From the NCBI RefSeq assembly GCF_031458235.1, contig NZ_JAVDYB010000001.1:3803001-3867000 (forward strand): DNA of 64,000 bases, given 5' to 3'. How positions within the stretch are numbered: position 1 is the stretch's first letter; each line of letters begins with the position of its first letter. Under the pieces are notes generated by a model that saw only the letters and a list, made by a program, of their open reading frames with translations, searched no databases and was not told the origin of the DNA. A program made the position numbers and the translations under genes. Positions 1 to 64,000 of the stretch are shown in pieces. This stretch comes from Catenuloplanes atrovinosus (GTDB lineage: Bacteria; Actinomycetota; Actinomycetes; Mycobacteriales; Micromonosporaceae).

Positions 1-848
1 GGGGCACGATCGCGGCCGTCGCCGAGGCGCTCAACTTCTCCCCCTCCGCCGTTTCCCAGCAGCTCAGCCTGCTGGAGAAGGAGACCGGCATGGTGCTGCT
101 GCGCAAGTCCGGCCGGCGGCTGCAGCTCACCCCGCAGGCCGAGGTGCTGGTCGCGTCCGCGGGCGAGGTGCTGGACACCCTGGAGCGCGCGGAGGCCGCG
201 TTGCAGGCCTCGCTCACCCGGGTCAGCGGGCGCGTGCGGGTGGCCGTGTTCCAGTCCGCGGCGCTGGCGCTGATGCCGGCCGCGCTGCGCAGCATGGCGG
301 AGAACCATCCGGACGTACGCGTGGAGATGGTGCAGCGGGAGCCGGAGGAGGCGCTGCGCGAGACCTGGGCGCGCGACTTCGACATGGTGGTCGCGGAGCA
401 GTACCCGGCGCACGCGGCACCGCACCACCCCGGCCTGGACCGGCGCGACCTGACCACGGACGCGATCCGGCTCGCGCTGCCGCCGGCCGAGACGTCGCCG
501 CGCCCGGTCAGCGACCTCCGCGACGCCCGCGACATGCCGTGGGTGATGGAGCCGCACGGCACCGCGTCCCGGCACTTCGCGCTGCAGACCTGCCGGGTCG
601 CCGGGTTCGAGCCGGACGTGCGCTACGAGACCGCGGACCTGCAGTCGCAGATCCGGCTGGTCGAGTCCGGCAACGCGGTCGCGCTCATCCCGGACCTGGT
701 CTGGACCGGACGGTCCACGTCGTGCCGGCTGGTGGAGCTGCCGTCCGCGCCGCGCCGCACCATCTTCACGGCGCAGCGCGTCGCGGGCGCGGCGTCGCCG
801 GCGGCCCGCGCGTTCCGGCAGACCCTCGAACGGGCCGCGGCCGGCTAG
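1..848 (+). CDS. LysR-family transcriptional regulator (5' truncated)
   Basis: The frame is open from base 3 and the true start lies outside the window. The first visible residues form the recognition part of an N-terminal winged helix-turn-helix (LNFSPSAVSQQLSLLE), followed by the LysR linker helix and a periplasmic-binding-like effector domain (VRVAVFQSAALALMP onward). Known role of the family: ligand-responsive activator or repressor, often of a divergent neighbour; the likely partner is upstream of the window and cannot be seen. About 282 residues are visible, so only about 15-20 N-terminal residues should be missing. The ligand is unknown. Confidence 0.9.
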   Translation, partial: GTIAAVAEALNFSPSAVSQQLSLLEKETGMVLLRKSGRRLQLTPQAEVLVASAGEVLDTLERAEAALQASLTRVSGRVRVAVFQSAALALMPAALRSMAENHPDVRVEMVQREPEEALRETWARDFDMVVAEQYPAHAAPHHPGLDRRDLTTDAIRLALPPAETSPRPVSDLRDARDMPWVMEPHGTASRHFALQTCRVAGFEPDVRYETADLQSQIRLVESGNAVALIPDLVWTGRSTSCRLVELPSAPRRTIFTAQRVAGAASPAARAFRQTLERAAAG

Positions 849-877
849 AGCCTTTATCGAAGGGGGGCGGAGCGAGG

Positions 878-2452
878 CTAGAGCCAGCGGACCTCGGTCA
901 CGGTGCCCTGCGGGTCGAACGTGAGCCGGAAGCCGCCGGTGGTGTCGTCGCGCGCGCTCAGGTCCGTGAACAGCTCGTCCACGCTGCTCGGTGTGCGGTC
1001 CGCGCGCCACACCTCGGCGGCCGGGTCGACCCGGACCGTCACCCACGGCCCGGTGCCGTCGATCGTCTCCCGGTTCTCATCCTGGCTCGCCTGGCGAACC
1101 CGCAGCAGCAGCCGGCCGGAGGAACGGTCCCGGCCGGCGCTGTCGATCTGCATGAAGAACTCGCCGTTCCAGACGTTCTCGGTGACGGTCGTGTCGTCGT
1201 ACGGCCCGGTGGTGTTGTCGTCGCCGCGCGGCCAGGCGGCGGCCGTGGCACCGGCGAGCGCGGCCGCCACCACCAGCGCGGCCACGAACATCACCCGGCG
1301 CCCGCGCCCGGCCGGCGTGGAGACCGGGATCGCGGCGGCGCCGTACACCTTCGTCCGGTCCATCGGCCGGGCCGCCTTCACGGTCAGCTCCGCGTCCGGG
1401 CCGCTGACGTCCTCGGCGGTGACCGCGCCGGACGCGACCGCCAGTTCCGGCGCCTCCACCGCGGCCGGCGCCACCCCCAGCGCGCGGTGCAGCAGCGTGG
1501 CCAGCAGCGGCACCCGGCTGCCGCCGCCGACCAGGAACACGCCGCCCAGCGACGACCGCTCCACCCGCGCCTCGCGCAGCACGGCCAGCGTGGCGTCGAC
1601 GGTCCGGTCCAGCACCGGGCGGGCCAGCGCCTCGAACTGCTCGCGGCCCAGCGGCGCCTCCTGCTGGAGGATCGGCAGGTGGATGTGGGTGCCCGGGGAG
1701 CGGGACAGCGCCTCCTTGCCGACCCGCACGCCGGTCCAGAAGGCGCGGGACGCGGCCCGGTCGGCGGGCGCGGACGGCGCGACCAGCCGGGTCCAGGCGG
1801 CGCCGTGGCGCGGCGCGTAGACCGTGCCGAGGTGCGCGACGATCGCGGCGTCCAGGTCCAGGCCGCCGCCGTCCGGCAGGCCGGTCGTGGCCAGCACCTC
1901 GAAGCCGGTCGGCGTGCGGCGGACCACGGACGCGTCCACCGTGCCCGCGCCCACGTCGCAGACCAGCGCGGTGCCGCCGGCCGGGAGCGCGTCACCGGCG
2001 GTGGCGGCGAAGTGGGCCGCGGCCGCGACCGGCTCGCTGATCAGGCGCACCGAGTTCAGCCCGGCGCGGGCGGCGGCCTCCCACAGCACCTCGCGGCGCT
2101 GGGCGCCCCACGCGGCCGGATGGGTCAGCGTGACGCGCTGCGGCGGCGCGGGAAGCTGCGCGACCACCCGGCGCAGCACGGTCGCGATCAGGTCGGCCAC
2201 CGCGAACTCCACGCCGCCGAGCAGCACCGACTTCTCGTCGATGCGCTGCTTCGGGTAGGGCTCGAACCGCTCCGGCGCGGACGCCGCCGCGTGCACCGCG
2301 TCCGGGCCGGCCACCAGGCGCCCGGCCGGGTCCGCGCAGACGCCGGAGGGCAGCGCCGGCACGCCGTCGAACAGCACGGGGCGTACGCCCTGGCGTCCGG
2401 CCAGCACCGCGACCGTGCTGGACGTGCCGAAGTCGATGCAGAGGTGCGTCAC
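878..2452 (-). CDS. Hsp70/actin-fold ATPase with C-terminal membrane anchor
   Basis: 524 residues from a GTG start. The N-terminus has the Hsp70 phosphate-1 loop (CIDFGTSSTVAVL), then a second phosphate loop (CDVGAGTVDASVV, about residues 166-178) and the adenosine motif (GGVFLVGGGSRVPLL, about 304-318). After the nucleotide-binding domain there is no Hsp70 substrate domain: a single membrane helix (MFVAALVVAAALAGATAAAW, about 386-405) leads to an extracytoplasmic tail of about 120 residues. Actinobacterial Hsp70-like proteins of this layout are common and uncharacterised; chaperone or envelope-sensing roles are guesses. It is divergent from the serine hydrolase, with only 35 bp between starts. 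Confidence 0.85.
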   Translation of the reverse strand: MTHLCIDFGTSSTVAVLAGRQGVRPVLFDGVPALPSGVCADPAGRLVAGPDAVHAAASAPERFEPYPKQRIDEKSVLLGGVEFAVADLIATVLRRVVAQLPAPPQRVTLTHPAAWGAQRREVLWEAAARAGLNSVRLISEPVAAAAHFAATAGDALPAGGTALVCDVGAGTVDASVVRRTPTGFEVLATTGLPDGGGLDLDAAIVAHLGTVYAPRHGAAWTRLVAPSAPADRAASRAFWTGVRVGKEALSRSPGTHIHLPILQQEAPLGREQFEALARPVLDRTVDATLAVLREARVERSSLGGVFLVGGGSRVPLLATLLHRALGVAPAAVEAPELAVASGAVTAEDVSGPDAELTVKAARPMDRTKVYGAAAIPVSTPAGRGRRVMFVAALVVAAALAGATAAAWPRGDDNTTGPYDDTTVTENVWNGEFFMQIDSAGRDRSSGRLLLRVRQASQDENRETIDGTGPWVTVRVDPAAEVWRADRTPSSVDELFTDLSARDDTTGGFRLTFDPQGTVTEVRWL

Positions 2453-2474
2453 CGGACCAAAATAGTGCGTCCGC

Positions 2475-2480
2475 TATACC
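2475..2480 (+). promoter_or_regulatory. -10-like TATACC of a probable leaderless promoter
   Basis: TATACC lies 7 bp before the GTG of the serine hydrolase gene, and no Shine-Dalgarno sequence is visible. This spacing is typical of actinobacterial leaderless transcripts, where transcription starts at the start codon. I see no convincing -35. The same 35 bp must also drive the opposite Hsp70-like gene. Confidence 0.4.
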
Positions 2481-2487
2481 TGTCCAC

Positions 2488-3420
2488 GTGGGGTCTTCAC
2501 TGCTCGACATCGTCCGCCGGTCGCCCGCGCCGGCCACCGCCGTCGCCGTGTTCGGCCCGGACGAGGTGTTCACCCGGGTGGTGCACGGCACCGCGGACCT
2601 GACCACCGGCCGGCCGGTCACCGACGAGGACTGGTGGGACCTGGCCAGCCTGACGAAGGTGCTGGTCACGTTGCCGGAGGTGCGCGATCTGGTGCCGAAC
2701 CCGGACCTGCCGCTGGAAGACCTCTGGCCCGAGGCACGGGGGTACGCCGTCGGCCGCGCCACGGTTCGCGCGCTGCTCACGCACACGGCCGGCCTGCCCG
2801 CCACCGTCCCGTTCTACCGCACCGCGACCGGCCGCGACGCGGTGCTGCGCGCGGTGCTCGCCCAGCCGCTCGGCCCGCCCGAGGAGGTCTACAGCGATCT
2901 CGGTTTCATGCTGCTCGGCCGGATGGTGGAGGCGCTGTCCGGCCGCACGCTGGACGCGCTCGCCCGCGACCGTACCGGCCTGCGCTTCGGCGCACCGCCG
3001 TCGTCCTCGGTCGCGACCGAACTCGACCCGTGGCGCGGCCGGCTGATCGTCGGCGAGGTGCACGACGAGAACGCCGCCGCGATGGGCGGCGTGGCCGGTC
3101 AGGCCGGCGCGTTCGGCACGCTGTCGCTGGTCACGGCCGCGGCACAGACCTGGCTGCGCGGCCCGGCGATCACCCCGGCCCGGCCGGGCGCCACGTTCGG
3201 CCTGGGCTGGATGGTCACGCCGCGCCCGGGTCTCGGGTCCACCCGGCTGCCCGGCTTCGGCCACACCGGCTACGTCGGCAACCGCCTCTGGCTCTCACCG
3301 TCCCGCGGCCTGGGCGTGCTCATCCTCGCCAACCGCGTCCACCCCACCCGCGAGGGCACCGCGGAGCCGTACGTCCGCTGGTGCTCCTCGCTCTTCGCAC
3401 ACCTCGAATCGCGGATCTAG
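2488..3420 (+). CDS. serine hydrolase, beta-lactamase class C family
   Basis: 310 residues, GTG start, no signal peptide, so probably cytoplasmic. The SxxK nucleophile motif is SLTK at residues 54-57; the second catalytic motif is YSD rather than the usual YxN; HTG in GFGHTGYVG stands for the KTG box. The family comprises esterases, DD-peptidases and beta-lactamases sharing this fold, and sequence alone does not assign a substrate. Absence of export makes a cell-wall role unlikely. Its 3' end overlaps the 3' end of the convergent flippase-like gene by 4 bp. Confidence 0.8.
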   Translation: MGSSLLDIVRRSPAPATAVAVFGPDEVFTRVVHGTADLTTGRPVTDEDWWDLASLTKVLVTLPEVRDLVPNPDLPLEDLWPEARGYAVGRATVRALLTHTAGLPATVPFYRTATGRDAVLRAVLAQPLGPPEEVYSDLGFMLLGRMVEALSGRTLDALARDRTGLRFGAPPSSSVATELDPWRGRLIVGEVHDENAAAMGGVAGQAGAFGTLSLVTAAAQTWLRGPAITPARPGATFGLGWMVTPRPGLGSTRLPGFGHTGYVGNRLWLSPSRGLGVLILANRVHPTREGTAEPYVRWCSSLFAHLESRI

Positions 3421-4448
3421 GCAGCCGCGGGCTCCAGGGTCTTGATCGTCCGGGTGGTGACCACGTCGGCCGGGATGAGCGGCTCCACCGGCACGGCGAT
3501 CGGGACCGGGGCCGGGGTGCGGCGGCGGGCCAGCAGGCGCAGGGCCAGGACCGCGACGCCGGGGAGGCTGGCGACCAGGGCGAACAGGCCGTAGACGACC
3601 GCGACCGTGAGGCCCTGGGTGGCGCTGAAGCCGGCGGTGGCGAACGCCCAGGCGAGGAAGCCCTCGCGCGGGCCGAAGCCGCCGATGCTGACCGGCAGCA
3701 CCATCACCAGCAGCGCGGTGACCAGCAGCGGGAGCAGCGTCCGCGCGGGGGCGTACGACCCGGCGGCGCGCGCGGCCAGCAGGAACGTGGCCAGGTGCCC
3801 GCCGAGGACGATCGCGGAGGCGAGCAGGATGCCGGGCAGCGTGCGGCGGGCGAGCAGGCCACGGCGGATGTCGCCGGTGGCGGTGCGCCAGGCGCGGCGC
3901 AGCCGGCCCGGGTTGCGGCGCAGCTTGATCACGGCGAACGCGCAGGCCAGCACGATGCCGGTGGCGACGGCCGCGAGCACGGCCGGGGAGACCGAGACGA
4001 CGTCCGCGACCGCCAGCGCCAGGCCGGGGTGCGCGACGAGCACGACCGCGCCGACCGCGAAGAGCATGATCTGACCGGCGGTACGTTCCAGCACCACCAC
4101 CCGGACGCCACGCCCGACGTCGCCGGTGTCACGGCCGTTGCGCACCGCGCGGTCGACGTCGCCGAGCAGCCCGCCGGGGAGCGTGGCGTTGAGGAACAGC
4201 GCCTGGTAGTAGTCGGCGATCGCGCCGCGCAGCGGGAGCCGGATGCCGAGGGCGCGCGCGGTCAGGCACCAGCGCCAGGCGCTGAAGACCGTGGTGAGCA
4301 GGCCGATGCCGGCCGCCGCGAGCAGCGTGGGCCAGGTCAGCACGCGCAGGCCGTCGAGGAACGCGACCGAGCCGAGCCGCCAGAACAGCAGCGCGAGGAT
4401 CGCGGCGCCCGCGACCGGCTTCGCCCAGGAGAGGAACTTCTGCATCAT
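3417..4448 (-). CDS. flippase-like membrane protein (LPG synthase TM domain, UPF0104)
   Basis: 343 residues, mostly hydrophobic, with about eight membrane segments. The GGLLGDVDRAVR motif and the late SIGGFGPREGFLAWAF motif are characteristic of the lysylphosphatidylglycerol synthetase membrane-domain family (AglD/MprF-flippase-like). There is no aminoacyl-transferase domain, so a lipid or lipid-linked sugar translocation role is more likely than lysyl transfer (inference). The ATG overlaps the stop of the upstream methyltransferase gene by 4 bp (ATGA), so the two are translationally coupled. Confidence 0.85.
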   Translation of the reverse strand: MMQKFLSWAKPVAGAAILALLFWRLGSVAFLDGLRVLTWPTLLAAAGIGLLTTVFSAWRWCLTARALGIRLPLRGAIADYYQALFLNATLPGGLLGDVDRAVRNGRDTGDVGRGVRVVVLERTAGQIMLFAVGAVVLVAHPGLALAVADVVSVSPAVLAAVATGIVLACAFAVIKLRRNPGRLRRAWRTATGDIRRGLLARRTLPGILLASAIVLGGHLATFLLAARAAGSYAPARTLLPLLVTALLVMVLPVSIGGFGPREGFLAWAFATAGFSATQGLTVAVVYGLFALVASLPGVAVLALRLLARRRTPAPVPIAVPVEPLIPADVVTTRTIKTLEPAAA

Positions 4449-5284
4449 CGGGACACCTCGGTCGGCAGCGCCAGCAGGTCGGTGTGGTGCACGGTGACGG
4501 TCAGGTCACCGGCCGCGGCCCGCGCGAGGCGGCGGCTGAGGTAGTCGTCGATCTCGCGCTCGACGCCGGTGTCGCGGCCCAGCCGGGTGGAGGCTGCGGT
4601 GACCCAGCCGCGCAGCCACTCCGCGGTCAGCTCGCGCCGGTCCGGGCCGAGCCGCCACGGGCTGGGCGCCGCGTGCACCGTGACGCCGCGCGCGCGGAAC
4701 GCGTCCGCCAGCGCGTCGGCCGCGTCCGGGCCGAGCAGCGTGCGGCCGGCCACGTGGTGCCGCAGGTGGGCGTTGAACGCGCTGTTCAGCGGCCCGTCCA
4801 GCGGTTCCGCCGGGTCGAGCTCGGCGCGCCCGGTGACGGAGAGGGTGAGCAGCGCGGGCGTGCCGGACTCGGCGCAGGCGGCGGCGAGCCGGGCCGCGTC
4901 GCCCGCGTCCAGCAGGTCCAGCAGCGCGGACGCGGTGACCAGCGAGACGCCGTCCAGGTCCGCCGCGGTCAGCTTGGTGATGTCGCCGCGCCGGGTCTCC
5001 ACGGTGACCGCGGCGCCGGTGCCGATCATGCTGGCCGCCGCCACGTCGAGCAGGTCCGGGTCCCGGTCCTGCATGATCCAGTGCTGGCGGCCGTCCAGCA
5101 GCGGTGCCAGCCAGCGGGCCATCGAGCCGGTGCCGCAGCCGAGGTCCAGGATCACCGGGTCGGGGACGTCCGCCAGGCGGCCGCGGAGCAGGTCCACCAG
5201 CTCCGTCGCGCGGGCCGCGGCGTCCGCGGGCTCACGCAGGTCCAGCCACGTCGAGGCGTACCTCGGCGCTTCGGCGACTCTCAT
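4445..5284 (-). CDS. class I SAM-dependent methyltransferase
   Basis: 279 residues. The start chosen is ATG at 5284, preceded by GGAGG six bases away; an upstream TTG at 5335 would add 17 residues but has no ribosome site. Motif I is VILDLGCGTGSMARWL, followed by an acidic residue-containing strand (QDRDPDLL). It forms a coupled pair with the flippase-like gene downstream and faces the CDP-alcohol phosphatidyltransferase gene across about 200 bp. The methyl acceptor is unknown; context suggests a lipid- or glycan-linked small molecule. Confidence 0.85.
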   Translation of the reverse strand: MRVAEAPRYASTWLDLREPADAAARATELVDLLRGRLADVPDPVILDLGCGTGSMARWLAPLLDGRQHWIMQDRDPDLLDVAAASMIGTGAAVTVETRRGDITKLTAADLDGVSLVTASALLDLLDAGDAARLAAACAESGTPALLTLSVTGRAELDPAEPLDGPLNSAFNAHLRHHVAGRTLLGPDAADALADAFRARGVTVHAAPSPWRLGPDRRELTAEWLRGWVTAASTRLGRDTGVEREIDDYLSRRLARAAAGDLTVTVHHTDLLALPTEVSR

Positions 5285-5481
5285 CCCGGCCTCCACTGAC
5301 GGTAACGATGGGTGCTCCGCCTCCCGGCCGGTCAAGATCTCCGGCGGTCGACGTCACCTGGAGGTACGAGCATTTCGCGGATCCGGTTCGATGATCCGGT
5401 GAACCGTCCGCCGCGAGTTTCCGTGTTGACAGAACGCGACCGCGGCGAGCCGCCGTGGTCACCCGGCATGGAGGATGCACA

Positions 5482-6186
5482 GTGACTGCAGGCGTATGGA
5501 CCGGCACGGTCAGTCCCCTTCGCGGCCCCGCGGCCGGGCTGCTCGCGCAGTTCGCCGTGCTCGGCGGCCTCACCGCCGCGGTCGGTCTCGGCGCGGGCGG
5601 CTGGGTGACCGGCACGGTCTACGCGCTCGCGCTCTGCGCCCTGCTCGCCCGCGCCATGCACCGCTCCGGGCTGCGCGTGTTCGGCCCGGCCAACGCGGTC
5701 ACGCTGTCCCGCGCCACCCTGGTCGGCGGCGTCACCGCGCTGGTCACGGAGGCCCGTACCCCGGTCGCCGTGCTGGTCGTGCTCGCCTCCGTCGCGCTGG
5801 TGCTGGACGGCGTGGACGGCGTCGTCGCCCGCCGCACCGGCAGCACCTCCCCGTTCGGCGCCCGCTTCGACGGCGAGGTCGACGCGTTCCTGATCCTGGT
5901 CCTGAGCGTGTACGTGTCGTACCACCTGGGCTGGTGGGTGCTGGCGATCGGCGCGTTCCGGTACGCGTTCGTGGCGGCCGGCTGGCACTTCACCTGGCTG
6001 CGGGGCGACCTGCCGGTGCGCTACTCCCGCAAGACCGTGGCCGCGGTGCAGGGCGTGGTGCTGGTCACGGCCGCGTCCGGCCTGCTCCCGGGCCTGGTCG
6101 CCGGCGTCCTGGTGGCCGCCGCGCTGGCCGCGCTAATCTGGTCGTTCGGCCGCGACATCGCCTACCTGCACCGCACGTACGCCTGA
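5482..6186 (+). CDS. CDP-alcohol phosphatidyltransferase
   Basis: 234 residues from GTG at 5482 (GGAGG eight bases upstream; a GTG at 5455 is possible but weaker). The full family signature D-G-x2-A-R-x8-G-x3-D-x3-D is present (DGVVARR...GARFDGEVD), with all catalytic aspartates, and about six membrane helices. Such enzymes transfer a phosphatidyl (or similar) group from a CDP-activated donor to a small alcohol at the membrane. The headgroup is not predictable. It is divergent from the methyltransferase-flippase pair and followed after 51 bp by an EEP-family phosphodiesterase. Confidence 0.92.
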   Translation: MTAGVWTGTVSPLRGPAAGLLAQFAVLGGLTAAVGLGAGGWVTGTVYALALCALLARAMHRSGLRVFGPANAVTLSRATLVGGVTALVTEARTPVAVLVVLASVALVLDGVDGVVARRTGSTSPFGARFDGEVDAFLILVLSVYVSYHLGWWVLAIGAFRYAFVAAGWHFTWLRGDLPVRYSRKTVAAVQGVVLVTAASGLLPGLVAGVLVAAALAALIWSFGRDIAYLHRTYA

Positions 6187-6237
6187 TCCGCCCGGCCGCG
6201 GCGACCACGCCGGCCCCCGGCCTGGCATGATCCACGC

Positions 6238-7158
6238 GTGCGCGTGTGGAGGACGATCGTCGCGGTGACCGCGGTGCTGCTGGCCGTGGCGATCGGGCTG
6301 CACGGCCTGGTGCCGAACGCGGGGCCGCGGCTGGGCAGCCTGATCGAGACGTTCCTGCCCTGGCTGGGCCTGGGCGTCCCGGTGGTGCTGGTGCTCGCGC
6401 TGACCGCCCGGTCACGGATCGTCGTGCTCACCGCCGTGCTGCCGCTGGCCGCGTGGCTGATCGTCTGCGGCGGCAAGCTGCTGCCCGGCCGGGACGCCCC
6501 GCACGACCTGACCGTGGTGCAGCACAACCTCAGTGACGAGAACCCCGATCCCGCCGGTACGGCACGCGCGCTGATGGCCGCGCGGCCCGACCTGATCGGC
6601 GTCGAGGAACTGCTGCCGGAGAACGTCGCGGCCTACCAGGCGGTGTTCGCCGCCGAGTACCCGTACCGGGCCGTGCACGGCACCGTCGGCCTGTGGTCCC
6701 GGTTCCCGATCGCCGAGTCGCGCCTGGTCGACCTGCGCCCGTCCGACGTGGACGATCCCGAGTGGAACCGCGGCCTGCGCGCGGTCGTCGGCACGCCGCG
6801 CGGCGACGTCGCGGTCTACGTCGCGCACCTGCCGTCGCTGCGGCTCGGCGCCGGCGGCTTCGGCAGCGAGCGGCGCGACGAGAGCGCCACCTTCCTCGGC
6901 AACGCGCTGGCACGCGAGCCGCTCGACCGGATCGTCCTGATCGGCGACCTGAACGGCACCACCGACGACCGCGGCCTGCGCCCGATCCGCGCCGTGGTCA
7001 CCACCACGGGCCGGGGCTTCGCGTTCTCCTGGCCGGCCGGCACGCCGATCGCCCGGATCGACCAGATCATGGCGCGCTCGCTCACCGTCACCCGCATCTG
7101 GACGCTGGACCGCACCGGCAGCGACCACCTCCCGATCGCGGCGCGCCTCAGGTTCTGA
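6238..7158 (+). CDS. membrane-anchored endonuclease/exonuclease/phosphatase-family protein
   Basis: 306 residues from GTG. Three N-terminal membrane helices (about residues 5-25, 35-56, 60-78) precede a catalytic EEP domain: QHNLSDE, the metal-binding glutamate in IGVEELLPE, YVAHLPS, GDLNGTTDD and the terminal SDHLPI with the catalytic histidine. All key EEP residues are present. Family members cleave phosphodiesters in DNA, phospholipids or nucleotides; the membrane anchor places the active site at the envelope, and the neighbour makes a phospholipid-type substrate plausible (inference). Confidence 0.85.
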   Translation: MRVWRTIVAVTAVLLAVAIGLHGLVPNAGPRLGSLIETFLPWLGLGVPVVLVLALTARSRIVVLTAVLPLAAWLIVCGGKLLPGRDAPHDLTVVQHNLSDENPDPAGTARALMAARPDLIGVEELLPENVAAYQAVFAAEYPYRAVHGTVGLWSRFPIAESRLVDLRPSDVDDPEWNRGLRAVVGTPRGDVAVYVAHLPSLRLGAGGFGSERRDESATFLGNALAREPLDRIVLIGDLNGTTDDRGLRPIRAVVTTTGRGFAFSWPAGTPIARIDQIMARSLTVTRIWTLDRTGSDHLPIAARLRF

Positions 7159-7207
7159 GCCCGGGCGCACGATCGCCGCCACCGTGGACAGAGGTCGCGC
7201 CGGGCGC

Positions 7208-8011
7208 TCACGTCCTGGCGGCCAGCCACTCCAGCGCCGGGACCGCGGTCCAGGGCAGCACGGAGATGTGCCCCTCCCCCGGGACGATCCACACCTCGGC
7301 GCCGGGGACCAGGTCACGCGCGTGCGCGGCCGGCACCACCCGGTCGTCCGCGCCGTGCGCCAGCAGCACCGGCGCCGCGATCGCGGCCGGGTCGAAGCCC
7401 CACGGTGTGACGTACGCCAGGTCGTCGTCGATCAGCGGCCCCGGGCCGTTCGCCACCGCGGGCGCGACCACCTCGCCGAACCAGGACCACTCCCCGTCCA
7501 GCGCCGCCCAGTCCGCGGCCGTGAAGTCCGGCGGCGGGGCGCTCACCGCCTCGTGGGCCTCCTTGGCGGTACGGCCGGCGACGGCGGCGCGCAGCCCGGC
7601 CTCCGTGACCGGCCCCATGCCGTCGAACCAGGTCTCGTCGCGGTACGGCGCCGGCCCGGAGATCGACGCCGCCGCGGTCACCCGGCCCGGCAGCAGCGCG
7701 GCGCAGGCCAGCGCGTGCGGTCCGCCACCGGAGTGACCGAGCACCGCGAACCGGTCCACGCCCAGCGCGTCCGCGACCGTGGCCGCGTCCCGGGCCGCGG
7801 ACGCGACATCGCGCCCCGGCACCGGCGTGGAACCGCCGTAGCCGGGCCGGTCGTAGCCGATCAGCCGCACGCCCAGCCGGTTCGCCGCCGCGTACAGCGG
7901 GCCCGGTGGCGTGCCCACGTTCGGCGTCCCGTGATGCCACATGACCACGCGCGAGCCCGTGCCTCGATCGTGGACCCGCAGCGTCCGCCCGTCCCCCGTG
8001 ATGACGTCCAT
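7208..8011 (-). CDS. alpha/beta-hydrolase
   Basis: 267 residues from ATG at 8011, preceded by a G-rich ribosome site. Oxyanion segment WHHGTPN, nucleophile elbow GHSGGGP, acid in HGADDRVVP and catalytic histidine in GEGHISV are all visible. Close relatives are annotated simply as alpha/beta-fold hydrolases; an epoxide- or ester-hydrolase role cannot be decided. It is convergent with the EEP gene (about 50 bp apart) and divergent from the GPP34 gene. Confidence 0.88.
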   Translation of the reverse strand: MDVITGDGRTLRVHDRGTGSRVVMWHHGTPNVGTPPGPLYAAANRLGVRLIGYDRPGYGGSTPVPGRDVASAARDAATVADALGVDRFAVLGHSGGGPHALACAALLPGRVTAAASISGPAPYRDETWFDGMGPVTEAGLRAAVAGRTAKEAHEAVSAPPPDFTAADWAALDGEWSWFGEVVAPAVANGPGPLIDDDLAYVTPWGFDPAAIAAPVLLAHGADDRVVPAAHARDLVPGAEVWIVPGEGHISVLPWTAVPALEWLAART

Positions 8012-8164
8012 GCCCCCATTCAAGTGCAAAGATCGACCGGACCGGTAGCGCCGGCGCGCCCGAAGATCCGTCCCGCGGACGAGCGCGTGCGGCTCGCGGT
8101 GGACGCGGTGGGTCCGGCGCACGGCGGATGTGAGCGTTGGCGCTGGTCGCATAGCCTTTCGGAC

Positions 8165-8836
8165 ATGACGATCTCGCTGGCTGAGGAACTGGTTCTGCTC
8201 GCGTACAACGACGAGGGCAGCGCGTACGGGATGAGTACGTGGCTCGACTACGGCGTGGCCGGCGCGCACCTGGTGGAGCTGGCGCTGGCGGAGCGGATCG
8301 AGCTGCGCGACGGCCGGGTCACCGTGATCGACGCGACGCCGACCGGGTCGCCGCCGGTCGACGCGGCGCTGGCCACGATCGCGGCGGACGACAAGCCGCG
8401 CAAGGCGCAGGACCTGATCTACCGGCTGTCCAAGCGGGCGCGCACGCCGGTGCTGGACGCGCTGGTGGAGCGCGGCATCCTGGAACGTCGGGCGGAGAAG
8501 GTGCTGCGCATCATCCCGGTCACCCGGTACCCGTCCCCGGACGGCGGCGAGCCCGCCGTGGAGACCGAGCGCCGGCGGCTGATGCGCGCGGCGGTCGACG
8601 GCACCGACACCACGCCGGACACGCGGACGCTGGCGCTGTGCACCCTGGTCCACGCGCTCGACTGGGAGCGCCGGGTCTTCCCGGACCTGCCGAAGCGGGA
8701 GACGCGGAAGCGCCTCAAGGAGCTCGGCGAGCAGCACTGGGCCGGCGTCGCGGTGGGCAGGCTGGTCAAGGAGCTGGCCGCACTCATCGCGTCCACGGTC
8801 GCGGCGATCACCGTGGCCGCTGCCGCCGGCGCCTGA
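8165..8836 (+). CDS. GOLPH3/VPS74 (GPP34) family protein
   Basis: 223 residues, ATG start. The N-terminus (LAEELVLLAYNDEG) and the repeated hydrophobic-basic helices are typical of actinobacterial GPP34-domain proteins, related to eukaryotic GOLPH3, which binds phosphatidylinositol-4-phosphate. Bacterial members have no established function. A paralogue lies at 14553-15206. No ribosome site is obvious; TAGCCT about 8 bp upstream could be the -10 of a leaderless transcript. Confidence 0.85.
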   Translation: MTISLAEELVLLAYNDEGSAYGMSTWLDYGVAGAHLVELALAERIELRDGRVTVIDATPTGSPPVDAALATIAADDKPRKAQDLIYRLSKRARTPVLDALVERGILERRAEKVLRIIPVTRYPSPDGGEPAVETERRRLMRAAVDGTDTTPDTRTLALCTLVHALDWERRVFPDLPKRETRKRLKELGEQHWAGVAVGRLVKELAALIASTVAAITVAAAAGA

Positions 8837-8944
8837 TCCGCCCACCGGAGCCGCGGTGAGCAGGTAAAATGCGGTAGACGCGCTCCCTCTCGGCCGCCGT
8901 TTCGCGCGGCAGCGCCCCGATCGTCCGACGTAGAGGGGGAGATC

Positions 8945-9526
8945 ATGTCACGTCGTGCCGCACCCGTCGTCGCGGGCGCGCTGTCGGTCCTCGTCGCCGC
9001 CGCGCCCGCGCCCGCCACGGCGGGCGCGTTCTGGGACAGCTTCGAGGAGCCGCCGGCGCCGGCCGGCGGCTTCCACACGTACCGTCAGGGTGCGGTGGCC
9101 GGCCCGTGGACCGTGATCGGCGGTGACGTCGACCTGATCGGCGGCGGTTTCTGGGCGGCGCAGCACGAGGCGCAGTCGATGGATCTGAACGGTACGGCCG
9201 CCGGCGCGATCCGCGCGACGTTCCGCACCACGCTGGCCGCCACCTACCGCGTCGGCTTCCGGCTGGCCGGGAACCCGTCGGGCGGCCCGGCCGTCAAGAC
9301 CGGCGTGGCCGGCATCGACGGCCAGGAGCGGCTGGAGCTCGCGTTCGACACCACCGGCAGGACCACGACCACCATGGGGTACGCGGAGCAGTGGTTCACG
9401 TTCCGCGCCACGCGCGCGGAGACGTCGGTGGAGTTCGTCAGCACCACGCCGGGCGCGCACGGCCCGGTCCTCGACAACGTCCTGATCCAGCCCTGCACCA
9501 TCACCGACTGCACGGCCGGACAGTAA
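8945..9526 (+). CDS. secreted DUF642/choice-of-anchor-like protein
   Basis: 193 residues; ATG preceded by GAGGGGGAG. A signal peptide (residues 1-27, cut near ATAGA) precedes one beta-rich galactose-binding-like domain: FWDSFEEP, WTVIGGDVDLIG and a C-terminal PVLDNVLI, the usual ending of DUF642 domains. Two cysteines near the end (PCTITDC) may form a disulfide. Family members bind cell-wall polysaccharides; here that is inference. It stands alone and ends in a hairpin. Confidence 0.8.
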   Translation: MSRRAAPVVAGALSVLVAAAPAPATAGAFWDSFEEPPAPAGGFHTYRQGAVAGPWTVIGGDVDLIGGGFWAAQHEAQSMDLNGTAAGAIRATFRTTLAATYRVGFRLAGNPSGGPAVKTGVAGIDGQERLELAFDTTGRTTTTMGYAEQWFTFRATRAETSVEFVSTTPGAHGPVLDNVLIQPCTITDCTAGQ

Positions 9527-9538
9527 CGGCCGGCCATC

Positions 9539-9566
9539 CACTCAGCCGGCGTTCGCGGACTGAGTG
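9539..9566 (+). terminator. hairpin after the DUF642-like gene
   Basis: CACTCAG and CTGAGTG form a 7-bp stem around a 14-base loop that itself contains CCG/CGG. It begins 13 bases after the stop codon. There is no T run, as usual for high-GC actinobacteria. Factor-independent termination is likely but unproven. Confidence 0.45.
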
Positions 9567-9726
9567 CTCAGTCAGTTACCTGTCGGTCCGTTGAGGACGG
9601 TCGCGTGCCCCCGGCGCTCGCGAGGCCGGCGTCGCGCACACTCCCTCGGGACGTCGGCCGACGGGGACTCGTTCCACAGAGGATGACGACATGCGACCGG
9701 GATAGGGGCGTGGCGGAAACGGCGAG

Positions 9727-9903
9727 ATTTCCGCAGAGGAACCGAGCCGCGCGGCCGGGGACACGAGCGCGACGGACGCCGCAGGTTCCCGCGGAGAGAC
9801 CGAGCCGCGCGGCCGGGGACACGAGCGCGACGGACGCCGCGTGGGGTTCCCGCGGAGAAACCGAGCCGTGCGCCGGGGACACAAGTGCGGCGGACGCCGC
9901 GGG
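9727..9903. repeat. three tandem copies of a ~58-bp repeat
   Basis: Three imperfect units start near 9727, 9784 and 9841, each carrying an ACCGAGCCG, a GGGGACAC and a GACGGACGCCGC block (the third is the most diverged). Long reading frames cross it on both strands but show only repeat-derived Ala/Arg/Pro-rich translation, so it is not considered coding. The gap 9567-9726 holds nothing else I recognise. Confidence 0.7.
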
Positions 9904-9911
9904 GTTTCCGT

Positions 9912-10015
9912 GACCAGCGGCGGAACCGGCTCCGATGCGGCGGCGGAGCGGCGGCGGAGCCGCCGCGAGGTTGGCCCGCGGGAGCATGCGGGCCGCGCCA
10001 CGCCGGAAGCGGGAA
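9912..10015 (+). repeat. dispersed intergenic repeat, copy A
   Basis: 104 bp matching 31643-31746 at about 95 of 104 positions without gaps by eye. It contains GCGGCGGAGCCGCCGC, an internal inverted repeat, and ends in ACGCCGGAAGCGGGAA. Shorter inverted relatives sit at 15208 and 36832. It lies between the triple tandem repeat and the 3' end of the GTP cyclohydrolase fusion gene. Confidence 0.75.
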
Positions 10016-10048
10016 GAGCACGGGGGTCTTCCCGCTTCGGCGGGCCGG

Positions 10049-11347
10049 TCAGGTGGTGATGTCCCAGCCGAGGAGGAGGGCGTCGCCCGCGGTGTAGGCG
10101 GTGCGGTTCGTCAGGCTGAGGCCGGTGGGGAGGCGGGTGTCGCCGGGGGTTTCGGTGGTGGCGGAGATGGCGACGATCAGGCGGTCGGCGAGGCCGGCGT
10201 CGAGCAGCGACGTGATCAGCCGGGCGCCGCCCTCGACCAGCAGGGTCTGGACGCCGCTGCGGCGCAGTTCGGCGAGGACCGTGGGGAGGTCGACGCCGTG
10301 CGGGCCGGCGGAGACCTCGCGCAGGCCGACGCCGGCGGCCTGGATCGCGTCGGCGCGGGCGGCGTCGGCGGCCTTGGTGGTGAAGACCGTGGTGGCGGCG
10401 TCGCCGCCGAAGACGCGCGCGGTGAGCGGCAGGTCGAGGTCGCCGTCCAGGACCACGCGGAGCGGGTGGGCGCCGGGGACCAGCTCGACCGTGAGGGACG
10501 GGTCGGTGCGGCGGACGGTACCGGCGCCGACCATGACCGCGTCGGTGGCGGCGCGCAGCGCGTGCTCCTCGGCCGTGGGGATGCCGGGGTCGCGCTGGAT
10601 GCGGCCGTCCAGGGTCTGGGTGACGCGGACCATCACATACGGGCGGTCCGGGCGCGGGCGGATCCGGCCGATCAGGCCGCGGACGTCGATGCCGGCCTCC
10701 GGCACGGTGACCGGCTCCGCGCCGATCGGGGCGACGTGGCCCATCCGCGCGGCCTTCGTGGTGAGGTAGGCGGCGTTGCGCGCGTGGGCCGCGGTCTGCA
10801 GGCCGACCATGGTCTGCACGGTGAGGCCGCCGGCGCGCAGGCCCTCGACCTTGTCCGGGTTGTTCGACATCAGGTTGACCGACTCGACGCCGATCGCGCG
10901 CAGCACGTGCGCGGACTCGCCGTAAGTGCGCGCGTCCGCGGGCAGGCCGAGGCGCAGGTTCGCGTCCAGCGTGTCCGCGCCGTTGTCCTGCTCGACGTAC
11001 GCGCGGAGCTTGTTGACCAGGCCGATCCCGCGACCCTCGTGGCCGGTGATGTAGAGGACCACGCCACGCCCGGCGGCGGCCACGGTGCGCATCGCGGTGC
11101 GCAGCTGCACGCCGCAGTCGCAGCGCAGCGAGCCGAGCGCGTCGCCGGTGAGGCACTCCGAGTGGAGGCGGGTGAGCACGGGCTCACTGCCGGTGACGTC
11201 GCCGCGGATCAGCGCGAGCAGCGTGTGCCCGGCCGCGGTCTCGAAGACCCGGGTCCGGAACTCCCCGTACGGCGTGGGAATCACCACGGAACAGACCTCG
11301 ACCGGCGCGGGCGCCGGATCGCCCGTTCGCTGTGGCGGAAGAATCAT
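10049..11347 (-). CDS. GTP cyclohydrolase II fused to RibD-type reductase domain
   Basis: 432 residues from ATG at 11347 (AAAGG upstream; a GTG at 11377 would add 10 residues). Residues 15-205 are GTP cyclohydrolase II: zinc cysteines C65, C76 and C78 (SECLTG...RCDCG), the catalytic HEGRGIGL loop and the conserved tyrosine Y117 in RAYVEQD. Residues 235-432 are a RibD C-terminal/DHFR-like reductase: TQTLDGRI, VGAGTVRRTDPSL, LLVEGGA. GTP would be opened to the diaminopyrimidine phosphate and possibly reduced in the ribosyl side chain by the same chain. There is no DHBP synthase or deaminase domain and no other riboflavin gene nearby, so a pathway other than housekeeping flavin synthesis is likely (inference). 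It is divergent from the dehydrogenase-PTPS operon. Confidence 0.88.
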   Translation of the reverse strand: MILPPQRTGDPAPAPVEVCSVVIPTPYGEFRTRVFETAAGHTLLALIRGDVTGSEPVLTRLHSECLTGDALGSLRCDCGVQLRTAMRTVAAAGRGVVLYITGHEGRGIGLVNKLRAYVEQDNGADTLDANLRLGLPADARTYGESAHVLRAIGVESVNLMSNNPDKVEGLRAGGLTVQTMVGLQTAAHARNAAYLTTKAARMGHVAPIGAEPVTVPEAGIDVRGLIGRIRPRPDRPYVMVRVTQTLDGRIQRDPGIPTAEEHALRAATDAVMVGAGTVRRTDPSLTVELVPGAHPLRVVLDGDLDLPLTARVFGGDAATTVFTTKAADAARADAIQAAGVGLREVSAGPHGVDLPTVLAELRRSGVQTLLVEGGARLITSLLDAGLADRLIVAISATTETPGDTRLPTGLSLTNRTAYTAGDALLLGWDITT

Positions 11348-11457
11348 GGCACCTTTGCTACCACGTGGATCAGCCACTGCCCACCGCCAGACCGATAAAT
11401 GCCCACGCCGGGGCTATATGGCTATATGTCCATTAAAGAGATCTTTGGGGGAAGTCC

Positions 11458-12405
11458 GTGAAAGCGCGCGCCGTCCGGTTCCTGGCACCGCGCTCGGTCG
11501 CGGTCGAGGACGTGCACCTCGACGACCCGACCGGCGATGAGCTGCTGGTACGCACCGTCTACTCCGGAATCAGCGCGGGCACGGAGCTGCTGGCCTACCG
11601 CGGCGAACTGGACGCGGAGACGCCGCTCGACGAGACGCTCGCCGCCTTCGAGGGTGGCTTTCATTACCCGTTCGGGTACGGCTACAGCGCGGTCGGCCGC
11701 ACCCCCGACGGCACCGCGGTCTTCGCGTTCCACCCGCACCAGTCCCACTTCACCGCGCCCGCCGCCGACGTGCTGCCGCTGCCGGACGGCCTGGATCCGC
11801 GGCTGGCCACCATGTTCCCGCTCGTCGAGACCGCGTTGCAGCTCAGCCTCGACGCGGGCCCGGTGCTGGGCGAGACCGTGCTGGTCACCGGCCTCGGCGC
11901 GGTGGGGCTGCTGACCTCGCTGCTACTCACCCGGGCCGGCGCGGAGGTGGTGGCGCTGGAGCCGCAGCAGTGGCGGCGCTCGCTGGCCGGCTCGGTCGGC
12001 ATCACCGCGCGGCACCCGGACGAGTCGGACGCGCGGGCGGCGCTGCTGGTGGAGACGTCTGGTGCCCCGCGCGCGCTCGCGGACGGGCTCGGGCGGCTGC
12101 GTCACGAGGGCACCGCGCTGGTCGGCTCCTGGTACGGCACCAAGCCGGTCTCCCTGCCGCTCGGCGGCGACTTCCACCGCCGCCGCCTCACCATCCGCTC
12201 CAGCCAGGTGTCCACGATCCCGGCCGCGCAGCAGGACCGGTGGACCCGCGACCGCCGCCGCGCCACCGCGCTGGCCCTGATGCCGGGGTTGCCGCTGGCC
12301 GCGCTCGCCACCACGGAGTTCGCGTTCGAGAACGCGCCCGCCGCCTACGAGGCACTCGACCGGGGCGCACCCGGAGTCCTGCACGCGGCGCTGCGATATG
12401 AATGA
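11458..12405 (+). CDS. medium-chain dehydrogenase/reductase family oxidoreductase
   Basis: 315 residues from GTG, GGGGGA just upstream. N-terminal GroES-like fold (YSGISAGTELLAYRG) and a Rossmann NAD(P) site (VLVTGLGAVGLLTSLLL, about 140-156) are visible; the catalytic-zinc cysteine and the four structural-zinc cysteines of classical alcohol dehydrogenases are absent. It is first in a coupled operon with the PTPS-like gene (8-bp overlap). The A+T-rich leader carries two TATATG blocks, the likely promoter zone shared with the divergent cyclohydrolase fusion. Confidence 0.8.
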   Translation: MKARAVRFLAPRSVAVEDVHLDDPTGDELLVRTVYSGISAGTELLAYRGELDAETPLDETLAAFEGGFHYPFGYGYSAVGRTPDGTAVFAFHPHQSHFTAPAADVLPLPDGLDPRLATMFPLVETALQLSLDAGPVLGETVLVTGLGAVGLLTSLLLTRAGAEVVALEPQQWRRSLAGSVGITARHPDESDARAALLVETSGAPRALADGLGRLRHEGTALVGSWYGTKPVSLPLGGDFHRRRLTIRSSQVSTIPAAQQDRWTRDRRRATALALMPGLPLAALATTEFAFENAPAAYEALDRGAPGVLHAALRYE

Positions 12406-12796
12406 GGGCATGTACGAAGTCGGCACCTCCCGAGAAGTCCGCGCTTACCACACGATGCCCGGAATGCCCCCGCCCGAGGGCGAGCGGCACTCCCACGACT
12501 ACCGCCTCGACATCCGCGTCACCCGCCCCCGGCTGGACGCGCGCGACATGGTCGTCGACCTCGACGTGCTCAACGACGCGCTGCGCGGCGTGACCGACCG
12601 GCTGCACGAGGCCGACCTGGACGAGATCGTCGGCAAGGAGACCACCAAGGACGCGGTCACCGTGGAGGTCTTCTCCCAGTGGCTGCACGCGGTGCTGGCG
12701 AGCGCGGTCGGCCCGGTCGCGGGCGCCACACTGCACGTGCGCGTCTGGGAGGACCCGCGGATGTACGGCGGATACGAGGGCCCGCTCGGTGACTGA
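12398..12796 (+). CDS. 6-pyruvoyl-tetrahydropterin synthase/QueD-like protein without cysteine
   Basis: 132 residues. The zinc histidines are placed as in the PTPS family (H18 and the HSH at 31-33 in RHSHDYRL), the DLDVLNDAL helix is typical, and the pterin-binding glutamate is in RVWEDP. The family's catalytic cysteine, normally a few residues before the HGH motif, is missing, and there is no cysteine anywhere in the chain, so PTPS or QueD chemistry by the known mechanism is not possible. It overlaps the gene before it by 8 bp and the glycosyltransferase after it by 8 bp. I recall a crystallised PTPS homologue in Streptomyces coelicolor near a GTP cyclohydrolase II paralogue; homology of the whole group should be tested. 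Confidence 0.82.
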   Translation: MNEGMYEVGTSREVRAYHTMPGMPPPEGERHSHDYRLDIRVTRPRLDARDMVVDLDVLNDALRGVTDRLHEADLDEIVGKETTKDAVTVEVFSQWLHAVLASAVGPVAGATLHVRVWEDPRMYGGYEGPLGD

Positions 12797-13883
12797 CCTC
12801 GCCGTCTCGCTGCTCACGCTCGGCGACCCGGCCACGATGACCGGTGGTTACCTCTACCACCGGCGCGTCGCCGACCGGGCGCCGCGCTTCGGCGCGCGGG
12901 TCGACTTCGTGTCGCTGCCGTCCTGGCGGTTCCCGCTGCCCGCGCTGGCCGGCGCCACCATGCTGCGCCGGATCCGGGCCGCCGCGCCGGACGTGCTGCT
13001 GGTCGACAGCATCGTGGCCGGGCTGGCCGGGCCGTGGCTGGCCGCGACGCGCGGGCTGCCGCCGATCGCGGCCATCCTGCACCAGCCGCCCGGCGGCATC
13101 GACCACGCCTCCGGCCGTCAGCGCGCGCAGGCCTCGCTGGACCGGGCCTTCTACAAGCGGGTCCGGCGCATGATCGTCGCGTCCGAGGACCTGGCGAACA
13201 CGCTTCGTGGCCAGGGATTCGACCCGGCGCTGCTCGCGGTCGTCCCACCGGGCCGGGACGCCGCCGCCGAGCCGGTCGACCCGCCCGGCGACCTCCGGCA
13301 GGGCCGGCAGGTCGCGATCCTCTCGGTCGGCAACTGGATGGCGCGCAAGGGCCTGCTCGACCTGCTCGAGGCGTTCTCGAATCTGCCGCCCGGCGCCGCC
13401 ACGCTGCACCTGGTCGGCGACGAGACCGTGGAGCCCGGCTACGCCGCGCGCGTCCGGGCCCGGCTGCGACGGCCGGACCTGCGGGACCGCGTCGTCACGC
13501 ACGGCGTCGTCACGCCCGCCGAGGTGGCCGGCTTCTACCGCCGGGCCGACGTCTTCGCGCTGGCGAGCACGCGCGAGCCGTACGGCACGGTCTACGGCGA
13601 GGCGATGGCGGCCGGGCTGCCGGTCGTCGGCTGGAACGCCGGCAACCTCCCGCACCTGGCCACCCACGGCGTGGAGGGGCTGGCGGTGCCGCCCGGCGAC
13701 CGGGTGGCGCTCACCGCCGCGCTGCTGCGCCTGGCCACCGACGACGCGTACCGCACCGCGATGGCCACGGCCGCGCGACGGAAGGCCGACACGTTCCCCA
13801 CCTGGGACGACACGTCCCGCATGCTCTTTACCGAGCTCCGCGCGCTGGCGGAGCACACCACTGTCAGGGAGGCGCAGCCGTGA
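12789..13883 (+). CDS. family 4 glycosyltransferase (GT-B fold)
   Basis: 364 residues from GTG. Two Rossmann-like halves; the C-terminal half has the GT4 donor-binding E-x7-E motif (EPYGTVYGE, near residue 258) and the following GLPVVGWNAGNLP. It would transfer a sugar from a nucleotide donor to an unknown acceptor. It is coupled to the PTPS-like gene (8-bp overlap) and to the HAD gene (GTGA overlap), so the acceptor may be the product of the pterin-like steps (inference). Confidence 0.88.
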   Translation: MTDLAVSLLTLGDPATMTGGYLYHRRVADRAPRFGARVDFVSLPSWRFPLPALAGATMLRRIRAAAPDVLLVDSIVAGLAGPWLAATRGLPPIAAILHQPPGGIDHASGRQRAQASLDRAFYKRVRRMIVASEDLANTLRGQGFDPALLAVVPPGRDAAAEPVDPPGDLRQGRQVAILSVGNWMARKGLLDLLEAFSNLPPGAATLHLVGDETVEPGYAARVRARLRRPDLRDRVVTHGVVTPAEVAGFYRRADVFALASTREPYGTVYGEAMAAGLPVVGWNAGNLPHLATHGVEGLAVPPGDRVALTAALLRLATDDAYRTAMATAARRKADTFPTWDDTSRMLFTELRALAEHTTVREAQP

Positions 13884-14548
13884 CCCGGTTCGAGGCGGTC
13901 CTGTTCGACGCGGGCGATACGCTCATCCGCCTCTCCGGCAGCGGCGAGACGCTGCTGCACCGCGCCGCCGCGGCCCGTGGCGCCGGCCCGCTGGACGCGG
14001 GCGAGGTGAGCGCGGCCTGGCAGCGGGTGCTCGACCGCAGCAGCACCGCCGAGGAACTGGCGAAGGGCCGCGACCTCTCCCCCGACCGGCATCGCCAGGT
14101 GTGGACCGCGCTCTACGCCGAGGCCGGCTGCGACAAGCTGCTGCCCGGCCTCAGCGACGACCTCTACGAGCTCACCGTGGCCGCGGAGTCGTGGGAGGCG
14201 TTCGAGGACACCCTGCCCACGCTGCACGGCCTGCGCGAGCGCGGCCTGCGCGTCGGCGTGGTCAGCGACACCGGCTTCGACCTGCGGCCCGCGCTCGACC
14301 GGCTGGGCATCACGCCGTACGTGGAGACGATCGTCATGTCCTTCGAGCACGGCGCCTGCAAACCGGCCGTCACCTGCTTCACCGCGGCGGCGGACCGGCT
14401 CGGCGTCGCCCCGGACCGCACGCTGATGGTCGGCGACAACCCGCTCACCGACTCCGGCGCGGTCGCGGCCGGCATGTTCGCGTTCCTGCTGCCGAAGCCG
14501 GCCCCCACCGGCCCGCGCGGGCTGCACCACGTGCTGAACCTGGTCTGA
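13880..14548 (+). CDS. HAD-superfamily hydrolase (phosphatase)
   Basis: 222 residues from GTG, with GGGAGG upstream and a 4-bp overlap with the glycosyltransferase. Motif I is LFDAGDT (nucleophile Asp at about 9, acid Asp at about 12 with the second position conserved), motif II VVSDT, motif III the lysine in CKPAV, motif IV GDNPLTD. This is a complete HAD-IA phosphatase. Last gene of the operon; dephosphorylation of a pathway intermediate is the obvious guess. Confidence 0.9.
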   Translation: MTRFEAVLFDAGDTLIRLSGSGETLLHRAAAARGAGPLDAGEVSAAWQRVLDRSSTAEELAKGRDLSPDRHRQVWTALYAEAGCDKLLPGLSDDLYELTVAAESWEAFEDTLPTLHGLRERGLRVGVVSDTGFDLRPALDRLGITPYVETIVMSFEHGACKPAVTCFTAAADRLGVAPDRTLMVGDNPLTDSGAVAAGMFAFLLPKPAPTGPRGLHHVLNLV

Positions 14549-14552
14549 CCTC

Positions 14553-15206
14553 TCAGGTGATCACGGCGGGGAGGACGGCCGCGATCGCCACCGCGGCCTC
14601 CACCGCCGCCAGCGCCCCCGTCACGCCCGCGCCGTCGCGCAGCCGCGCGAGCCGCTCCCGCAACCGCGGCGCGGGCACGTCCGGGAAGATCACGCCGTCC
14701 CAGCCGAGCGCGCCGACCAGCACGCAGAGCGCGGCCGTGCGCGCGTCCACCGGCCCGTCGCCCGCCACGGCCGCGGCCATCCGTCGCCGCGCGCCGGTCT
14801 CCTCGGCCGGTTCGGCGCCGTGCGGGCTCGGGAAGCGCGTCCGGGGGAACACCAGCAGCACCCGGTCCCGTACCCGCTCCAGCACCCCGGCCGCGACCAG
14901 CCGGTCCAGCACCGCGTCGGTCCCGTCCCGGCCCAGCTCCACCACCCACTGCCGGGCCGGCATCGCCTTCTCCGCGGCGAGCCGCTCCAGCGCCGCGTCC
15001 ACCGTGGCCATGCCGGTCGGCGCCCGATCGACCACGGTCACCAGGTCACCGTCGACCGCGACCCGCCCGGCGACCACCAGCTCCAGCAGGCACGCCCCGC
15101 CGACGCCGTGCGGCAGGAACCGCGCGGTGCCGTGCGGCCTTCCGTCGTCGCCGTAGGCGAGCAGCACGATCTCCTCGGCCAGTGAGAGCATCATGATCGA
15201 AATCAT
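14553..15206 (-). CDS. GOLPH3/VPS74 (GPP34) family protein, paralogue 2
   Basis: 217 residues from ATG at 15206 (GGAG seven bases upstream); internal ATGs at 15194 and 15191 fit the paralogue's N-terminus as well. LAEEIVLLAYGDDG matches LAEELVLLAYNDEG of the copy at 8165, and both have the same lysine/arginine-rich mid-section and hydrophobic C-terminus. Membrane phosphoinositide binding is known for eukaryotic GOLPH3 only. It is convergent with the HAD gene with 4 bp between stops; its upstream edge abuts repeat copy C. Confidence 0.82.
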   Translation of the reverse strand: MISIMMLSLAEEIVLLAYGDDGRPHGTARFLPHGVGGACLLELVVAGRVAVDGDLVTVVDRAPTGMATVDAALERLAAEKAMPARQWVVELGRDGTDAVLDRLVAAGVLERVRDRVLLVFPRTRFPSPHGAEPAEETGARRRMAAAVAGDGPVDARTAALCVLVGALGWDGVIFPDVPAPRLRERLARLRDGAGVTGALAAVEAAVAIAAVLPAVIT

Positions 15207-15207
15207 A

Positions 15208-15250
15208 TTCCCGCTCCCGGCGTGGTCGCCTCCCGGTGCTCCCGCGGGCA
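15208..15250 (-). repeat. dispersed intergenic repeat, copy C (short, inverted)
   Basis: TTCCCGCTCCCGGCGTGG and, after a short variable stretch, GCTCCCGCGGGC match the reverse complement of copies A and B. It is located directly upstream of the GPP34 start. The G+C-rich similarity to the copy at 36832 continues at lower identity toward 15300. Confidence 0.6.
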
Positions 15251-15303
15251 CCGGTCGTCGCCGGCGCTCCTCCCTGCCGGTCCCGCGGTGCCCGCGAGCG
15301 GCC

Positions 15304-16041
15304 TCAGTCCTGGGCGGTGGCGCGGACCACGAGGTCGTTGACGTCGACGGAGGGAGGCTGGGAGATGGCGTACGCGATCGCCTCGCCGATCGATTCCGGT
15401 GCGATCGCGACCCGGTCCCTGGCCGCGGTGAGCGTGGCCCGCATCCGCTCGTTCGGGATCGTGTCGGTGAAGCCGGTCCGCACGAACCCCGGCGACACGA
15501 CGGTGACCCGGAAGCCGCCCCCGCCCTCCTGGCGCAGCCCTTCGGAGACGGTGCGGACCGCGTTCTTGGTCGCGCCGTAGACCGTCATGCCGGGACGGAC
15601 GGCCAGCCCGGCGACGGAGACGACGTTGACGAAGTGTCCGTCGCCCTGCGCGCGGAAGACCGGCAACGCGGCGGCCACGCCGTACAGCACGCCCTTGAGG
15701 TTGACGTCGATCATCGCGTCCCACTCGGCCACGTGCAGGTCGTCGAGGGGCGAGATGGGACCGATGCCGGCGTTGCTGACCAGCACGTCCAGTCGCCCGA
15801 AGCGCTGCCGGGCGAGCGCGACCAGGGACGCGAGGTCGGCACGCCGGGTGACGTCGGTGACGGTGACGGCGGCCGCTCCCCCGGCCTCGGTGATCTCCGC
15901 GGCGATCCGTTCCAGGCGGTCGGCGCGGCGGGCGCCCAGCACGACCCGGGCGCCGCGCGCGGCCAGCATGCGAGCGGTCACGGCGCCGATGCCGTCGCTG
16001 GCCCCGGTGATCGCGACGACCTTGCCCTCGATTCCTGACAT
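15304..16041 (-). CDS. short-chain dehydrogenase/reductase
   Basis: 245 residues from ATG at 16041. Complete classical SDR: cofactor loop TGASDGIG (about residues 13-20), NAG in VLVSNAGIG, catalytic Ser in VVSVAG, YGATK giving the Tyr-x3-Lys pair, and PGFVRTGF. An acidic or arginine residue after the second strand (GARRADR) suggests NADP preference. It is divergent from a TetR regulator, and two palindromes lie between them, so it is very probably under that regulator. Confidence 0.92.
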   Translation of the reverse strand: MSGIEGKVVAITGASDGIGAVTARMLAARGARVVLGARRADRLERIAAEITEAGGAAAVTVTDVTRRADLASLVALARQRFGRLDVLVSNAGIGPISPLDDLHVAEWDAMIDVNLKGVLYGVAAALPVFRAQGDGHFVNVVSVAGLAVRPGMTVYGATKNAVRTVSEGLRQEGGGGFRVTVVSPGFVRTGFTDTIPNERMRATLTAARDRVAIAPESIGEAIAYAISQPPSVDVNDLVVRATAQD

Positions 16042-16061
16042 GGAGCACCCCTTAGACTTAA

Positions 16062-16110
16062 GCGGACAGCTGTCCGCGGACGTCTTCACGCTAGCGGACA
16101 ACTGTCCGCT
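16062..16110. promoter_or_regulatory. paired TetR-type operators
   Basis: Two palindromes with the same arms: GCGGACAGCTGTCCGC at 16062-16077 (perfect) and AGCGGACAACTGTCCGCT at 16093-16110 (8-bp perfect arms, 2-bp centre). Their centres are 32 bp apart. They fill the space between the divergent SDR and TetR genes and cover the likely promoters of both, so binding would repress both genes. Confidence 0.8.
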
Positions 16111-16124
16111 TAGCCAAGGGAGGG

Positions 16125-16715
16125 ATGAGCCGGATGGCGGAGGGCACGGCGCGGCGCGCGGACGCGGCGCAGAACCGGGAGCGGATCTTGACGGCCGCAC
16201 GGGAGGAACTGGCCCGAGCGGCCGACGTCAGCATGCACGCGATCGCGAAGCGGGCCGGCGTCGGCCAGGGCACGCTCTACCGGCACTTCCCGACCCGGGA
16301 GGCGCTGCTGCTGGCGGTCTACCGGCACGACGTCACCGAACTGGTCGACGCGGCGACGACGCTGCTGGCCGAGACGCCCGACCCGGTGCTGGCGCTGCGG
16401 CGCTGGCTGGACCGGCTGGCCTCGTTCGGCCGGGTCAAGCACGGGCTGGCCGGCGCGCTGCACGCGGCGACGTACGCGGACCTGAGCGCCGGCCACTACC
16501 GCCCGGTCGTCGAGGCGATCGCGCTGCTGCTGCGCGCGGGCCGGGACGCCGGCCGGATCCGCGACGACGCCGACGCCGAGCACCTGCTGCTGCTCGTCGG
16601 GTTTCTCTGGCGCGGCGACCCGGACCCGGACCGCGACCGGCGGAACGGGCACCTGCTGGACATCGTGCTGGACGGGCTGAGTACCGCCCCGCGGATACCG
16701 CTGCCTCGCCGATGA
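16125..16715 (+). CDS. TetR-family transcriptional regulator
   Basis: 196 residues, ATG with AAGGGAGG upstream. N-terminal HTH: RERILTAAREELA and the recognition helix GQGTLYRHFPTREAL (about 46-60). The remaining C-terminal helices form the ligand pocket. It is divergent from the SDR with the paired palindromes between; autoregulation and control of the SDR follow from this arrangement. Ligand unknown, perhaps the SDR substrate. Confidence 0.93.
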   Translation: MSRMAEGTARRADAAQNRERILTAAREELARAADVSMHAIAKRAGVGQGTLYRHFPTREALLLAVYRHDVTELVDAATTLLAETPDPVLALRRWLDRLASFGRVKHGLAGALHAATYADLSAGHYRPVVEAIALLLRAGRDAGRIRDDADAEHLLLLVGFLWRGDPDPDRDRRNGHLLDIVLDGLSTAPRIPLPRR

Positions 16716-16740
16716 GCGGCCGGGCGGCTCGCACACACCG

Positions 16741-17397
16741 TCAGCGGCTGGCCTCGCCGCGGAGGTAGTGCAGGACGGCGGCGACCCGGCGGTCGGTCTG
16801 GTCGTCCGGTGAGAGTTCGAGTTTGGCGAAGATGCTGCGGATGTGCTTGTGGACCGCGCCGTCCGTGACGAACAGCTTCTCGGCGATGGCGGCGTTGCCG
16901 AGGCCCTCGGCCATCAGCGCGAGCACGTCGCGTTCGCGAGGGCTCAGCCGCGCGAGTTTGGAGTCGGGGCGGGTGCGGGTGAGCAGCTGTGCCACCACCT
17001 CGGGGTCGATGGCGGTGCCGCCGCCGGCCACCCGGTGCAGCGCGGCCATGAACTCCTCGACCCGGCCGACACGCTCCTTGAGCATGTAACCCAGGCTGCC
17101 GCCGCCCTGGGTGAACAGCTCGGTGGCGAACGCCTGCTCGACGTACGCGGAGAGCACCAGCACGGCGAGGCCGGGCCGCCGGCGGCGCGCCTCGACGGCG
17201 GCCTGGATGCCCTCGTCGGTGTGGGTGGGCGGCATGCGCACGTCGACGATGGCCACGTCGGGCTCGTGCTCGTCCACGGCGGCGAGGAACGTCACCGGGT
17301 TGTCCGCGGTGTCCACCACGTCCAGGCCCTCCGCGCGCAGCAGCAGCGCCAGGCCCTCGCGCAGCAGCGCGTCGTCCTCCGCGATCACAATCCGCAC
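16741..17397 (-). CDS. NarL/LuxR-family response regulator
   Basis: 218 residues from GTG at 17397. Receiver domain: acidic pair EDD (residues 6-8), phospho-acceptor Asp in VAIVDVRMP, switch Thr/Ser in VLVLSAY and Lys in YMLKERV. C-terminal LuxR HTH: LSPRERDVLALMAEGL...GAVHKHIRSIFAKL. It overlaps the end of the kinase gene by 13 bp. The probable target is the divergent ABC operon, where a 16-bp palindrome lies. Confidence 0.94.
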   Translation of the reverse strand: MRIVIAEDDALLREGLALLLRAEGLDVVDTADNPVTFLAAVDEHEPDVAIVDVRMPPTHTDEGIQAAVEARRRRPGLAVLVLSAYVEQAFATELFTQGGGSLGYMLKERVGRVEEFMAALHRVAGGGTAIDPEVVAQLLTRTRPDSKLARLSPRERDVLALMAEGLGNAAIAEKLFVTDGAVHKHIRSIFAKLELSPDDQTDRRVAAVLHYLRGEASR

Positions 17398-18587
17398 GGC
17401 AGCTCCACCTCCACAGTGGTCGGACCGCCCACCGGGCTGGTCAGCGTGACGGTGCCGTCGTGCGCCTCGGCCCGGCGGCGGATGCCGGTCAGGCCGGTCC
17501 CGCCGTCGGCGTCCGCGCCGCCGTGGCCGTCGTCCGTGACGACCAGGCGCAGCACGTCCGCCGCGCGGGTGAGCGTGATCGAGGCCCGGGAGGCGCCGCT
17601 GTGCTTGGCGACGTTGGTCAGCGCCTCGGCGGCCACGAAGTACGCGGTCGCCTCCACGGACGCCGCGCACCGGCCGGGCACGTCCGCGTCGACCGTGACC
17701 GGGACCGGGCAGGTCGCGGCCAGCGAGGCGAGCGCGTCGGGGAGACTTCGATCGGACAGCACCGGCGGCAGGATACTGCGCACCACCCCGCGCAGCTCCG
17801 CGAGGGCCAGTTCGGCCGCGCTCTGCGCGCGCTCCAGGATCTCGTCCGCGGTGTCCGGGTCCCGGCGGACCGCGCGCCGGGCCGCGCCGAGCAGCACGTT
17901 CACCGCGACCAGCCGGTTCTGGGTGCCGTCGTGCAGCGCGCGCTCGATGCGGCGCAGCTCCACCGCGTGCGCGTCCAGCGCGGCGGCGCGGGTGGCGGTC
18001 AGCTCCGCGATCCGCATCGCCATGTCCTCGCCGGGCGCGGGCCGCAGCAGTCGCCGGCCGGGCAGCTCCTGGAGCGTGACCAGGTACGGCAGCGCGTACA
18101 GCGTGAGCAGCAGGTATCCGGCGCCCATCAGCCCGACCAGCCAGGCGCCGCCCTGGGTGCGGATCAGCGGCCAGCCGATGGCCGGCGTCGCGTCCGCGGC
18201 CGGGACGAACCGCCAGTAGAGCGGGAACAACCCGTCGCGCACGATGTCGATCGCGATGGTCAGCCCGACCGCGCCGAGGAAGAACCCCACGGTGGCGTGC
18301 AGCCCGAGCCAGCGCAGCTCGCGGCCGGTCGCCGGGTCGGTGAGCACGGCGCGCAGCTCACTTTGCGGCGGCAGGCCGGTGGGCAGGCCGAGGCGGCGGC
18401 GCTCCACGTCCGCGACCGCGCGCAGCCGCCCCATGGCGAACGGCGCGACGCGCGGCAGGACCAGCGCCAGCGCGAGCGGCCACAGCGTCAGCAGCGCCAG
18501 GGTGCCGGTCCACATGCCGGTCCCGGCGCGCTCCACGGCCGTGATCCCGATCCGGAGGCGCCGTTGGACGGCCTCGGCGACGGACAT
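17385..18587 (-). CDS. sensor histidine kinase (HisKA_3 type)
   Basis: 400 residues from ATG at 18587 (GGGAGG seven bases upstream). At least three or four membrane segments in the first 230 residues form the sensor; the phosphorylated histidine is in the ERALHDGTQNRLV box, and the ATPase N-box is EALTNVAKHS, with TDDGHGG and GTGLTGIRRRAE. Partner of the overlapping NarL regulator. Divergent from the membrane-protein/ABC-exporter operon, the layout seen for antibiotic- or envelope-stress-sensing systems. Confidence 0.93.
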   Translation of the reverse strand: MSVAEAVQRRLRIGITAVERAGTGMWTGTLALLTLWPLALALVLPRVAPFAMGRLRAVADVERRRLGLPTGLPPQSELRAVLTDPATGRELRWLGLHATVGFFLGAVGLTIAIDIVRDGLFPLYWRFVPAADATPAIGWPLIRTQGGAWLVGLMGAGYLLLTLYALPYLVTLQELPGRRLLRPAPGEDMAMRIAELTATRAAALDAHAVELRRIERALHDGTQNRLVAVNVLLGAARRAVRRDPDTADEILERAQSAAELALAELRGVVRSILPPVLSDRSLPDALASLAATCPVPVTVDADVPGRCAASVEATAYFVAAEALTNVAKHSGASRASITLTRAADVLRLVVTDDGHGGADADGGTGLTGIRRRAEAHDGTVTLTSPVGGPTTVEVELPCGL

Positions 18588-18668
18588 GCGATGCCTCCCG
18601 GTGAGCGAGTGCTTCCCGGCGACCGTAGGCCACGGGCCGGTAGGCACGGCAAGGGGCGCGGCCGGAAA

Positions 18669-18684
18669 GTACAGCCTGCTGTAC
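18669..18684. promoter_or_regulatory. 16-bp palindrome upstream of the ABC operon
   Basis: GTACAGCCTGCTGTAC: perfect 7-bp arms with a 2-bp centre, 90 bp before the first gene of the ABC operon and 82 bp before the kinase gene. A dimeric NarL-type regulator site is the likely reading, given the adjacent system. Confidence 0.45.
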
Positions 18685-18773
18685 CACGGCTGGGCAGTGC
18701 GCGGGATCGGCGACGAACGGGCCCGCCCATAGCGTCGAAGACATCGAGAGGACCCCCCGTGAAGGAGTTCGAC

Positions 18774-19016
18774 ATGGCCGCCGACCCGTACCGACTGACC
18801 GATTCCGACCCGCAGGACCCGCAGGACCCCTCGCGGACGCCGCAGGACACCCAGAATCACCGCACCCGGCTGGTGCTCTGGGTGGTGCTGGTGGTCAGCG
18901 CCGGCCTCAACGCCGCGCTGTCGACCGTGAACGTCTGGGCCGGCTCCGCGGTCGGCGTGATCGTGCTCGGCACCGCGGTCGCGCTGGTCGTCAACTACCG
19001 CAAGGGGAAGCGCTGA
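18774..19016 (+). CDS. small membrane protein of the ABC operon
   Basis: 80 residues from ATG at 18774 (AAGGAG six bases upstream). A polar, Asp/Pro/Gln-rich N-terminus of about 30 residues precedes two membrane segments (LVLWVVLVVSAGLNAAL and VGVIVLGTAVALVVNY) and a basic tail. No domain recognised. Its stop overlaps the ATPase start by one base (TGATG), so it is translated together with the exporter and could be an accessory subunit. Confidence 0.75.
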   Translation: MAADPYRLTDSDPQDPQDPSRTPQDTQNHRTRLVLWVVLVVSAGLNAALSTVNVWAGSAVGVIVLGTAVALVVNYRKGKR

Positions 19017-19750
19017 TGCTGGCCACGACCACGCGCACCGCGGTGACGCTGGAGGACGTCGTCAAGACGTACCCCGGCGGCGTCCGCGCCCTGGACGGCG
19101 TGTCGCTGTCCGTGGACGCCGGCACGTTCCTGGCCGTGATGGGCCCGTCCGGCTCCGGCAAGAGCACGCTGATGCACTGCGCGGCCGGGCTCGACACACC
19201 GACCAGCGGACGGGCGTTCATCGAGGGTACGGAGATCAGCCGGCTCAACGAGACGAAGCGCACCGAGCTGCGCCGCGCCCGCGTCGGCTTCATCTTCCAG
19301 CAGTACAACCTGCTGCCCTCGCTCAGCGTGGCGGACAACATCACGCTGCCGCTGCGCCTGGCCGGGGCCGCGCCGGACCGCGAGTGGATCGGCACGCTGG
19401 TCGACCGCGTCGGCCTGGCCGGGCGTCTGCACCACCGCCCGTCCGAGCTGTCCGGCGGGCAGCAGCAGCGCGTCGCGGTCGCCCGCGCGCTGGTCAGCCG
19501 GCCGGCCGTGGTGTTCGCGGACGAGCCGACCGGCGCGCTGGACATCCGTACCGCCCGGGAGGTCCTTGATCTTCTGCGGGCGCTCGTCGACGAGTTCGGC
19601 CAGACCGTCGTCATGGTCACCCACGACCCGGCCGCCGCCGCCCGCGCCGATCTCGCGCTGGTGATGGCGGACGGGCGGATCGCCGACACGATCGTCGCGC
19701 CGGCCGCGCCGCACCTGGCCCGCCGGCTCACCGAGCTGGAAACGGAGTAA
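19016..19750 (+). CDS. ABC transporter ATP-binding protein (MacB/LolD type)
   Basis: 244 residues. Walker A GPSGSGKSTL (about 43-52), Q-loop in FIFQQYNLLP, signature LSGGQQQRVAVARAL, Walker B VVFADEP, D-loop ALD and switch VTHD are complete. The sequence class (FQQYNLLPSLSVADNI) is that of MacB-like ATPases that pair with FtsX-type permeases. Four bases separate it from that permease gene. Confidence 0.95.
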   Translation: MLATTTRTAVTLEDVVKTYPGGVRALDGVSLSVDAGTFLAVMGPSGSGKSTLMHCAAGLDTPTSGRAFIEGTEISRLNETKRTELRRARVGFIFQQYNLLPSLSVADNITLPLRLAGAAPDREWIGTLVDRVGLAGRLHHRPSELSGGQQQRVAVARALVSRPAVVFADEPTGALDIRTAREVLDLLRALVDEFGQTVVMVTHDPAAAARADLALVMADGRIADTIVAPAAPHLARRLTELETE

Positions 19751-19754
19751 CGCC

Positions 19755-22277
19755 ATGCTGTACCTCGCCGCACGCATGGCCCGGCAGCGGATAGCCGGGC
19801 TGGTCGCGGTCGCCTGCGCCACGATGGGCGGCGCCGCACTGGTCGCCGCGATCGGCGTGGTCGCGGAGTCCGGCCTGCGCGGGCACCCCGACCCGGGGCG
19901 CCTGGCGCCGGCGGACGTGGTGGTGTCCGCGCCGCAGCTCTATCAGGTGCCCGAGGACCTGCCGATCGCGCTGCCGGAGCGGGCCGGCGTGCCGTCCTCG
20001 CTGGTCACCGCGCTGGCCGGGCTGCCCGGCGTGACCGCGGCGATCGGCGACGTGACCGTGGCCGCGGCCGTGTTCGGCCCGGACGGGCGGGTGCTGCCGG
20101 TCGAGGGGCACGGCTGGTCGTCGACCGCGCTGCTGCCGGGCACCGGGACCGGGCCGACCGGCACCGAGGAGGGCGGGCGGCCGACCGGCATCCCGGACGG
20201 GCTGACCGCGCCGGCCGGCGACGCCGAGGTGGCGATGGACGCCGCGACCGCGAGCGCGGCCGGTGTCGCGCCCGGCGGGACCGTGCGGCTCAGCTCCGGC
20301 GGGCGGACCGGCGACTACCGGGTCACGGCCGTGCTCGACGCCGGCGGCCCGGCCGTGTACTTCGCCGACCGGACCGCGATCACGCTCAGCGGCCGTACCG
20401 GGGACCGGGTGGACCTGGTCGCGCTGCGCACCGAGCCGGGCCGCGCGGACGAGGTCGCGGACGCGGCCCGCGCGCTGGACGGCGGGCTCGCGGTGAGCAC
20501 CGGCGCGGCGCGCGGCGACGTGGCGGACCCGGCGGCCGCGGCGGCACGGCGGATGCTGCCGCTGCTGGCCGGGTCGCTGTCCGGCGTCACCCTGGTGGTG
20601 ATGGGCATCATCGTCGGGGGCGCGCTCGCGGTCGCGCTGGCCGGGCAGCGGCGCGAGCTGGCGCTGCTGCGCGCGGTCGGCGCCACGCCCCGGCAGATCC
20701 GCCGGCTCGCGACCCGGCAGGCGCTGATCGCCTCCACCGTCGCGTCGATCCCCGGCGCCGCGCTCGGCTACCTGGTGGCGGAGGCGTTCCGCGGGCTGCT
20801 GGCCGGGCTGGGCATGGTCCCGGCCGGGCTGCCGCTGCTGTGGAGCCCGCTGCCGGCCGTGGCCGCGGTGCTGCTGATGGCGCTGACCTCGTGGATCGCG
20901 GCGCTGTGCGCGGTGCTGAAGACCTCGCGGATGCCGGCGACCGAGGCCGTGGCCGGCTCGCGGACGGAACCGCGTACCCCCTCGGTCTGGCGCTTCTCCG
21001 CGGGCCTGGTCGTGCTGGCCGGCGCGAACGCGCTGGCGGTGCTGCCGCTGGTGTCGCGCACCGAGATCGGCGCCGCGACCACCGCGATGGCCGGCATCCT
21101 GGCCGCGGTCGGCCTGGCCATGTCCGGTCCCGGCCTGCTGGCCCGCGCCGGTCGCGCGATGGCACGCCGGCTCCCGGCGCGGGCGGCGGCGCCGACGTGG
21201 CTCGCGGTCGCCAACACCCGGGGGTACGCGGTGCGCACCGCCGCCGCGATCAGCACGCTCGCGGTCGCGGTGGTGTTCACGCTCACCTACGCGCTGACCC
21301 AGACCACGGTGCTGGCCGGCGCCACCCGGGACCTCACGGACGCCACCCGCGCCCAGCTGTCCGTGACCGCGCCGGCGCTGGGCCGGGTGCCGTCCGAGCT
21401 GGCCGGCGCGGTCCGGCAGGTGCCCGGCGTGACCGGCGCGGCGATGGTCGGCGACACCGCGGTGATCTGGACGTACCGGCTGTTCGGCGAGGAACAGGTG
21501 GAGCCGTCGGCCGCCACCGTGCTGACGCCGGACGCCGCGTCCGTGCTGGACCTGGACGTGCGCGACGGCGACCTGAGCGGGCTGACCGGTGCCACGGTCG
21601 CGGTCGACGCCGGTGCGGCGCGCGCTCGCGGCGTGGGGGTGGGCGACGAGATCACGCTGGCGCTCGGCGACGGCACGCCGGCCACCGCGCGGGTGGTCGC
21701 GGTCTACGGCCGCGGTCTCGGCTTCGGCCCGGTCGTGCTCTCCCGCGACCTGGCGGCCGGGCACGCCACCGGCCTGGACCAGCGGCTGCTGGTGCGCGCG
21801 GACTCCGCGGCGGCGATCGCGGCGGTGGAGGCGCTGGTCGCGTCCCGGCCGGGTACGGTGGCCGGCCCGGCCGACCCCGGGTCCGCGCGCGTGTCGCCGG
21901 AGCTGTGGCTGAACATCGCCGTGCTCGGCGTGCTGCTCGGCTACCTGCTGCTCGGCATCGCGAACAAGCTGGTCACCGCGACCGCGCAGCGCCGGGACGA
22001 GCTGACGCTGCTGCGGCTGACCGGCGCGACCCCGGCGCAGGTCCGCGCCATGCTGCGCGGCGAGGCCACGCTGATCTGGGTCTTCGCGACCGTGGGCGGC
22101 GTGGGGCTGGCGGTCGTACCGCTGATGCTGCTGTCCCTGGGGTTCCTGCACCGGCCGTGGCCGGCCGGGCCGTGGTGGATCGGCCCCGCGGTGGTGGGGG
22201 TGGTGGGCCTGCTCGCGTTCCTCAGCGTCGAGATCCCCGGCCGCCGGGTGCTGCGCGACGCATCCGTGGCGGTCTGA
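19755..22277 (+). CDS. FtsX-like ABC permease
   Basis: 840 residues. One N-terminal membrane helix, a large extracytoplasmic part, three helices with the FtsX core (LALLRAVGATPRQIRRL, about 300-316), a second set including a mid-protein helix (about 500) and a repeated core near the end (LTLLRLTGATPAQVRAM). This duplicated FtsX layout with ten or so helices is usual for actinobacterial exporters of peptides or lipids and of bacitracin/lantibiotic-resistance type. Substrate unknown. Confidence 0.92.
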   Translation: MLYLAARMARQRIAGLVAVACATMGGAALVAAIGVVAESGLRGHPDPGRLAPADVVVSAPQLYQVPEDLPIALPERAGVPSSLVTALAGLPGVTAAIGDVTVAAAVFGPDGRVLPVEGHGWSSTALLPGTGTGPTGTEEGGRPTGIPDGLTAPAGDAEVAMDAATASAAGVAPGGTVRLSSGGRTGDYRVTAVLDAGGPAVYFADRTAITLSGRTGDRVDLVALRTEPGRADEVADAARALDGGLAVSTGAARGDVADPAAAAARRMLPLLAGSLSGVTLVVMGIIVGGALAVALAGQRRELALLRAVGATPRQIRRLATRQALIASTVASIPGAALGYLVAEAFRGLLAGLGMVPAGLPLLWSPLPAVAAVLLMALTSWIAALCAVLKTSRMPATEAVAGSRTEPRTPSVWRFSAGLVVLAGANALAVLPLVSRTEIGAATTAMAGILAAVGLAMSGPGLLARAGRAMARRLPARAAAPTWLAVANTRGYAVRTAAAISTLAVAVVFTLTYALTQTTVLAGATRDLTDATRAQLSVTAPALGRVPSELAGAVRQVPGVTGAAMVGDTAVIWTYRLFGEEQVEPSAATVLTPDAASVLDLDVRDGDLSGLTGATVAVDAGAARARGVGVGDEITLALGDGTPATARVVAVYGRGLGFGPVVLSRDLAAGHATGLDQRLLVRADSAAAIAAVEALVASRPGTVAGPADPGSARVSPELWLNIAVLGVLLGYLLLGIANKLVTATAQRRDELTLLRLTGATPAQVRAMLRGEATLIWVFATVGGVGLAVVPLMLLSLGFLHRPWPAGPWWIGPAVVGVVGLLAFLSVEIPGRRVLRDASVAV

Positions 22278-22339
22278 CCGGGGTGGCCGGGCGCTCCCGG
22301 CCGCTCCGGCGTACCCTGTGTCCACTGAGGAGGGGGTGG

Positions 22340-22471
22340 GTGGTCGTGGAGTCGCGCAGGCGGTACGTGGAGCGTGCCGCGTCCGGGCCCGGCTACCTGG
22401 CGATAGTGGGCACGGCCGCGGTCGTCGTCGGCGTCGTCTCCGCGCTGCTGGAGGCCTGGGCCCCGTGGTGA
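22340..22471 (+). CDS. 43-residue single-helix membrane protein
   Basis: GTG at 22340 follows GAGGAGGGGG by about six bases, a very strong ribosome site. The product has a basic N-terminus (ESRRRYVERAA), one membrane helix (YLAIVGTAAVVVGVVSALL) and ends EAWAPW. It is 62 bp behind the FtsX permease gene, in the same direction. No family recognised; the ribosome site and helix make it a credible small gene. Confidence 0.55.
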   Translation: MVVESRRRYVERAASGPGYLAIVGTAAVVVGVVSALLEAWAPW

Positions 22472-22481
22472 GCGCCGCCGC

Positions 22482-23294
22482 TCAGTCCTCGCCGGAGAGC
22501 GCGCCCGCCGCGCCCTCCCGCCAGTAGCCGCGGACCGCCACCCGCTCGGCCGGCAGGCCCCGTTCGTGCCGGAAGTGGGTGCGCAACGCGCGCATCACCG
22601 CGGCCTCGCCCGCGCCCCAGACGAACGAGCCGGGCCCGATCGGCACGCCGCGCACCGCGTCGATCACGGTCTCCACCGGCGCCGCGCCCAGCCGGCGGAG
22701 GTCGGCCGGGCGACCACCGCCGAGCACCCGCTCCGGGCCCTCGGCCAGCACCAGCACCCGGACGACCGCCTCCGGCGGCAGTTCCTCCAGGAACCGCTCG
22801 GCCGCGGGCAGCCCGGTCTCGTCCGCGATCAGCAGGTAGTCGTCGCAGTCGGCCGGGAAGACCTGGCTGACCCGCGGCCCGATCACGCCCAGCGCGTCGC
22901 CGGGCGCGGCCGTGGTGGCCCACCGGCCGGCCGGGCCGTGCGCGTGCAGCACGAAGTCGAGCGTCAGCTCCACGGCGTCCGCGTCGAACCGGCGCGGCGT
23001 GTAGTCGCGGATCGCGCTCGCGTCCCGGCGGCCCGGCGCGGGCAGCGCCAGCTCGCCGGTCTCCGGGTCCGGCACCACGATCCGCACGTGGTCGGCCGCG
23101 GCCAGCGGCACCCACGGGAAGTCGGCCTCCAGCTCCGGCCCGCCCAGCACGACGCGGCGCATGGTGGGGCTCAGCTCCTCGACCCGGAGCACCTCGAGCC
23201 GCCGTCGCCGCTCCTGGTGGGACACGCGTCGCACCAGCCCGGCGCCCCTGCCTCCCTCGCGCGCCGCGGTGCCGCGGCCAGTCGGTTGTGTCAC
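22482..23294 (-). CDS. siderophore-interacting FAD/NADPH reductase (ViuB family)
   Basis: 270 residues, GTG start. FAD-binding barrel with DYTPRRFDADAVELTLDF and the flavin/phosphate region GPAGRWATTAAPGDALGVIGPR, then a NAD(P) domain (YLLIADETGLPAAERFLEELP) and C-terminal VWGAGEAAVMRALRTHFR, the SIP signature. Such enzymes reduce ferric siderophores in the cytoplasm to release iron. No siderophore transporter genes are adjacent, so the partner system lies elsewhere. Confidence 0.93.
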   Translation of the reverse strand: MTQPTGRGTAAREGGRGAGLVRRVSHQERRRRLEVLRVEELSPTMRRVVLGGPELEADFPWVPLAAADHVRIVVPDPETGELALPAPGRRDASAIRDYTPRRFDADAVELTLDFVLHAHGPAGRWATTAAPGDALGVIGPRVSQVFPADCDDYLLIADETGLPAAERFLEELPPEAVVRVLVLAEGPERVLGGGRPADLRRLGAAPVETVIDAVRGVPIGPGSFVWGAGEAAVMRALRTHFRHERGLPAERVAVRGYWREGAAGALSGED

Positions 23295-23343
23295 CGGTCC
23301 ATTCTGCTGCCGCGCCCGGGCACGCCGGAGCAGGGGGTCCGGC

Positions 23344-23949
23344 TCAGTCGCTCATGTCGCCGGTGCCGGGAGTGCCGGGGCGCAGGCCGTACCGCAGCAG
23401 CAGCACGCCCTTCGGCGAGGTGAACGGCGGCTCCAGCAGCTCGAGGCTGGACGGCACCGCGCCGCCGTCGAACACCTTCTTGCCGACGCCGAGCACGATC
23501 GGGTGGATCCACAGGTTCAGCCGGTCGAAGAGGCGCTCGCGCAGCAGCGACTGCACCAGGTTCAGGCTGCCGATCACGTGGATCTTCTCGTGCGTGGCCC
23601 GCACCTTCTCCACGGCGCCGGCCAGGTCCGGGCCGAGCAGCGTCGAGCCGGCCCAGTCCAGCGCGGGCGTGCCGCGCGAGGCGACGTACTTCGGGATGCG
23701 GTTGAACAGCCGGGCGATCACGTCGTCGCGCCCCGGCCAGTACGCGGCGAAGATGTCGTAGGTGCGGCGGCCGAGCAGCAGCGCGTCCATCCCCTCCATG
23801 CCGGCGAGCACGCGCTCCCCGGTCGTCTCGTCCGACAGCGGCGCCTGCCACCCGCCGAACGGGAAACCCTCCGGGTCCTCGTGCGGTCCGCCCGGCGCCT
23901 GCCCGACCAGGTCCAGCGTCGCGAACAGGTCGATGTGAACGATGCCCAT
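23344..23949 (-). CDS. dihydrofolate reductase-family protein (RibD C-terminal-like)
   Basis: 201 residues from ATG at 23949 (GAGGAGG five bases upstream). LFATLDLVGQAPGGP at the start, LLLGRRTYDIFAAYW (about 58-72), KIHVIGSLNLVQSLL and the C-terminal HPIVLGVGKKVF are features of the stand-alone DHFR-like/YyaP group, many of unknown function. Likely NADPH-dependent. It is 62 bp from the MarR gene in the same direction and could be co-regulated. Confidence 0.85.
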   Translation of the reverse strand: MGIVHIDLFATLDLVGQAPGGPHEDPEGFPFGGWQAPLSDETTGERVLAGMEGMDALLLGRRTYDIFAAYWPGRDDVIARLFNRIPKYVASRGTPALDWAGSTLLGPDLAGAVEKVRATHEKIHVIGSLNLVQSLLRERLFDRLNLWIHPIVLGVGKKVFDGGAVPSSLELLEPPFTSPKGVLLLRYGLRPGTPGTGDMSD

Positions 23950-24008
23950 GATGTCCTCCTCGTGGTCCGTCACCGGTACAGACCCGCGACGGCGCCGGAA
24001 CTCATCGG

Positions 24009-24434
24009 TCATCCGCCGAGCCGGGTGAGCAGCCGGCCGACCAGCTCGTGCAGCCGGTCCCGATCCGCCGGCGGCAGCACCGGGTCGACGGCCTCGGCCA
24101 CCGCCTCCGCGTAGGTGACGGACGCGGCGGCGAGCGTGTCCCGGCCGGCACCGGTGAGGGCCAGGCGGCTGGCGCGGCGGTCGTCCGGGTCCGGCTCGCG
24201 GGCGAGCAGGCCGAGCGTGACCATCCGGTCGGCGAGCTTGCTCGCGCCGCCGACCGTGATGCTCATCCGCTGCGCGAGGTCGCCGACCCGGGCCGGGCCG
24301 CCGGCCAGCGCGTGCAGCGCCTGGAAGCGGGCCAGCGTCACATCGTGCGCGTCGCGCAGGCGCGCGTCGACCCGATCCCAGAGCAGGATCTGCACGCGGA
24401 TCAGGTCGTCCAGCCAGGTGATGCGGTCGCTCAC
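24009..24434 (-). CDS. MarR-family transcriptional regulator
   Basis: 141 residues from GTG at 24434 (AAGGAG six bases upstream). Winged helix: ARFQALHALAGGPARVGDLAQRM..., recognition helix GGASKLADRMVTLGLL, wing EPDPDDRRASRLALT. Divergent from a quinone oxidoreductase gene; the paired TTCCnnGGAA sites between the starts fit autoregulation and control of the oxidoreductase. Confidence 0.93.
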   Translation of the reverse strand: MSDRITWLDDLIRVQILLWDRVDARLRDAHDVTLARFQALHALAGGPARVGDLAQRMSITVGGASKLADRMVTLGLLAREPDPDDRRASRLALTGAGRDTLAAASVTYAEAVAEAVDPVLPPADRDRLHELVGRLLTRLGG

Positions 24435-24450
24435 GGAATCTCCTTTTATG

Positions 24451-24475
24451 TTCCTTGGAATATTCTTCCACGGAA
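24451..24475. promoter_or_regulatory. paired MarR-type operators
   Basis: TTCCTTGGAA at 24451-24460 and TTCCACGGAA at 24466-24475, centres 15 bp apart (about 1.5 helical turns), in the 57 bp between the divergent MarR and oxidoreductase starts. The stretch is A+T-rich compared with its surroundings. Confidence 0.7.
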
Positions 24476-24491
24476 TGCGTTGGCGAGTGGC

Positions 24492-25478
24492 ATGACCATG
24501 CGAGCTGTCGTGCTGACCGGTCCGGGACCGGTCGAGAATCTGTCCGTGCGGGATCTGCCGATCCCGGAGCCGGAGCCGGGGTGGGTACGCATCGCGGTGC
24601 GCGCGTTCGGCCTGAACCGCTCCGAACTGCACCTCCGGCTCGGGTACGCGCACAACGCCCGCTTCCCGATCGTGCCCGGCATCGAGGCCACCGGCGTGGT
24701 GGACGCCGCGCCCGGCACGGACCTGCGGCCCGGCCAGCAGGTGGTGGCCATGATGGGCGGGATGGGCCGCGCGTTCGACGGCGGCTACGCGGAGTACACG
24801 GTGGTGCCGCGCGCGCAGGTGATCCCGTTCCGGTCCGAGCTGCCGTGGGAGGTGCTCGGCGCGGTGCCGGAGACGCTGCAGACCGCGTACGGCTCGCTCA
24901 CCGTCGGCCTCGACCTGCGCCCCGGGCAGACGCTGCTGATCCGGGGCGGCACGTCCGCGCTCGGCTACGCCACCGCGGCACTGGCCCGCGACCTCGGCGC
25001 GACCGTGCTCGCCACCACGCGGCAGCGCGCCCGCCTCGATGACCTCGCCGCCCACGGCGTCGATCATCCACTGCTCGACGACGGCGCGGTGGCCGCCTCC
25101 GTCCGCCGCATCCTGCCGGACGGCGTGGACGCGGCGCTGGAACTGGTCGGCACGCCCACGCTCCCGGACACGCTGGCGGCCACGCGCGTGCACGGAACCG
25201 TGTGCATGGCCGGAATGCTGTCCAACGTGTGGACCGTGCCGGACTTCTACCCGATCGCCTACCTCCCGGCCGGCGTGCGGCTGACCGGCTACAGCGGCGA
25301 CGCGTCCGACCTGCCGCCGGCCGTGCTCCAGCGCGCGCTCGACCAGATCGCGGCCGGCACGCTCACGCTCGGCCCGATCACCACCTACCCGCTCGACCGC
25401 ATCCGCGACGCCCACCACGACATCGAAACCAACGCCATCAGCGGCAAGGCCGTCGCCCTCCCCCACCCACCCCTCTAG
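24492..25478 (+). CDS. NADPH:quinone oxidoreductase-like MDR enzyme
   Basis: 328 residues from ATG at 24492 (a second ATG two codons later is equally possible). Zinc-free quinone-reductase group: RAFGLNRSELHLRLG, FPIVPGIEATGVV, cofactor site LIRGGTSALGYATAALA (about 153-169), and C-terminal ALDQIAAGTLTLGPI...DAHHDIE. Acts on quinones or enones in the cytoplasm; induction through the divergent MarR by electrophiles or phenolics is the usual pattern (inference). Confidence 0.9.
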   Translation: MTMRAVVLTGPGPVENLSVRDLPIPEPEPGWVRIAVRAFGLNRSELHLRLGYAHNARFPIVPGIEATGVVDAAPGTDLRPGQQVVAMMGGMGRAFDGGYAEYTVVPRAQVIPFRSELPWEVLGAVPETLQTAYGSLTVGLDLRPGQTLLIRGGTSALGYATAALARDLGATVLATTRQRARLDDLAAHGVDHPLLDDGAVAASVRRILPDGVDAALELVGTPTLPDTLAATRVHGTVCMAGMLSNVWTVPDFYPIAYLPAGVRLTGYSGDASDLPPAVLQRALDQIAAGTLTLGPITTYPLDRIRDAHHDIETNAISGKAVALPHPPL

Positions 25479-25503
25479 CCCACACCCCCTCCCCGCCCTC
25501 CCG

Positions 25504-25628
25504 CCCGCCACGCCGTCGCACACCGACGCCCTCCGCGCCGTCGCACGCCGTCGCCCTCCGCGCCGACGCCCGCCACGCCGTCGCACGCCGACGCCCGCCA
25601 CGCCGTCGCACGCCGACGCCCTCCGCGC
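25504..25628. repeat. 25-bp imperfect tandem repeat
   Basis: Units of the type CCCGCCACGCCGTCGCACGC plus CGACG repeat four to five times, with one shortened unit near the middle. The repeats begin 25 bp after the oxidoreductase stop. Non-coding in every frame as far as I can judge. Confidence 0.65.
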
Positions 25629-25688
25629 CGATCTAGGGAGGATTCACGCTTTTGGAGATCGAAGTGCTGGAATCCGCCCTAGATCGGC
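25627..25688. terminator. long hairpin (17 of 18 bp paired)
   Basis: GCCGATCTAGGGAGGATT at 25627-25644 pairs with 25671-25688 with a single mismatch, around a 26-base loop. It lies between the convergent oxidoreductase (+) and ligase (-) genes, so a bidirectional terminator is likely; it is less G+C-rich than the flanking repeats and could instead be a remnant of a mobile element end. Confidence 0.5.
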
Positions 25689-25750
25689 ACGGAGGGGGCG
25701 GCGGCGGTGCGCCGCGGGCCGTGGGCGCACGCCGGACGGAGCCCGCGGCG

Positions 25751-26092
25751 GGCCGAGCGCCCGCCCCAGGCCGGGAGCCCGCGGCAGGCCGGGAGGGCAC
25801 CGCGGGCCAGAAGGGCACCGAGGGCCAGAAGGGCACCGAGGGCCAGAAGGGCACCGCAGGCCAGAAGGGCACCGCAGGCCAGAAGGGCACCGCAGGCCAG
25901 AAGGGCACCGCAGGCCAGAAGGGCACCGCAGGCCAGAAGGGCACCGCAGGCCAGAAGTGCACCGCGGGCCGGGAGGGCACCACGGGCCAGCAGGGCACCA
26001 CGGGCCAGCAGGGCACCACGGGCCAGCAGGGCACCGCGGGCCGGGAGGGCACCGCAGGCCGGGACCCCACCACGGGCCGGGAGCCCGCGCGG
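25751..26092. repeat. 18-bp minisatellite, 19 units
   Basis: Nineteen head-to-tail 18-bp units of consensus GGCCAGAAGGGCACCGCA, most regular from 25805 to 25966 (nine units); outer units are GGCCGGGAG variants. It ends 8 bp before the stop of the ligase gene. On the + strand one frame reads as Gly-x-y triplets (GTAGQK repeated), collagen-like, but this frame runs on into the antisense of the ligase and its only start is a TTG at 25652, so coding is doubtful. Confidence 0.85.
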
Positions 26093-26100
26093 GGCCGGGG

Positions 26101-28251
26101 TCAGAAGGCGGCCAGGGAGGGCTGGTCGCCCGCGTCGTGGGCTGCCAGGAGGGCGGCGAAGCGGTCGGCCGGCATGATGCGGATGCCGAGTTCCTCCGCC
26201 TTCGCCGCCTTGGAGCCGGCGCCGTCGCCGACCACCACCAGCTGCGTCTTCTTCGAGACGGAGCCGGAGGACTTGCCGCCCAGCCGCTCGACCGCCTCGT
26301 TGCCCTCGTTGCGGCTCAGGCCGGGGACCGAGCCGGTGACCACCACGGTCATCGGCGTGCCGTCCTCGTTCCGCAGCGGCAGCCGCGCGCCGCCGCCGGC
26401 CGCCTCCGCGGTCGAGCCCGACTCGGCGGCGGCTGCCGCGGCGCGCTCCGAGGCCGGGATGACGCCCGGCTCCACCAGGTTGACGCCGCGGGCCGCCAGC
26501 TTGTCGATGATCGGGGCGAGTTCGCGCAGCTCGGCCGCGATGGTGGCGGCGCGCTCCGGGCCGACGCCCTCCACCTCCTGCAGTTGCTCGACGGAGGCGC
26601 CGGTCAGCTCGCCCATGGTGCCGAAGTGGCGGGCCAGCCGCCGGGACATCGACCGCCCGGTCATCCGCACGCCGAGCCCGGTCAGCACGCGGGACATCGG
26701 CTGCGTCTTGGAACCCTCGATGTTCGCGATCAGCTTGGCCGCGGAGGTGGCGCCGAGCCGCTCCAGCTGCGCGACCGCCGCCACGTCCAGGTCGTAGAGG
26801 TCGGCCGGGTCGGTGACCATGCCGGCCGCGACCAGCGCGCGGATCACCTTGTCGCCGAGGCCCTCGATGTCCATCGAGTCGCGGGCCGCGAAGTACGCCA
26901 ACGACTCGGTCGCGCCGCACGCGCGGCCCTGCGTGCACCGCCAGCGCTTCTGCGAGCGGTCGATCTCGCCGCCGCAGCGCGGGCAGTGCTCCGGCGGCGT
27001 GAACGCCACCGAGTCGGCCGCGCGCTCGTCCAGTTTCGCCCCGGTGATCTCCGGGATGACCTCGCCGGCCCGGCGGACGAAGACGGTGTCGCCGACGCGC
27101 ACGTCCCGGCGCACCAGATCGTCGAAGTTGTGCAGCGTGGCGGAGGTGACCACGACGCCGCCGACCTGGACCGGCGCGATCACGGCCACCGGGGTGATCA
27201 CGCCGGTGCGCCCGACCTGCACCTCGATCGCGGTGAGCGTGCTGGTCCGGGTGTCGGCCGGGAACTTGAACGCGGTCGCCCAGCGCGGCGCGCGGCTGGA
27301 CGAACCGGCCGCGTCCCGGTCCGCCGGCGCGTCCGCCTTGATCACCGCGCCGTCGATGTCGAAGCCGAGCTTGCCGCGCAGCGCGCCGAGCGAGGTGACC
27401 GCGTCGACCAACTCGTCCGCGGTCGCGCAGCGCGGCATGCCGGCCGGCGACTGCGCGGTGGTGGTGACGCCCAGCTCCGCGATCGCGGCCATCGCGGCGC
27501 TGTGCGTGAGCCCCTCACCGTCCGGCAGGTCGTGCACCGCGTACGCCAGGAAGGACAGGGGCGCCAGGTACGCCCGGTCCTGCGCGCGCAGCGTGCCGGC
27601 GGCGGCGTTGCGCGGGTTCGCGAACGGGGCGCCGCCGTGCGCGACGCGCAGCTCGTTCGCCCGGGCGAAGTCGTCGTCGGTCATGAAGACCTCGCCGCGC
27701 ACCTCCACCGTGACCGGCCGGGTCAGCCGGCCGGGCAGCCCGGCGACCGCCCGCGCCTGTGCGGTCACGTCCTCCCCCGCCGTGCCGTCGCCGCGCGTCG
27801 CGACCTGCACCAGGGCGCCGTCGACGTAGCGCGCGGCGATCGCCATGCCGTCGATCTTCGGCTCGACCGTGAACCCGGCGACCGGCCGGCCGATCACCTT
27901 CTCCAGGCGGGCCGCCCACTGCCGCAACTCGTCGGAGTCGAACACGTTCGCCAGGCTCAGCATGGGGGTGCTGTGCACGACGTCGCCGGCCACGCCGCCG
28001 CCGGCCGCGACCACCTCGGTCGGCGAGTCCGCCACCGCCCACTCCGGGTGCGCCGCCTCGCTGGCCGAGACCCGCGCGAACAGCGCGTCGTAGGTCGCAT
28101 CGTCCATGACGATGTCCTCGCCCGCGTAGTACGCCGCGGCGGCCTCCCGCATCCGCGCGATCGCCTCCCGGTAGTCGTCGGCGGTGGCGAACGGCGCGGC
28201 GTGCGCCGCGTCGACGACGGGTGCGATCTCGTTACCGGCGGTCGTGGGCAT
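26101..28251 (-). CDS. ligA: NAD-dependent DNA ligase
   Basis: 716 residues from ATG at 28251 (GGAG nine bases upstream; TTG at 28269 is a poorer start). Order: NMN-binding Ia domain (YREAIARMREAAAAYY...MDDATYDALF), adenylation domain with active-site lysine in EPKIDGMAI and RGEVFM, OB fold, four-cysteine zinc finger (CPRCGG...WRCTQGRACG), helix-hairpin-helix repeats (EGLGDKVIRAL, EVEGVGPERAATI) and a C-terminal BRCT domain (VVTGSVPGLSRNEG). It seals nicks in replication and repair. Actinomycetes may carry more than one such ligase; this one has no replication genes beside it. Confidence 0.95.
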   Translation of the reverse strand: MPTTAGNEIAPVVDAAHAAPFATADDYREAIARMREAAAAYYAGEDIVMDDATYDALFARVSASEAAHPEWAVADSPTEVVAAGGGVAGDVVHSTPMLSLANVFDSDELRQWAARLEKVIGRPVAGFTVEPKIDGMAIAARYVDGALVQVATRGDGTAGEDVTAQARAVAGLPGRLTRPVTVEVRGEVFMTDDDFARANELRVAHGGAPFANPRNAAAGTLRAQDRAYLAPLSFLAYAVHDLPDGEGLTHSAAMAAIAELGVTTTAQSPAGMPRCATADELVDAVTSLGALRGKLGFDIDGAVIKADAPADRDAAGSSSRAPRWATAFKFPADTRTSTLTAIEVQVGRTGVITPVAVIAPVQVGGVVVTSATLHNFDDLVRRDVRVGDTVFVRRAGEVIPEITGAKLDERAADSVAFTPPEHCPRCGGEIDRSQKRWRCTQGRACGATESLAYFAARDSMDIEGLGDKVIRALVAAGMVTDPADLYDLDVAAVAQLERLGATSAAKLIANIEGSKTQPMSRVLTGLGVRMTGRSMSRRLARHFGTMGELTGASVEQLQEVEGVGPERAATIAAELRELAPIIDKLAARGVNLVEPGVIPASERAAAAAAESGSTAEAAGGGARLPLRNEDGTPMTVVVTGSVPGLSRNEGNEAVERLGGKSSGSVSKKTQLVVVGDGAGSKAAKAEELGIRIMPADRFAALLAAHDAGDQPSLAAF

Positions 28252-28319
28252 GAACACTCGTCTCCTCAAGCTGCTGCGTGACGGTGTTCTTCATACTCCA
28301 GAGGTACGACAACTTCCGG

Positions 28320-28355
28320 CATCCCGCCGCCACGGGCGTCCGCGGCGGCGGGATG
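28320..28355 (-). terminator. strong hairpin after the polysaccharide lyase gene
   Basis: CATCCCGCCGCC and GGCGGCGGGATG form a perfect 12-bp stem with a 12-base loop, about 60 bases past the lyase stop in its direction of transcription. It separates that gene from the ligase gene 70 bp further on. Confidence 0.75.
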
Positions 28356-28413
28356 GCGATCCGCTCGTCGGCCGCCCCGGCGGCGCACGTGCGTACCCCG
28401 TGATAGGTCTTGC

Positions 28414-30237
28414 TCAGCCGATCGCGAAGCTCGGGTGCGGCGGCTGGTTGTAGGCGGTGTTCTGCCAGGCGACCGCCGCGCGGTACATCCGGTCCTGCAT
28501 CAGCGACACGCGGGAGATGCTGGTCGGCTCCGTGGTCTGGTAGATCCGCAGCGCCGTGTTGTTCGTGGTCGGCCAGATCACCTCCTCGCGCCAGTCGCCG
28601 AGGATGTCGGCCTGCAGCGACGGGGTCGCCTTGGTGCCGTTGTTGGAGTGCACGCCGCCGGCGGACAGCAGCGTGGTGTCGGCCGATGTGCCGTACTTCC
28701 TGATGGTGGTGCCGTCCAGCAGTTCGCGCTGGCCGTCGCCGTCCCACCAGATGACGAAGTTGGCCGAGGACGGCTTGCGCCCGATGTTCGCGCCGGACGT
28801 GTTGCGCAGCCCGTCGACCGCGTTGGACCAGGACTCCGCGCCGGGGCTGCCGGACCAGATGTCGGCGGAGACGCCGCGGCCGTTGTCGCAGCCGCAGGCC
28901 GGGTTCGACCAGATGATCGCGCCGGTGCGGGCGTCCGCCATGTACGCGGCGAGCTTCGTCCCGTCCTCGTCGACCTTGAACACCTCGAGGCCGCCGCGGC
29001 TGGGGATTAGGTCGCCCACGTGCAGCGCGTCGCCGTGCCCCTGGCCGGTGCGCCACAGCCCGGCGCCGTTGTCGTCGATCGCGATCGCGCCGTAGACGAT
29101 CTCGTCGCGCCCGTCCGCGTCCACGTCGGCGATGGACAGGTTGTGGTTGCCCTGCCCGGCCCAGGCGGAGCCGTTGGTCGAGGAGTTGCTGTCGAACGTC
29201 CACTTGCGAGTGAGTGCGCCGTTGCGGAAGTCCCAGGCCGCCACCACGGTACGGGTGTAGTAGCCGCGCGCCATGATGATGCTCGGGTACGACCCGTTGA
29301 GATAGGCCGTGCCGGCCAGGAACCGGTCCACCCGGTTGCCGTAGCTGTCACCCCACGACGACACGTTCCCGCGCGGCGGCACGTAGTCCACGGTGGCCAT
29401 CGCGCGCCCGGTCTGTCCGTTGAAGACGGTCAGGAACTCCGGCCCGGCCAGGATGTAGCCGGAGCTGTTCCGGTGGTCCGCGCTCGCGTTGCCGATCACG
29501 GTGCCGGCCCCGTCGCGCGTGCCGTCCGCGGTCTTCATCGCCACTTCGGCCCGGCCGTCCCCGTCGTAGTCGAAGACCTGGAACTGCGTGTAGTGCGCGC
29601 CGGCCCGGATGTTGCGCCCGAGGTCGATGCGCCACAGCCGGGTGCCGTTCAGCTCGTACGCGTCGATGAACACGTTCCCGGTGTAGCCGGACTGCGAGTT
29701 GTCCTTGGCGTTGGACGGGTCCCACTTCAGCACGATCTCGTACGCGCCGTCGCCGTCCAGGTCGCCCACGGACGCGTCGTTCGCCGCGTACGTGTAGGCG
29801 ACGCCGTCCGGGGTGGTGCCGCCGGCCGGCACCTGGATCGGCACGTCCTGGCTGCTGGCGAGCGTGCGCACCGGCTCCTCCGCGGCCAGGGTCTCGACGC
29901 CGCCGGTGACCGGCCGGACCGTGTAGGTGGCGTTCGCGGGCGCGCCGGCGTCGGTGAAGTTCGTGGCAGGCGCGGTGCCGATCCGGACGCCGTCCCGGTA
30001 CACGGTGAACGTCACGCCGGCCGGGTCGGACCGCAGCAGCCGCCAGGAGAGGAAGTTGCCGCGGTCGGTGCGGATGCTGACCAGGCCGCGGCCGAGGTTC
30101 GCGGTGTCGTCGACGGCGGCCGGCGTCCCGCCGGTCGCGGGCTCCGTCTCCGCCGCGTGCGCGACGGTCACGCCGCCGCCGGTGAGCAACAGCCCGGTGG
30201 CGGTCAGCAGCACGTACCGTTTCTTGAGACGTTTCAT
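28414..30237 (-). CDS. secreted rhamnogalacturonan lyase (PL11 family)
   Basis: 607 residues from ATG at 30237. Signal peptide of about 30 residues (KKRYVLLTATGLLLTGGG, cut near AHA). A short beta-sandwich (LGRGLVSIRTDRGNFLSWRLL) leads into the eight-bladed propeller with calcium loops: DLDGDGAYEIV, DYDGDGRAEVAMK, DVDADGRDEIV, DILGDWREEVIW. This is the PL11 pattern: endo- or exo-lytic cleavage of the rhamnogalacturonan I backbone of pectin. No carbohydrate-binding module is attached. It has its own promoter and terminator, so it is a single-gene unit. Confidence 0.93.
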   Translation of the reverse strand: MKRLKKRYVLLTATGLLLTGGGVTVAHAAETEPATGGTPAAVDDTANLGRGLVSIRTDRGNFLSWRLLRSDPAGVTFTVYRDGVRIGTAPATNFTDAGAPANATYTVRPVTGGVETLAAEEPVRTLASSQDVPIQVPAGGTTPDGVAYTYAANDASVGDLDGDGAYEIVLKWDPSNAKDNSQSGYTGNVFIDAYELNGTRLWRIDLGRNIRAGAHYTQFQVFDYDGDGRAEVAMKTADGTRDGAGTVIGNASADHRNSSGYILAGPEFLTVFNGQTGRAMATVDYVPPRGNVSSWGDSYGNRVDRFLAGTAYLNGSYPSIIMARGYYTRTVVAAWDFRNGALTRKWTFDSNSSTNGSAWAGQGNHNLSIADVDADGRDEIVYGAIAIDDNGAGLWRTGQGHGDALHVGDLIPSRGGLEVFKVDEDGTKLAAYMADARTGAIIWSNPACGCDNGRGVSADIWSGSPGAESWSNAVDGLRNTSGANIGRKPSSANFVIWWDGDGQRELLDGTTIRKYGTSADTTLLSAGGVHSNNGTKATPSLQADILGDWREEVIWPTTNNTALRIYQTTEPTSISRVSLMQDRMYRAAVAWQNTAYNQPPHPSFAIG

Positions 30238-30385
30238 CTGCGGGGGTCCCCTGCGCTCGAGGCCGCGGTCCGCGTGAGGGTCCGGCCGGTGCCGGTCGGT
30301 GGCCGGCACCGGCGGCGGGCGCGGCGGGCCACGGCCGTGCGGTGCGCTTCCCGGTGGCGGCGGAAAGCGGTTTCCCAGGCCGCTT

Positions 30386-30414
30386 AACCTAGGCGTTACA
30401 TTGCAAACTGTCAA
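30386..30414 (-). promoter_or_regulatory. sigma-70-type promoter of the lyase gene
   Basis: Reading the minus strand: TTGACA (30414-30409), 17-base spacer, TAGGTT (30391-30386). It is about 150 bases upstream of the lyase ATG. The spacer and flank contain TTGCAA, which might be part of a LacI-type operator, as is common for pectin genes (weak). Confidence 0.7.
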
Positions 30415-30495
30415 TACCTGGTAGGGTTGTCCCCCGCCCTGGCAGTCGGGCTCGCGGGAGTGCGCACGCCCCGGCCCGGCCGCCATGCTGGCCGC

Positions 30496-31572
30496 ATGCG
30501 AATCGTCCTGCTCCGATGCGCGCTCGCGGCCACGCTGCTGCTGACCGTCACCGCGGCCGCCGCCGGTCCCACCCGCCTGCAACGGGACGTCGACGCGCTG
30601 CGGGCGCTCGGCGTCACCGCCGCGCTGGCCCGCCTCGAGACCACGTCCGGCACCACGATCGCCACCGCCGGCACGCCCACGTCCGACCCGTACCTGCGGA
30701 TCGGCAGCACCACCAAGGCGTTCGTGGCCGTGGTCGTGCTGCAACTGTGCGCGGAGGGGCGGCTGTCGCTGGACGCGCCGGTGCCCGGCGTGCCGGCCCG
30801 CGTGACGGTCCGGCAGCTGCTCCAGCACACCAGCGGCATCCACGACTACACACAGGACCTGCTGCCCGACTACCTCACGCCCGACGACTACCGGCGCAAC
30901 CGCTGGCGCACCTACGCACCGGACGAACTCATCGGCATCGCGTTCCAACACCCCTCCACGGGTACGGGCTGGAGCTACTCGAACACCAATTACCTGCTGC
31001 TCGGGCGGCTGATCGAGCAGGTGACCGGGCACAGCTGGGAGCACGAGGTGCACGCCCGCGTCCTCCGCCCGCTCGGCCTGCGCCACACGATCACACCGGG
31101 CACCTGGCCGTACCTGCCGCAGCCGCACGCCCGCAACTACCTGCGCTTCGCACCCGGGGCGCCGTTGACCGACACCACCGTCGCGGTCCGCGGCCTGGAC
31201 AGCGGCGCGGACGGTTCCATGATCAGCACGGCGTCCGACGTGAACGCGTTCCTCCGCGCGCTGCTCGGCGGCCGGCTGCTGCCGCCCGCACAGCTCGCCG
31301 AGATGCGCACGCTGGTCACGGTCCCGGACGACCAGGGCTACCCGTCCGGCAGCGGCGACGGACTCGGCATCTTCTATCGCCCGCTCCCGTGCGGCGGCGG
31401 CCACTGGGGCCACGGCGGCAACGGCTTCGGCTACTCCGTCTTCCCCGGCATCGACGTCGAGCGCGACCGCGTCCTCACCGTCTCCGTCTTCACCCGCACC
31501 GCCGACCCGGCCGAGAACGCCACCTGGGACGCCGCCATCGACACCCTCGTCACCCACGCCTTCTGCGACTGA
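30496..31572 (+). CDS. secreted serine hydrolase, beta-lactamase/DD-peptidase family
   Basis: 358 residues from ATG at 30496. Signal peptide of about 24 residues, then the SxxK nucleophile STTK at 71-74, YSNTNY as the second motif (YxN) and HGGNGFGYS for the third box. LLQHTSGIHDYT is typical of D-alanyl-D-alanine carboxypeptidase/esterase members. Exported, so peptidoglycan or beta-lactam as substrate is possible. Divergent from the lyase gene with about 260 bp between. Confidence 0.9.
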   Translation: MRIVLLRCALAATLLLTVTAAAAGPTRLQRDVDALRALGVTAALARLETTSGTTIATAGTPTSDPYLRIGSTTKAFVAVVVLQLCAEGRLSLDAPVPGVPARVTVRQLLQHTSGIHDYTQDLLPDYLTPDDYRRNRWRTYAPDELIGIAFQHPSTGTGWSYSNTNYLLLGRLIEQVTGHSWEHEVHARVLRPLGLRHTITPGTWPYLPQPHARNYLRFAPGAPLTDTTVAVRGLDSGADGSMISTASDVNAFLRALLGGRLLPPAQLAEMRTLVTVPDDQGYPSGSGDGLGIFYRPLPCGGGHWGHGGNGFGYSVFPGIDVERDRVLTVSVFTRTADPAENATWDAAIDTLVTHAFCD

Positions 31573-31642
31573 CCCGTTCCGGCCCGTGGGCGCGGCCACC
31601 GCCGCGCCCACCCGATCACGGCGAGACTCGCGGCAGTTCCGG

Positions 31643-31746
31643 GACCAGCGGCGGGACCGGCTCCGATGCGGCGTCGGAGCGGCGGCGGAGCCGCCGCGAG
31701 GTTGGCCCGCGGGAGCGTACGGGCGTGATCACGCCGGAAGCGGGAA
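31643..31746 (+). repeat. dispersed intergenic repeat, copy B
   Basis: Same length (104 bp) and orientation as copy A at 9912, about nine mismatches, seven of them in one 14-bp patch (GTACGGGCGTGAT against ATGCGGGCCGCGC). It sits 70 bp after the serine hydrolase stop. The rest of the 324-base gap to the next gene shows nothing I recognise. Confidence 0.75.
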
Positions 31747-31896
31747 TACGAACGGTTGTCAAAGGTGCGCGAACCGCGGTGGCCGGCCCGGCGGCCGGTG
31801 AGTGCGCTCTCTCAGGGAACCGGCAGTTTCGGCACCGGGAGCACTGGAAGCGGTCGGTTACCGTGGGTGGCAGAGTTGGTGAGGAGATGGGGTGCG

Positions 31897-32160
31897 GTGA
31901 GCGGTTTCGTCAAGCGGTTCCTGCTGTCGATGGTGGCGTCGAGGCTCCAGCGGAGGGCGCACCGGGGCAATCCGGTCGCGGGCGGGCTGCTGGGTGAGAT
32001 CAACCGGCGCCTCTACGGGCACGGCCACGGGCACGGCGGCTACGGGCGTCACCCGTACGGGCCGCCGCCCGGATATCACCACGGTGGTGGCTACCACGGT
32101 CACTCCCGATACAAGGGGCACTACCGGCACAAGGGGCACTACCGCCGCAAGTTCTGGTAG
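31897..32160 (+). CDS. small His/Gly/Tyr-rich basic protein
   Basis: 87 residues from GTG at 31897 (GAGGAG about ten bases upstream; a GTG at 31879 is possible). A basic amphipathic N-terminal half (FVKRFLLSMVASRLQRR) is followed by a low-complexity tail with GHGHGHGGYG, YHHGGGYHGHS and repeated KGHYR units. Thirteen or so histidines could bind metals, but no known family is recognised and low-complexity tails also arise by repeat expansion. Convergent with the methyltransferase gene, 5 bp apart. Confidence 0.6.
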   Translation: MSGFVKRFLLSMVASRLQRRAHRGNPVAGGLLGEINRRLYGHGHGHGGYGRHPYGPPPGYHHGGGYHGHSRYKGHYRHKGHYRRKFW

Positions 32161-32165
32161 GTGAC

Positions 32166-32942
32166 TCAGACCTTCCGCGCCACGGCGCCGTAGGCGTCGA
32201 TCGGCTCGACGTCGGCGGAGTCCGGCCGCCACGCGGAGATCCGCACCAGGCCGGGCTCCACCATGGACAGTCCGTCGAAGCAGGTGGCGAGCTCCTCGGG
32301 GCTGCGCAGGACGTACGGCACGCCGCCGCTCTCGGCCAGCCGGCGCGCGCCCTCGACCACGGCGGGCGTGGTGTTGGTGCCGTCCCACAGCACCAGGTGA
32401 CTGCCGGGCACCGTGTCGGCCATCATCCGCGCGACGATCGACCGGACCACGGCCAGGTCCGGCTCGTAGCCCATCACGCCCATGAACATGACCGCGATCG
32501 GCTCGCGGAAGTCCAGCGCGGTCGCGGCCTCGGCCAGGATTCGCTCCGGCTCGTGGTAGTCGGCGTGCACGTACCGGGTGGCGCCGCCGCCGTCCAGCAG
32601 GGTGCGGGCGTGCGCCAGCACCATCGGGTCGTTGTCCACGTAGACGACGCGCGCCTCGTGCGCCACGCCCCGCGCGACCTCGTGCGTGTTCTGCATGGTG
32701 GGCAGCCCGGTGCCGACGTCCAGGAACTGCCGGATGCCGGCCTCCGCCGCGAGGTGGCGCACCGCCCGGATCAGGAAGCCGCGGGACAGCCGCGCCATCG
32801 CCGCGATCTGCGGGTAGACCCGCACGACGGCGTCGCCCGCGGCCCGGTCGGCGGCGAAGTTGTCCGTGCCGCCCATCCAGTAGTTCCAGATCCGCGCGGC
32901 GTGCGGCACGTCCGTTCGCAGATCCGCCTCCGGCTGAGTCAT
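32166..32942 (-). CDS. actinobacterial S-adenosyl methyltransferase (DUF574 family)
   Basis: 258 residues from ATG at 32942. The N-terminal ARIWNYWMGGTDNFAADR signature and FLDVGTGLPT motif identify the family, which is expanded in actinomycetes, often many copies per genome, and whose substrates are unknown. Acidic strand VYVDNDPMVLAHA follows motif I. A single gene here with no evident operon partner. Confidence 0.93.
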   Translation of the reverse strand: MTQPEADLRTDVPHAARIWNYWMGGTDNFAADRAAGDAVVRVYPQIAAMARLSRGFLIRAVRHLAAEAGIRQFLDVGTGLPTMQNTHEVARGVAHEARVVYVDNDPMVLAHARTLLDGGGATRYVHADYHEPERILAEAATALDFREPIAVMFMGVMGYEPDLAVVRSIVARMMADTVPGSHLVLWDGTNTTPAVVEGARRLAESGGVPYVLRSPEELATCFDGLSMVEPGLVRISAWRPDSADVEPIDAYGAVARKV

Positions 32943-33159
32943 GACTCCGTTTGTAATCAACCTGGAGATCATCGGCAAGTACGCGCGTCCGTCAGCCAGG
33001 CGGTGAGCGAGTCCGCGTCTCACCGCGCCATCATGGCGAACCTGCGGCGGCGCGCGCGCCGCAATAACGCGCGCAGAGGGTGACAGAACCTGGCACCTAC
33101 CGCTGGCAGAGTTCAGCTCGCGCCAGGGCAAGCCGGGCGAACACTCGAACGGAGTCATC

Positions 33160-33585
33160 ATGAGCATCACCACCACCACGCACCTGAACTTCCGTGGCGA
33201 CGCCCGCGCGGCGCTGGAGTTCTACCAGTCCGTCTTCGGCGGCGAGATCGCGGTGGCCACGCACCAGCAGGCCTACGGCACCGAGGACCCGGCCGAGGCC
33301 GACCTCGTCGCGTGGGGGCAGGTGCGGGCGGAGAACGGCTTCCACGTCATGGCCTTCGACGTGCCGGCCGGCCAGTCCTACGACCCGGGCGACAAGCCGG
33401 TCTTCGTCTCCGTCCGCGGCACCGACGCCGACGAGATCACCGGCTACTGGAAGGGCCTGGCTGACGGCGCCACGATCATCCAGGACCTGGCACCGTCCGG
33501 CTGGACGCCGCTCTACGGCATGCTCAAGGACCGCTTCGGCGTCACCTGGGTCCTCGACATCGCCGTCGCCTACCAGGCCGCCTGA
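33160..33585 (+). CDS. VOC-family protein (PhnB-like)
   Basis: 141 residues, ATG with CGGAG upstream. One glyoxalase/VOC unit pair: THLNFRGDARAALEFYQSVFGGE at the N-terminus and DRFGVTWVLDIA at the C-terminus, as in the PhnB/3-demethylubiquinone-methyltransferase-like group. Usual metal ligands of true glyoxalases are not all evident; function unknown. Confidence 0.88.
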   Translation: MSITTTTHLNFRGDARAALEFYQSVFGGEIAVATHQQAYGTEDPAEADLVAWGQVRAENGFHVMAFDVPAGQSYDPGDKPVFVSVRGTDADEITGYWKGLADGATIIQDLAPSGWTPLYGMLKDRFGVTWVLDIAVAYQAA

Positions 33586-33630
33586 CCCACGCCGGTGCGC
33601 GGCACGCCGACTCGCGTGCCGCGCACGTCG

Positions 33631-33670
33631 CCGTGCGGAGGCGTGCGGCGGCGTGCGGCGGCGTGCGGAG
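33631..33670. repeat. 10-bp microrepeat
   Basis: Four units of GCGTGCGGCG or close variants in the gap between the VOC gene and the GGDEF-EAL gene. Nothing else is seen there. Confidence 0.5.
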
Positions 33671-33716
33671 GCCGCGAGCGTCGCCGTTGGTCGAGCGGGT
33701 GCCGGGAGCGTCGTCG

Positions 33717-35678
33717 TCAGGAGAGCGCGGGGGCGGTGCGGTCGGAGGTCCATTCGGTGGCCCAGGTGGCGAAGTCGTCCGGGGGCAGCGGGCGGCAGAA
33801 GAGGTAGCCCTGGCCGACCTCGCACCCCATGTCCGCGATCGCCTCGTGGGTGCGCTCGTCCTCGACGCCCTCCACCACGACCTGAAGGCCCAGCGCGTGG
33901 GCCAGCTCGACCATCGCGGTGACGATGGGCCGGCCGCGCGGGGTGGAGAGGATCTCCGTGGTGAACTGGCGGTCGATCTTCAGCTCGTCCAGCGGCAGCA
34001 CCTGGAGGTAGCTCATCGACGAGTAACCGGTGCCGAAGTCGTCGATCGAGAGCAGGACGCCGCGGTCGCGCATGTCGCGCAGCGCGGCGGCGGCGCGGGG
34101 CGGGTCGTCGACCAGCGCGCTCTCGGTGATCTCGATGGTCAGCTGGCCGGCGGCGGTGCCGTACCGGTCCATCAGCGCGGCCACCCGGGCGGGGAAGCCG
34201 GGGTCGAGCAGGTTGGACGCGCCGACGTTCACCGAGACCGGCATCAGCAGGCCGTCGTGCCGCCAGCGCTGGTGCTGAGCGAGCGCGGCCTCGAGCACGG
34301 CGTCGGTGAGCGGGCGCATCAGGTCGCTCTGCTCGGCGGTGGGGACGAACAGGTGCGGGCCGAGCAGTCCGCGGACCGGGTGCCGCCAGCGGACCAGCGC
34401 CTCCGCCCCGCAGAGCGTGCGCGTGCCGACCCGCACCTTGGGCTGGTAGTGCAGTTCGAGCTCGCCGTTCTCGATGGCGCGGCGCAGCTCGCCGAGCAGC
34501 GTGAGCCGCTCGAAGCTGTTCTGGTCGGCGTCCGGATCGTACATGCTGATGCCGTTGTGCCCGCGTTTCGCCGCGTACATGGCGACGTCCGCGTGCTGGA
34601 GCAGCTCCGCGGCGCTGGTGCTGGGCGAGGGGTAGAACGCGACGCCGATGCTGCCGCTGATGTCGAGCGTCAGGCCCTCCAGCTCGGCCGGGCCGCAGAG
34701 CGCGGCCAGGATGCGCTCGCCGATGTCCATCACCTCCTCCGCGGAGTCGACCGCGGAGAGCAGCACCGCGAACTCGTCGCCGCCGAGGCGCGCGACCAGG
34801 TCCGTACCGCGGGAGGCGCCGGTCAGCCGCCGGGCCACCTCCTGCAGCAGCAGGTCGCCGGCGTGGTGGCCGAGCGTGTCGTTGACCTCCTTGAACCGGT
34901 TGAGGTCGATGAGCAGCAGGCCGACCCCGGCGCCGCCCGGCACCGTACGCCCGATGGCCTTCTCGATGCCCTCGGTGAGCAGGTTGCGGTTGGCGACGCC
35001 GGTGAGGCCGTCGTGGCTGGCCCGGTAGCGGCTCTCCGCGGCCTGCCGCTCGGTGCTGCGCTGGTAGACCAGCAGTACCACGGTGCAGAAGACGACCAGT
35101 GCCAGGTCGGCCAGGGAGATGACGGTGACGGCCAGCTTGATCTGGTCGCTGTCCTGCCGTGCCTCGCGGAGCCGGTCGCCGATCTCCAGGTTGTTCCGCG
35201 CAATGTTGAGCGAGGCCTGCTTGCGCAGCGCCGCGGCGCTGAGCGCGGCCTGCCGGGCCTGGTGGCGGAGCGCGTCCTCGTCACCGCCGCGGGTGACGTC
35301 GACCAGGTTCCGCAGCGTGTAGCTGTACCCGCCGTACGTGTTCTGCAGCGACCGGGCCTGCGCGCTGTCGTCCGGCCCGCCGTACGCGTTGAGCCAGCGC
35401 AGGTTCTCCTCGGCCGAGCCGATCGATCCGGACAGCACGGCGCGGCCCTCCGCGCTCTGCTGCTCCAGGAAGTCGACCAGCATCTCGTACTCAATGTTGA
35501 TCTTCAGATAGACCTCGTTCCACTGCTGGCTGACCTGCTGCCGGCCGGCGACGGACGCGGAGGCCTGGGCGGCGGTGCGCGCGCTGATGAACGCCAGCCC
35601 GGCGAGCAGCGTGAGGCCGATGGTGAGCGCCACGATCGCGCTGCGGGCGACCGCGCGGCGCTGCAACCAGTGACGCAT
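33717..35678 (-). CDS. membrane GGDEF-EAL protein (cyclic-di-GMP turnover)
   Basis: 653 residues from ATG at 35678 (GGGGAGG eight bases upstream). Membrane helix at about 12-32, an extracytoplasmic four-helix-like sensor (33-183), second helix at about 184-205, then a GGDEF domain with an intact RLGGDEF (297-303) and IDLNRFKEVND, and an EAL domain with GAEALVRW, EITESAL, DDFGTGYSS and DELKIDRQF. Both active sites look complete, so it may be bifunctional or switch by ligand. Divergent from a periplasmic binding lipoprotein; a PilZ receptor is 1.3 kb further. Confidence 0.94.
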   Translation of the reverse strand: MRHWLQRRAVARSAIVALTIGLTLLAGLAFISARTAAQASASVAGRQQVSQQWNEVYLKINIEYEMLVDFLEQQSAEGRAVLSGSIGSAEENLRWLNAYGGPDDSAQARSLQNTYGGYSYTLRNLVDVTRGGDEDALRHQARQAALSAAALRKQASLNIARNNLEIGDRLREARQDSDQIKLAVTVISLADLALVVFCTVVLLVYQRSTERQAAESRYRASHDGLTGVANRNLLTEGIEKAIGRTVPGGAGVGLLLIDLNRFKEVNDTLGHHAGDLLLQEVARRLTGASRGTDLVARLGGDEFAVLLSAVDSAEEVMDIGERILAALCGPAELEGLTLDISGSIGVAFYPSPSTSAAELLQHADVAMYAAKRGHNGISMYDPDADQNSFERLTLLGELRRAIENGELELHYQPKVRVGTRTLCGAEALVRWRHPVRGLLGPHLFVPTAEQSDLMRPLTDAVLEAALAQHQRWRHDGLLMPVSVNVGASNLLDPGFPARVAALMDRYGTAAGQLTIEITESALVDDPPRAAAALRDMRDRGVLLSIDDFGTGYSSMSYLQVLPLDELKIDRQFTTEILSTPRGRPIVTAMVELAHALGLQVVVEGVEDERTHEAIADMGCEVGQGYLFCRPLPPDDFATWATEWTSDRTAPALS

Positions 35679-35762
35679 CCGCCCGCACCTCCCCTCGTCA
35701 TCGCCCATCGTCCGGAGCCGGGTTTCCCTGAGCTAATCCGGAATCGTGCCGATGGGGCGGAC

Positions 35763-36812
35763 ATGGACGTGTCCCGCCGGGTCGCCGCCGCGCTGACCGT
35801 GGCGCTGCTGGCGTGCGCCGCCGGGTGCACCGGCGCAGCGGACGACCGGCGGGCCGGCGCGGTGGCGCTGCTGGTCGCGGGCCGCCAGTTCGGGTTCGTG
35901 CAGGAGATGACGTTCGGCTTCGCGCACGGCGTGGACGAGGTCGGCGGCGTCGCGCACACCGAGTCCGGCCCCGGGGTCGCGGACAGCGCCGCGCAACTGG
36001 AGCAGTTCCACGCGGCGGAGCAGGCGTCCCCGGCCAGCCTCGCCGTCTTCACGCTCACCCCGGAGCTGTTCGCGGACTCGATCGGCTCCGCGATCACCCG
36101 CGGCACACCGGTGATCTCGGTGCACGCGCCGCCCGCGCCCGGCTCCGGGGTGCGGCTGTTCGTCGGCAACGACAACTACCGGCTCGGCGCGATGCTGGGC
36201 GAGGCGGTCGCGGCGCGGCTGCCCGCCACCACCGGCGGCGTGATCGTGATCGGCTCGGTCTCGCCCGGCATCCCGTCGCTGGACAGCCGCGTGGCGGGCG
36301 TGCGGGACACGCTGCACCGGCTGCTGCCGACCGTGGTCGTGGTCGGCCCGTTCGACACCAAGCAGGAGCCGGGCGCGAACCTGCGCGCCTGGCAGACGCT
36401 GCACCGGGCGAACCCGGGCGCGCTCGCGCTGATCGGCGTCGGCGGACGCGACGCCAACTCCATCGCCGCGCTGCGCGCCGCCGGCCACGATCCGTGGGTG
36501 GCCGGCGCGATCGGCTTCGACGACTCCTCGCTGACGCTCGCCGCCAAGGGCCGGATGGTGCTCGTCTCCACCGAGACCTACCTTCAAGGCCAGGTCGCCG
36601 GCCGCCTCCAGGCGCTCGCCGCGAAGACCGGCCGCCCGCTCCCGATCGGCTGGATCCAGACCCCCGGCCTGCTGATCGACGACCGCAACGCAGCCGCGAT
36701 CATCGCCCGCCAGTTCTCCGAGGCGCGCCGCCAGCAGTGGTTCCGCGACATGGCCGACACCATCGTCCACGCACCGGAGCAGTTCCTGCGACCGCTCGAG
36801 GACGCGGTCTAA
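35763..36812 (+). CDS. periplasmic-binding-protein-like lipoprotein
   Basis: 349 residues from ATG at 35763. Lipoprotein signal with the cysteine in AAGC (residue 22). Sugar-binding type I fold: VALLVAGRQFGFVQEMTFGF, FVGNDNYRLGAMLGEAVA and VAGAIGFDDSSLTLAAKG, similar to ribose/xylose ABC receptors and to LuxP-type sensors. No permease or ATPase gene is near. Its partner may be the divergent GGDEF-EAL membrane protein 84 bp away, giving a ligand-sensing pair (inference). Confidence 0.85.
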   Translation: MDVSRRVAAALTVALLACAAGCTGAADDRRAGAVALLVAGRQFGFVQEMTFGFAHGVDEVGGVAHTESGPGVADSAAQLEQFHAAEQASPASLAVFTLTPELFADSIGSAITRGTPVISVHAPPAPGSGVRLFVGNDNYRLGAMLGEAVAARLPATTGGVIVIGSVSPGIPSLDSRVAGVRDTLHRLLPTVVVVGPFDTKQEPGANLRAWQTLHRANPGALALIGVGGRDANSIAALRAAGHDPWVAGAIGFDDSSLTLAAKGRMVLVSTETYLQGQVAGRLQALAAKTGRPLPIGWIQTPGLLIDDRNAAAIIARQFSEARRQQWFRDMADTIVHAPEQFLRPLEDAV

Positions 36813-36831
36813 GAAGATCAAATTCTTTCTC

Positions 36832-36875
36832 TTCCCGCGTCCGGCGTGGTCGCCTTCCGAGTGCTCCCGCGGGCA
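36832..36875 (-). repeat. dispersed intergenic repeat, copy D (short, inverted)
   Basis: TTCCCGCGTCCGGCGTGG then GTGCTCCCGCGGGCACC, the same core as copy C. It lies between two convergent genes, right after an A+T-rich AAGAA/TTCTT inverted repeat at 36812-36829 that may act as a terminator. Confidence 0.6.
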
Positions 36876-36933
36876 CCGGTCGGCCGCGGGCGGCCTCCCT
36901 GCACGTGTCGCGGTGGTCGCCAGGGGACGTCGG

Positions 36934-37701
36934 TCAGTCGTCCCAGGCGAGGCGGGGCCGGCCGCCGGCCAGGGAGACGACGCGGGCCAGCAGCAGCTTG
37001 TCGTCGATCGCGATGACGACGCGTTCGCCGCGCTGGACGGTGAGGTCGCCGCCGGTGACGGCGCCGCCGAGCGCGGTCGCCTGGAACGTGACCCGGGCGG
37101 AGCCGGTCGAGGTCCACAGCCAGGCCGGGCCGCTGGGCACGGCGGCGCCGTCCGCTCCGGTGGTCCAGGTGATGGCGGCGACCATGTCGCGGTCCGCGGG
37201 GCGCAGCTGGGTGAACGCGAACCGGGCCCGGCCGACCCGGCCGTCGATGGTGGCGGCGATGCAGGTCATCGGGGATTCGCCGAGCGTGATCCGGGCGGCC
37301 ACGGTGACACCGGCCGGGATCTCGCGGTCGAGCTGGGCGGAGAAGCCGCCGACGGACATGTCGGTGGTACGGCCGGTGGCGGGCTCGTCGGCACCGGGCC
37401 ACCAGATGGTGGCGGCCGAGGTGACCGGCTGCCGGACGTAGCGGCGGCGGTCGGCACCGGTCGGGCGCGGCAGGCCGAGGTGCAGGTCGGGGCCGTCGGT
37501 GCCGCGCACCGCGGCCCACCAGCGGCCGAGCGGCGTGACCCGCACCAGCGAGACGGTGTCGAACGTCTCCAGCCCGGTCCAGGTGCCGGCGTTCCGCCGC
37601 AGATGCAGGGAACGGTCACCGGCGGCGATCACGGTCGCCTCGCCGCCGGGCTCGACCCGGACCGGCACGTCCACCCATCCCTGAAGATCCGCCATGCCCA
37701 T
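36934..37701 (-). CDS. PilZ-domain cyclic-di-GMP-binding protein
   Basis: 255 residues; ATG at 37701 or 37695, neither with a good ribosome site. N-terminal YcgR-like domain (about 1-100), then PilZ with the two ligand motifs RRRYVR (RxxxR) and DMSVGGF (D-x-S-x-x-G), and a basic C-terminal extension. A complete c-di-GMP receptor. With the GGDEF-EAL gene close by it forms a small signalling group; the output (motility, wall or secretion) is not shown. Confidence 0.88.
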   Translation of the reverse strand: MGMADLQGWVDVPVRVEPGGEATVIAAGDRSLHLRRNAGTWTGLETFDTVSLVRVTPLGRWWAAVRGTDGPDLHLGLPRPTGADRRRYVRQPVTSAATIWWPGADEPATGRTTDMSVGGFSAQLDREIPAGVTVAARITLGESPMTCIAATIDGRVGRARFAFTQLRPADRDMVAAITWTTGADGAAVPSGPAWLWTSTGSARVTFQATALGGAVTGGDLTVQRGERVVIAIDDKLLLARVVSLAGGRPRLAWDD

Positions 37702-37773
37702 ATAGTGTCTGAAACATACCGATAAATCCGGGCGAATCGCAGTAGGGTGAAGGGCGCAGAGGAGGTCCGTGCC

Positions 37774-39057
37774 GTGTCGATGTCCCGTCGGCGGGTGTTG
37801 CGCGCCGCCGCCGGCCTGGCGACCGCCTCGATCACCGGATGCGGCGGGGACGGGCCGGGCATCGCGACCGGCGGTGGCGAGACGGTGCTGTGGTACTGGC
37901 CGGGCGGGCTCAGCGGCGCGGTGCTGAGCGACGCGGTGACGCACTTCGCGGCCCGGACCACGCTGCGGCCCACCCCGATCGACGGCGACTACCGGGCGCG
38001 GCTCGCCGAGGTGCTGGCCGGGCCGCCCACCGCGGTGCCGTCGATCGCGGGCATCCGCAGCGAGGAGATCGCGGCGTTCCTGCCGCGCGCGGATCTCTTC
38101 GCGGACCTGCGCCCACTCGGCGCGGAGGAGGTCGCCGGGCAGTACGTGCCGTGGAAGTGGCAGCAGGCCAGCGCGCCGGACAACCGGCTGATCGGCTTCC
38201 CGGCCGGCATCGGGCCGACCGCGATGTACTACCGCACGGACGTCTTCGAGCGCGCCGGCCTGCCGGTCGAGCCGACCGAGGTGGCGGACGCGATCGGCAC
38301 CTGGAACGACTACGTCGAGGCGGGCCTGCAGATCGGCCGCGCACTGCCGGGCACCCGCCTGCTCCGCAACGCGCAGGAGCTGTTCGTCATCGTCGTCCAC
38401 CAGGGTGCGAAGCGGTTCATCGACGAGGCGAACCACTTCGTCGGTGACGGTACGCACGTGCGCGCCGCCTGGGAGACGGCCGCGCGGCTGGTCGGCACCG
38501 GCGTCAGCGCGGGCATCCCGGCCGCGGACGACGCGCGGTGGCGGACCGCGCTGCGGGACGGCACGCTCGCGACCGAGCTGGGCGCGGCGTGGCGCGGTCA
38601 CGACCTCAAGACCGCGGCGCCGGGCGCGTCCGGGCGGTGGCGGGTGACGTCGGGGCCGGCCGCGGGCGCGGACTACGGCGGGGCGTTCCTGTCGCTGCCG
38701 GTCAACGGGCGGGATCCGGCGCTGGCGTACGAGATCGTGGCCTGGCTGCTGTCCCCGGAGAATCAGGCGCGCGCGTTCACCGACGCCGGGCTGTTCCCGG
38801 CCTCCCCCGCCACGTACACGATGGCCGCGCTGCGCGAGCCGGACCCGTACTTCGGCGGCCAGCTCACCGGCGAGGTGTTCGGCGCCTCGGCCGAGCGCGC
38901 GCGGCTGGTCTACGAGGCTCCGGCGGACGTGGACGTGCAACGCGTGTACGTCCGGCAGCTCGGCGCCTACGAGCGCGGCGACAAGACCGAGACGGAGGCG
39001 TGGCGCGACGCGGTCGCCGAGGGCCGCCGCCTCGCCACCAGCCTCGGCGTCAACTGA
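37774..39057 (+). CDS. extracellular solute-binding lipoprotein (ABC sugar-type)
   Basis: 427 residues from GTG at 37774 (GGAGG eight bases before). Tat-like SRRRVLRAA then lipobox ITGC. Family 1 solute-binding fold: VLWYWPGGL, DNRLIGFPAGIGPTAMYYRTDVFERAGLP (shown by its YYRTD core) and EIVAWLLSPENQARAF. No transport genes adjacent, so it is an orphan receptor. Start is 72 bp from the divergent PilZ gene. Confidence 0.87.
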   Translation: MSMSRRRVLRAAAGLATASITGCGGDGPGIATGGGETVLWYWPGGLSGAVLSDAVTHFAARTTLRPTPIDGDYRARLAEVLAGPPTAVPSIAGIRSEEIAAFLPRADLFADLRPLGAEEVAGQYVPWKWQQASAPDNRLIGFPAGIGPTAMYYRTDVFERAGLPVEPTEVADAIGTWNDYVEAGLQIGRALPGTRLLRNAQELFVIVVHQGAKRFIDEANHFVGDGTHVRAAWETAARLVGTGVSAGIPAADDARWRTALRDGTLATELGAAWRGHDLKTAAPGASGRWRVTSGPAAGADYGGAFLSLPVNGRDPALAYEIVAWLLSPENQARAFTDAGLFPASPATYTMAALREPDPYFGGQLTGEVFGASAERARLVYEAPADVDVQRVYVRQLGAYERGDKTETEAWRDAVAEGRRLATSLGVN

Positions 39058-39251
39058 CGCGGCCCCGAGCGGCCGATGTGGAGGATCGCACGCCGTCACC
39101 CGTACGGGTGCGCGGCGCGAATGGCGAAAGACCGCAGAACGAAGTAGTAAGTGTGCGGAGAGTGACCACTGTGGTCGTGCCGAGACAGAACCGGCCCTTC
39201 GAACGAAACACCGGCGAAGCCGGGCGCCGCACGGGAGCATGCCCGGGAGAT

Positions 39252-39500
39252 CTACATCGCCTGCGGCCGTGAGCGCGGCGCCGAACCGGTCGGGACGTAG
39301 ACGCCGCGTCCCTGGTGACCCTGCAGTTCACCCAGCGTATTGAGCATGCGGATGGCCATCTTGACCGGCTCGGCACTGCAGTTGTACGCCACGGTGAGCT
39401 CGGAGATGGACGGCAGCTTGTCGCCGGGCTTGAGGTCGCCGTTCGCGATCTTGGTGCGGATGTCAGCCATGATCTGCTGGTAGATGGGGGTGGCGGGCAT
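39252..39500 (-). CDS. minimal GntR-type winged-helix regulator
   Basis: 82 residues. IYQQIMADIRTKIANGDLKPG, KLPSISELTVAYNCS and RGVYV make a full GntR HTH, but the chain stops right after the wing, with no effector domain. Such short forms occur in actinomycetes beside ABC genes. Located between an orphan binding protein and a second binding-protein operon, either of which could be its target. Confidence 0.85.
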   Translation of the reverse strand: MPATPIYQQIMADIRTKIANGDLKPGDKLPSISELTVAYNCSAEPVKMAIRMLNTLGELQGHQGRGVYVPTGSAPRSRPQAM

Positions 39501-39587
39501 GGTGAGGGACTCCCTTGGTCAGCGCCTGCCATGACATCACGCTGGACCTCGGATAACAAGCATCCCAAGAATCCTCAGTATCCACAG

Positions 39588-39616
39588 TTGACTTGGAATG
39601 AGAAGCATTCTAGGTT
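39588..39616 (+). promoter_or_regulatory. promoter of the binding-protein/permease operon
   Basis: TTGACT, 17-base spacer, TAGGTT. The spacer holds GAATG-5-CATTC, an inverted repeat that could be an operator overlapping the promoter. The sequence ACTTGGAATG recurs at 39773. The leader to the GTG start is about 190 bases; I see no TPP, cobalamin or other riboswitch signature in it. Confidence 0.7.
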
Positions 39617-39809
39617 TTCGTGCCGAGGGTCCGCCCGTTCTGCTCTTGGTCAGCAACTTTGGGTGACGATGGCGGGCCCTCCCCCTGATCGGGGCGGCCC
39701 CTCACCCGACCGCCCCGGCGCCGTGTCGACGCTGGAGAACCCCCTCGCCGCGACCGCGGCCGCTCCTCGCCGACTTGGAATGCAAAGAATGCCGAGAAGG
39801 GATGTTGCA

Positions 39810-40919
39810 GTGGCATCACTGCTGAACCGGCCGCTCAGCCGCCGGACGCTGCTGGCAGGCAGCGCGGCGGCCGGCGTCGGCCTCACCGGGCTGGCCGCCG
39901 CCGGTTGCACGTCGAACCCGACCTCCGAGGTGGCCGCGCCGAGTGGCGAGCTGCGCAAGACCACGTACATGACCGCGTTCGGTCTGCCGGGTCGCGAGGC
40001 CGCCGGTGCGGTGGCGAAGGGCAAGGGCTTCTTCCAGGAGGCCGGCCTCGACGTCACCATCGTCGCGGGCGCGGCCGGCGAGAAGAACTACGCGGCCATG
40101 GAGTCCGGGCAGGTCGACTTCGGCGCGGTGGACTGGTCGGGCGCGGTCCCGCGCTACGCCAAGGGCGGCAAGGCCGTGAAGATCGTGGCCGCGATCCACT
40201 CGCAGACCCTCATCTCGATGGTGACGCTGCCCAGCAAGGGCATCACCAGCGCGCGCCAGCTCATCGGCAAGAAGATCGGCGTGGGCGCGGGCGCGGCGCC
40301 GAAGTCCGTCTTCCCGGCGTACGCGTCCGCGTTCAACATCGACCCGGCCGAGCTCAACACCGTGCAGTGGCAGGAGGTCGCGCCCGACCAGGTCGCGGGC
40401 CTGCTGATCGCGGGCCAGGTCGACGCGATCGGCCTGTTCGTCGCGGGTACGCCCGGCGTGCGCAAGGCCGCGATCGGCAAGGGCCTGATCACCAAGGAGC
40501 AGGACCTGGTGGTGCTGCCCTACTCCGACGGCCTGACCGACCTGATGGGCAACGTGCTCACCGCGCGCACCCAGCTCATCCAGGAGCAGCCGCAGTTGGT
40601 CCGCGACTTCACCGGCGCGCTGATGAAGGGCCTGGACTACGCCATCAACAACCCGGAGGAGTCGGCGAAGATCCTGGCCGAGCAGGTGCCGGAGACCGAC
40701 CCGGAGGTGGCGGCCGCGGAGCTGACCATCATGAAGACCTACGTCTACCCGCAGGACAGCACGAAGCCGATCGGCTACATCGACGAGGCGCGCGCCGCGA
40801 AGGGCGCCGCGATCCTCGAGGGCGTGCTCCAGCTGCCGCCGATCGACGTCGGCGACATGATCGATTTCAACTTCGTTCCCGGCGCCGCGCCGGTCCCGGC
40901 CTCCTCGTCGGCGAAGTGA
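39810..40919 (+). CDS. NMT1/SsuA-type ABC substrate-binding lipoprotein
   Basis: 369 residues from GTG at 39810 (AAGGGA eight bases upstream; ATG at 39789 would add 7). SRRTLLAG twin arginine and lipobox AAGC: a Tat lipoprotein. FGLPGREAAGAVAKGKGFFQEAGLDV, ESGQVDFGAVDWSGAV and GKKIGVGAGA are the NMT1/SsuA fold used for sulfonates, taurine, nitrate or thiamine-pyrimidine precursors. First gene of an operon with a methyltransferase and a permease; substrate open. Confidence 0.9.
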   Translation: MASLLNRPLSRRTLLAGSAAAGVGLTGLAAAGCTSNPTSEVAAPSGELRKTTYMTAFGLPGREAAGAVAKGKGFFQEAGLDVTIVAGAAGEKNYAAMESGQVDFGAVDWSGAVPRYAKGGKAVKIVAAIHSQTLISMVTLPSKGITSARQLIGKKIGVGAGAAPKSVFPAYASAFNIDPAELNTVQWQEVAPDQVAGLLIAGQVDAIGLFVAGTPGVRKAAIGKGLITKEQDLVVLPYSDGLTDLMGNVLTARTQLIQEQPQLVRDFTGALMKGLDYAINNPEESAKILAEQVPETDPEVAAAELTIMKTYVYPQDSTKPIGYIDEARAAKGAAILEGVLQLPPIDVGDMIDFNFVPGAAPVPASSSAK

Positions 40920-40926
40920 CGCGGGC

Positions 40927-41751
40927 ATGACGGACATCCGGCCGTACCCGCTGAGCAACCTGCACGAGGCCTCCGGCGACCATCACGACGCGCTCAGCGC
41001 CCTGCTCGACGACGACACCATGTACCGGATCACCAGCCTGATCGACCGGGAGAGCTTCCCGGCGACCGGGCTGCCGTCCGGCACCTGGGCCGGCGCGCGC
41101 ATGCTCGAGGTCGGCGCCGGCGCCGGCAGCGTGGCGCAGAAGATGCGCTATCTGGTCGGCGAGACCGGGCGGGTGGTCGCGCTCGACCTGCATCCGGCGA
41201 TCGAGCCGGACGGCAACCTCGACGTGGTGCGGCTCGACCTGCTCTCCGACGAGCCGCTGCCGGAGGGCCCGTTCCACCTGATCCACGCGCGGCTCACGCT
41301 CGGCCACCTGCCGCCGCGCAAGGCCATCACGGCGCGGCTGGCCGAGCGGCTCGCGCCGGGCGGCTGGCTGTGCCTGGAGGACTTCCGGGCCCGGCGGGAG
41401 CACATCGCGGTGTCCGGCGAGGGCGCGGACGTCGTGGAGGAGTTCCAGCGGACCGTGGGCCGGAAGGTGTTCGACGCGCACGGCACGGACCCGGGCTGGG
41501 CGCCGAGCATCCACGGTGTCCTCACCGGGCTCGGCCTGACCAATGTGGATACGAAGACGTTCAGTTCGTACTGGGGTGGCGGGAACGCGGGTGCGCGCTT
41601 CCTGACCGCGATCCACGCGCAGACCTACGACAAGGTGCTCGCGGCCGGCATGGCGAAGGAGCGGCTCGACCGGGTGCCGGAGATCATGGCGGACCCCGCG
41701 ACGCTGATCCACGGCCACGAGGTCTTCTCGGTCGTCGGCCAGCGCGCCTGA
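40927..41751 (+). CDS. SAM-dependent methyltransferase inside a transporter operon
   Basis: 274 residues, ATG seven bases after the binding-protein stop. Motif I MLEVGAGAGSVAQKM, acidic VALDLHPAI, motif II-like FHLIHARLTLGHLP and ERLAPGGWLCLEDF. The UbiE-like methyltransferase class 11/25. Its place between receptor and permease suggests that it acts on the imported compound or its derivative (inference). Confidence 0.85.
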   Translation: MTDIRPYPLSNLHEASGDHHDALSALLDDDTMYRITSLIDRESFPATGLPSGTWAGARMLEVGAGAGSVAQKMRYLVGETGRVVALDLHPAIEPDGNLDVVRLDLLSDEPLPEGPFHLIHARLTLGHLPPRKAITARLAERLAPGGWLCLEDFRARREHIAVSGEGADVVEEFQRTVGRKVFDAHGTDPGWAPSIHGVLTGLGLTNVDTKTFSSYWGGGNAGARFLTAIHAQTYDKVLAAGMAKERLDRVPEIMADPATLIHGHEVFSVVGQRA

Positions 41752-41760
41752 TCTCGCACC

Positions 41761-41825
41761 GTGCCGGGCGTGCCCGAGCACACCGGGACCGCCATCTTCC
41801 CGGTGTGCCCGCGCACGCCCGGCAC
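41761..41825 (+). terminator. 28-bp stem hairpin within the operon
   Basis: Arms 41761-41788 and 41798-41825 pair at 26 of 28 positions around a 9-base loop (CCGCCATCT). It begins 10 bases after the methyltransferase stop and 22 bases before the permease GTG. It could be an attenuating terminator or an mRNA processing/stabilising structure that sets lower permease expression. Confidence 0.65.
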
Positions 41826-41846
41826 ATCCTATAAAGGGAGTCCTCT

Positions 41847-42602
41847 GTGTCTCTTCGCGCGACCGCGTTGCCGACCGCCGGGGTGATCGGCGTCGTGCTG
41901 GCCTGGTGGACGTTCACCGTGCTGGGCAACGTGCCCGAGTTCTTCCTGCCGTCGCCGCCGCAGATCTTCGACGCGTTCCTGCAGAAGCCGGGCTACCTGC
42001 TCGCCGAGGCGGGCGTCACGCTGATCGAGACGCTGGCCGGGTTCGCGATCGCCACCGTGGCCGGGCTCGGCATCGGCGTCGCGCTCGCGGCGTCGCGGAC
42101 CGCGGACCGGGTCACGCTGCCGGTCTTCGTGGCGCTGAACGCCGTACCGAAGGTGGCCCTGGCGCCGCTGCTGCTGTTCTGGCTCGGCTTCGGGTTCCCG
42201 CCGAAGATCACGCTCGTGGCGATCATGTGTTTCTTCCCGGTGCTGCTGGCGGTGAAGCAGGGGCTGACCTCCGCGCCGACCGAGTCGCTGGAGCTGGCCG
42301 CGTCGCTGTGCGCGAACCGGCGCCAGACGTTCCTCAAGATCCGCATTCACTACGCGCTGCCGCAGATCTTCCTGGGGCTGAAGACCGCGATCAACCTGGC
42401 CGTGATCGGCGCGGTGGTGGCCGAACTGTCCAACCCGGAGCGCGGGCTGGGCACCGTGATCAGCCGCAGCACGTCGAACTTCGACACCCCGGCCGCGTTC
42501 GCCGCGATCGTGCTGCTGGCGGTCATCTCGGTGGCGCTGTTCTACGGCGTCGCGCTGATCGAGCGGCTGCTGCTGCCGTGGGCGCGGGAGACCAGCGGCT
42601 AG
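41847..42602 (+). CDS. ABC transporter permease (SsuC/ThiX family)
   Basis: 251 residues from GTG with AAGGGAG upstream. About six membrane helices; the ATPase-coupling EAA loop is ELAASLCANRRQTFLKIRIHYALPQI (key A-S-x-x-x-N-x-x-x-x-F-x-K-I-x). This is the partner of the NMT1-type receptor at 39810. No ATP-binding protein is encoded nearby, since the next gene is a convergent TetR; it must be shared or encoded elsewhere. Confidence 0.92.
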   Translation: MSLRATALPTAGVIGVVLAWWTFTVLGNVPEFFLPSPPQIFDAFLQKPGYLLAEAGVTLIETLAGFAIATVAGLGIGVALAASRTADRVTLPVFVALNAVPKVALAPLLLFWLGFGFPPKITLVAIMCFFPVLLAVKQGLTSAPTESLELAASLCANRRQTFLKIRIHYALPQIFLGLKTAINLAVIGAVVAELSNPERGLGTVISRSTSNFDTPAAFAAIVLLAVISVALFYGVALIERLLLPWARETSG

Positions 42603-43177
42603 CCCCGCCAGGCGGTGAGGATCGCGCGCACGGCCCGGTCGCCGAGGTGCCGCGCGCGGTCCGGCCCGATGGTGCCGAGGTGGCCGAGGGACGCCATGCC
42701 GTGCAGCGTGCCCCAGAGCATCTCGCACCCCTCCCCCAGGTCCAGCGGCGTCTCGTTCTCCGCGGCCCACCCGGCGAGCAGGCCGTAGACGAGCTCGGTG
42801 ACCGGCGTGGCGGACCGCTGCCGCGCGGCCGGGTCGAGCAGCGTGTTGTTCATCGCCTGGTACAGGTGCGGGTGCTCGCCGGCGAACCGCAGGTAGGCGT
42901 CGGCGCCGCGCAGAATCCGCTCCCCGGCCGGGCCGGGCGCGTCGATCGCGGCCGCCATCTCCCCGCGCAACCGCCGGTACCCCTGCTCGACCAGGACCAG
43001 GATCAGGCCGTCCTTGCCGTCGAAGTGCTGGTAGACGACCGGCGCGGTGTACTCGACCTCGGCGGCCACCCGGCGGACCGTCAGCGCGGCGGAGCCCTCG
43101 GCCTCCAGCACGTTCAGCGCCGCCGCGACGATCCTGGCCCGAACGTCGGCTCGCTCACGTTCCCGCCGCGTTGACAT
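42599..43177 (-). CDS. TetR-family regulator
   Basis: 192 residues from ATG at 43177 (GTG at 43189 possible; neither has a good ribosome site). HTH: ARIVAAALNVLEAEGSAALTVRRVA with recognition helix APVVYQHFDGKDGL. C-terminal TetR_C_33/WHG-type ligand domain (MLWGTLHGMASLGHLG). Divergent from the GMC oxidoreductase with repeated AACAGTGTT sites between. Its 3' end overlaps the permease gene by 4 bp. Confidence 0.92.
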   Translation of the reverse strand: MSTRRERERADVRARIVAAALNVLEAEGSAALTVRRVAAEVEYTAPVVYQHFDGKDGLILVLVEQGYRRLRGEMAAAIDAPGPAGERILRGADAYLRFAGEHPHLYQAMNNTLLDPAARQRSATPVTELVYGLLAGWAAENETPLDLGEGCEMLWGTLHGMASLGHLGTIGPDRARHLGDRAVRAILTAWRG

Positions 43178-43200
43178 GTTCTGTGGCACCGCCCTAACTT

Positions 43201-43227
43201 AACAGTGTTCGGAAATCTAACAGTGTT
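43201..43227. promoter_or_regulatory. repeated TetR operator AACAGTGTT
   Basis: AACAGTGTT (a 9-bp palindrome AACA-n-TGTT) at 43201-43209 and again at 43219-43227, each preceded by T and centres 18 bp apart, between the divergent TetR and GMC oxidoreductase starts. A larger outer match CTAAC/GTTAG encloses both. Confidence 0.7.
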
Positions 43228-43239
43228 AGGCAGGGGCGC

Positions 43240-45441
43240 ATGTATGAGGTGCCGGAGTACCTGAGCCGCGATCACTACGAGGCACTGGTCATCGGCAGCG
43301 GCTTCGGCGGCGCCGTGGCCGTCTGCCGGCTCGCCCAGGCGGGCATCGACGTCGCCGTGGTCGAGCGCGGGCGCCGCTGGCCGGCCGGCAGCTTCCCGCG
43401 CGACCTGACCCGGCTCGACGACGGCTGGCTGTGGCTGTGCAACCACGGCCTCTACGACGCGCTGCCGCTCAACGACATCCTCGCCGTCCGCGCCGCCGGC
43501 TACGGCGGCGGCTCGCTGGTCTACGCGAACGTGGCCGCCCGGTCGCCGCAGCCGGTGTTCCGGGACTGGCCCGCGCCGTACAGCCGCGCACACCTGGAGG
43601 AGTACTACGACCTCGCCGCGCACATGCTCGACGTATCCCCGGTCCCGGACGACCGCGAGCTGCCACCGAAGACGCGCCTGATGGCCGAGGCCGCGTCCCG
43701 GCTCGGCCACCGCGAGGGCTTCTTCCACCCGAACCTGGCCGTGACGTTCGAGGACCGCGGCGAGGGGCAGACCAACCGGTTCGGCGTGCCGCAGCGCGGC
43801 TGCACCTACTGTGGACAGTGCGACATCGGCTGCAACGTCGGCGCCAAGAACACGCTGGACCACAACTACCTGGCGCTGGCCGAGCGGGCCGGCGCCGAGG
43901 TCGGCCTGCGCACCGAGGCGCTCTGGATCGGCACCACCGGCGACGGCCGCTACCGGGTCAAGCTGCGCGAGCACGGACACGCCGAGCCGGTCGAGCGCGA
44001 GGTCACCGCGCGGTACGTGTTCCTGTGCGCCGGCGCGCTCGGCAGCACCGAGATCCTGCTGCGCAGCCGCGACCAGTACGGCACGCTGCCCGGCCTGCCC
44101 GCCACGATCGGCAACGGCTTCTCCGGCAACGGCGACTTCCTCAGCTTCGGCCGCAACCTCGGCGCCGAGTTCGCGCCCTCGGTCGGCCCGACCATCACCA
44201 CCGCCTCCGTGATCCGCGGCGGCGATCCCGACGACGAGCGCTGGTTCGTGCTGGAGGACGGCGGCTTCTCCGAGCACATCGCGGAGCTGGTCCGCACCAT
44301 GCACCTGCCGTCCTATCTGGCCGGGCGGATGAGCCGGAGCATGACGTTCATGCTGGACCAGGCCAAGTCCTTCGCCCGCCAGTTGGAGACCGGCCGCACC
44401 GCCGTGCTGCTCGCCATGGGCCGCGACCACGCCGACGGCCGGATCGAGCTGCGCGGGGCCAAGCACCGGCTGCGCGTCGTGTGGAACACCACCCGCAACG
44501 ATCCGCTCTACACCGACGAGCAGACCGCGTCCGGCGCCGTGGTCCGCGCGCTCGGCGGCACGCCGTTCACCACCCCGACGTGGCGCATGTTCCGGCAGCC
44601 GGTGACCGTGCACAACCTCGGCGGCGTACCCATGGGCAGCGCCGCCACGCCCGACGGCGAGGTGCTCGGCCATCCCGGGCTGTACGTGCTGGACGGCGCG
44701 CTGCTGCCCGGCTCCACCGGCGGTAACCCGTCCCTGACCATCACCGCCGTCGCCGAGCGCTGCATCGAGCGCGCGGTCCGCGCCATCACCGGCGATCCGG
44801 CCTGGCGGGCCCCCGAGCGCGCCGACGTCACCCCGCGCCCCGCACCCGAGGACGCCGCCGTCGAGGCCCTCTCCCGGCGCGGCCCGATCCGCCGCGACCC
44901 GGCCGGCCTGCGCTTCGCCGAGGTGATGACCGGCTCCGTGAACGGCGCCGCCGCCCAACTGCGCCTCACCGTGGAGATCCCGGACCTGCAAGCCATGATC
45001 GACGACCCGGCGCACGCCGCCACGCTCTACGGGACCGTCCGCGTCGCCGGCCTGACCGCCCGCCCCGCCATGGTCACCGACGGCACCCTGCACCTGCTCG
45101 CCACCGTGGACGGCGGCCCCGCGCGGACCATGACCTACCAGGTCCCGTTCACCGACGACACCGGCCGCGCCTGGCTGCTGCACGGCACCAAGCACGTGCG
45201 CCGCGGCTGGCGTACCAACCCGTGGATCGCCACCACCCGCCTCGCCGTCGCCGTCGTCGACCCCGACGACCGCTACGACGCGGTCACCCCCACCGGCCGG
45301 ATGACCATCTCCGTCCCCGAGGTCGCCCGCCTGCTGACCTCGCTGCGGCCCACCGGCTCCGGCGGCGCCGGGACGATCGCGCGTTTCGGCGCCTTCTTCA
45401 CCGGCCAGGTGGCGCGGGCCTTCCTGCAGCCCTCGCGATGA
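43240..45441 (+). CDS. GMC oxidoreductase (cholesterol-oxidase-like) with Cys cluster
   Basis: 733 residues. N-terminal FAD site VIGSGFGGAVAV (18-29) and VVERG; RAAGYGGGSLVYANV; a cysteine cluster C188-C191-C194-C198 (CTYCGQCDIGC); catalytic His in VHNLGGVPMGS and Asn in GNPSLTITA near residue 500. The first 530 residues are a flavin-dependent alcohol/sterol oxidase; the last 200 are an extra domain (GLRFAEVMTGSVNG...) seen in long cholesterol-oxidase-like proteins. No Tat or Sec signal, so probably cytoplasmic. Regulated by the divergent TetR through the AACAGTGTT sites. Confidence 0.9.
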   Translation: MYEVPEYLSRDHYEALVIGSGFGGAVAVCRLAQAGIDVAVVERGRRWPAGSFPRDLTRLDDGWLWLCNHGLYDALPLNDILAVRAAGYGGGSLVYANVAARSPQPVFRDWPAPYSRAHLEEYYDLAAHMLDVSPVPDDRELPPKTRLMAEAASRLGHREGFFHPNLAVTFEDRGEGQTNRFGVPQRGCTYCGQCDIGCNVGAKNTLDHNYLALAERAGAEVGLRTEALWIGTTGDGRYRVKLREHGHAEPVEREVTARYVFLCAGALGSTEILLRSRDQYGTLPGLPATIGNGFSGNGDFLSFGRNLGAEFAPSVGPTITTASVIRGGDPDDERWFVLEDGGFSEHIAELVRTMHLPSYLAGRMSRSMTFMLDQAKSFARQLETGRTAVLLAMGRDHADGRIELRGAKHRLRVVWNTTRNDPLYTDEQTASGAVVRALGGTPFTTPTWRMFRQPVTVHNLGGVPMGSAATPDGEVLGHPGLYVLDGALLPGSTGGNPSLTITAVAERCIERAVRAITGDPAWRAPERADVTPRPAPEDAAVEALSRRGPIRRDPAGLRFAEVMTGSVNGAAAQLRLTVEIPDLQAMIDDPAHAATLYGTVRVAGLTARPAMVTDGTLHLLATVDGGPARTMTYQVPFTDDTGRAWLLHGTKHVRRGWRTNPWIATTRLAVAVVDPDDRYDAVTPTGRMTISVPEVARLLTSLRPTGSGGAGTIARFGAFFTGQVARAFLQPSR

Positions 45442-45543
45442 CCCCCGGCCGCCGATGCCCTACGGTCGTGCGCCGCGCGAACCGCCGGCGCACGACACGC
45501 GACGCGCAGGATCGCGCGGCCGGGCCGGCCGGATGATCCGGGA

Positions 45544-46806
45544 TCACACCCCCGGCGGAGGCGTCGGCAGCACGTACGGGCTGTGCAGGTGCTGGCGCAG
45601 CGCGCGCACGTCGAAGGCGACCCGGTCGCGGGCCTCCGGGTCGCGGATCGCCAGGGCGATCAGGCCGGCCAGCCGGCCCGCCTGCTGCTCCCCCAGGCCG
45701 GCGTGCACCGCCTCCGCCACGCCGAGGCTCAGCGCCGGCACCCCGCCGAAGCCCGGCAGGTCGTGGCGGATCTCCGCATCGATGCCGCCGGCCGCCAGGC
45801 GCTCCCCCGCCACGGCGGCGTCGACGCCGGCCGGGCGCGTGTCCACCCACAACTGGTGCCCGCCGGTGAAACCGCGCTCCGCCGCCTGCGGCACCAGCCC
45901 TTCGGCCGCCAGCGCGCCTCCCAGTGCCCGCGCGGTCCGCACCACCGCGCGCGCGTACGCGAGGCCGGCCCGCGACTGGAACTCGGCCAGCGCCAGCCCG
46001 AGCGCGCAGACCGCCGCCAGGTGATGCGAGGCGATCAGGTCCCGTTCCGCGGCGAACACGGCCTCGGCGACCCCGGCGGTACGCATGGCGAGCACGCCGT
46101 GCTGCGGACCCGGGAACGCGGTGTGCGTCGATCCGCCGATGCTGTCCGCGCCGAGGTGCAGCGGGTTCGGCAGCAGGCCGCCGAAGATCAGTGGCATGGT
46201 GGCGGAGATGTCCACGTGGGTGCGGACGCCGCCGGTCACGGCCAGCAGGTCGGGCAGCGGCAGCGGGAACAGCCCGCCGTCCTCGAAGAGGACCAGCGCG
46301 GGCCGGTGCGCGGCTATCGCCGCCTCCAGGGCGGACGGGTCGGGCCGGTACGGGTCCGCGTGCGCGAGGTGCACCGCCGCGTACCGCATGCGTGCGACCA
46401 GCCGGGACGTGCGGCACGGGCCGTCGTGGGCGGCGTGGACGACCAGGACCGTACCGCCGGGCGGTGCGTCCAGGGACGCGAGGACGAGCGTGGTCGACTG
46501 GGTGCCGGAGAGCGGCCGGGCGGAGACGTAGGAGGCGCCGGTCGCGACGTGCAGGAGCGGCAGCGTCAGGTCGGTCTCGATCCGGGCGGCGTGCCGGCGG
46601 GACGGCAGCGTCCAGTTGGCCGGGTCGCCGTCGATGTTGAAGAACGCGCGGGCCGCCGCGTCCGTGCCGAACACGGCCCTGGCCAGCCGCGATCCGGCGT
46701 TCTCGCTCGGGACCAGCGAGATGACCCGGGCCGCGCGGCGCTGGTGGCTGGAGAGAGCGTCGAGTCCGGCGGACAGCAGATCCTCAACGTCGACCACGGC
46801 GGGCAC
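45544..46806 (-). CDS. serine hydroxymethyltransferase-like protein lacking the PLP lysine
   Basis: 420 residues from GTG (GAGGAGG close upstream). The fold-type-I frame of SHMT/threonine transaldolase is clear: SLVPSEN (31-36), RPLSGTQST (97-105), VDIS (198-201) with the PLP aspartate, and GGSTHTAFPGPQHG (224-237). In SHMT this last stretch reads THK; here the Schiff-base lysine is T229. There is no lysine in the whole protein. It is therefore either non-catalytic, a lysine-free PLP-binding protein, or an enzyme with changed chemistry. Convergent with the GMC gene. Confidence 0.8.
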   Translation of the reverse strand: MPAVVDVEDLLSAGLDALSSHQRRAARVISLVPSENAGSRLARAVFGTDAAARAFFNIDGDPANWTLPSRRHAARIETDLTLPLLHVATGASYVSARPLSGTQSTTLVLASLDAPPGGTVLVVHAAHDGPCRTSRLVARMRYAAVHLAHADPYRPDPSALEAAIAAHRPALVLFEDGGLFPLPLPDLLAVTGGVRTHVDISATMPLIFGGLLPNPLHLGADSIGGSTHTAFPGPQHGVLAMRTAGVAEAVFAAERDLIASHHLAAVCALGLALAEFQSRAGLAYARAVVRTARALGGALAAEGLVPQAAERGFTGGHQLWVDTRPAGVDAAVAGERLAAGGIDAEIRHDLPGFGGVPALSLGVAEAVHAGLGEQQAGRLAGLIALAIRDPEARDRVAFDVRALRQHLHSPYVLPTPPPGV

Positions 46807-47009
46807 GGTCCTCCTCGGGGCACGGGTGCTGCGGGCCGCGGCAGCGTGCAGAGGGACTCTACGTGAGTAATCGGATCGCCGCAGTCCGTACAGTCATCGT
46901 GCCGTACCAATGGGTGATATTGAAGGTCTCCAGCAGCCTATTAGACGCCCTTCGATCCAGAATGGAGGGTCGTGGGCCGGACGATCCGGCCCATCCCCGC
47001 GTCCGTTGA

Positions 47010-47270
47010 TCAGTAGCTGGTGTACGTGACGGTCTCGGAGTAGGTCACGGTGACCTCCTCGGCCGCGAGCGAGGTGTAGCCGCCCGGGACCTCGTAGGTC
47101 TCCTCGGCCACGCCGTCGCCGTCGTAGTCGACCGTGGCGACGTCCGCGAGCCCGTCCCCGTCCAGGTCGGCGACGGTGTAGATGCTGCCGTCCTCGAACT
47201 GCTCCGCGACCACGTAGTCGTCGGTGCCGTTGCCGTCCGCGTCCATCTGGAACTCGTAGATCTCGCTCAT
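47010..47270 (-). CDS. small acidic protein with Asp-rich calcium-type repeats
   Basis: 86 residues, ATG with GGGAG upstream. Three repeats DADGNGTDD, DLDGDGLAD and DYDGDGVAE resemble thrombospondin-3/FG-GAP/EF-hand calcium loops; the C-terminus is Thr/Tyr-rich (VTVTYSETVTYTSY). No signal peptide. Ca2+ binding is likely from the loops; role unknown. The 203-base gap on its 3' side (46807-47009) holds no gene; A+T-rich stretches there are the probable promoter of the SHMT-like gene. Confidence 0.7.
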   Translation of the reverse strand: MSEIYEFQMDADGNGTDDYVVAEQFEDGSIYTVADLDGDGLADVATVDYDGDGVAEETYEVPGGYTSLAAEEVTVTYSETVTYTSY

Positions 47271-47319
47271 CCTTGTTCTATCTCCCTGTGCGTTGTGCGC
47301 CGTGCTTGTGACAGGAACA

Positions 47320-48798
47320 TTAGGCGGCGGGCGGCCGCGATGTATCCCGGGAAAATGCCACCCCGTCGACCGTGCCGCGCGCGCCGAGCAGGTCGCCGCC
47401 GGCCGCGCAGGAGGCCACGAACCGCCGGCCGTCGGCCGTCCGGCCCACCACGACGGCGTCCTGCCCCGGTTTGCGGGTGTACGTCTCCACGACCGCGGGC
47501 CCGGCCGGGTCGTCGCACACCTCCACCGGGGGCACGCGGTCGAGCGCGGCCTGGATAGCGGCGCCGTCGCCCGGGCGCCACGGCGCGGGCACGGCCGAGT
47601 AGACGCCCACCGAGTACTTGCTGAGGAACCCGCCGTTCGCGCCGACCAGCCCGTACGTGCCCGGTGCCCGCCGCACCCGGCGGACCGTCTCCGCGATCGC
47701 GTGCAGCGCGTAGTCGTTGCCGGGACCGCCGAAGAACGGCAGCCCGCCGGTGACGGTCAGCCCGCGCGGGTCGTCGGCCGCCAGCCCGAGCCCGTCGCAG
47801 ACCGCGAACACCGCGATCGGGAAGCAGCTGTACAGGTCGAGCACGTCCACGTCGCCGAGCGCGAGGCCGGCGACGTCCAGCGCGTGCCGGACAGCGGCGA
47901 CCGCGGCCGGGTACGCGGACAGGTCGGGCCGCTCCAGCACCGGCTTCTCCCGCAGGTCGGCGTGGCCGTGCAGGAACACCCAGCGGTCCGGCGGGACGCC
48001 GAGCCGCCGCGCGGCCGCCACCGAGGCCAGCAGCACGGCCGCGCCCTGGTTGACCTTGTCCCGGGAGACCAGATACCGCGGGTACGGGTCGGCGACCAGC
48101 CGGTTCGCCGGCGTCGGCGTGACCAGCTCCGCCGCGGTGCGCACGGTCGGCGCGGCGGCGTGCGGATGCCCGGCGGCGACGCGCGTGAACGGCGCGAACA
48201 GCGCGCCCATCGCGGCCGCGTACGCCGCCTCGGACAGGCCGAGCCGGGCCCGGCGCGCGTGCTCGAACAGCGCGTACTGCCCGGGCGGGTCGAGCAGGCC
48301 GTGCGCGGCGAGCCGCGGCGGCATCAGCCCGTCCAGCCCGTACCCCCGGTCCTCGAGCTGCCCGCCGACGTGCTCGGTGAAGTCCGGCCGGTCGTCCGCG
48401 CCGGCGAACCGGGCGACCGTGGAGATCGCCTCGGCGCCGCAGACCAGTGCGGTGTCCGCGCGCCCGGCCGCGATCTCGCCGGCCAGCTCGGTGACCAGTC
48501 GTTGCGGCGCCTGCCCGCCGGTGACGTCCAGGATCGCCCGCGCGGGTGACTGCCCGAGCCGGGCCGCGACCGCGCGCGGCGGGTTGTCCGCCCGGCCGAG
48601 CGGCGCGTGCGACCAGGGCGTGGAGATCTCGAACTGCCGGACCGCCGCGACCACGTCGACGTGCACGCCGCCGGCCAGCGCCTCCGCGGCCGCGGCCGCC
48701 GCCAGGTCCACCGGGGACATCCGCCGGTAGCCGGGGTCGTCCAGGCGCTCGGAGGCCTCCCCCACGCCGATGATCACGGGCGTGCGGTCGTCGATCAC
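47320..48798 (-). CDS. thiolase-like protein (acetyl-CoA acetyltransferase family, atypical)
   Basis: 492 residues from GTG. Starts VIIGVGEASER, has VCGAEAISTVARF and C-terminal LDLYSCFPIAVF, PFFGGPGNDYALHAIAE and GLVGANGGFLSKYSVG, typical of the long actinobacterial acetyl-CoA acetyltransferase-like family. At the normal nucleophile-cysteine place it reads VTGGQAPQRL, so the classical thiolase cysteine is not there. Coupled by GTGA overlap to the nitronate monooxygenase-like gene. Acyl-CoA binding is likely, thiolysis uncertain. Confidence 0.82.
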   Translation of the reverse strand: MIDDRTPVIIGVGEASERLDDPGYRRMSPVDLAAAAAAEALAGGVHVDVVAAVRQFEISTPWSHAPLGRADNPPRAVAARLGQSPARAILDVTGGQAPQRLVTELAGEIAAGRADTALVCGAEAISTVARFAGADDRPDFTEHVGGQLEDRGYGLDGLMPPRLAAHGLLDPPGQYALFEHARRARLGLSEAAYAAAMGALFAPFTRVAAGHPHAAAPTVRTAAELVTPTPANRLVADPYPRYLVSRDKVNQGAAVLLASVAAARRLGVPPDRWVFLHGHADLREKPVLERPDLSAYPAAVAAVRHALDVAGLALGDVDVLDLYSCFPIAVFAVCDGLGLAADDPRGLTVTGGLPFFGGPGNDYALHAIAETVRRVRRAPGTYGLVGANGGFLSKYSVGVYSAVPAPWRPGDGAAIQAALDRVPPVEVCDDPAGPAVVETYTRKPGQDAVVVGRTADGRRFVASCAAGGDLLGARGTVDGVAFSRDTSRPPAA

Positions 48799-49916
48799 AG
48801 GGCGCGCCCCAGCCGCGCGATTTGGGCCGCGCACTCCTCCGCCATGCTGCGAGTGATCTCCGCGGCCGGGCGCAGTCCACGGAACGAGCCGACCACCTGC
48901 CCGATGAAGAACGACTCCAGCTTCAGCGCGCCCTCGTGCCCGGCCGCGGCGGCGTCGTCGATGCGCTGCCACGCCTCGCCGGTCAGCAGCGGCTGCAGCG
49001 GCAACGGCAGCGGCGCCGGGCTGCCCGGCCGCTCCCACTCGTCGTGCCAGGCGCTGCGCAGCTGCCGGGCCGGCTTGCCGGTGCGGGTCGGCGAGCGCAG
49101 CGTGTCCGCGCTGGTCGCGGCCAGGAACTTCGACTTGATCGCCGCGTTCGCCACGTCCTCGTGGCTGGACAGCCACACCGAACCGCACCACACGCCGGCC
49201 GCGCCGAGCGCGAGCGCGGCCGCCATCTGCCGCCCGTCCGCGATCCCGCCCGCGGCCAGCACCGGGATGTCGCCGGCCAGGTCGGCGATCTCCGGGGTGA
49301 GGACCATGGTGGCGATCGTGCCGGTGTGCCCGCCGGCCTCGGTGCCCTGCGCGACCAGCAGGTCGACGCCGGCCTCCAGCTGCCGAACCGCGTGCTTGGG
49401 CGCGCCGACCAGCGCGGCGACGATCACCCCGGCCGCCTTGCCGCGCGCGACCAGCTCCGGCGGCGGCGTGCCGAGCGCGTTCGCGATCAGCGCGATCCGG
49501 TGCTGGAACGCCACGTCCAGCAGCGCGGCCACGCCGGTCGGGCTGACCCCGGCCGCGAACTCGTCCGCGATGTCCCGGGTGTCCGTCGGCGGGATGCCGT
49601 ACCGGTCGAGCAGGTCGTTGACGAACGCGAAGTGCTCGGCCGGGATCTGCGCGCGCAGGCTGGCGATCAGGTCGTCCGGGTCGCCGGCCGCGAACCTGGA
49701 GGGGACGAGCAGGTCGACGCCGTACGGCCGGCCACCGACCCGCTCCTCGATCCAGGTCAGCTGCGCGTCCAGTTCCTCCGGCGCGTACGCCGAGGCGGCC
49801 AGCACGCCGAACCCGCCCGCGTTGGTCACCTCGGCCACCACCGCGGGCGAGCGGTTGAACCCCACGATCGGATGCCGCACGCCGGTCAGCTCAGTGAACG
49901 CGGTCCGCATCGGCAC
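48795..49916 (-). CDS. nitronate monooxygenase-like FMN enzyme
   Basis: 373 residues, GTG at 49916 or ATG at 49910. TIM-barrel of the 2-nitropropane dioxygenase family: HPIVGFNRSP, NAGGFGVLAAS, QGTEAGGHTGT with the active-site histidine, VLAAGGIADGRQMAAALALGA phosphate site. It oxidises alkyl nitronates or reduces enones/ACP-bound acyls in some relatives. Middle gene of the three-gene minus-strand operon; 33 bp downstream of the PEP mutase-like gene. Confidence 0.9.
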   Translation of the reverse strand: MPMRTAFTELTGVRHPIVGFNRSPAVVAEVTNAGGFGVLAASAYAPEELDAQLTWIEERVGGRPYGVDLLVPSRFAAGDPDDLIASLRAQIPAEHFAFVNDLLDRYGIPPTDTRDIADEFAAGVSPTGVAALLDVAFQHRIALIANALGTPPPELVARGKAAGVIVAALVGAPKHAVRQLEAGVDLLVAQGTEAGGHTGTIATMVLTPEIADLAGDIPVLAAGGIADGRQMAAALALGAAGVWCGSVWLSSHEDVANAAIKSKFLAATSADTLRSPTRTGKPARQLRSAWHDEWERPGSPAPLPLPLQPLLTGEAWQRIDDAAAAGHEGALKLESFFIGQVVGSFRGLRPAAEITRSMAEECAAQIARLGRAL

Positions 49917-49949
49917 ATCGTGCCCCGCGTCACCGCCGGCCGCCAGCCC

Positions 49950-50735
49950 CTACCCGCGGCCGAACGCGGCCTCGATCTCCGCGTCGGTCAGCGACCCGGC
50001 CCGGAACGTGGTGGTGCCCGGCCCGAGCAGTTCCCGCGCCGCGGTACGGGCGGCGCCGTAGGCGGCCCAGGCGAGCGCGCCGCCGGTGGAGACGCGGCGG
50101 ACGCCGAGCGCGGCCAGCTCGGGCACGCTCGGCGCGCCGGAGGTGGCCAGCACGTTCACCGGCCCGCCCGCCGCCGCGACCACGCGGGCGATGTCCTCGG
50201 GCGCGCGGAGTCCGGGCGCGTAGAGCACGTCCGCGCCGGCCTCGCGGTACGCGCGCAGCCGCGCGACCGTGTCGTCCAGGTCGTCGTGGCCGTACAGGTG
50301 GTTCTCCGCGCGGGCGGTGAGCACGATGCCGTGCCGCGCGCAGGCCGACGCGGCGGCGGCCACCCGCGCGACCGCGTCGTCGCGGGTCTCGACCCGGCCG
50401 GCGCCCGGGTCGTAGTCCTCGATGGAGATGCCGGCCGCGCCGGCCGCGGCCAGCGCGTCCACGGTGGCGGCGACGTCGTCGAAGCACCGCTCGGCGTCCA
50501 CGTTGAGCGGCACCCCGACCGCGGCGGTCACCGCGGCCACGTGCGCGACCAGCTCGTCCAGCGTGACCCGCTGGTCGAGTTTGCCGAGCGCGGCCGCGAG
50601 GCCGGAGGAGGTGGTGGCCAGCGCCGGGAAGCCCAGGCTCTCCAGCAGGCGGGCGGAGCCGGTGTCCCACGGGTTCGGCATCACGAACGTGCCGGACACG
50701 TGCAACGCGCGGAAGCGGTCGCGAAGATCGGTCAT
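49950..50735 (-). CDS. isocitrate lyase/PEP mutase-family protein
   Basis: 261 residues, ATG start. FVMPNPWDTGSARLLESLG and LATTSSGLAAALGK at the start, LNVDAERCFDD, GISIEDYDPGAG with the metal-binding acidic residues, and VLYAPGL. This is the actinobacterial isocitrate lyase/phosphonomutase-like group. The KKCGH loop of true isocitrate lyases is absent, so it is more likely a C-C lyase of another 2-hydroxy-dicarboxylate or a mutase. First gene of the operon. Confidence 0.88.
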   Translation of the reverse strand: MTDLRDRFRALHVSGTFVMPNPWDTGSARLLESLGFPALATTSSGLAAALGKLDQRVTLDELVAHVAAVTAAVGVPLNVDAERCFDDVAATVDALAAAGAAGISIEDYDPGAGRVETRDDAVARVAAAASACARHGIVLTARAENHLYGHDDLDDTVARLRAYREAGADVLYAPGLRAPEDIARVVAAAGGPVNVLATSGAPSVPELAALGVRRVSTGGALAWAAYGAARTAARELLGPGTTTFRAGSLTDAEIEAAFGRG

Positions 50736-50759
50736 GGGCCTCAGCGTACGATCTGCGCC

Positions 50760-51806
50760 ATGCAGGATCGGGGACTCGACACTTCCACCGACGCCGTCAT
50801 CGCCGCCCTGGAGGCGTTCGACCGCGAGGCCTTCGGTGAGGCGATGCAGGAGCTGGCGCGGGCCACGCCGCGGTCCCGGCCGGACGAGGTGGCAACCGCG
50901 CTGACCCGGCTCGCGCCGGTGCTGGAGCGGCTGCCGATCGGCGTCGGCGGGCACCTGGCGCAGCTGACCGGCAGCATGGTCGACTTCGGCGGCACGCCGG
51001 ACCTGGTGCTGCCCGTGCTGGTCGACCGCGCGTGCGAGGCGCTGGAGGCCGCGGCCCGGTTCCGCGTGCTGCACGAGAAGGCGTACGGCGAGGTGCCCGC
51101 CCCGGACGACCACGAGCGGATCCCGGCCACGATCGAGCGGTTCGTCGAGGGCGCGGACGCGCACGGGCTGTCCGACGTGGAGGGTCAGGCGCTGGTCGAG
51201 GCGTGGTTCACCGGCGAGCACTGGGTGCAGCCGGTGCTCTACCTGGCGCAGCGCCGCGACGTGCGGGCCGCGCTGCCGCAGCGCGACCGGCTGACCGCGG
51301 CAGTCGAGGCCACCCGCGACCACCTCGAAACGGCCGGCTGGCTGCACGGGCTGCTGCTGGTCCTCGACGACGCGCCGCTGATCGTGCTGCACCGCGAGTC
51401 CGGGCGCGGCTTCGAGGTCACGATCAGCGGGATCGGCGACAACTTCCAGCTGCACACGCTGCTCACCGCCGCGCTGATGGGCGGCGACCGCGGGCTGCCC
51501 GGCGAGCGGCCGTCCGAGGAGGAGATCGCGGCCGCCACGGACGGGCCGGAGCTGGAGCCGGAGGGCGGCATGATCGGCCGGGTGAACCTGGTCGACGGCG
51601 AGGGCACCTGGATCTGGAACGAGGGCCGTCCCGCGGACATCCCGGTCTACGACGGCGCGCGCGTGGTGGTGCTGGACCCGCCGCCGTACCGGCGCACCTG
51701 GAGCACCGGCCGGCCGTACCCGCTGATGGTCCCGTCCGTGACCGCGGAGGAGCTGCCCGCCGCGGAGGCCGCCCGCTGGCTGAGCCGGGTGAAGCCGGCC
51801 GCGTAA
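50760..51806 (+). CDS. hypothetical protein
   Basis: 348 residues from ATG, divergent from the PEP mutase-like gene with only 24 bp between. The first 160 residues are helical (AVIAALEAFDREAFGEAMQEL); the rest is mixed alpha/beta with LLVLDDAPLIVLHRESGRGF and GTWIWNEGRPADIP. No membrane segment or signal. I do not recognise a family. Actinomycete genomes contain similar-looking soluble proteins of unknown function. Confidence 0.7.
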   Translation: MQDRGLDTSTDAVIAALEAFDREAFGEAMQELARATPRSRPDEVATALTRLAPVLERLPIGVGGHLAQLTGSMVDFGGTPDLVLPVLVDRACEALEAAARFRVLHEKAYGEVPAPDDHERIPATIERFVEGADAHGLSDVEGQALVEAWFTGEHWVQPVLYLAQRRDVRAALPQRDRLTAAVEATRDHLETAGWLHGLLLVLDDAPLIVLHRESGRGFEVTISGIGDNFQLHTLLTAALMGGDRGLPGERPSEEEIAAATDGPELEPEGGMIGRVNLVDGEGTWIWNEGRPADIPVYDGARVVVLDPPPYRRTWSTGRPYPLMVPSVTAEELPAAEAARWLSRVKPAA

Positions 51807-51811
51807 CGCGT

Positions 51812-51850
51812 GTCCACCGACCGGTGGACAACCGGATTCCGTCCACCGGT
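51812..51850. promoter_or_regulatory. palindrome and half-site before the ABC-TCS operon
   Basis: GTCCACCGACCGGTGGAC at 51812-51829 (8-bp perfect arms, 2-bp centre) followed by GTCCACCGGT at 51841-51850, within the 82 bp before the ABC gene. The NarL-type regulator encoded last in this operon is the obvious candidate to bind it. Confidence 0.5.
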
Positions 51851-51888
51851 CGTCCCTCGCGCCGTCGTGACCTCGAAGAATCGAGTGC

Positions 51889-52722
51889 ATGGCAGTCATC
51901 GAGGTGCGAGACCTGATCAAACGGTACGGCGGGTACACCGCCGTCGACGGCATCGCGCTGACGGTCGAGCGCGGCGAGGTGTTCGGCCTGCTCGGCCCGA
52001 ACGGCGCGGGCAAGACCACCACGGTCGAGATCCTGGAGGGCTACCGCCGGCGTGACGGCGGCCAGGTGCGCGTGCTCGGCGAGGACCCGGGCCGGGCCGG
52101 CCGCCGCTGGCGCTCCCGGCTCGGGATCGTGCCGCAGGGCGCGCAGGACGGCGGCGAGCTGACCGTCCGCGAGTACGTCCGGCACGTGGCCCGCTTCTAC
52201 CCGCGCCCACGCGACCCGGACACGGTCATCGAACGCTGCGGCCTGGCCGGGAAGGCGGGCGCGCGGCTGCGCACGCTCTCCGGCGGGCAGCGCCGGCGCG
52301 TCGACGTGGCGCTCGGCATCGTCGGCGACCCCGAGCTGCTGTTCCTGGACGAGCCGACCACCGGGTTCGACCCGGAGGCCCGCCGGGACTTCTGGTCGCT
52401 GATCCGCGACCTCGCCGCGGACGGCACCACGATCGTGCTGACCAGCCACTACCTGGACGAGGTGGAGGCGCTCGCGGGCCGGCTGGCGGTGCTGTCCGGC
52501 GGCCGGATCGTGGCCGAGGGCACGCCGCGCACGATCGGCGGCCGGACCGCGGACTCGATCGTGAGCTGGCGGGACGGCGACGGCCCGCACCGCGTGGTGA
52601 CGGACGAGCCGATGCCGCTGCTGTCCACGCTCTCCGGCCGGGCCACGGCCGTGACCGACCTGCGCGTCCAGCCGCGCAGCCTGGAGGACGTCTACCTGGA
52701 ACTGATCGGAGACAACCGATGA
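51889..52722 (+). CDS. ABC transporter ATP-binding protein (DrrA type)
   Basis: 277 residues. Walker A GPNGAGKTTT, signature LSGGQRRRVDVALGI, Walker B LLFLDEPTTGFD, switch TSHYLDEVEAL: all complete. The C-terminal extension (about 215-277) is typical of drug-exporter and ABC-2 ATPases. First gene of an operon in which every following start overlaps the previous stop by 4 bp. Confidence 0.95.
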   Translation: MAVIEVRDLIKRYGGYTAVDGIALTVERGEVFGLLGPNGAGKTTTVEILEGYRRRDGGQVRVLGEDPGRAGRRWRSRLGIVPQGAQDGGELTVREYVRHVARFYPRPRDPDTVIERCGLAGKAGARLRTLSGGQRRRVDVALGIVGDPELLFLDEPTTGFDPEARRDFWSLIRDLAADGTTIVLTSHYLDEVEALAGRLAVLSGGRIVAEGTPRTIGGRTADSIVSWRDGDGPHRVVTDEPMPLLSTLSGRATAVTDLRVQPRSLEDVYLELIGDNR

Positions 52723-53555
52723 CGACGACCACCGTGCGCGGCCCGGCCGCGACGCTGCCCTCGACGCTGCGGATCGGGCTGTCCCGGGGCGCGGCCGAGG
52801 TGCGCGCCTACTTCCGCGAGCGGGACGCCGTGGTGTTCACGTTCGCGCTGCCCACGCTGATCCTGGTGCTGCTCGGCTACATCTTCGACGAGCCGCTGGA
52901 CGGCGCGCCCGGCACCCGGGTCAGCCAGGTGTTCGCGGCCGGGATGGTCGCGTACGGCATCCTCTCGACCGCGTTCATCAGCGTCGGCATCGGCATCGCC
53001 GCCGACCGCGAGGACGGGACGCTGAAGCGCCTGCGCGGCACGCCGGCGACCGCCGGGGCGTACCTCATCGGAAAGATCGTGCTGGTGGCGGTGACGACGG
53101 CCGGGTCCGTCGCCCTCATGCTCGCGACCGCGGTGCTGCTGTTCGGCCTCGACCTGCCCAGCGACACGGGGCGCTGGGTGACGTTCGGCTGGCTGATGGC
53201 ACTGTCCGTGGTCGCGTGCACGCTGCTCGGCATCGCCGCCAGCACCCTGGCCCGGTCCGCGCGCAGCGCGCCGGCGGTGATGAACCTGCCGGTCCTCGCG
53301 CTGCAGTTCGTCTCCGGGATCTTCGTGCACATCACCGCGCTGCCGGATGCGATGCTGACCGTGGCGTCGTGGTTCCCGGTGAAGTGGATGGGCCAGGGAT
53401 TCCGGTCGGTGTTCCTGCCGGACTCGCTGGCCGCGCAGGAGGTGGCGGGCTCGTGGGAGCACGGCAGGATCGCGCTGGTGCTGACCGCCTGGTGCCTGCT
53501 GGGCCTGGTGCTGTGCCTGGCGACGTTCCGGTGGACGGACCGCCGCACGCGATGA
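52719..53555 (+). CDS. ABC-2 type permease (DrrB-like)
   Basis: 278 residues with six membrane helices; REDGTLKRLRGTPATAGAYLIGK is the ABC-2 motif and the last cytoplasmic segment WMGQGFRSVFLPD is typical. Partner of the ATPase before it. Exports an unknown hydrophobic compound; coupling to a two-component system suggests inducible resistance or envelope stress function. Confidence 0.94.
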   Translation: MTTTTVRGPAATLPSTLRIGLSRGAAEVRAYFRERDAVVFTFALPTLILVLLGYIFDEPLDGAPGTRVSQVFAAGMVAYGILSTAFISVGIGIAADREDGTLKRLRGTPATAGAYLIGKIVLVAVTTAGSVALMLATAVLLFGLDLPSDTGRWVTFGWLMALSVVACTLLGIAASTLARSARSAPAVMNLPVLALQFVSGIFVHITALPDAMLTVASWFPVKWMGQGFRSVFLPDSLAAQEVAGSWEHGRIALVLTAWCLLGLVLCLATFRWTDRRTR

Positions 53556-54673
53556 GGCGCTGGCTGTGGCCGTGGGACGCGTACCTGCTGATCTGCCTGA
53601 CCGTGGTGACCGTGGCGGTCGCGCGCAACCAGGAGGTGTCGCCGGCCGCCCGGGTGACCGCCGCGGCCGCGATCGCGCTGATCGCGGCCGCCTGGCTGTT
53701 CTGGGGCCGGCGCACCGCGCCGCGCCGCGAGGAGGAGGCGCCGGCCGGGAACGCCGCCTTCATGGCGTGCGTGACCGTGCTGTTCGTGATCGCGGTGTGG
53801 GCGCAGGAGATGAGCACGTTCGCGCTGTTCGCGGTCGCGTCCATGCCGTTCCTGTGCCTGCCGATGCGCCCGGCGCTGGTCGCGGCCGCGGTGCTGAACC
53901 TGGCGCCGGTGCCGATCGGGCTGGCGCGCGGCGGCGGCTGGGAGGAGTTCCGGCTCGACGCGCCGATAGCCGCGATCGGGCTGACCTTCTCCGTGCTGAT
54001 CGGCACCACCATCGGGCGGATCTCCCGGGAGAGCGCGGAACGGGCCCGGCTGATCGAGGAGCTGGAGGCCAGCCGCGCACGGGTCGCGGCGCTGTCGCAC
54101 GACGCGGGCGTGGCCGCGGAACGGGCCCGGCTGGCCGCGGAGATCCACGACACGCTGGCGCAGGGGTTCACCAGCATCGTCACGCTCGCCCAGGCGATCG
54201 AGTCCGAACTGGACACGGATCGGGCCGCGGCCGACCGGCACCTGGCGCTGGTGCTGCGTACCGCGCGGGAAAACCTGGCCGAGGCGCGCGCGATGGTGAC
54301 CGTGCTGGCCCCGGCCGAGCTGCACGGCCGCCCGCTGGCCGAGGTGCTCACCCGGCTGGCCGCCGCGCACGGGGCGACCTGCACGGTCGAGGCGGGCGAC
54401 TTCCCGACCGCGGTGGAGGTGGTGATCGTGCGGACCGCGCAGGAGGCGCTGACCAACGTGCGGCGGCACGCCGGCGCGAGCACGGTCACCGTCGACCTGG
54501 CCGGCACCCGGCTGACCATCAGCGACGACGGGGTGGGCTTCAACGTCCGTCAGGACACCGGCGGGTACGGACTGCGCGGCATGCGGGCCCGCGCGGAGCA
54601 GATCGGCGCCCGCCTCACCGTCACCTCCGCACCGGGGGCCGGAACCACGATCGAACTGGACGTACCGTCATGA
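53552..54673 (+). CDS. sensor histidine kinase of the ABC operon
   Basis: 373 residues. Five or so membrane helices in the first 150 residues, a coiled linker (ERARLIEELEASRARVAAL), the HisKA_3 box ERARLAAEIHDTLAQGF with the phospho-histidine, N-box QEALTNVRRHAG and DDGVGFNV, GYGLRGMRARAEQ. The sensor is intramembrane with no large outer domain, as in kinases that detect membrane-active compounds. Confidence 0.94.
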   Translation: MRRWLWPWDAYLLICLTVVTVAVARNQEVSPAARVTAAAAIALIAAAWLFWGRRTAPRREEEAPAGNAAFMACVTVLFVIAVWAQEMSTFALFAVASMPFLCLPMRPALVAAAVLNLAPVPIGLARGGGWEEFRLDAPIAAIGLTFSVLIGTTIGRISRESAERARLIEELEASRARVAALSHDAGVAAERARLAAEIHDTLAQGFTSIVTLAQAIESELDTDRAAADRHLALVLRTARENLAEARAMVTVLAPAELHGRPLAEVLTRLAAAHGATCTVEAGDFPTAVEVVIVRTAQEALTNVRRHAGASTVTVDLAGTRLTISDDGVGFNVRQDTGGYGLRGMRARAEQIGARLTVTSAPGAGTTIELDVPS

Positions 54674-55287
54674 TCAAAATCCTGCTGGTCGACGACCACC
54701 CGGTGGTACGCGACGGGCTGCGCGGCATGCTCGGCGCCGAGCCGGACCTGGACGTGGTCGGCGAGGCCGGCTCCGGCCTGGAGGCGGTCACCGCGGCCCG
54801 CGCGCTGCGCCCGGACGTGGTGCTGATGGACCTGCGGATGCCCGGCGTGGACGGCGCCACCGCCACCGGGCTGATCCTGTCCGAGCTGCCCCAGGTTCGC
54901 GTGGTGGTGCTGACCACGTACGACACGGACGCGGACATCCTGCGCGCGGTCGAGGCGGGCGCGTCCGGTTACCTGCTCAAGGACGCCAGCCGCGCGGAGC
55001 TGACCGACGCGATCCGCGCCGCCGGCCGCGGCGAGACCGTGCTGGCCCCGGCCGTCGCGGGCCGGCTGGTCCGGCAGGTGCGCCAGCCCGCCGCGCCGAC
55101 GCTCACCGCGCGCGAACTGGAGGTGCTGCGGCTGGTCGCGCGCGGCCACACGAACGCGGAGATCGGCCGCCACCTGCACATCAGCGAGGCGACCGTGAAG
55201 ACGCACCTGCTGCGCACGTTCGCGAAGCTGGACGTCTCCGACCGTACGGCCGCGGTCACCACCGCCATGTCCCGCGGACTGATCTGA
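54670..55287 (+). CDS. NarL/LuxR-family response regulator of the ABC operon
   Basis: 205 residues. Acidic pair DDH (8-10), phospho-acceptor in VVLMDLRMPGVDG, Thr in VVVLTTYD, Lys in GYLLKDAS; LuxR HTH LTARELEVLRLVARGHTNAEI with recognition helix SEATVKTHLLRTFAKL. Last gene of the ABC-TCS operon; autoregulation through the palindrome at 51812 is proposed. Confidence 0.95.
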   Translation: MIKILLVDDHPVVRDGLRGMLGAEPDLDVVGEAGSGLEAVTAARALRPDVVLMDLRMPGVDGATATGLILSELPQVRVVVLTTYDTDADILRAVEAGASGYLLKDASRAELTDAIRAAGRGETVLAPAVAGRLVRQVRQPAAPTLTARELEVLRLVARGHTNAEIGRHLHISEATVKTHLLRTFAKLDVSDRTAAVTTAMSRGLI

Positions 55288-55363
55288 GCGCCGGCACTCT
55301 AATCCTGGCCTCAGGTTGAGCGGGGACGATGAGCGGTAAAGGCATCGATTGGAGGGGGCCGAG

Positions 55364-56056
55364 GTGCGGATCATCATCGCGGATGACGAGGCGGCCATCC
55401 GTGAGTCGCTGGAGCGGGTGCTCCAGGTCGAGGGGTACGACACCAGTACGGTCGCCAACGGTCTCGCCGTGCTCGACGAGGTCGACGGGGTGGGCGGTGA
55501 CACGCTGGATCTGTTGATCCTGGACGTGATGATGCCCCGTCTCGGCGGGTTGGAGACCTGCCGGCGGTTGCGGGCGGCGGGCCGGGATCTGCCGGTGCTG
55601 ATGCTGACCGCCCGGGATCAGGTCTCCGACCGGGTCGCGGGGCTGGATGCGGGTGCCGACGACTACCTGCCCAAGCCGTTCGCCACGGAGGAGTTGCTGG
55701 CCCGGGTGCGGGCGCTGCTGCGTCGGCGCACGCCGGCCGGCGGGGAGTCGCAGGTCCTGTCGTTCGCCGACGTCCGGCTGGATCCGGACCGGTTCGAGGC
55801 GTGGCGTGGCGGGCGGCCGCTGCGCCTGACCCGGACCGAGTTCTCCCTGCTGGAGGTTCTGGTGCGCAACGCGACCCGGGTGTTGCCCCGCGACGTGCTG
55901 TTCGAGGCGATCTGGGGCTTCGACATGAGCACCACCGCCAACAACCTCCAGGTGTACGTGAGCTACCTGCGCCGCAAGCTGGAGGCCGAGGGCGAGCCGC
56001 GGTTGATCTACACGCTGCGCGGCCTGGGATACACGTTGCGGGAGACTCCTCCGTGA
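55364..56056 (+). CDS. OmpR-family response regulator (MprA-like)
   Basis: 230 residues from GTG at 55364 (GGAGGGGG five bases before). Receiver with ADDE at the start, [18 protein letters not shown] and PKPF; winged-helix C-terminal domain [15 protein letters not shown] and [16 protein letters not shown]...LRGLGYTLR. Coupled to the kinase gene by GTGA overlap. Closest in type to mycobacterial MprA/TcrA regulators. Confidence 0.94.
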
Positions 56057-57504
56057 GCCGGTCCACCGGCCGGGGACCGCGCCGGTTCACCCGGTGGTGG
56101 CGCCGGCGGTCGCTGCGGACCAGGATGACGGTGATCGCGGCGACGGCCATCGCGGCCAGCGTGTTCGTGTCCTTCCAGGTGGCCACCGAGCTGCTGGGCG
56201 GGGAGTTGCGGGACGCCGCGGAGAACCAGCTTCGCGCCGACTCCCGGGTCCTGGCCGCGGACGCGGAGCGCGCCGGTCTGGCGCGGGTCCAGCTACCGCC
56301 CTATCCCGGATCCGGCCGGCTGGTGCGGGTCATCCTGGCCGACGGCTCGACCCGGACCCCGGCCGGCCAACCCGCGCTGCCCCCGGTCAGCGAGGCCGCC
56401 GGGCGGGTGGCGCAGGGCGTGTCGGCCGACCTGATGGAGTCCAGGGACGGCGACGACGAGGGTTACCTCGTCTACACGCTGCGGGCGGGTGACGGCGCGG
56501 TCCAGGTGGCCCGCCTCGCCGACGACGGCCCGATCAATCAGCTCGGGTTCGGCATGCTGGTGCTCGGGCTGCTCTGCGTGGCCGGGGGCGCGCTTGTCGG
56601 ACGCGCCGTGGCGCGGGCCGGGCTGGCACCGATCGACCGGCTGACCGCCGCCGCGGTGCGGGTCGCGCAGACCCGGGATCTCGACGCCGCCATTCCGGAC
56701 GAGGGCGGTGGGGAGATCCGGCGGCTGGTCCAGTCGATCAACGACATGCTCGCCGCGCTCCGGGAATCCCGGCAGGCTCAGCGGCTGCTCGCCGAGGACG
56801 CCGCTCACGAGCTCAAGACCCCGCTCACCAGCCTGCGCCTCAACGTCGAGCTGCTGATCCGGCTCGATCGGCGCGGCACCCTGAACAGCGCGCTGCCGGC
56901 GGAGAGCCGGACCCGGCTGCTCAACGATCTGGGCGCTCAGGTGGCCGAGTTGAGCACCCTCGCCGCCGAGCTGACCGACCTGGCACGCGGTGACATCAGC
57001 GACGAGAACACCGAGTTGCTCGACTTCGCCGACGTGGTGGTGGCCGCCGTGACCCGGGCGCGCTCCCGCAAGCCCGGCATCGAGGTCGCGGTCGACGCGA
57101 ACTCCGTGTGGGTGAGCGGGCGCCCCGCCGCGCTGCAACGGGCGGTGCTCAACCTCATCGACAACGCCGGCAAGTGGTCCCCCGCGGAGCAGCCGGTCCA
57201 GGTCCGGCTCCGTGCCGAGGGTCGGTCGGCGGTGCTCGAGGTCGACGACGCCGGGCCGGGCATCGACGTCGCCGACGTACCGCGGGTGTTCGACCGGTTC
57301 TACCGTGCCGAGAGTGCCCGGGCGTTGCCCGGGTCCGGTCTGGGGCTGTCGATCGTGCGGCGGGTCGTCGACGCCCACGGCGGCCGGGTCGCCGTCGCCC
57401 GCTCCGCACGCGGTGGCGCGCTGCTGCGGGTCGAGCTTCCGGCCGCGTCCCCGCCCGCCCCGATCGCGCGGTTCACCGCCGGGGAGGACCCCGCGGTCCG
57501 CTGA
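56053..57504 (+). CDS. HAMP-HisKA sensor kinase (MprB-like)
   Basis: 483 residues from GTG. Membrane helix at about 25-45, extracytoplasmic domain to about 150, second helix about 160-185, HAMP, HisKA with phospho-His in [21 protein letters not shown] (key H-E-L-K-T-P), ATPase boxes [27 protein letters not shown]. Partner of the OmpR regulator. A large MMPL transporter gene converges from 200 bp away, as in systems that control envelope lipid export. Confidence 0.94.
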
Positions 57505-57522
57505 CCCGCCCCCTGGGCACGT

Positions 57523-57597
57523 GTCCCGGCTGGCCCGTTCCCCAGGGCGCGGGTCCCGGCTGGCCCGTTCCCCAGGGCGCGGGTCCCGCTGGCCCGC
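57523..57597. repeat. 30-bp direct repeat, 2.5 copies
   Basis: GTCCCGGCTGGCCCGTTCCC followed by CAGGGCGCGG occurs exactly twice (57523-57552, 57553-57582) and then partly. It lies between the convergent kinase and MMPL genes and could form alternating termination structures; otherwise the gap 57505-57700 shows nothing. Confidence 0.65.
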
Positions 57598-57700
57598 CGT
57601 CGGGGCGCGGCGCGGGCCGGCGGGCGGCGGCCGCCGGACTCGGGAAAAGGACCCGGGACGGGCTGGGCGCCCGTCCCGGATCTCGTTGGTGCCGCCGCGC

Positions 57701-59845
57701 TCACCGGTGCAGCGCGAGCTCCTCGTCGCCGGTGAGCGGCTGGGGCCCGGCCGGCGGTTCCGCCGTCGGCCGGGACAGCCGGCTCGGCCACCAGATCCGC
57801 CGGCCGATCAGCAGGGTGAGGGCCGGGACCAGGACCGACCGCACCAACAGCGCGTCGAGCAGCACGCCGAAGGCGACCAGGAAGCCGACCTCGATCAGCA
57901 TCACCAGCGGAAGCGTGGTGAGGACCGCGAACGTGGCCGCCAGGACCACGCCGGCCGAGGTGATGACGCCACCGGTGGCGGACAGCGCCTTGAGCATGCC
58001 CGCCCCGGTGCCGAGCCGCACGGTCTCCTCCCGGGCCCGGCTGGCCAGGAAGATGTTGTAGTCGACGCCGAGCGCCACCAGGAACAGGAACGCCAGCAGC
58101 GGCACCGAGTAGTCGATGCCCTTGAACCCGAGGATCGTGTCGAAGACGAAGACGCTGCCGCCGAAGGCCGCGGCGAATGAGACGATCACGGTGGCCATCA
58201 GGACCAGCGGGGCCACGATCGCGCGCAGCAGCAGCCCGAGCACGATCAGGACGACGGCGAGCACCAGCGGGATCACCAGCCTCTCGTCGCGGCTGGTGGT
58301 CGCCGCGGTGTCGAGGTTCTCCGCACTCGGCCCGCCGACGATCGCCTCCGCCCCGCTCACCGCGTGCACGGCGGCGCGTACCCGCGTGATCGTGTCGTAC
58401 TCCGCGGCGGTGTCCGGTGCGTCCGTCGGGTACACGGAGATGTCGGTCCAGCCACCGGTGGTCTGACCCGGGACGGCCTCGGCCACACCGCGGGTGTTCT
58501 TGACGACCTCGAGCACCCGGTCCTGGTACGCCGGCCGGGTGAAGACCGTCATCGGCTGGCCGCCCAGCTCCGGGAAGTGCTGGCGGAGAACGGTGAACCC
58601 GGTGACCGACTCCGGCGGGGACAGGAACTGGTCCTGCTCCCGCAGGGCGCCGGTGTTGCCGGTCAGCCCGATGGCCAGCACGCCGAGGACTCCGAGGGAG
58701 CCGATCGTCGCCACCCACCGGCGGCGGCCGATCATGGCACCGAGTCGTCCCCACAGCCCCGGCTTCTCCGTCACGGCCGTGCTGAACCGCGGGATGGCCG
58801 GCCAGAAGATCCGCCGGCCGAGCACCACGAGCACCGCCGGGAACAGCGTCAGCATGGCCGCCAGCGCGCACAGGATGCCGGCCGCACCGATCGGGCCCAG
58901 TCCGCTGGTGCTGTTCAGGTCCGCGACGAGCAGGCAGAGCAGGCCGGCGACCACGGTGGCCGCGGACGCGGCGATGGCCGGCGCCGCGCTGCGCAGCGCG
59001 TGCACCATCGCGACCCGGACATTCTCGTGGTGGTGCAGGGTCTCCCGATATCGGGCGATGAGCAACAGCGCGTAGTCCGTGCCGACGCCGAACACCAGGA
59101 TCGTCAGCAGCGCCGAATTCTGGTCGTTGATCACGATGCCGAAGCCCTTGACGAGCAGGTAGACGGTCGCCATCGCGGTCAGTGCGGCCACGCCGACCAC
59201 CACCAGCGGGATGAACCACAACACCGGGCTGCGATAGGTGAGGATGAGCAGGATCGTGACGACGATGACGGTGGTGAGGAAGACCTGTAGGTCGATGCCG
59301 TCGAAGACGGCGTCCATGTCGCCGTCGATCGCGGCCGGGCCGGTCACGTCCAGGTCCAGGCCGGCGGGGCGGTCCTTCGCGGCGTCACGCAACGGGCCGA
59401 CGATGGCCTCCGGTCCGCCGTAGGTCGTGCTCACGTCGAGGGTGAACAGCATCGCCTTGCCGTCGGCGGAGGGCCTCGTCGCCGGGCCCTCGTCCTCCTC
59501 GGGGGCCGCCGCCTTCGGCGGGTACCGCGTGGCGAGGGTGTCGTAGTGGCGCTGGACCGTGGCGCGGTCGGCGTCGGTCAGCCCGCCGGCGCGGTGGTAC
59601 ACGAAGACGAACGTATGGTCCTCACCGCCGGGGAGAGTGTCCTCCAGCATCGCGACCTTGGTGGACTCGGCGCTCGCCGGCAGGGTGTCCACGGCTTTGT
59701 CCGTGGTGACGGAGCTCAATTGTCCGCTCAACGGCACCATGACCGCCGCCAGCGCCACCCACAGGCCGATCACCAACCACGGCACCCACCGGCCGGCCAA
59801 CCGACCGACCGGCGCCTCGCCGGACGGTCCTGCGTTGACTGCCAT
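57701..59845 (-). CDS. MMPL-family RND transporter
   Basis: 714 residues from ATG at 59845 (TAGGAGG six bases upstream). Twelve predicted membrane helices in two halves, each preceded by a large outer loop; VFGVGTDYALLLIARYRE and LVALGVDYNIFLASRAREE carry the paired Asp-Tyr elements of the proton path. Such transporters export lipids, siderophores or antibiotics. The 50-bp shared element lies 45 bp upstream. The OmpR-type system next to it is the probable regulator. Confidence 0.94.
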   Translation of the reverse strand: MAVNAGPSGEAPVGRLAGRWVPWLVIGLWVALAAVMVPLSGQLSSVTTDKAVDTLPASAESTKVAMLEDTLPGGEDHTFVFVYHRAGGLTDADRATVQRHYDTLATRYPPKAAAPEEDEGPATRPSADGKAMLFTLDVSTTYGGPEAIVGPLRDAAKDRPAGLDLDVTGPAAIDGDMDAVFDGIDLQVFLTTVIVVTILLILTYRSPVLWFIPLVVVGVAALTAMATVYLLVKGFGIVINDQNSALLTILVFGVGTDYALLLIARYRETLHHHENVRVAMVHALRSAAPAIAASAATVVAGLLCLLVADLNSTSGLGPIGAAGILCALAAMLTLFPAVLVVLGRRIFWPAIPRFSTAVTEKPGLWGRLGAMIGRRRWVATIGSLGVLGVLAIGLTGNTGALREQDQFLSPPESVTGFTVLRQHFPELGGQPMTVFTRPAYQDRVLEVVKNTRGVAEAVPGQTTGGWTDISVYPTDAPDTAAEYDTITRVRAAVHAVSGAEAIVGGPSAENLDTAATTSRDERLVIPLVLAVVLIVLGLLLRAIVAPLVLMATVIVSFAAAFGGSVFVFDTILGFKGIDYSVPLLAFLFLVALGVDYNIFLASRAREETVRLGTGAGMLKALSATGGVITSAGVVLAATFAVLTTLPLVMLIEVGFLVAFGVLLDALLVRSVLVPALTLLIGRRIWWPSRLSRPTAEPPAGPQPLTGDEELALHR

Positions 59846-59890
59846 CAATAGCCTCCTACATACGAGTTGCGTCGCTCATCTGCGGCTGAT

Positions 59891-59940
59891 GTCGTACCGA
59901 GCGAACCTGAGACGACCGTTAATCCGCTGGTCAGTCCGGT
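59891..59940. promoter_or_regulatory. shared 50-bp upstream element, copy 1
   Basis: About 42 of 50 bases match 62162-62211 in the same orientation, with the perfect core CCTGAGACGACCGTTA. It lies between the divergent MMPL and PHM-like genes. A shorter match (AACCTGAG, reverse strand) occurs before the OmpR regulator gene near 55308. Confidence 0.6.
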
Positions 59941-59995
59941 TGGGGCGGGCAGCGCGCCACGACTTCCCCGCGGGTGCCGGCCGGCGCTCCGGAGT

Positions 59996-60009
59996 GGTAC
60001 CGCGGTACC
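59996..60009. promoter_or_regulatory. 14-bp perfect palindrome
   Basis: GGTACCGCGGTACC, 69 bp before the PHM-like gene; CCGCGGTAC recurs at about 60032. Possible operator, or chance in a G+C-rich spacer. Confidence 0.35.
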
Positions 60010-60077
60010 GCCGCTCAGCCGAGAATGACGACCGCGGTACGACGAAACCGGACGGAATCGGGCCTAGCTTTCGAGCT

Positions 60078-61283
60078 ATGACGGAATGTGATAGCCCACT
60101 GTGGAGGCTCGCGACGGGCACCATGCCGCTGGCGGCGGTGCTGGCCGTCGCCGCCTGCGGGCCGGACACCGGCAGCAGGCCGGCGCCCACCGCGGCCGAC
60201 TCGCACAGCGCGCACGCGGGCGGGTCGTCGGCTCCACCGCAGCCGCTGCGCGCCGGCGAACGGTTCCTCGACCTGAGGATGGCGGAGGCCTACACGCCCG
60301 CGCCGCCGGAGGGAGGCGGCTCGGACGAGTACCGGTGCCAGGTGATCGATCCGGGCCTGACCGAGGCGGCGTTCCTGACCGGCACCCAATTCACCCCCGA
60401 GAACGTCACCATGGCGCACCACGCCATCGTGTACGTGGTGCCGCCGGGCGGCGCCGCCGCGGTGCGCGAGCACGACGCGAAGACCCCCGGTCCCGGCTGG
60501 CAGTGTTTCGGCGGAACCGGCGTGCCCGGCGCCGAGAACGAGGAGGGGGATGCCACCTGGGTGGACACCTGGGCGCCGGGCGCCACGGAGGCGCTGCTCA
60601 ACCACGACGCCGGCTACCGGCTGGAGCCGGGCAGCCTGATCATCCTCCAGATCCACTACAACCTGCTCGCGACCGACGGCAAGCCGGCCGGGTCGGACCG
60701 CTCGGCGGTACGGCTGCGGCTGACGGACGGCACGCCCCAGACCCGGGAACTCGTCACGTGGTCCATCGACGCGCCGACCGAACTGCCCTGCGCCCCCGAC
60801 GAGTCCGGTCCGCTCTGCGATCGGGCGGCCTCGATCGCGGACACGACGAAGCGGTTCGGGGAGGACGTCGGCGGGATGGCGGACCGTCAGGTGGAGGAGT
60901 GCAGCCAGGGTACGCCGAGGCCCGGTAACACCCAGAGCTGCGACGAGCAGGTGGAGGAGCCGGCGACGCTGTTCGCCGGGTTCGGCCACATGCACATGCT
61001 CGGGCGCTCCATCACGGTCGAGCTCAACCCGGGCACGCCGAAGGCCGAGGTCGTGCTCGACGTGCCGCGGTTCGACTTCGACAACCAGCGGTTGATGCCA
61101 CTGCCGACGCCGGTGGACATCGGCCCGGGAGACGTACTGCGGGTGACGTGCACGCACGACGCGGGGCTGCGCAAACAGGTGCCGCAGCTCAAGAGGCTCC
61201 CGCCGCGCTACGTGACGTGGGGCGACGGCACCAGCGACGAGATGTGTTCGGGCATCATGACGGTCTCCCCCCGCGAGTCCTGA
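60078..61283 (+). CDS. PHM/DBH-like bicopper monooxygenase lipoprotein
   Basis: 401 residues from ATG. Lipobox AAC with cysteine 27, then a Ser/His/Pro linker and two copper domains. Ligands match peptidylglycine alpha-hydroxylating monooxygenase: H114-H115 (MAHHAIVY) and H193 (LQIHYN) for CuH; H304 and H306 (GHMHMLG) and M389 (SDEMCSG) for CuM. A full set in a bacterial surface lipoprotein. The reaction would be ascorbate-dependent C-H hydroxylation; substrate unknown. Preceded by the shared 50-bp element. Confidence 0.85.
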   Translation: MTECDSPLWRLATGTMPLAAVLAVAACGPDTGSRPAPTAADSHSAHAGGSSAPPQPLRAGERFLDLRMAEAYTPAPPEGGGSDEYRCQVIDPGLTEAAFLTGTQFTPENVTMAHHAIVYVVPPGGAAAVREHDAKTPGPGWQCFGGTGVPGAENEEGDATWVDTWAPGATEALLNHDAGYRLEPGSLIILQIHYNLLATDGKPAGSDRSAVRLRLTDGTPQTRELVTWSIDAPTELPCAPDESGPLCDRAASIADTTKRFGEDVGGMADRQVEECSQGTPRPGNTQSCDEQVEEPATLFAGFGHMHMLGRSITVELNPGTPKAEVVLDVPRFDFDNQRLMPLPTPVDIGPGDVLRVTCTHDAGLRKQVPQLKRLPPRYVTWGDGTSDEMCSGIMTVSPRES

Positions 61284-61294
61284 CAAGGGGTCGA

Positions 61295-62038
61295 TCACGG
61301 GCGGTGCAGCGGCTCGGCCCGCGGCGGTGTGGCCGGGAACCACGCCTGCGCCCGCGGGGAACGCGCGCGGTGCGGCGCCGGCCGGGTGAGTCGCAGGTCG
61401 TAGGCGAAGATGACGGCCTGAATCCGGTCCCGTGCGCCGATCTTGGCGAGGACCCGCCCGACGTGGGTCTTCACCGTCGACTCCGACAGCGTGAACCGTT
61501 GCGCGATCTCGCCGTTGGTGAGGCCGTGGCCGATGGCGACGAGGATCTCGCGCTCGCGGTCGGTCAGGAAGTCCAGCCGGTGATCCTGCGGTCCGGGCTC
61601 GCAGAGGTCATCGTCGAGCCGGTCGGCGACCGCGTCGAGCAGCCGCCGGGTCAGCGCCGGGGCAATCACCGCGTCCCCGGCGGCGACGGCCCGGATGCCG
61701 GCGAGCAGCTCCTCCGGGCGGACGTCCTTGTGCAGGAGACCGCTCGCCCCGGCCCGCAGCGCGGCGAACGCGTGCCGGTCCGAGTCGGACGCCGTCAGCA
61801 CCAGGACCCGCGAACGCCCACTGGTGGCGACGATGCGCCGGGTGGTCTCGATCCCGTCGACGCCCGGCATACGGATGTCCATCAGCACCACGTCGGGACG
61901 CAGCTCGGTGATCCGGCGAACGGTCTCGGCGCCGGTCTCGGCCTCGCCGACGATCTCGGTTTCGAGGGTGTTCTCCAGCAGCACGCGCAGGCCCAAGCGC
62001 TGTAGCGGCTGGGCATCCGCCACGAACACAGAGATCAT
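61295..62038 (-). CDS. NarL-family response regulator with altered acidic pocket
   Basis: 247 residues. VFVADAQPLQRLGLRVLL: the usual DD pair is DA, so Mg2+ binding may be weaker. The phospho-acceptor VVLMDIRMPGVDG, VLVLTASD and LLHKDV are intact, HTH LTDREREILVAIGHGLTNGEI and SESTVKTHVGRVLAKI are normal. An extra 30-residue Arg/Pro-rich tail follows. There is no kinase gene next to it, so it is an orphan regulator; it is convergent with the PHM-like gene and has the second 50-bp element upstream. Confidence 0.92.
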   Translation of the reverse strand: MISVFVADAQPLQRLGLRVLLENTLETEIVGEAETGAETVRRITELRPDVVLMDIRMPGVDGIETTRRIVATSGRSRVLVLTASDSDRHAFAALRAGASGLLHKDVRPEELLAGIRAVAAGDAVIAPALTRRLLDAVADRLDDDLCEPGPQDHRLDFLTDREREILVAIGHGLTNGEIAQRFTLSESTVKTHVGRVLAKIGARDRIQAVIFAYDLRLTRPAPHRARSPRAQAWFPATPPRAEPLHRP

Positions 62039-62161
62039 GAATGGCTGCCTCTCCGGGGGCGCGGCCGTCCGGTACGGGCCGGCGCCGACGTGCCGCCGTC
62101 ACGCGTGACGCGTTCGGCCGGGCCGACCGGGCCGAGCCCCGCGTCGCCCGGCGATCCCCCG

Positions 62162-62211
62162 GTCATACCGAGCGATCCTGAGACGACCGTTAGAGCGCCG
62201 TTCAGGCCGGT
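62162..62211. promoter_or_regulatory. shared 50-bp upstream element, copy 2
   Basis: Second copy of the element at 59891, same orientation, between the divergent response regulator gene and the PCuAC gene. The remainder of this 419-base gap (62039-62457) shows no gene or other structure that I can support. Confidence 0.6.
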
Positions 62212-62457
62212 CGGCCGGATCACCGTCGCAGGCCGCGCGACGCTGCGACGGATCGTGAACGGCGACATCCCGTGCGGCCGTCGCGGTGACCCGGCCGACC
62301 GGGCGGTTCACGGTCGCTGCCGCGGACGTACGGAGTCCGGCTCGCCGGATGCCGCTTCGTGCGTCACCGGTCCGGCGGTCATCCCGCTGAGACAGCGGGA
62401 ACCGATCACCCCGTCACGCCGACCAACTCGCCGAAGGATCAACGAGGAGGACAGCAG

Positions 62458-63018
62458 ATGGGTAGGACCTCGCGTTTCGGTGCCGGACTGGTGCTGGCAC
62501 TGGCGCTGGGCGGTCTCACCGCGTGCGCGAACGACGGCAACGCGGCCGCACCGTCATCGAGCGCCACCGCCGCGAGCACGCCGGCCGGGCTGACCGTCCG
62601 GGACCCGTGGATCAAGGCGGCGGACACCGGCATGACCGCCGCGTTCGGCACGCTGGTCAACGGCGGCAGCACGGACGTCACCGTGGTCTCCGCGGCCACC
62701 GAGGTCTCGCCGATGATGGAGCTGCACGAGACCACCATGGTCAACGGCGCCATGCAGATGCAGCCCAAGCAGGGCGGCTTCACCATCCCGGCCGGCGGCG
62801 AGCACGTGCTCCAGCCCGGCGGCGACCACATCATGATGATGGGCCTCACCACGCCGGTGCAGGCCGGCGACGAGATCGTGGTGACGCTGACGCTCGGCGA
62901 CGGCAGCACGACCCGGTTCACCGCGATCGGCAAGCCGTTCACCGGCGCCCAGGAGTCGTACGCGCCCGGCGCGCACGGCAGCGCCATGCCGTCCATGTCC
63001 GCCGGGGCGCATTCGTGA
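62458..63018 (+). CDS. PCuAC-family copper chaperone lipoprotein
   Basis: 186 residues, ATG with GAGGAGG seven bases upstream. Lipobox LTAC (cysteine 23), a linker, then the PCuAC domain (44-160) with the Cu(I) ligands H90, M101, H124 and M126 in the H-x10-M-x22-H-x-M pattern. The C-terminal tail is His/Met-rich (HGSAMPSMSAGAHS) and may be a further copper site. It delivers copper to surface cuproproteins such as the CuA site of cytochrome oxidase, or here possibly to the PHM-like enzyme. Coupled to the DyP gene by GTGA overlap. Confidence 0.93.
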   Translation: MGRTSRFGAGLVLALALGGLTACANDGNAAAPSSSATAASTPAGLTVRDPWIKAADTGMTAAFGTLVNGGSTDVTVVSAATEVSPMMELHETTMVNGAMQMQPKQGGFTIPAGGEHVLQPGGDHIMMMGLTTPVQAGDEIVVTLTLGDGSTTRFTAIGKPFTGAQESYAPGAHGSAMPSMSAGAHS

Positions 63019-64000
63019 CCGGTCCGCAGCTCAGCCGGCGCGGGCTGTTCACCGGCGGTGCCGCCGCTCTCGGCGGCGCCGTCGCGGGCGGCGCGGTCGT
63101 CACCGCGCTGCGACCGGAGCCCGCGCCCGCACCGCCGCCGGCACCGGACCTGGTCGACTTCGGCCAGGCGATCGAGCCGTTCCACGGCGCGCGGCAGGCC
63201 GGGGTGGAGACCGTGCCGCAGGCGCACGCCGCGTTCGTCGCGTTCACGCTGCGGCCCGGCACCGACCGGGCCGCGCTCGGCCGGATGATGCGGCTGCTCA
63301 GCGACGACGCGGCGCGGCTGACCCGGGGCGAGGCGCCGCTGGCCGACACGGAGGCCGAGCTGGCCGTGGTCCCGGCGCGGCTGACCGTCACGTTCGGCTT
63401 CGGGCCCGGGCTGTACGCGGCGGCCGGGCTGCCCTCCCCGGTCGCGGCGCTGCCCGCGTTCCCGCAGATAGACAGGCTGGAGGAGCGCTGGAACGGCGGC
63501 GACCTGCTGATCCAGATCTGCGCGGACGACTCGATCACGGTCGCCCACGCGCAACGCATGCTGATCAAGGACAGCCGCCCGTTCGCGACCGTCCGATGGG
63601 TGCAGCGCGGCTTCCGGCGCAGCGCCGGCACGGAGGCGTCCGTCCGTACCCAGCGCAACCTGCTCGGCCAGCTCGACGGCACCGCGAACCCGGCGCCCGG
63701 CACCGCCTCGTTCGGCACCGCGGTCTGGCGTGAGGACGGCTCCACCCAGCTGGTGGTGCGACGTATCCGCGCCGAACTGGAATCGTGGGACCTGCTCGGC
63801 CGTGCCGACAAGGAGAACGCGGTCGGCCGGAAGCTCGACAGCGGCGCGCCGCTGACCGGCGTCACCGAGCTGGACGAGCCGGACTTCGCGAGGCTGGACG
63901 CCACCGGGTTCCCGGTCATGCCGGACTTCGCGCACGTCACCCGCGCGCGGCAGACCGACGACCGGCTCAAAATCGTGCGCCGGCCGTACAACTACGACGA
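63015..64000 (+). CDS. DyP-type haem peroxidase, Tat-exported (3' truncated)
   Basis: 328 residues visible from GTG; the end is outside the window. Tat signal LSRRGLFTGGAAALGG, then the DyP barrel with FVAFTLRPGTDRAALGRMM, the distal GxxDG motif GQLDGTANP with the catalytic aspartate, and the second-domain part WVQRGFRRS. The proximal haem histidine lies beyond or near the window edge. Secreted DyP peroxidases oxidise dyes, phenolics and lignin-like compounds; pairing with a PCuAC gene is frequent in actinomycetes. Confidence 0.94.
   Translation, partial: MTGPQLSRRGLFTGGAAALGGAVAGGAVVTALRPEPAPAPPPAPDLVDFGQAIEPFHGARQAGVETVPQAHAAFVAFTLRPGTDRAALGRMMRLLSDDAARLTRGEAPLADTEAELAVVPARLTVTFGFGPGLYAAAGLPSPVAALPAFPQIDRLEERWNGGDLLIQICADDSITVAHAQRMLIKDSRPFATVRWVQRGFRRSAGTEASVRTQRNLLGQLDGTANPAPGTASFGTAVWREDGSTQLVVRRIRAELESWDLLGRADKENAVGRKLDSGAPLTGVTELDEPDFARLDATGFPVMPDFAHVTRARQTDDRLKIVRRPYNYD

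Follow-up and report, generated by a model that had tools for sequence, protein, structure and literature searches.

Gene content of the locus

In the window, the whole stretch of 64,000 nucleotides of Catenuloplanes atrovinosus DNA that was analysed, a gene for a fusion of GTP cyclohydrolase II (GCH2) with RibD_C is divergent from an overlapping operon encoding an MDR dehydrogenase, a PTPS-like protein, a GT4 glycosyltransferase and a HAD phosphatase (Table 1). All listed reading frames are open and GC3-rich, and the Pfam matches agree with the gene families and coordinates named in an earlier note on this DNA. Coupling of the operon, likewise proposed there, was borne out by overlaps of 8 bases (MDR/PTPS), 8 bases (PTPS/GT4) and 4 bases (GT4/HAD). 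All eight genes of the pathway type keep their order in each of the four further congeneric genomes read.

Table 1. Genes of the locus, with positions in the window
Feature	Position	Strand	Evidence or remark
Flippase-like membrane protein (LPG_synthase_TM)	3417..4448	-	Pfam 2.4e-29
Class I SAM methyltransferase	4445..5335	-	Methyltransf_25 2.2e-10 (Pfam)
CDP-alcohol phosphatidyltransferase	5455..6186	+	Intact catalytic motif; L075 homologue matches PF01066
EEP phosphodiesterase, VanJ-like	6238..7158	+	Exo_endo_phos 1.3e-15 (Pfam); genus insertion
Alpha/beta hydrolase, probable insertion	7208..8011	-	Label from first reading
GPP34-domain protein, genus insertion	8165..8836	+	Homologous to Pfam-matched GPP34 at 14553-15251
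DUF642 protein, genus insertion	8945..9526	+	Label from first reading
GCH2–RibD_C fusion	10049..11377	-	GTP_cyclohydro2 1.8e-57 and RibD_C 7.2e-34 (Pfam)
MDR oxidoreductase, BchC-like	11458..12405	+	ADH_zinc_N 1.2e-5, below its cut-off (Pfam)
PTPS-like protein without Cys-Asp-His triad	12398..12796	+	PTPS 3.5e-15 (Pfam)
GT4 glycosyltransferase	12789..13883	+	GT4 domains (Pfam)
HAD phosphatase	13880..14548	+	HAD (Pfam)
GPP34-domain protein, flanking, not pathway	14553..15251	-	PF05719 6.3e-44

Several intervening genes were confined to the genus among the loci read. The first GPP34 gene lies at the same place in three of the four other genus genomes and the DUF642 gene is present in three of four, being absent from G001; neither DUF642 nor either GPP34 gene was found outside the genus among the loci read, in keeping with the earlier suggestion that such genes may be insertions. 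The EEP gene, which scored 255 bits with the VanJ model (cut-off 700), occurs in five genomes of the genus and in no other locus read. It looks like an insertion and was not counted as a pathway member, the role that the earlier note had given it. The alpha/beta hydrolase lies at the same place in all four other genus genomes, and relatives were seen in 7 and 5 further loci of the two sets read, at no constant place.

The flippase-like protein scores below the TIGR00374 and MprF cut-offs. In the CDP transferase, the motif DGVDGxxARRTGxxxxFGARFDxExD is intact and conserved, and agrees with the DxxDGxxAR...GxxxDxxxD pattern of CDP-alcohol phosphatidyltransferases; its homologue at locus L075, which is fused to YceI, matches CDP-OH_P_transf (PF01066) at 1.3e-14. 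The MDR protein matched the bchC model at 4.1e-22, below cut-off, and may carry out a side-chain redox step. The HAD protein is 70-73% identical between clusters that are otherwise divergent.

The GCH2–RibD_C fusion

Pfam found only GTP_cyclohydro2 and RibD_C in the fusion and no deaminase domain, and the eubact_ribD model gave 75 bits against a cut-off of 156. The GCH2 half keeps the Zn-Cys motif and the catalytic tyrosine at E. coli position 105; it scored 212 bits with the PRK00393 RibA model (cut-off 148) and 203 bits with TIGR00505 (ribA), just under the cut-off of 206. The RibD_C half matched an archaeal reductase model better than eubacterial RibD (1e-31 versus 5e-21), reached 110 bits with TIGR01508, the curated model for archaeal-type diaminopyrimidine reductase (ArfC), below the cut-off of 186, and has the reductase 2azn as its nearest solved relative.

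The same genome encodes a second GCH2 (544-aa frame) lying 1.4 kb from a RibD_C protein (419-aa frame); trees place this GCH2 and that of the fusion in separate clades. Because a separate RibA-type gene is present, the fusion belongs to a route other than riboflavin synthesis and is not the housekeeping enzyme. It is consequently very improbable that the fusion is a spare riboflavin route replacing RibA and RibD, with the other genes irrelevant: both halves do come from riboflavin enzyme families, but the fusion lacks a deaminase domain, the genome has the other pair, and MDR, PTPS-like and GT4 genes are its constant company.

In the second, larger GCH2 tree, from which 16 rows of the first with long branches or degenerate sequence were omitted, the window GCH2 groups with other cluster-linked GCH2s in a clade of 15 (support 100/96). 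The cluster GCH2s as a whole are not one clade, those without the tyrosine grouping with housekeeping RibA (95/81). Nor do the cluster RibD_Cs form a single clade, and among their groups is one that contains an unlinked RibD_C of the window genome. Fifteen genomes having a cluster without GCH2 were tested: five have another GCH2 that groups with the cluster GCH2s, and the remaining ten have no cluster-type GCH2 elsewhere, so that the common enzyme would have to feed their clusters. This counts slightly against a dedicated pathway. In the second tree, the grouping of the f13 genomes' second GCH2 with the window clade is weak (91/62).

The PTPS-like protein

As the earlier note had stated, the PTPS-like protein contains no cysteine at all and still matches Pfam PTPS. 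On alignment to solved QueD, and in QueD numbering, the catalytic residues Cys27, Asp70 and His71 are all replaced (Glu27, His70 and Glu71 in the window protein), and the Zn-type histidines H18, H31 and H33 are kept. The Cys-Asp-His triad was present in 10 control PTPS rows. The C-terminal Glu, which anchors the pterin in PTPS, was kept in all PTPS rows aligned. The predicted structure (pLDDT 91) matched SCO6650 (3d7j, the nearest solved) and QueD (4ntk) with TM 0.74-0.82; the protein thus has the T-fold and Zn-His triplet of QueD and canonical PTPS without their triad. Plasmodium PTPS entries, whose titles name Glu (E37) as the catalytic residue, were among the fold matches, so there is precedent for Glu in place of Cys.

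Conservation of the gene set

Each cluster locus was defined around a PTPS-like protein that lacks the QueD triad. After removal of the duplicates L066, L069 and L115 there were 76, of which 62 were long; many are close relatives (13 from Variovorax, 4 from Inquilinus and 5 from the window's genus), so the counts are not independent. The f32 loci (L200-L203) had been fetched with a control in mind, and were counted in the cluster set because they carry RibD_C-MDR-PTPS-GT4. The strict cut-off for scoring a gene was 50% of the median among cluster loci, and was thereby set on the cluster set itself. The 62 long loci had MDR in 62, GT4 in 61, methyltransferase in 48, RibD_C in 46, CDP transferase in 44, GCH2 in 29, a flippase-like homologue in 28 and HAD in 12. 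None of the other PTPS loci (0/12) or control pieces (0/22) had MDR or GT4 at this cut-off, and methyltransferase, CDP transferase and flippase-like genes were each in 0/22 control pieces; at a looser E of 1e-5 the controls showed MDR in 3/22, RibD_C in 1/22 and the remaining cluster families in none.

The 12 other PTPS loci comprise the 10 with the full triad together with L103 and L106, which lack the Cys, keep His71 and Asn75, and were assigned by these residues after the absence of cluster genes there had been seen. If these two were counted as triad-less, MDR would be present in 74/78 instead of 74/76 loci; both stretches are shorter than 17 kb, so their placement does not affect the 62 long loci.

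The grouping of these families is not chance. The set spans Actinomycetota, Pseudomonadota and one Acidobacteria MAG, as does the linkage of the CDP transferase, and takes in the family of S. coelicolor SCO6650; the co-occurrence in other genomes on which the earlier note had staked its proposal was present over several phyla. All eight deep actinobacterial loci read carry RibD_C, MDR, PTPS and GT4, and seven of them have GCH2 as well (GCH2-RibD_C). In 61 of the 76 loci, MDR and GT4 are accompanied by GCH2 or RibD_C. Thirteen loci have neither GCH2 nor RibD_C and 27 have no CDP transferase (some of them on short contigs), so that the lipid part looks accessory to a smaller core. GCH2/RibD_C, MDR, PTPS-like and GT4 look like this core, with methyltransferase, CDP transferase, flippase and HAD as accessory genes.

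Loss of the GCH2 tyrosine

Among cluster loci with a tyrosine-less GCH2, 11 of 12 contain a creatininase-family gene, the twelfth being on a 12-kb contig; where the tyrosine is present, 3 of 23 do. The window genome, whose cluster GCH2 has the tyrosine, gave no creatininase match. Pfam assigned the family at L075, L099 and L102, and two cluster creatininases tested were below the MftE, creatininase and ArfB model cut-offs. The tyrosine loss has one origin, and the creatininase link in Actinomycetota therefore rests on one event. In Sinorhizobium the formyl-pyrimidine derived from GTP is deformylated by an enzyme of the creatininase family (PMC9478397). By analogy at the level of the family, the neighbour is possibly a deformylase like BrbF. 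A creatininase located 18-36 kb from the second GCH2 of the f13 genomes was identified in the scan as mycofactocin MftE and was dropped as support.

Alternatively, the cluster might make a polyol-lipid glycan, with the PTPS-like protein and MDR acting on a sugar or inositol and GCH2-RibD_C as a bystander. Three f13 genomes, where RibD_C matches are weak only, would fit this, having MDR, PTPS, GT4, HAD and CDP transferase without GCH2 or strict RibD_C, as would the weak likenesses of the MDR to an inosose dehydrogenase model (1.9e-7) and of the L041 CDP transferase to inositol-phosphate synthases. The association of GCH2 or RibD_C with MDR and GT4 in most loci, the invariant C-terminal Glu and the creatininase gene adjoining tyrosine-less GCH2 all speak against it, and we regard it as quite improbable.

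Proposed pathway

We conclude, with a probability of about 0.6, that the cluster encodes a biosynthetic pathway of its own, widespread and apparently uncharacterised, which branches from the first riboflavin step. Family chemistry and the deformylase pattern suggest that the GCH2 half would convert GTP to 2,5-diamino-6-ribosylamino-4-pyrimidinone 5'-phosphate and that the RibD_C half would reduce ribosyl to ribityl, without riboflavin's deamination. The PTPS-like protein and the BchC-like MDR might then alter the side chain or bring about closure of a pterin ring, after which GT4 would be expected, from its family, to add a sugar and HAD to remove a phosphate. The linkage is compatible with a pterin or a pyrimidine product alike. 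The earlier interpretation was thus supported in part: the families co-occur and the fusion is not the housekeeping enzyme, but EEP membership was not supported.

In this lineage the product is probably joined to lipid and exported; judging from conserved linkage, the methyltransferase, CDP transferase and flippase may be responsible for its modification, coupling to a phospholipid and export. We tentatively suggest, as a possibility at somewhat less than even odds, a glycosylated pterin or ribityl-pyrimidine derived from GTP, which would be methylated, attached to phospholipid through the CDP-alcohol transferase and flipped outward, giving many bacteria a redox or light-absorbing cofactor that is anchored in the membrane and chemically of a new class. 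That the glycoside is instead soluble, with transferase, methyltransferase and flippase serving a neighbouring lipid trait, seems unlikely. The loci missing the CDP transferase, which include all eight deep actinobacterial window-type and all four f32 loci (some of them short stretches), would favour a soluble product, but the same CDP transferase, methyltransferase, flippase and HAD accompany two sequence-divergent MDR-PTPS-GT4 sets, and the transferase is frequent in the long loci of three phyla and absent from the controls.

Comparison with known systems

No paper describing this cluster was found in the open-access literature (titles and abstract starts), and no assay of a window-type enzyme was found. 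That the genes have stayed together in three phyla makes a useful product probable. The model predicts the first intermediates precisely, and also which clusters need a separate deformylase; the lipid step, if true, would make membrane-bound pterins or pyrimidines a new class of molecule.

The window PTPS-like protein has the T-fold, Zn-type histidines and C-terminal Glu in common with QueD/PTPS and differs in its replaced triad. SCO6650 of S. coelicolor (solved, 3d7j), which bears out the PTPS homologue mentioned for that species in the earlier note, is a member of the v2 PTPS-like group found in these clusters (E 7.6e-66 against the L041 protein); the window protein is 26-29% identical to v2 rows and has three Zn-type histidines, whereas v2 has lost one. 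The S. coelicolor GCH2 paralogue SCO6655 has Met in place of the Tyr and for that reason releases formyl-pyrimidine; the window GCH2 differs in keeping the Tyr and in being fused to RibD_C. The pathway would explain why S. coelicolor retains a catalytically odd PTPS homologue and this paralogue.

The cyanobacterial pterin glycoside pathway consists of GCH I, PTPS, sepiapterin reductase and a glucosyltransferase. It resembles the cluster in bringing together a PTPS fold, an oxidoreductase and a glycosyltransferase; the cluster has GCH2-RibD_C rather than GCH I, MDR rather than SDR, a triad-less PTPS and lipid genes. With the archaeal riboflavin start (GCH III, ArfB, ArfC) and the bacterial formamidase BrbF (PMC9478397), the cluster would share the order of its logic, in which a ring-opening enzyme is followed, in some of the loci, by a creatininase-family neighbour and then by a putative reductase lacking a deaminase domain, but it uses GCH2 instead of GCH III, its creatininases reach no curated model, and PTPS, MDR and GT4 genes stand alongside.

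Conservation and linkage of the gene set

The pathway is real, conserved and apparently unsolved; its start is fairly well constrained and its middle we infer. The window genome is a single contig of 8.9 Mb, and the genes that the earlier note had named were present where it placed them. Pfam agreed for the flippase-like, methyltransferase, EEP, GCH2 plus RibD_C, PTPS, GT4, HAD and second GPP34 genes. The label MDR was retained with both its Pfam match and its top NCBIfam model, BchC, below cut-off. Overlaps of 4-8 bases join the MDR, PTPS, GT4 and HAD genes, and the GCH2-RibD_C gene starts 80 bases from this operon on the opposite strand.

A conserved pathway had been suspected, and when co-occurrence of the families was searched for in other genomes the same gene set was found to recur beyond the genus. 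The PTPS-like protein had matches in 16 of 101 genomes (the window genome and 100 relatives), nine of them with strong matches. Within stretches of 19-20 kb around the hits, the gene set was found in the genus, a Virgisporangium and genomes of family f13, and also in other Actinomycetota with more distant MDR, PTPS and GT4 proteins. When 84,980 genomes of named species were scanned, at least 56 loci were obtained. Among the matches listed, 48/56 had MDR or GT4 beside PTPS, including Variovorax, Methylopila, Inquilinus, Kiloniellales, an Acidobacteria MAG, Saccharothrix, Pseudonocardia, Nocardiopsis and Streptomyces boluensis; the other eight, with neither gene, were mostly Bacteroidales with canonical PTPS residues. 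The nearest relative among these matches was Catenuloplanes japonicus (PTPS 93% identical). In an even draw of the phylum (396 genomes, E <= 0.001), window-type PTPS occurred in 61 genomes and the second type, v2, which includes S. coelicolor SCO6650, in 84, many matches being weak.

Linkage was counted in 76 loci with triad-less PTPS-like proteins (three duplicates removed), picked by PTPS sequence and not by neighbouring genes; 62 were at least 17 kb long. At a strict score, half the median of the cluster loci and thus derived from these loci themselves, and with many pooled loci coming from few genera, the long loci contained MDR (62/62), GT4 (61/62), methyltransferase (48/62), RibD_C (46/62), CDP transferase (44/62), GCH2 (29/62), flippase (28/62), sulfatase-like (21/62), creatininase and YceI (14/62 each) and HAD (12/62) genes. 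MDR and GT4 were each found in 0/12 other PTPS loci, two borderline PTPS rows being counted among these; one of the 12 (L204) has GCH2 and RibD_C. No cluster family reached the strict score in 22 control pieces (two cut from the window and 20 from other parts of the genome); at E 1e-5, MDR matched in three and RibD_C in one.

The EEP gene, previously counted as a pathway member, was confined to the genus among the loci read, as were the GPP34 and DUF642 genes, already suspected of being insertions. Relatives of the hydrolase gene occurred in some other loci at no constant position. All four were taken for insertions. The EEP protein matched the VanJ teicoplanin-resistance model with 255 bits, far under the cut-off of 700.

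Coordinates of features in the window and in related loci
Feature	Location	Remark
EEP protein	window 6238-7158	
RibD_C match	window 23437-23838 (-)	weak, 40 bits
Unlinked RibD_C protein of the window genome	G000:C1:5436336-5436977 (L022)	
GCH2-like protein of a genus relative	G001:C6:396565-397029 (L065, L125)	
CDP-alcohol phosphatidyltransferase fused to YceI domain	L075:6814-8208	Kiloniellales cluster; Pfam
Same combination in one open frame	L085:6780-8201	profile hits only
Sulfatase-like protein	L041:5507-7243	weak Pfam match
Sulfatase-like protein	L042:13754-15451	weak Pfam match
Sulfatase-like protein	L074:5956-7590, and others	weak Pfam match

The fusion enzyme and the PTPS-like protein

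That the fusion might simply serve riboflavin synthesis, as the earlier note had allowed, did not hold, for the genome carries a separate GCH2 and the fusion falls in another clade. This second GCH2 is encoded in a 544-aa frame lying 1.4 kb from a RibD_C protein encoded in a 419-aa frame, and the two were taken for the putative RibA and RibD. The window GCH2 belongs to a clade of 15 cluster-linked GCH2s (support 100/96) in a tree built from 57 GCH2 domains, with the housekeeping rows placed outside it. Pfam found no deaminase domain in the fusion; the closest solved structure to its RibD_C half was the reductase 2azn, which ranked above bacterial RibD. The fusion is distinct from the enzyme of housekeeping riboflavin synthesis. 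The genome's unlinked RibD_C protein (L022) groups with RibD_C of v2 clusters, and a further, weak RibD_C match lies inside the window. In G001, a relative from the genus, a third GCH2-like protein was found, very divergent and on a long branch.

GCH2 and RibD_C were both absent from 13/76 loci, four of them on stretches below 17 kb. Fifteen genomes with a GCH2-less cluster (three f13 genomes and 12 others) were searched for another GCH2. Five (the three f13 genomes, Inquilinus and Hamadaea) hold one grouping with cluster GCH2s in a first tree (94/94); in the second tree, that of 57 domains, those of Inquilinus and Hamadaea stayed there (100/100), and the f13 rows did so weakly (91/62). The other ten, including four Variovorax, had no such GCH2, and therefore in these genomes the branch would have to draw on the common riboflavin enzyme. 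Five clusters of genus g75, probably Streptomyces, lack a linked RibD_C; these five genomes and a sixth have a relative of it elsewhere (56-61%). The f13 genomes gave only weak RibD_C matches. In three of them (L034, L036, L037), DUF4185, MFS and PAP2 genes lie upstream of MDR, at the expected fusion site.

The Cys27-Asp70-His71 triad (window alignment numbering) was present in 10 control rows and in 0/76 cluster rows. In window-type rows position 27 is Glu and three Zn-type histidines are retained; in v2 rows it is Ala and one histidine is lost, and rows of family f32 combine Ala27 with all three. The Glu that holds the pterin in PTPS was conserved in every row. The predicted model of the window protein (pLDDT 91) had SCO6650 as its nearest structure.

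Core and lipid-side genes

Compared with the window, L041, a locus of the window's own family, showed low identity in MDR (38%), PTPS (25%) and GT4 (29%), but higher identity in HAD (71%), methyltransferase (57%), CDP transferase (53%) and flippase (51%), so that one set of lipid-side genes serves two divergent core triads. Deep actinobacterial loci were read for eight of the nine strong hits outside the own genome in the 396-genome draw. Seven had GT4, PTPS, MDR and the GCH2-RibD_C fusion; in the eighth (L190), RibD_C was present and GCH2 was not detected. CDP transferase, methyltransferase and flippase were absent from all eight (6-20 kb of DNA each).

The motif of the CDP transferase is intact, and its closest solved relatives by sequence were choline/ethanolamine phosphotransferases, the match being limited to the motif region. 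In L075 the enzyme is fused to a YceI domain, of a family known to bind lipids. The sulfatase-like neighbour, which had no NCBIfam match, could be a headgroup transferase. The intact motif, the YceI fusion and this neighbour make a lipid-linked product plausible.

Catalytic tyrosine and creatininase genes

Tyr105 of E. coli GCH2 decides whether deformylation is finished; in earlier work, SCO6655 reportedly has Met at this position and releases the formyl intermediate. Among 35 non-duplicate cluster loci with GCH2, the tyrosine was replaced by His, Leu or Met in 12. A creatininase-family gene was present in 11 of these 12, the twelfth lying on a 12-kb contig, and in 3/23 Tyr-bearing loci, all three from Pseudomonadota; Actinomycetota with the tyrosine had none (0/18, three of these stretches being below 13 kb). 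The Tyr-less GCH2s form one clade (94/81) grouping with housekeeping RibA (95/81), and thus represent one event, a separate GCH2 recruitment. The creatininase pattern appears to tie the cluster GCH2 to ring-opening chemistry and not to a bystander role. In PMC9478397, the creatininase-family protein BrbF is described as deformylating this formyl intermediate in Sinorhizobium, and is stated there to have no sequence similarity to archaeal ArfB.
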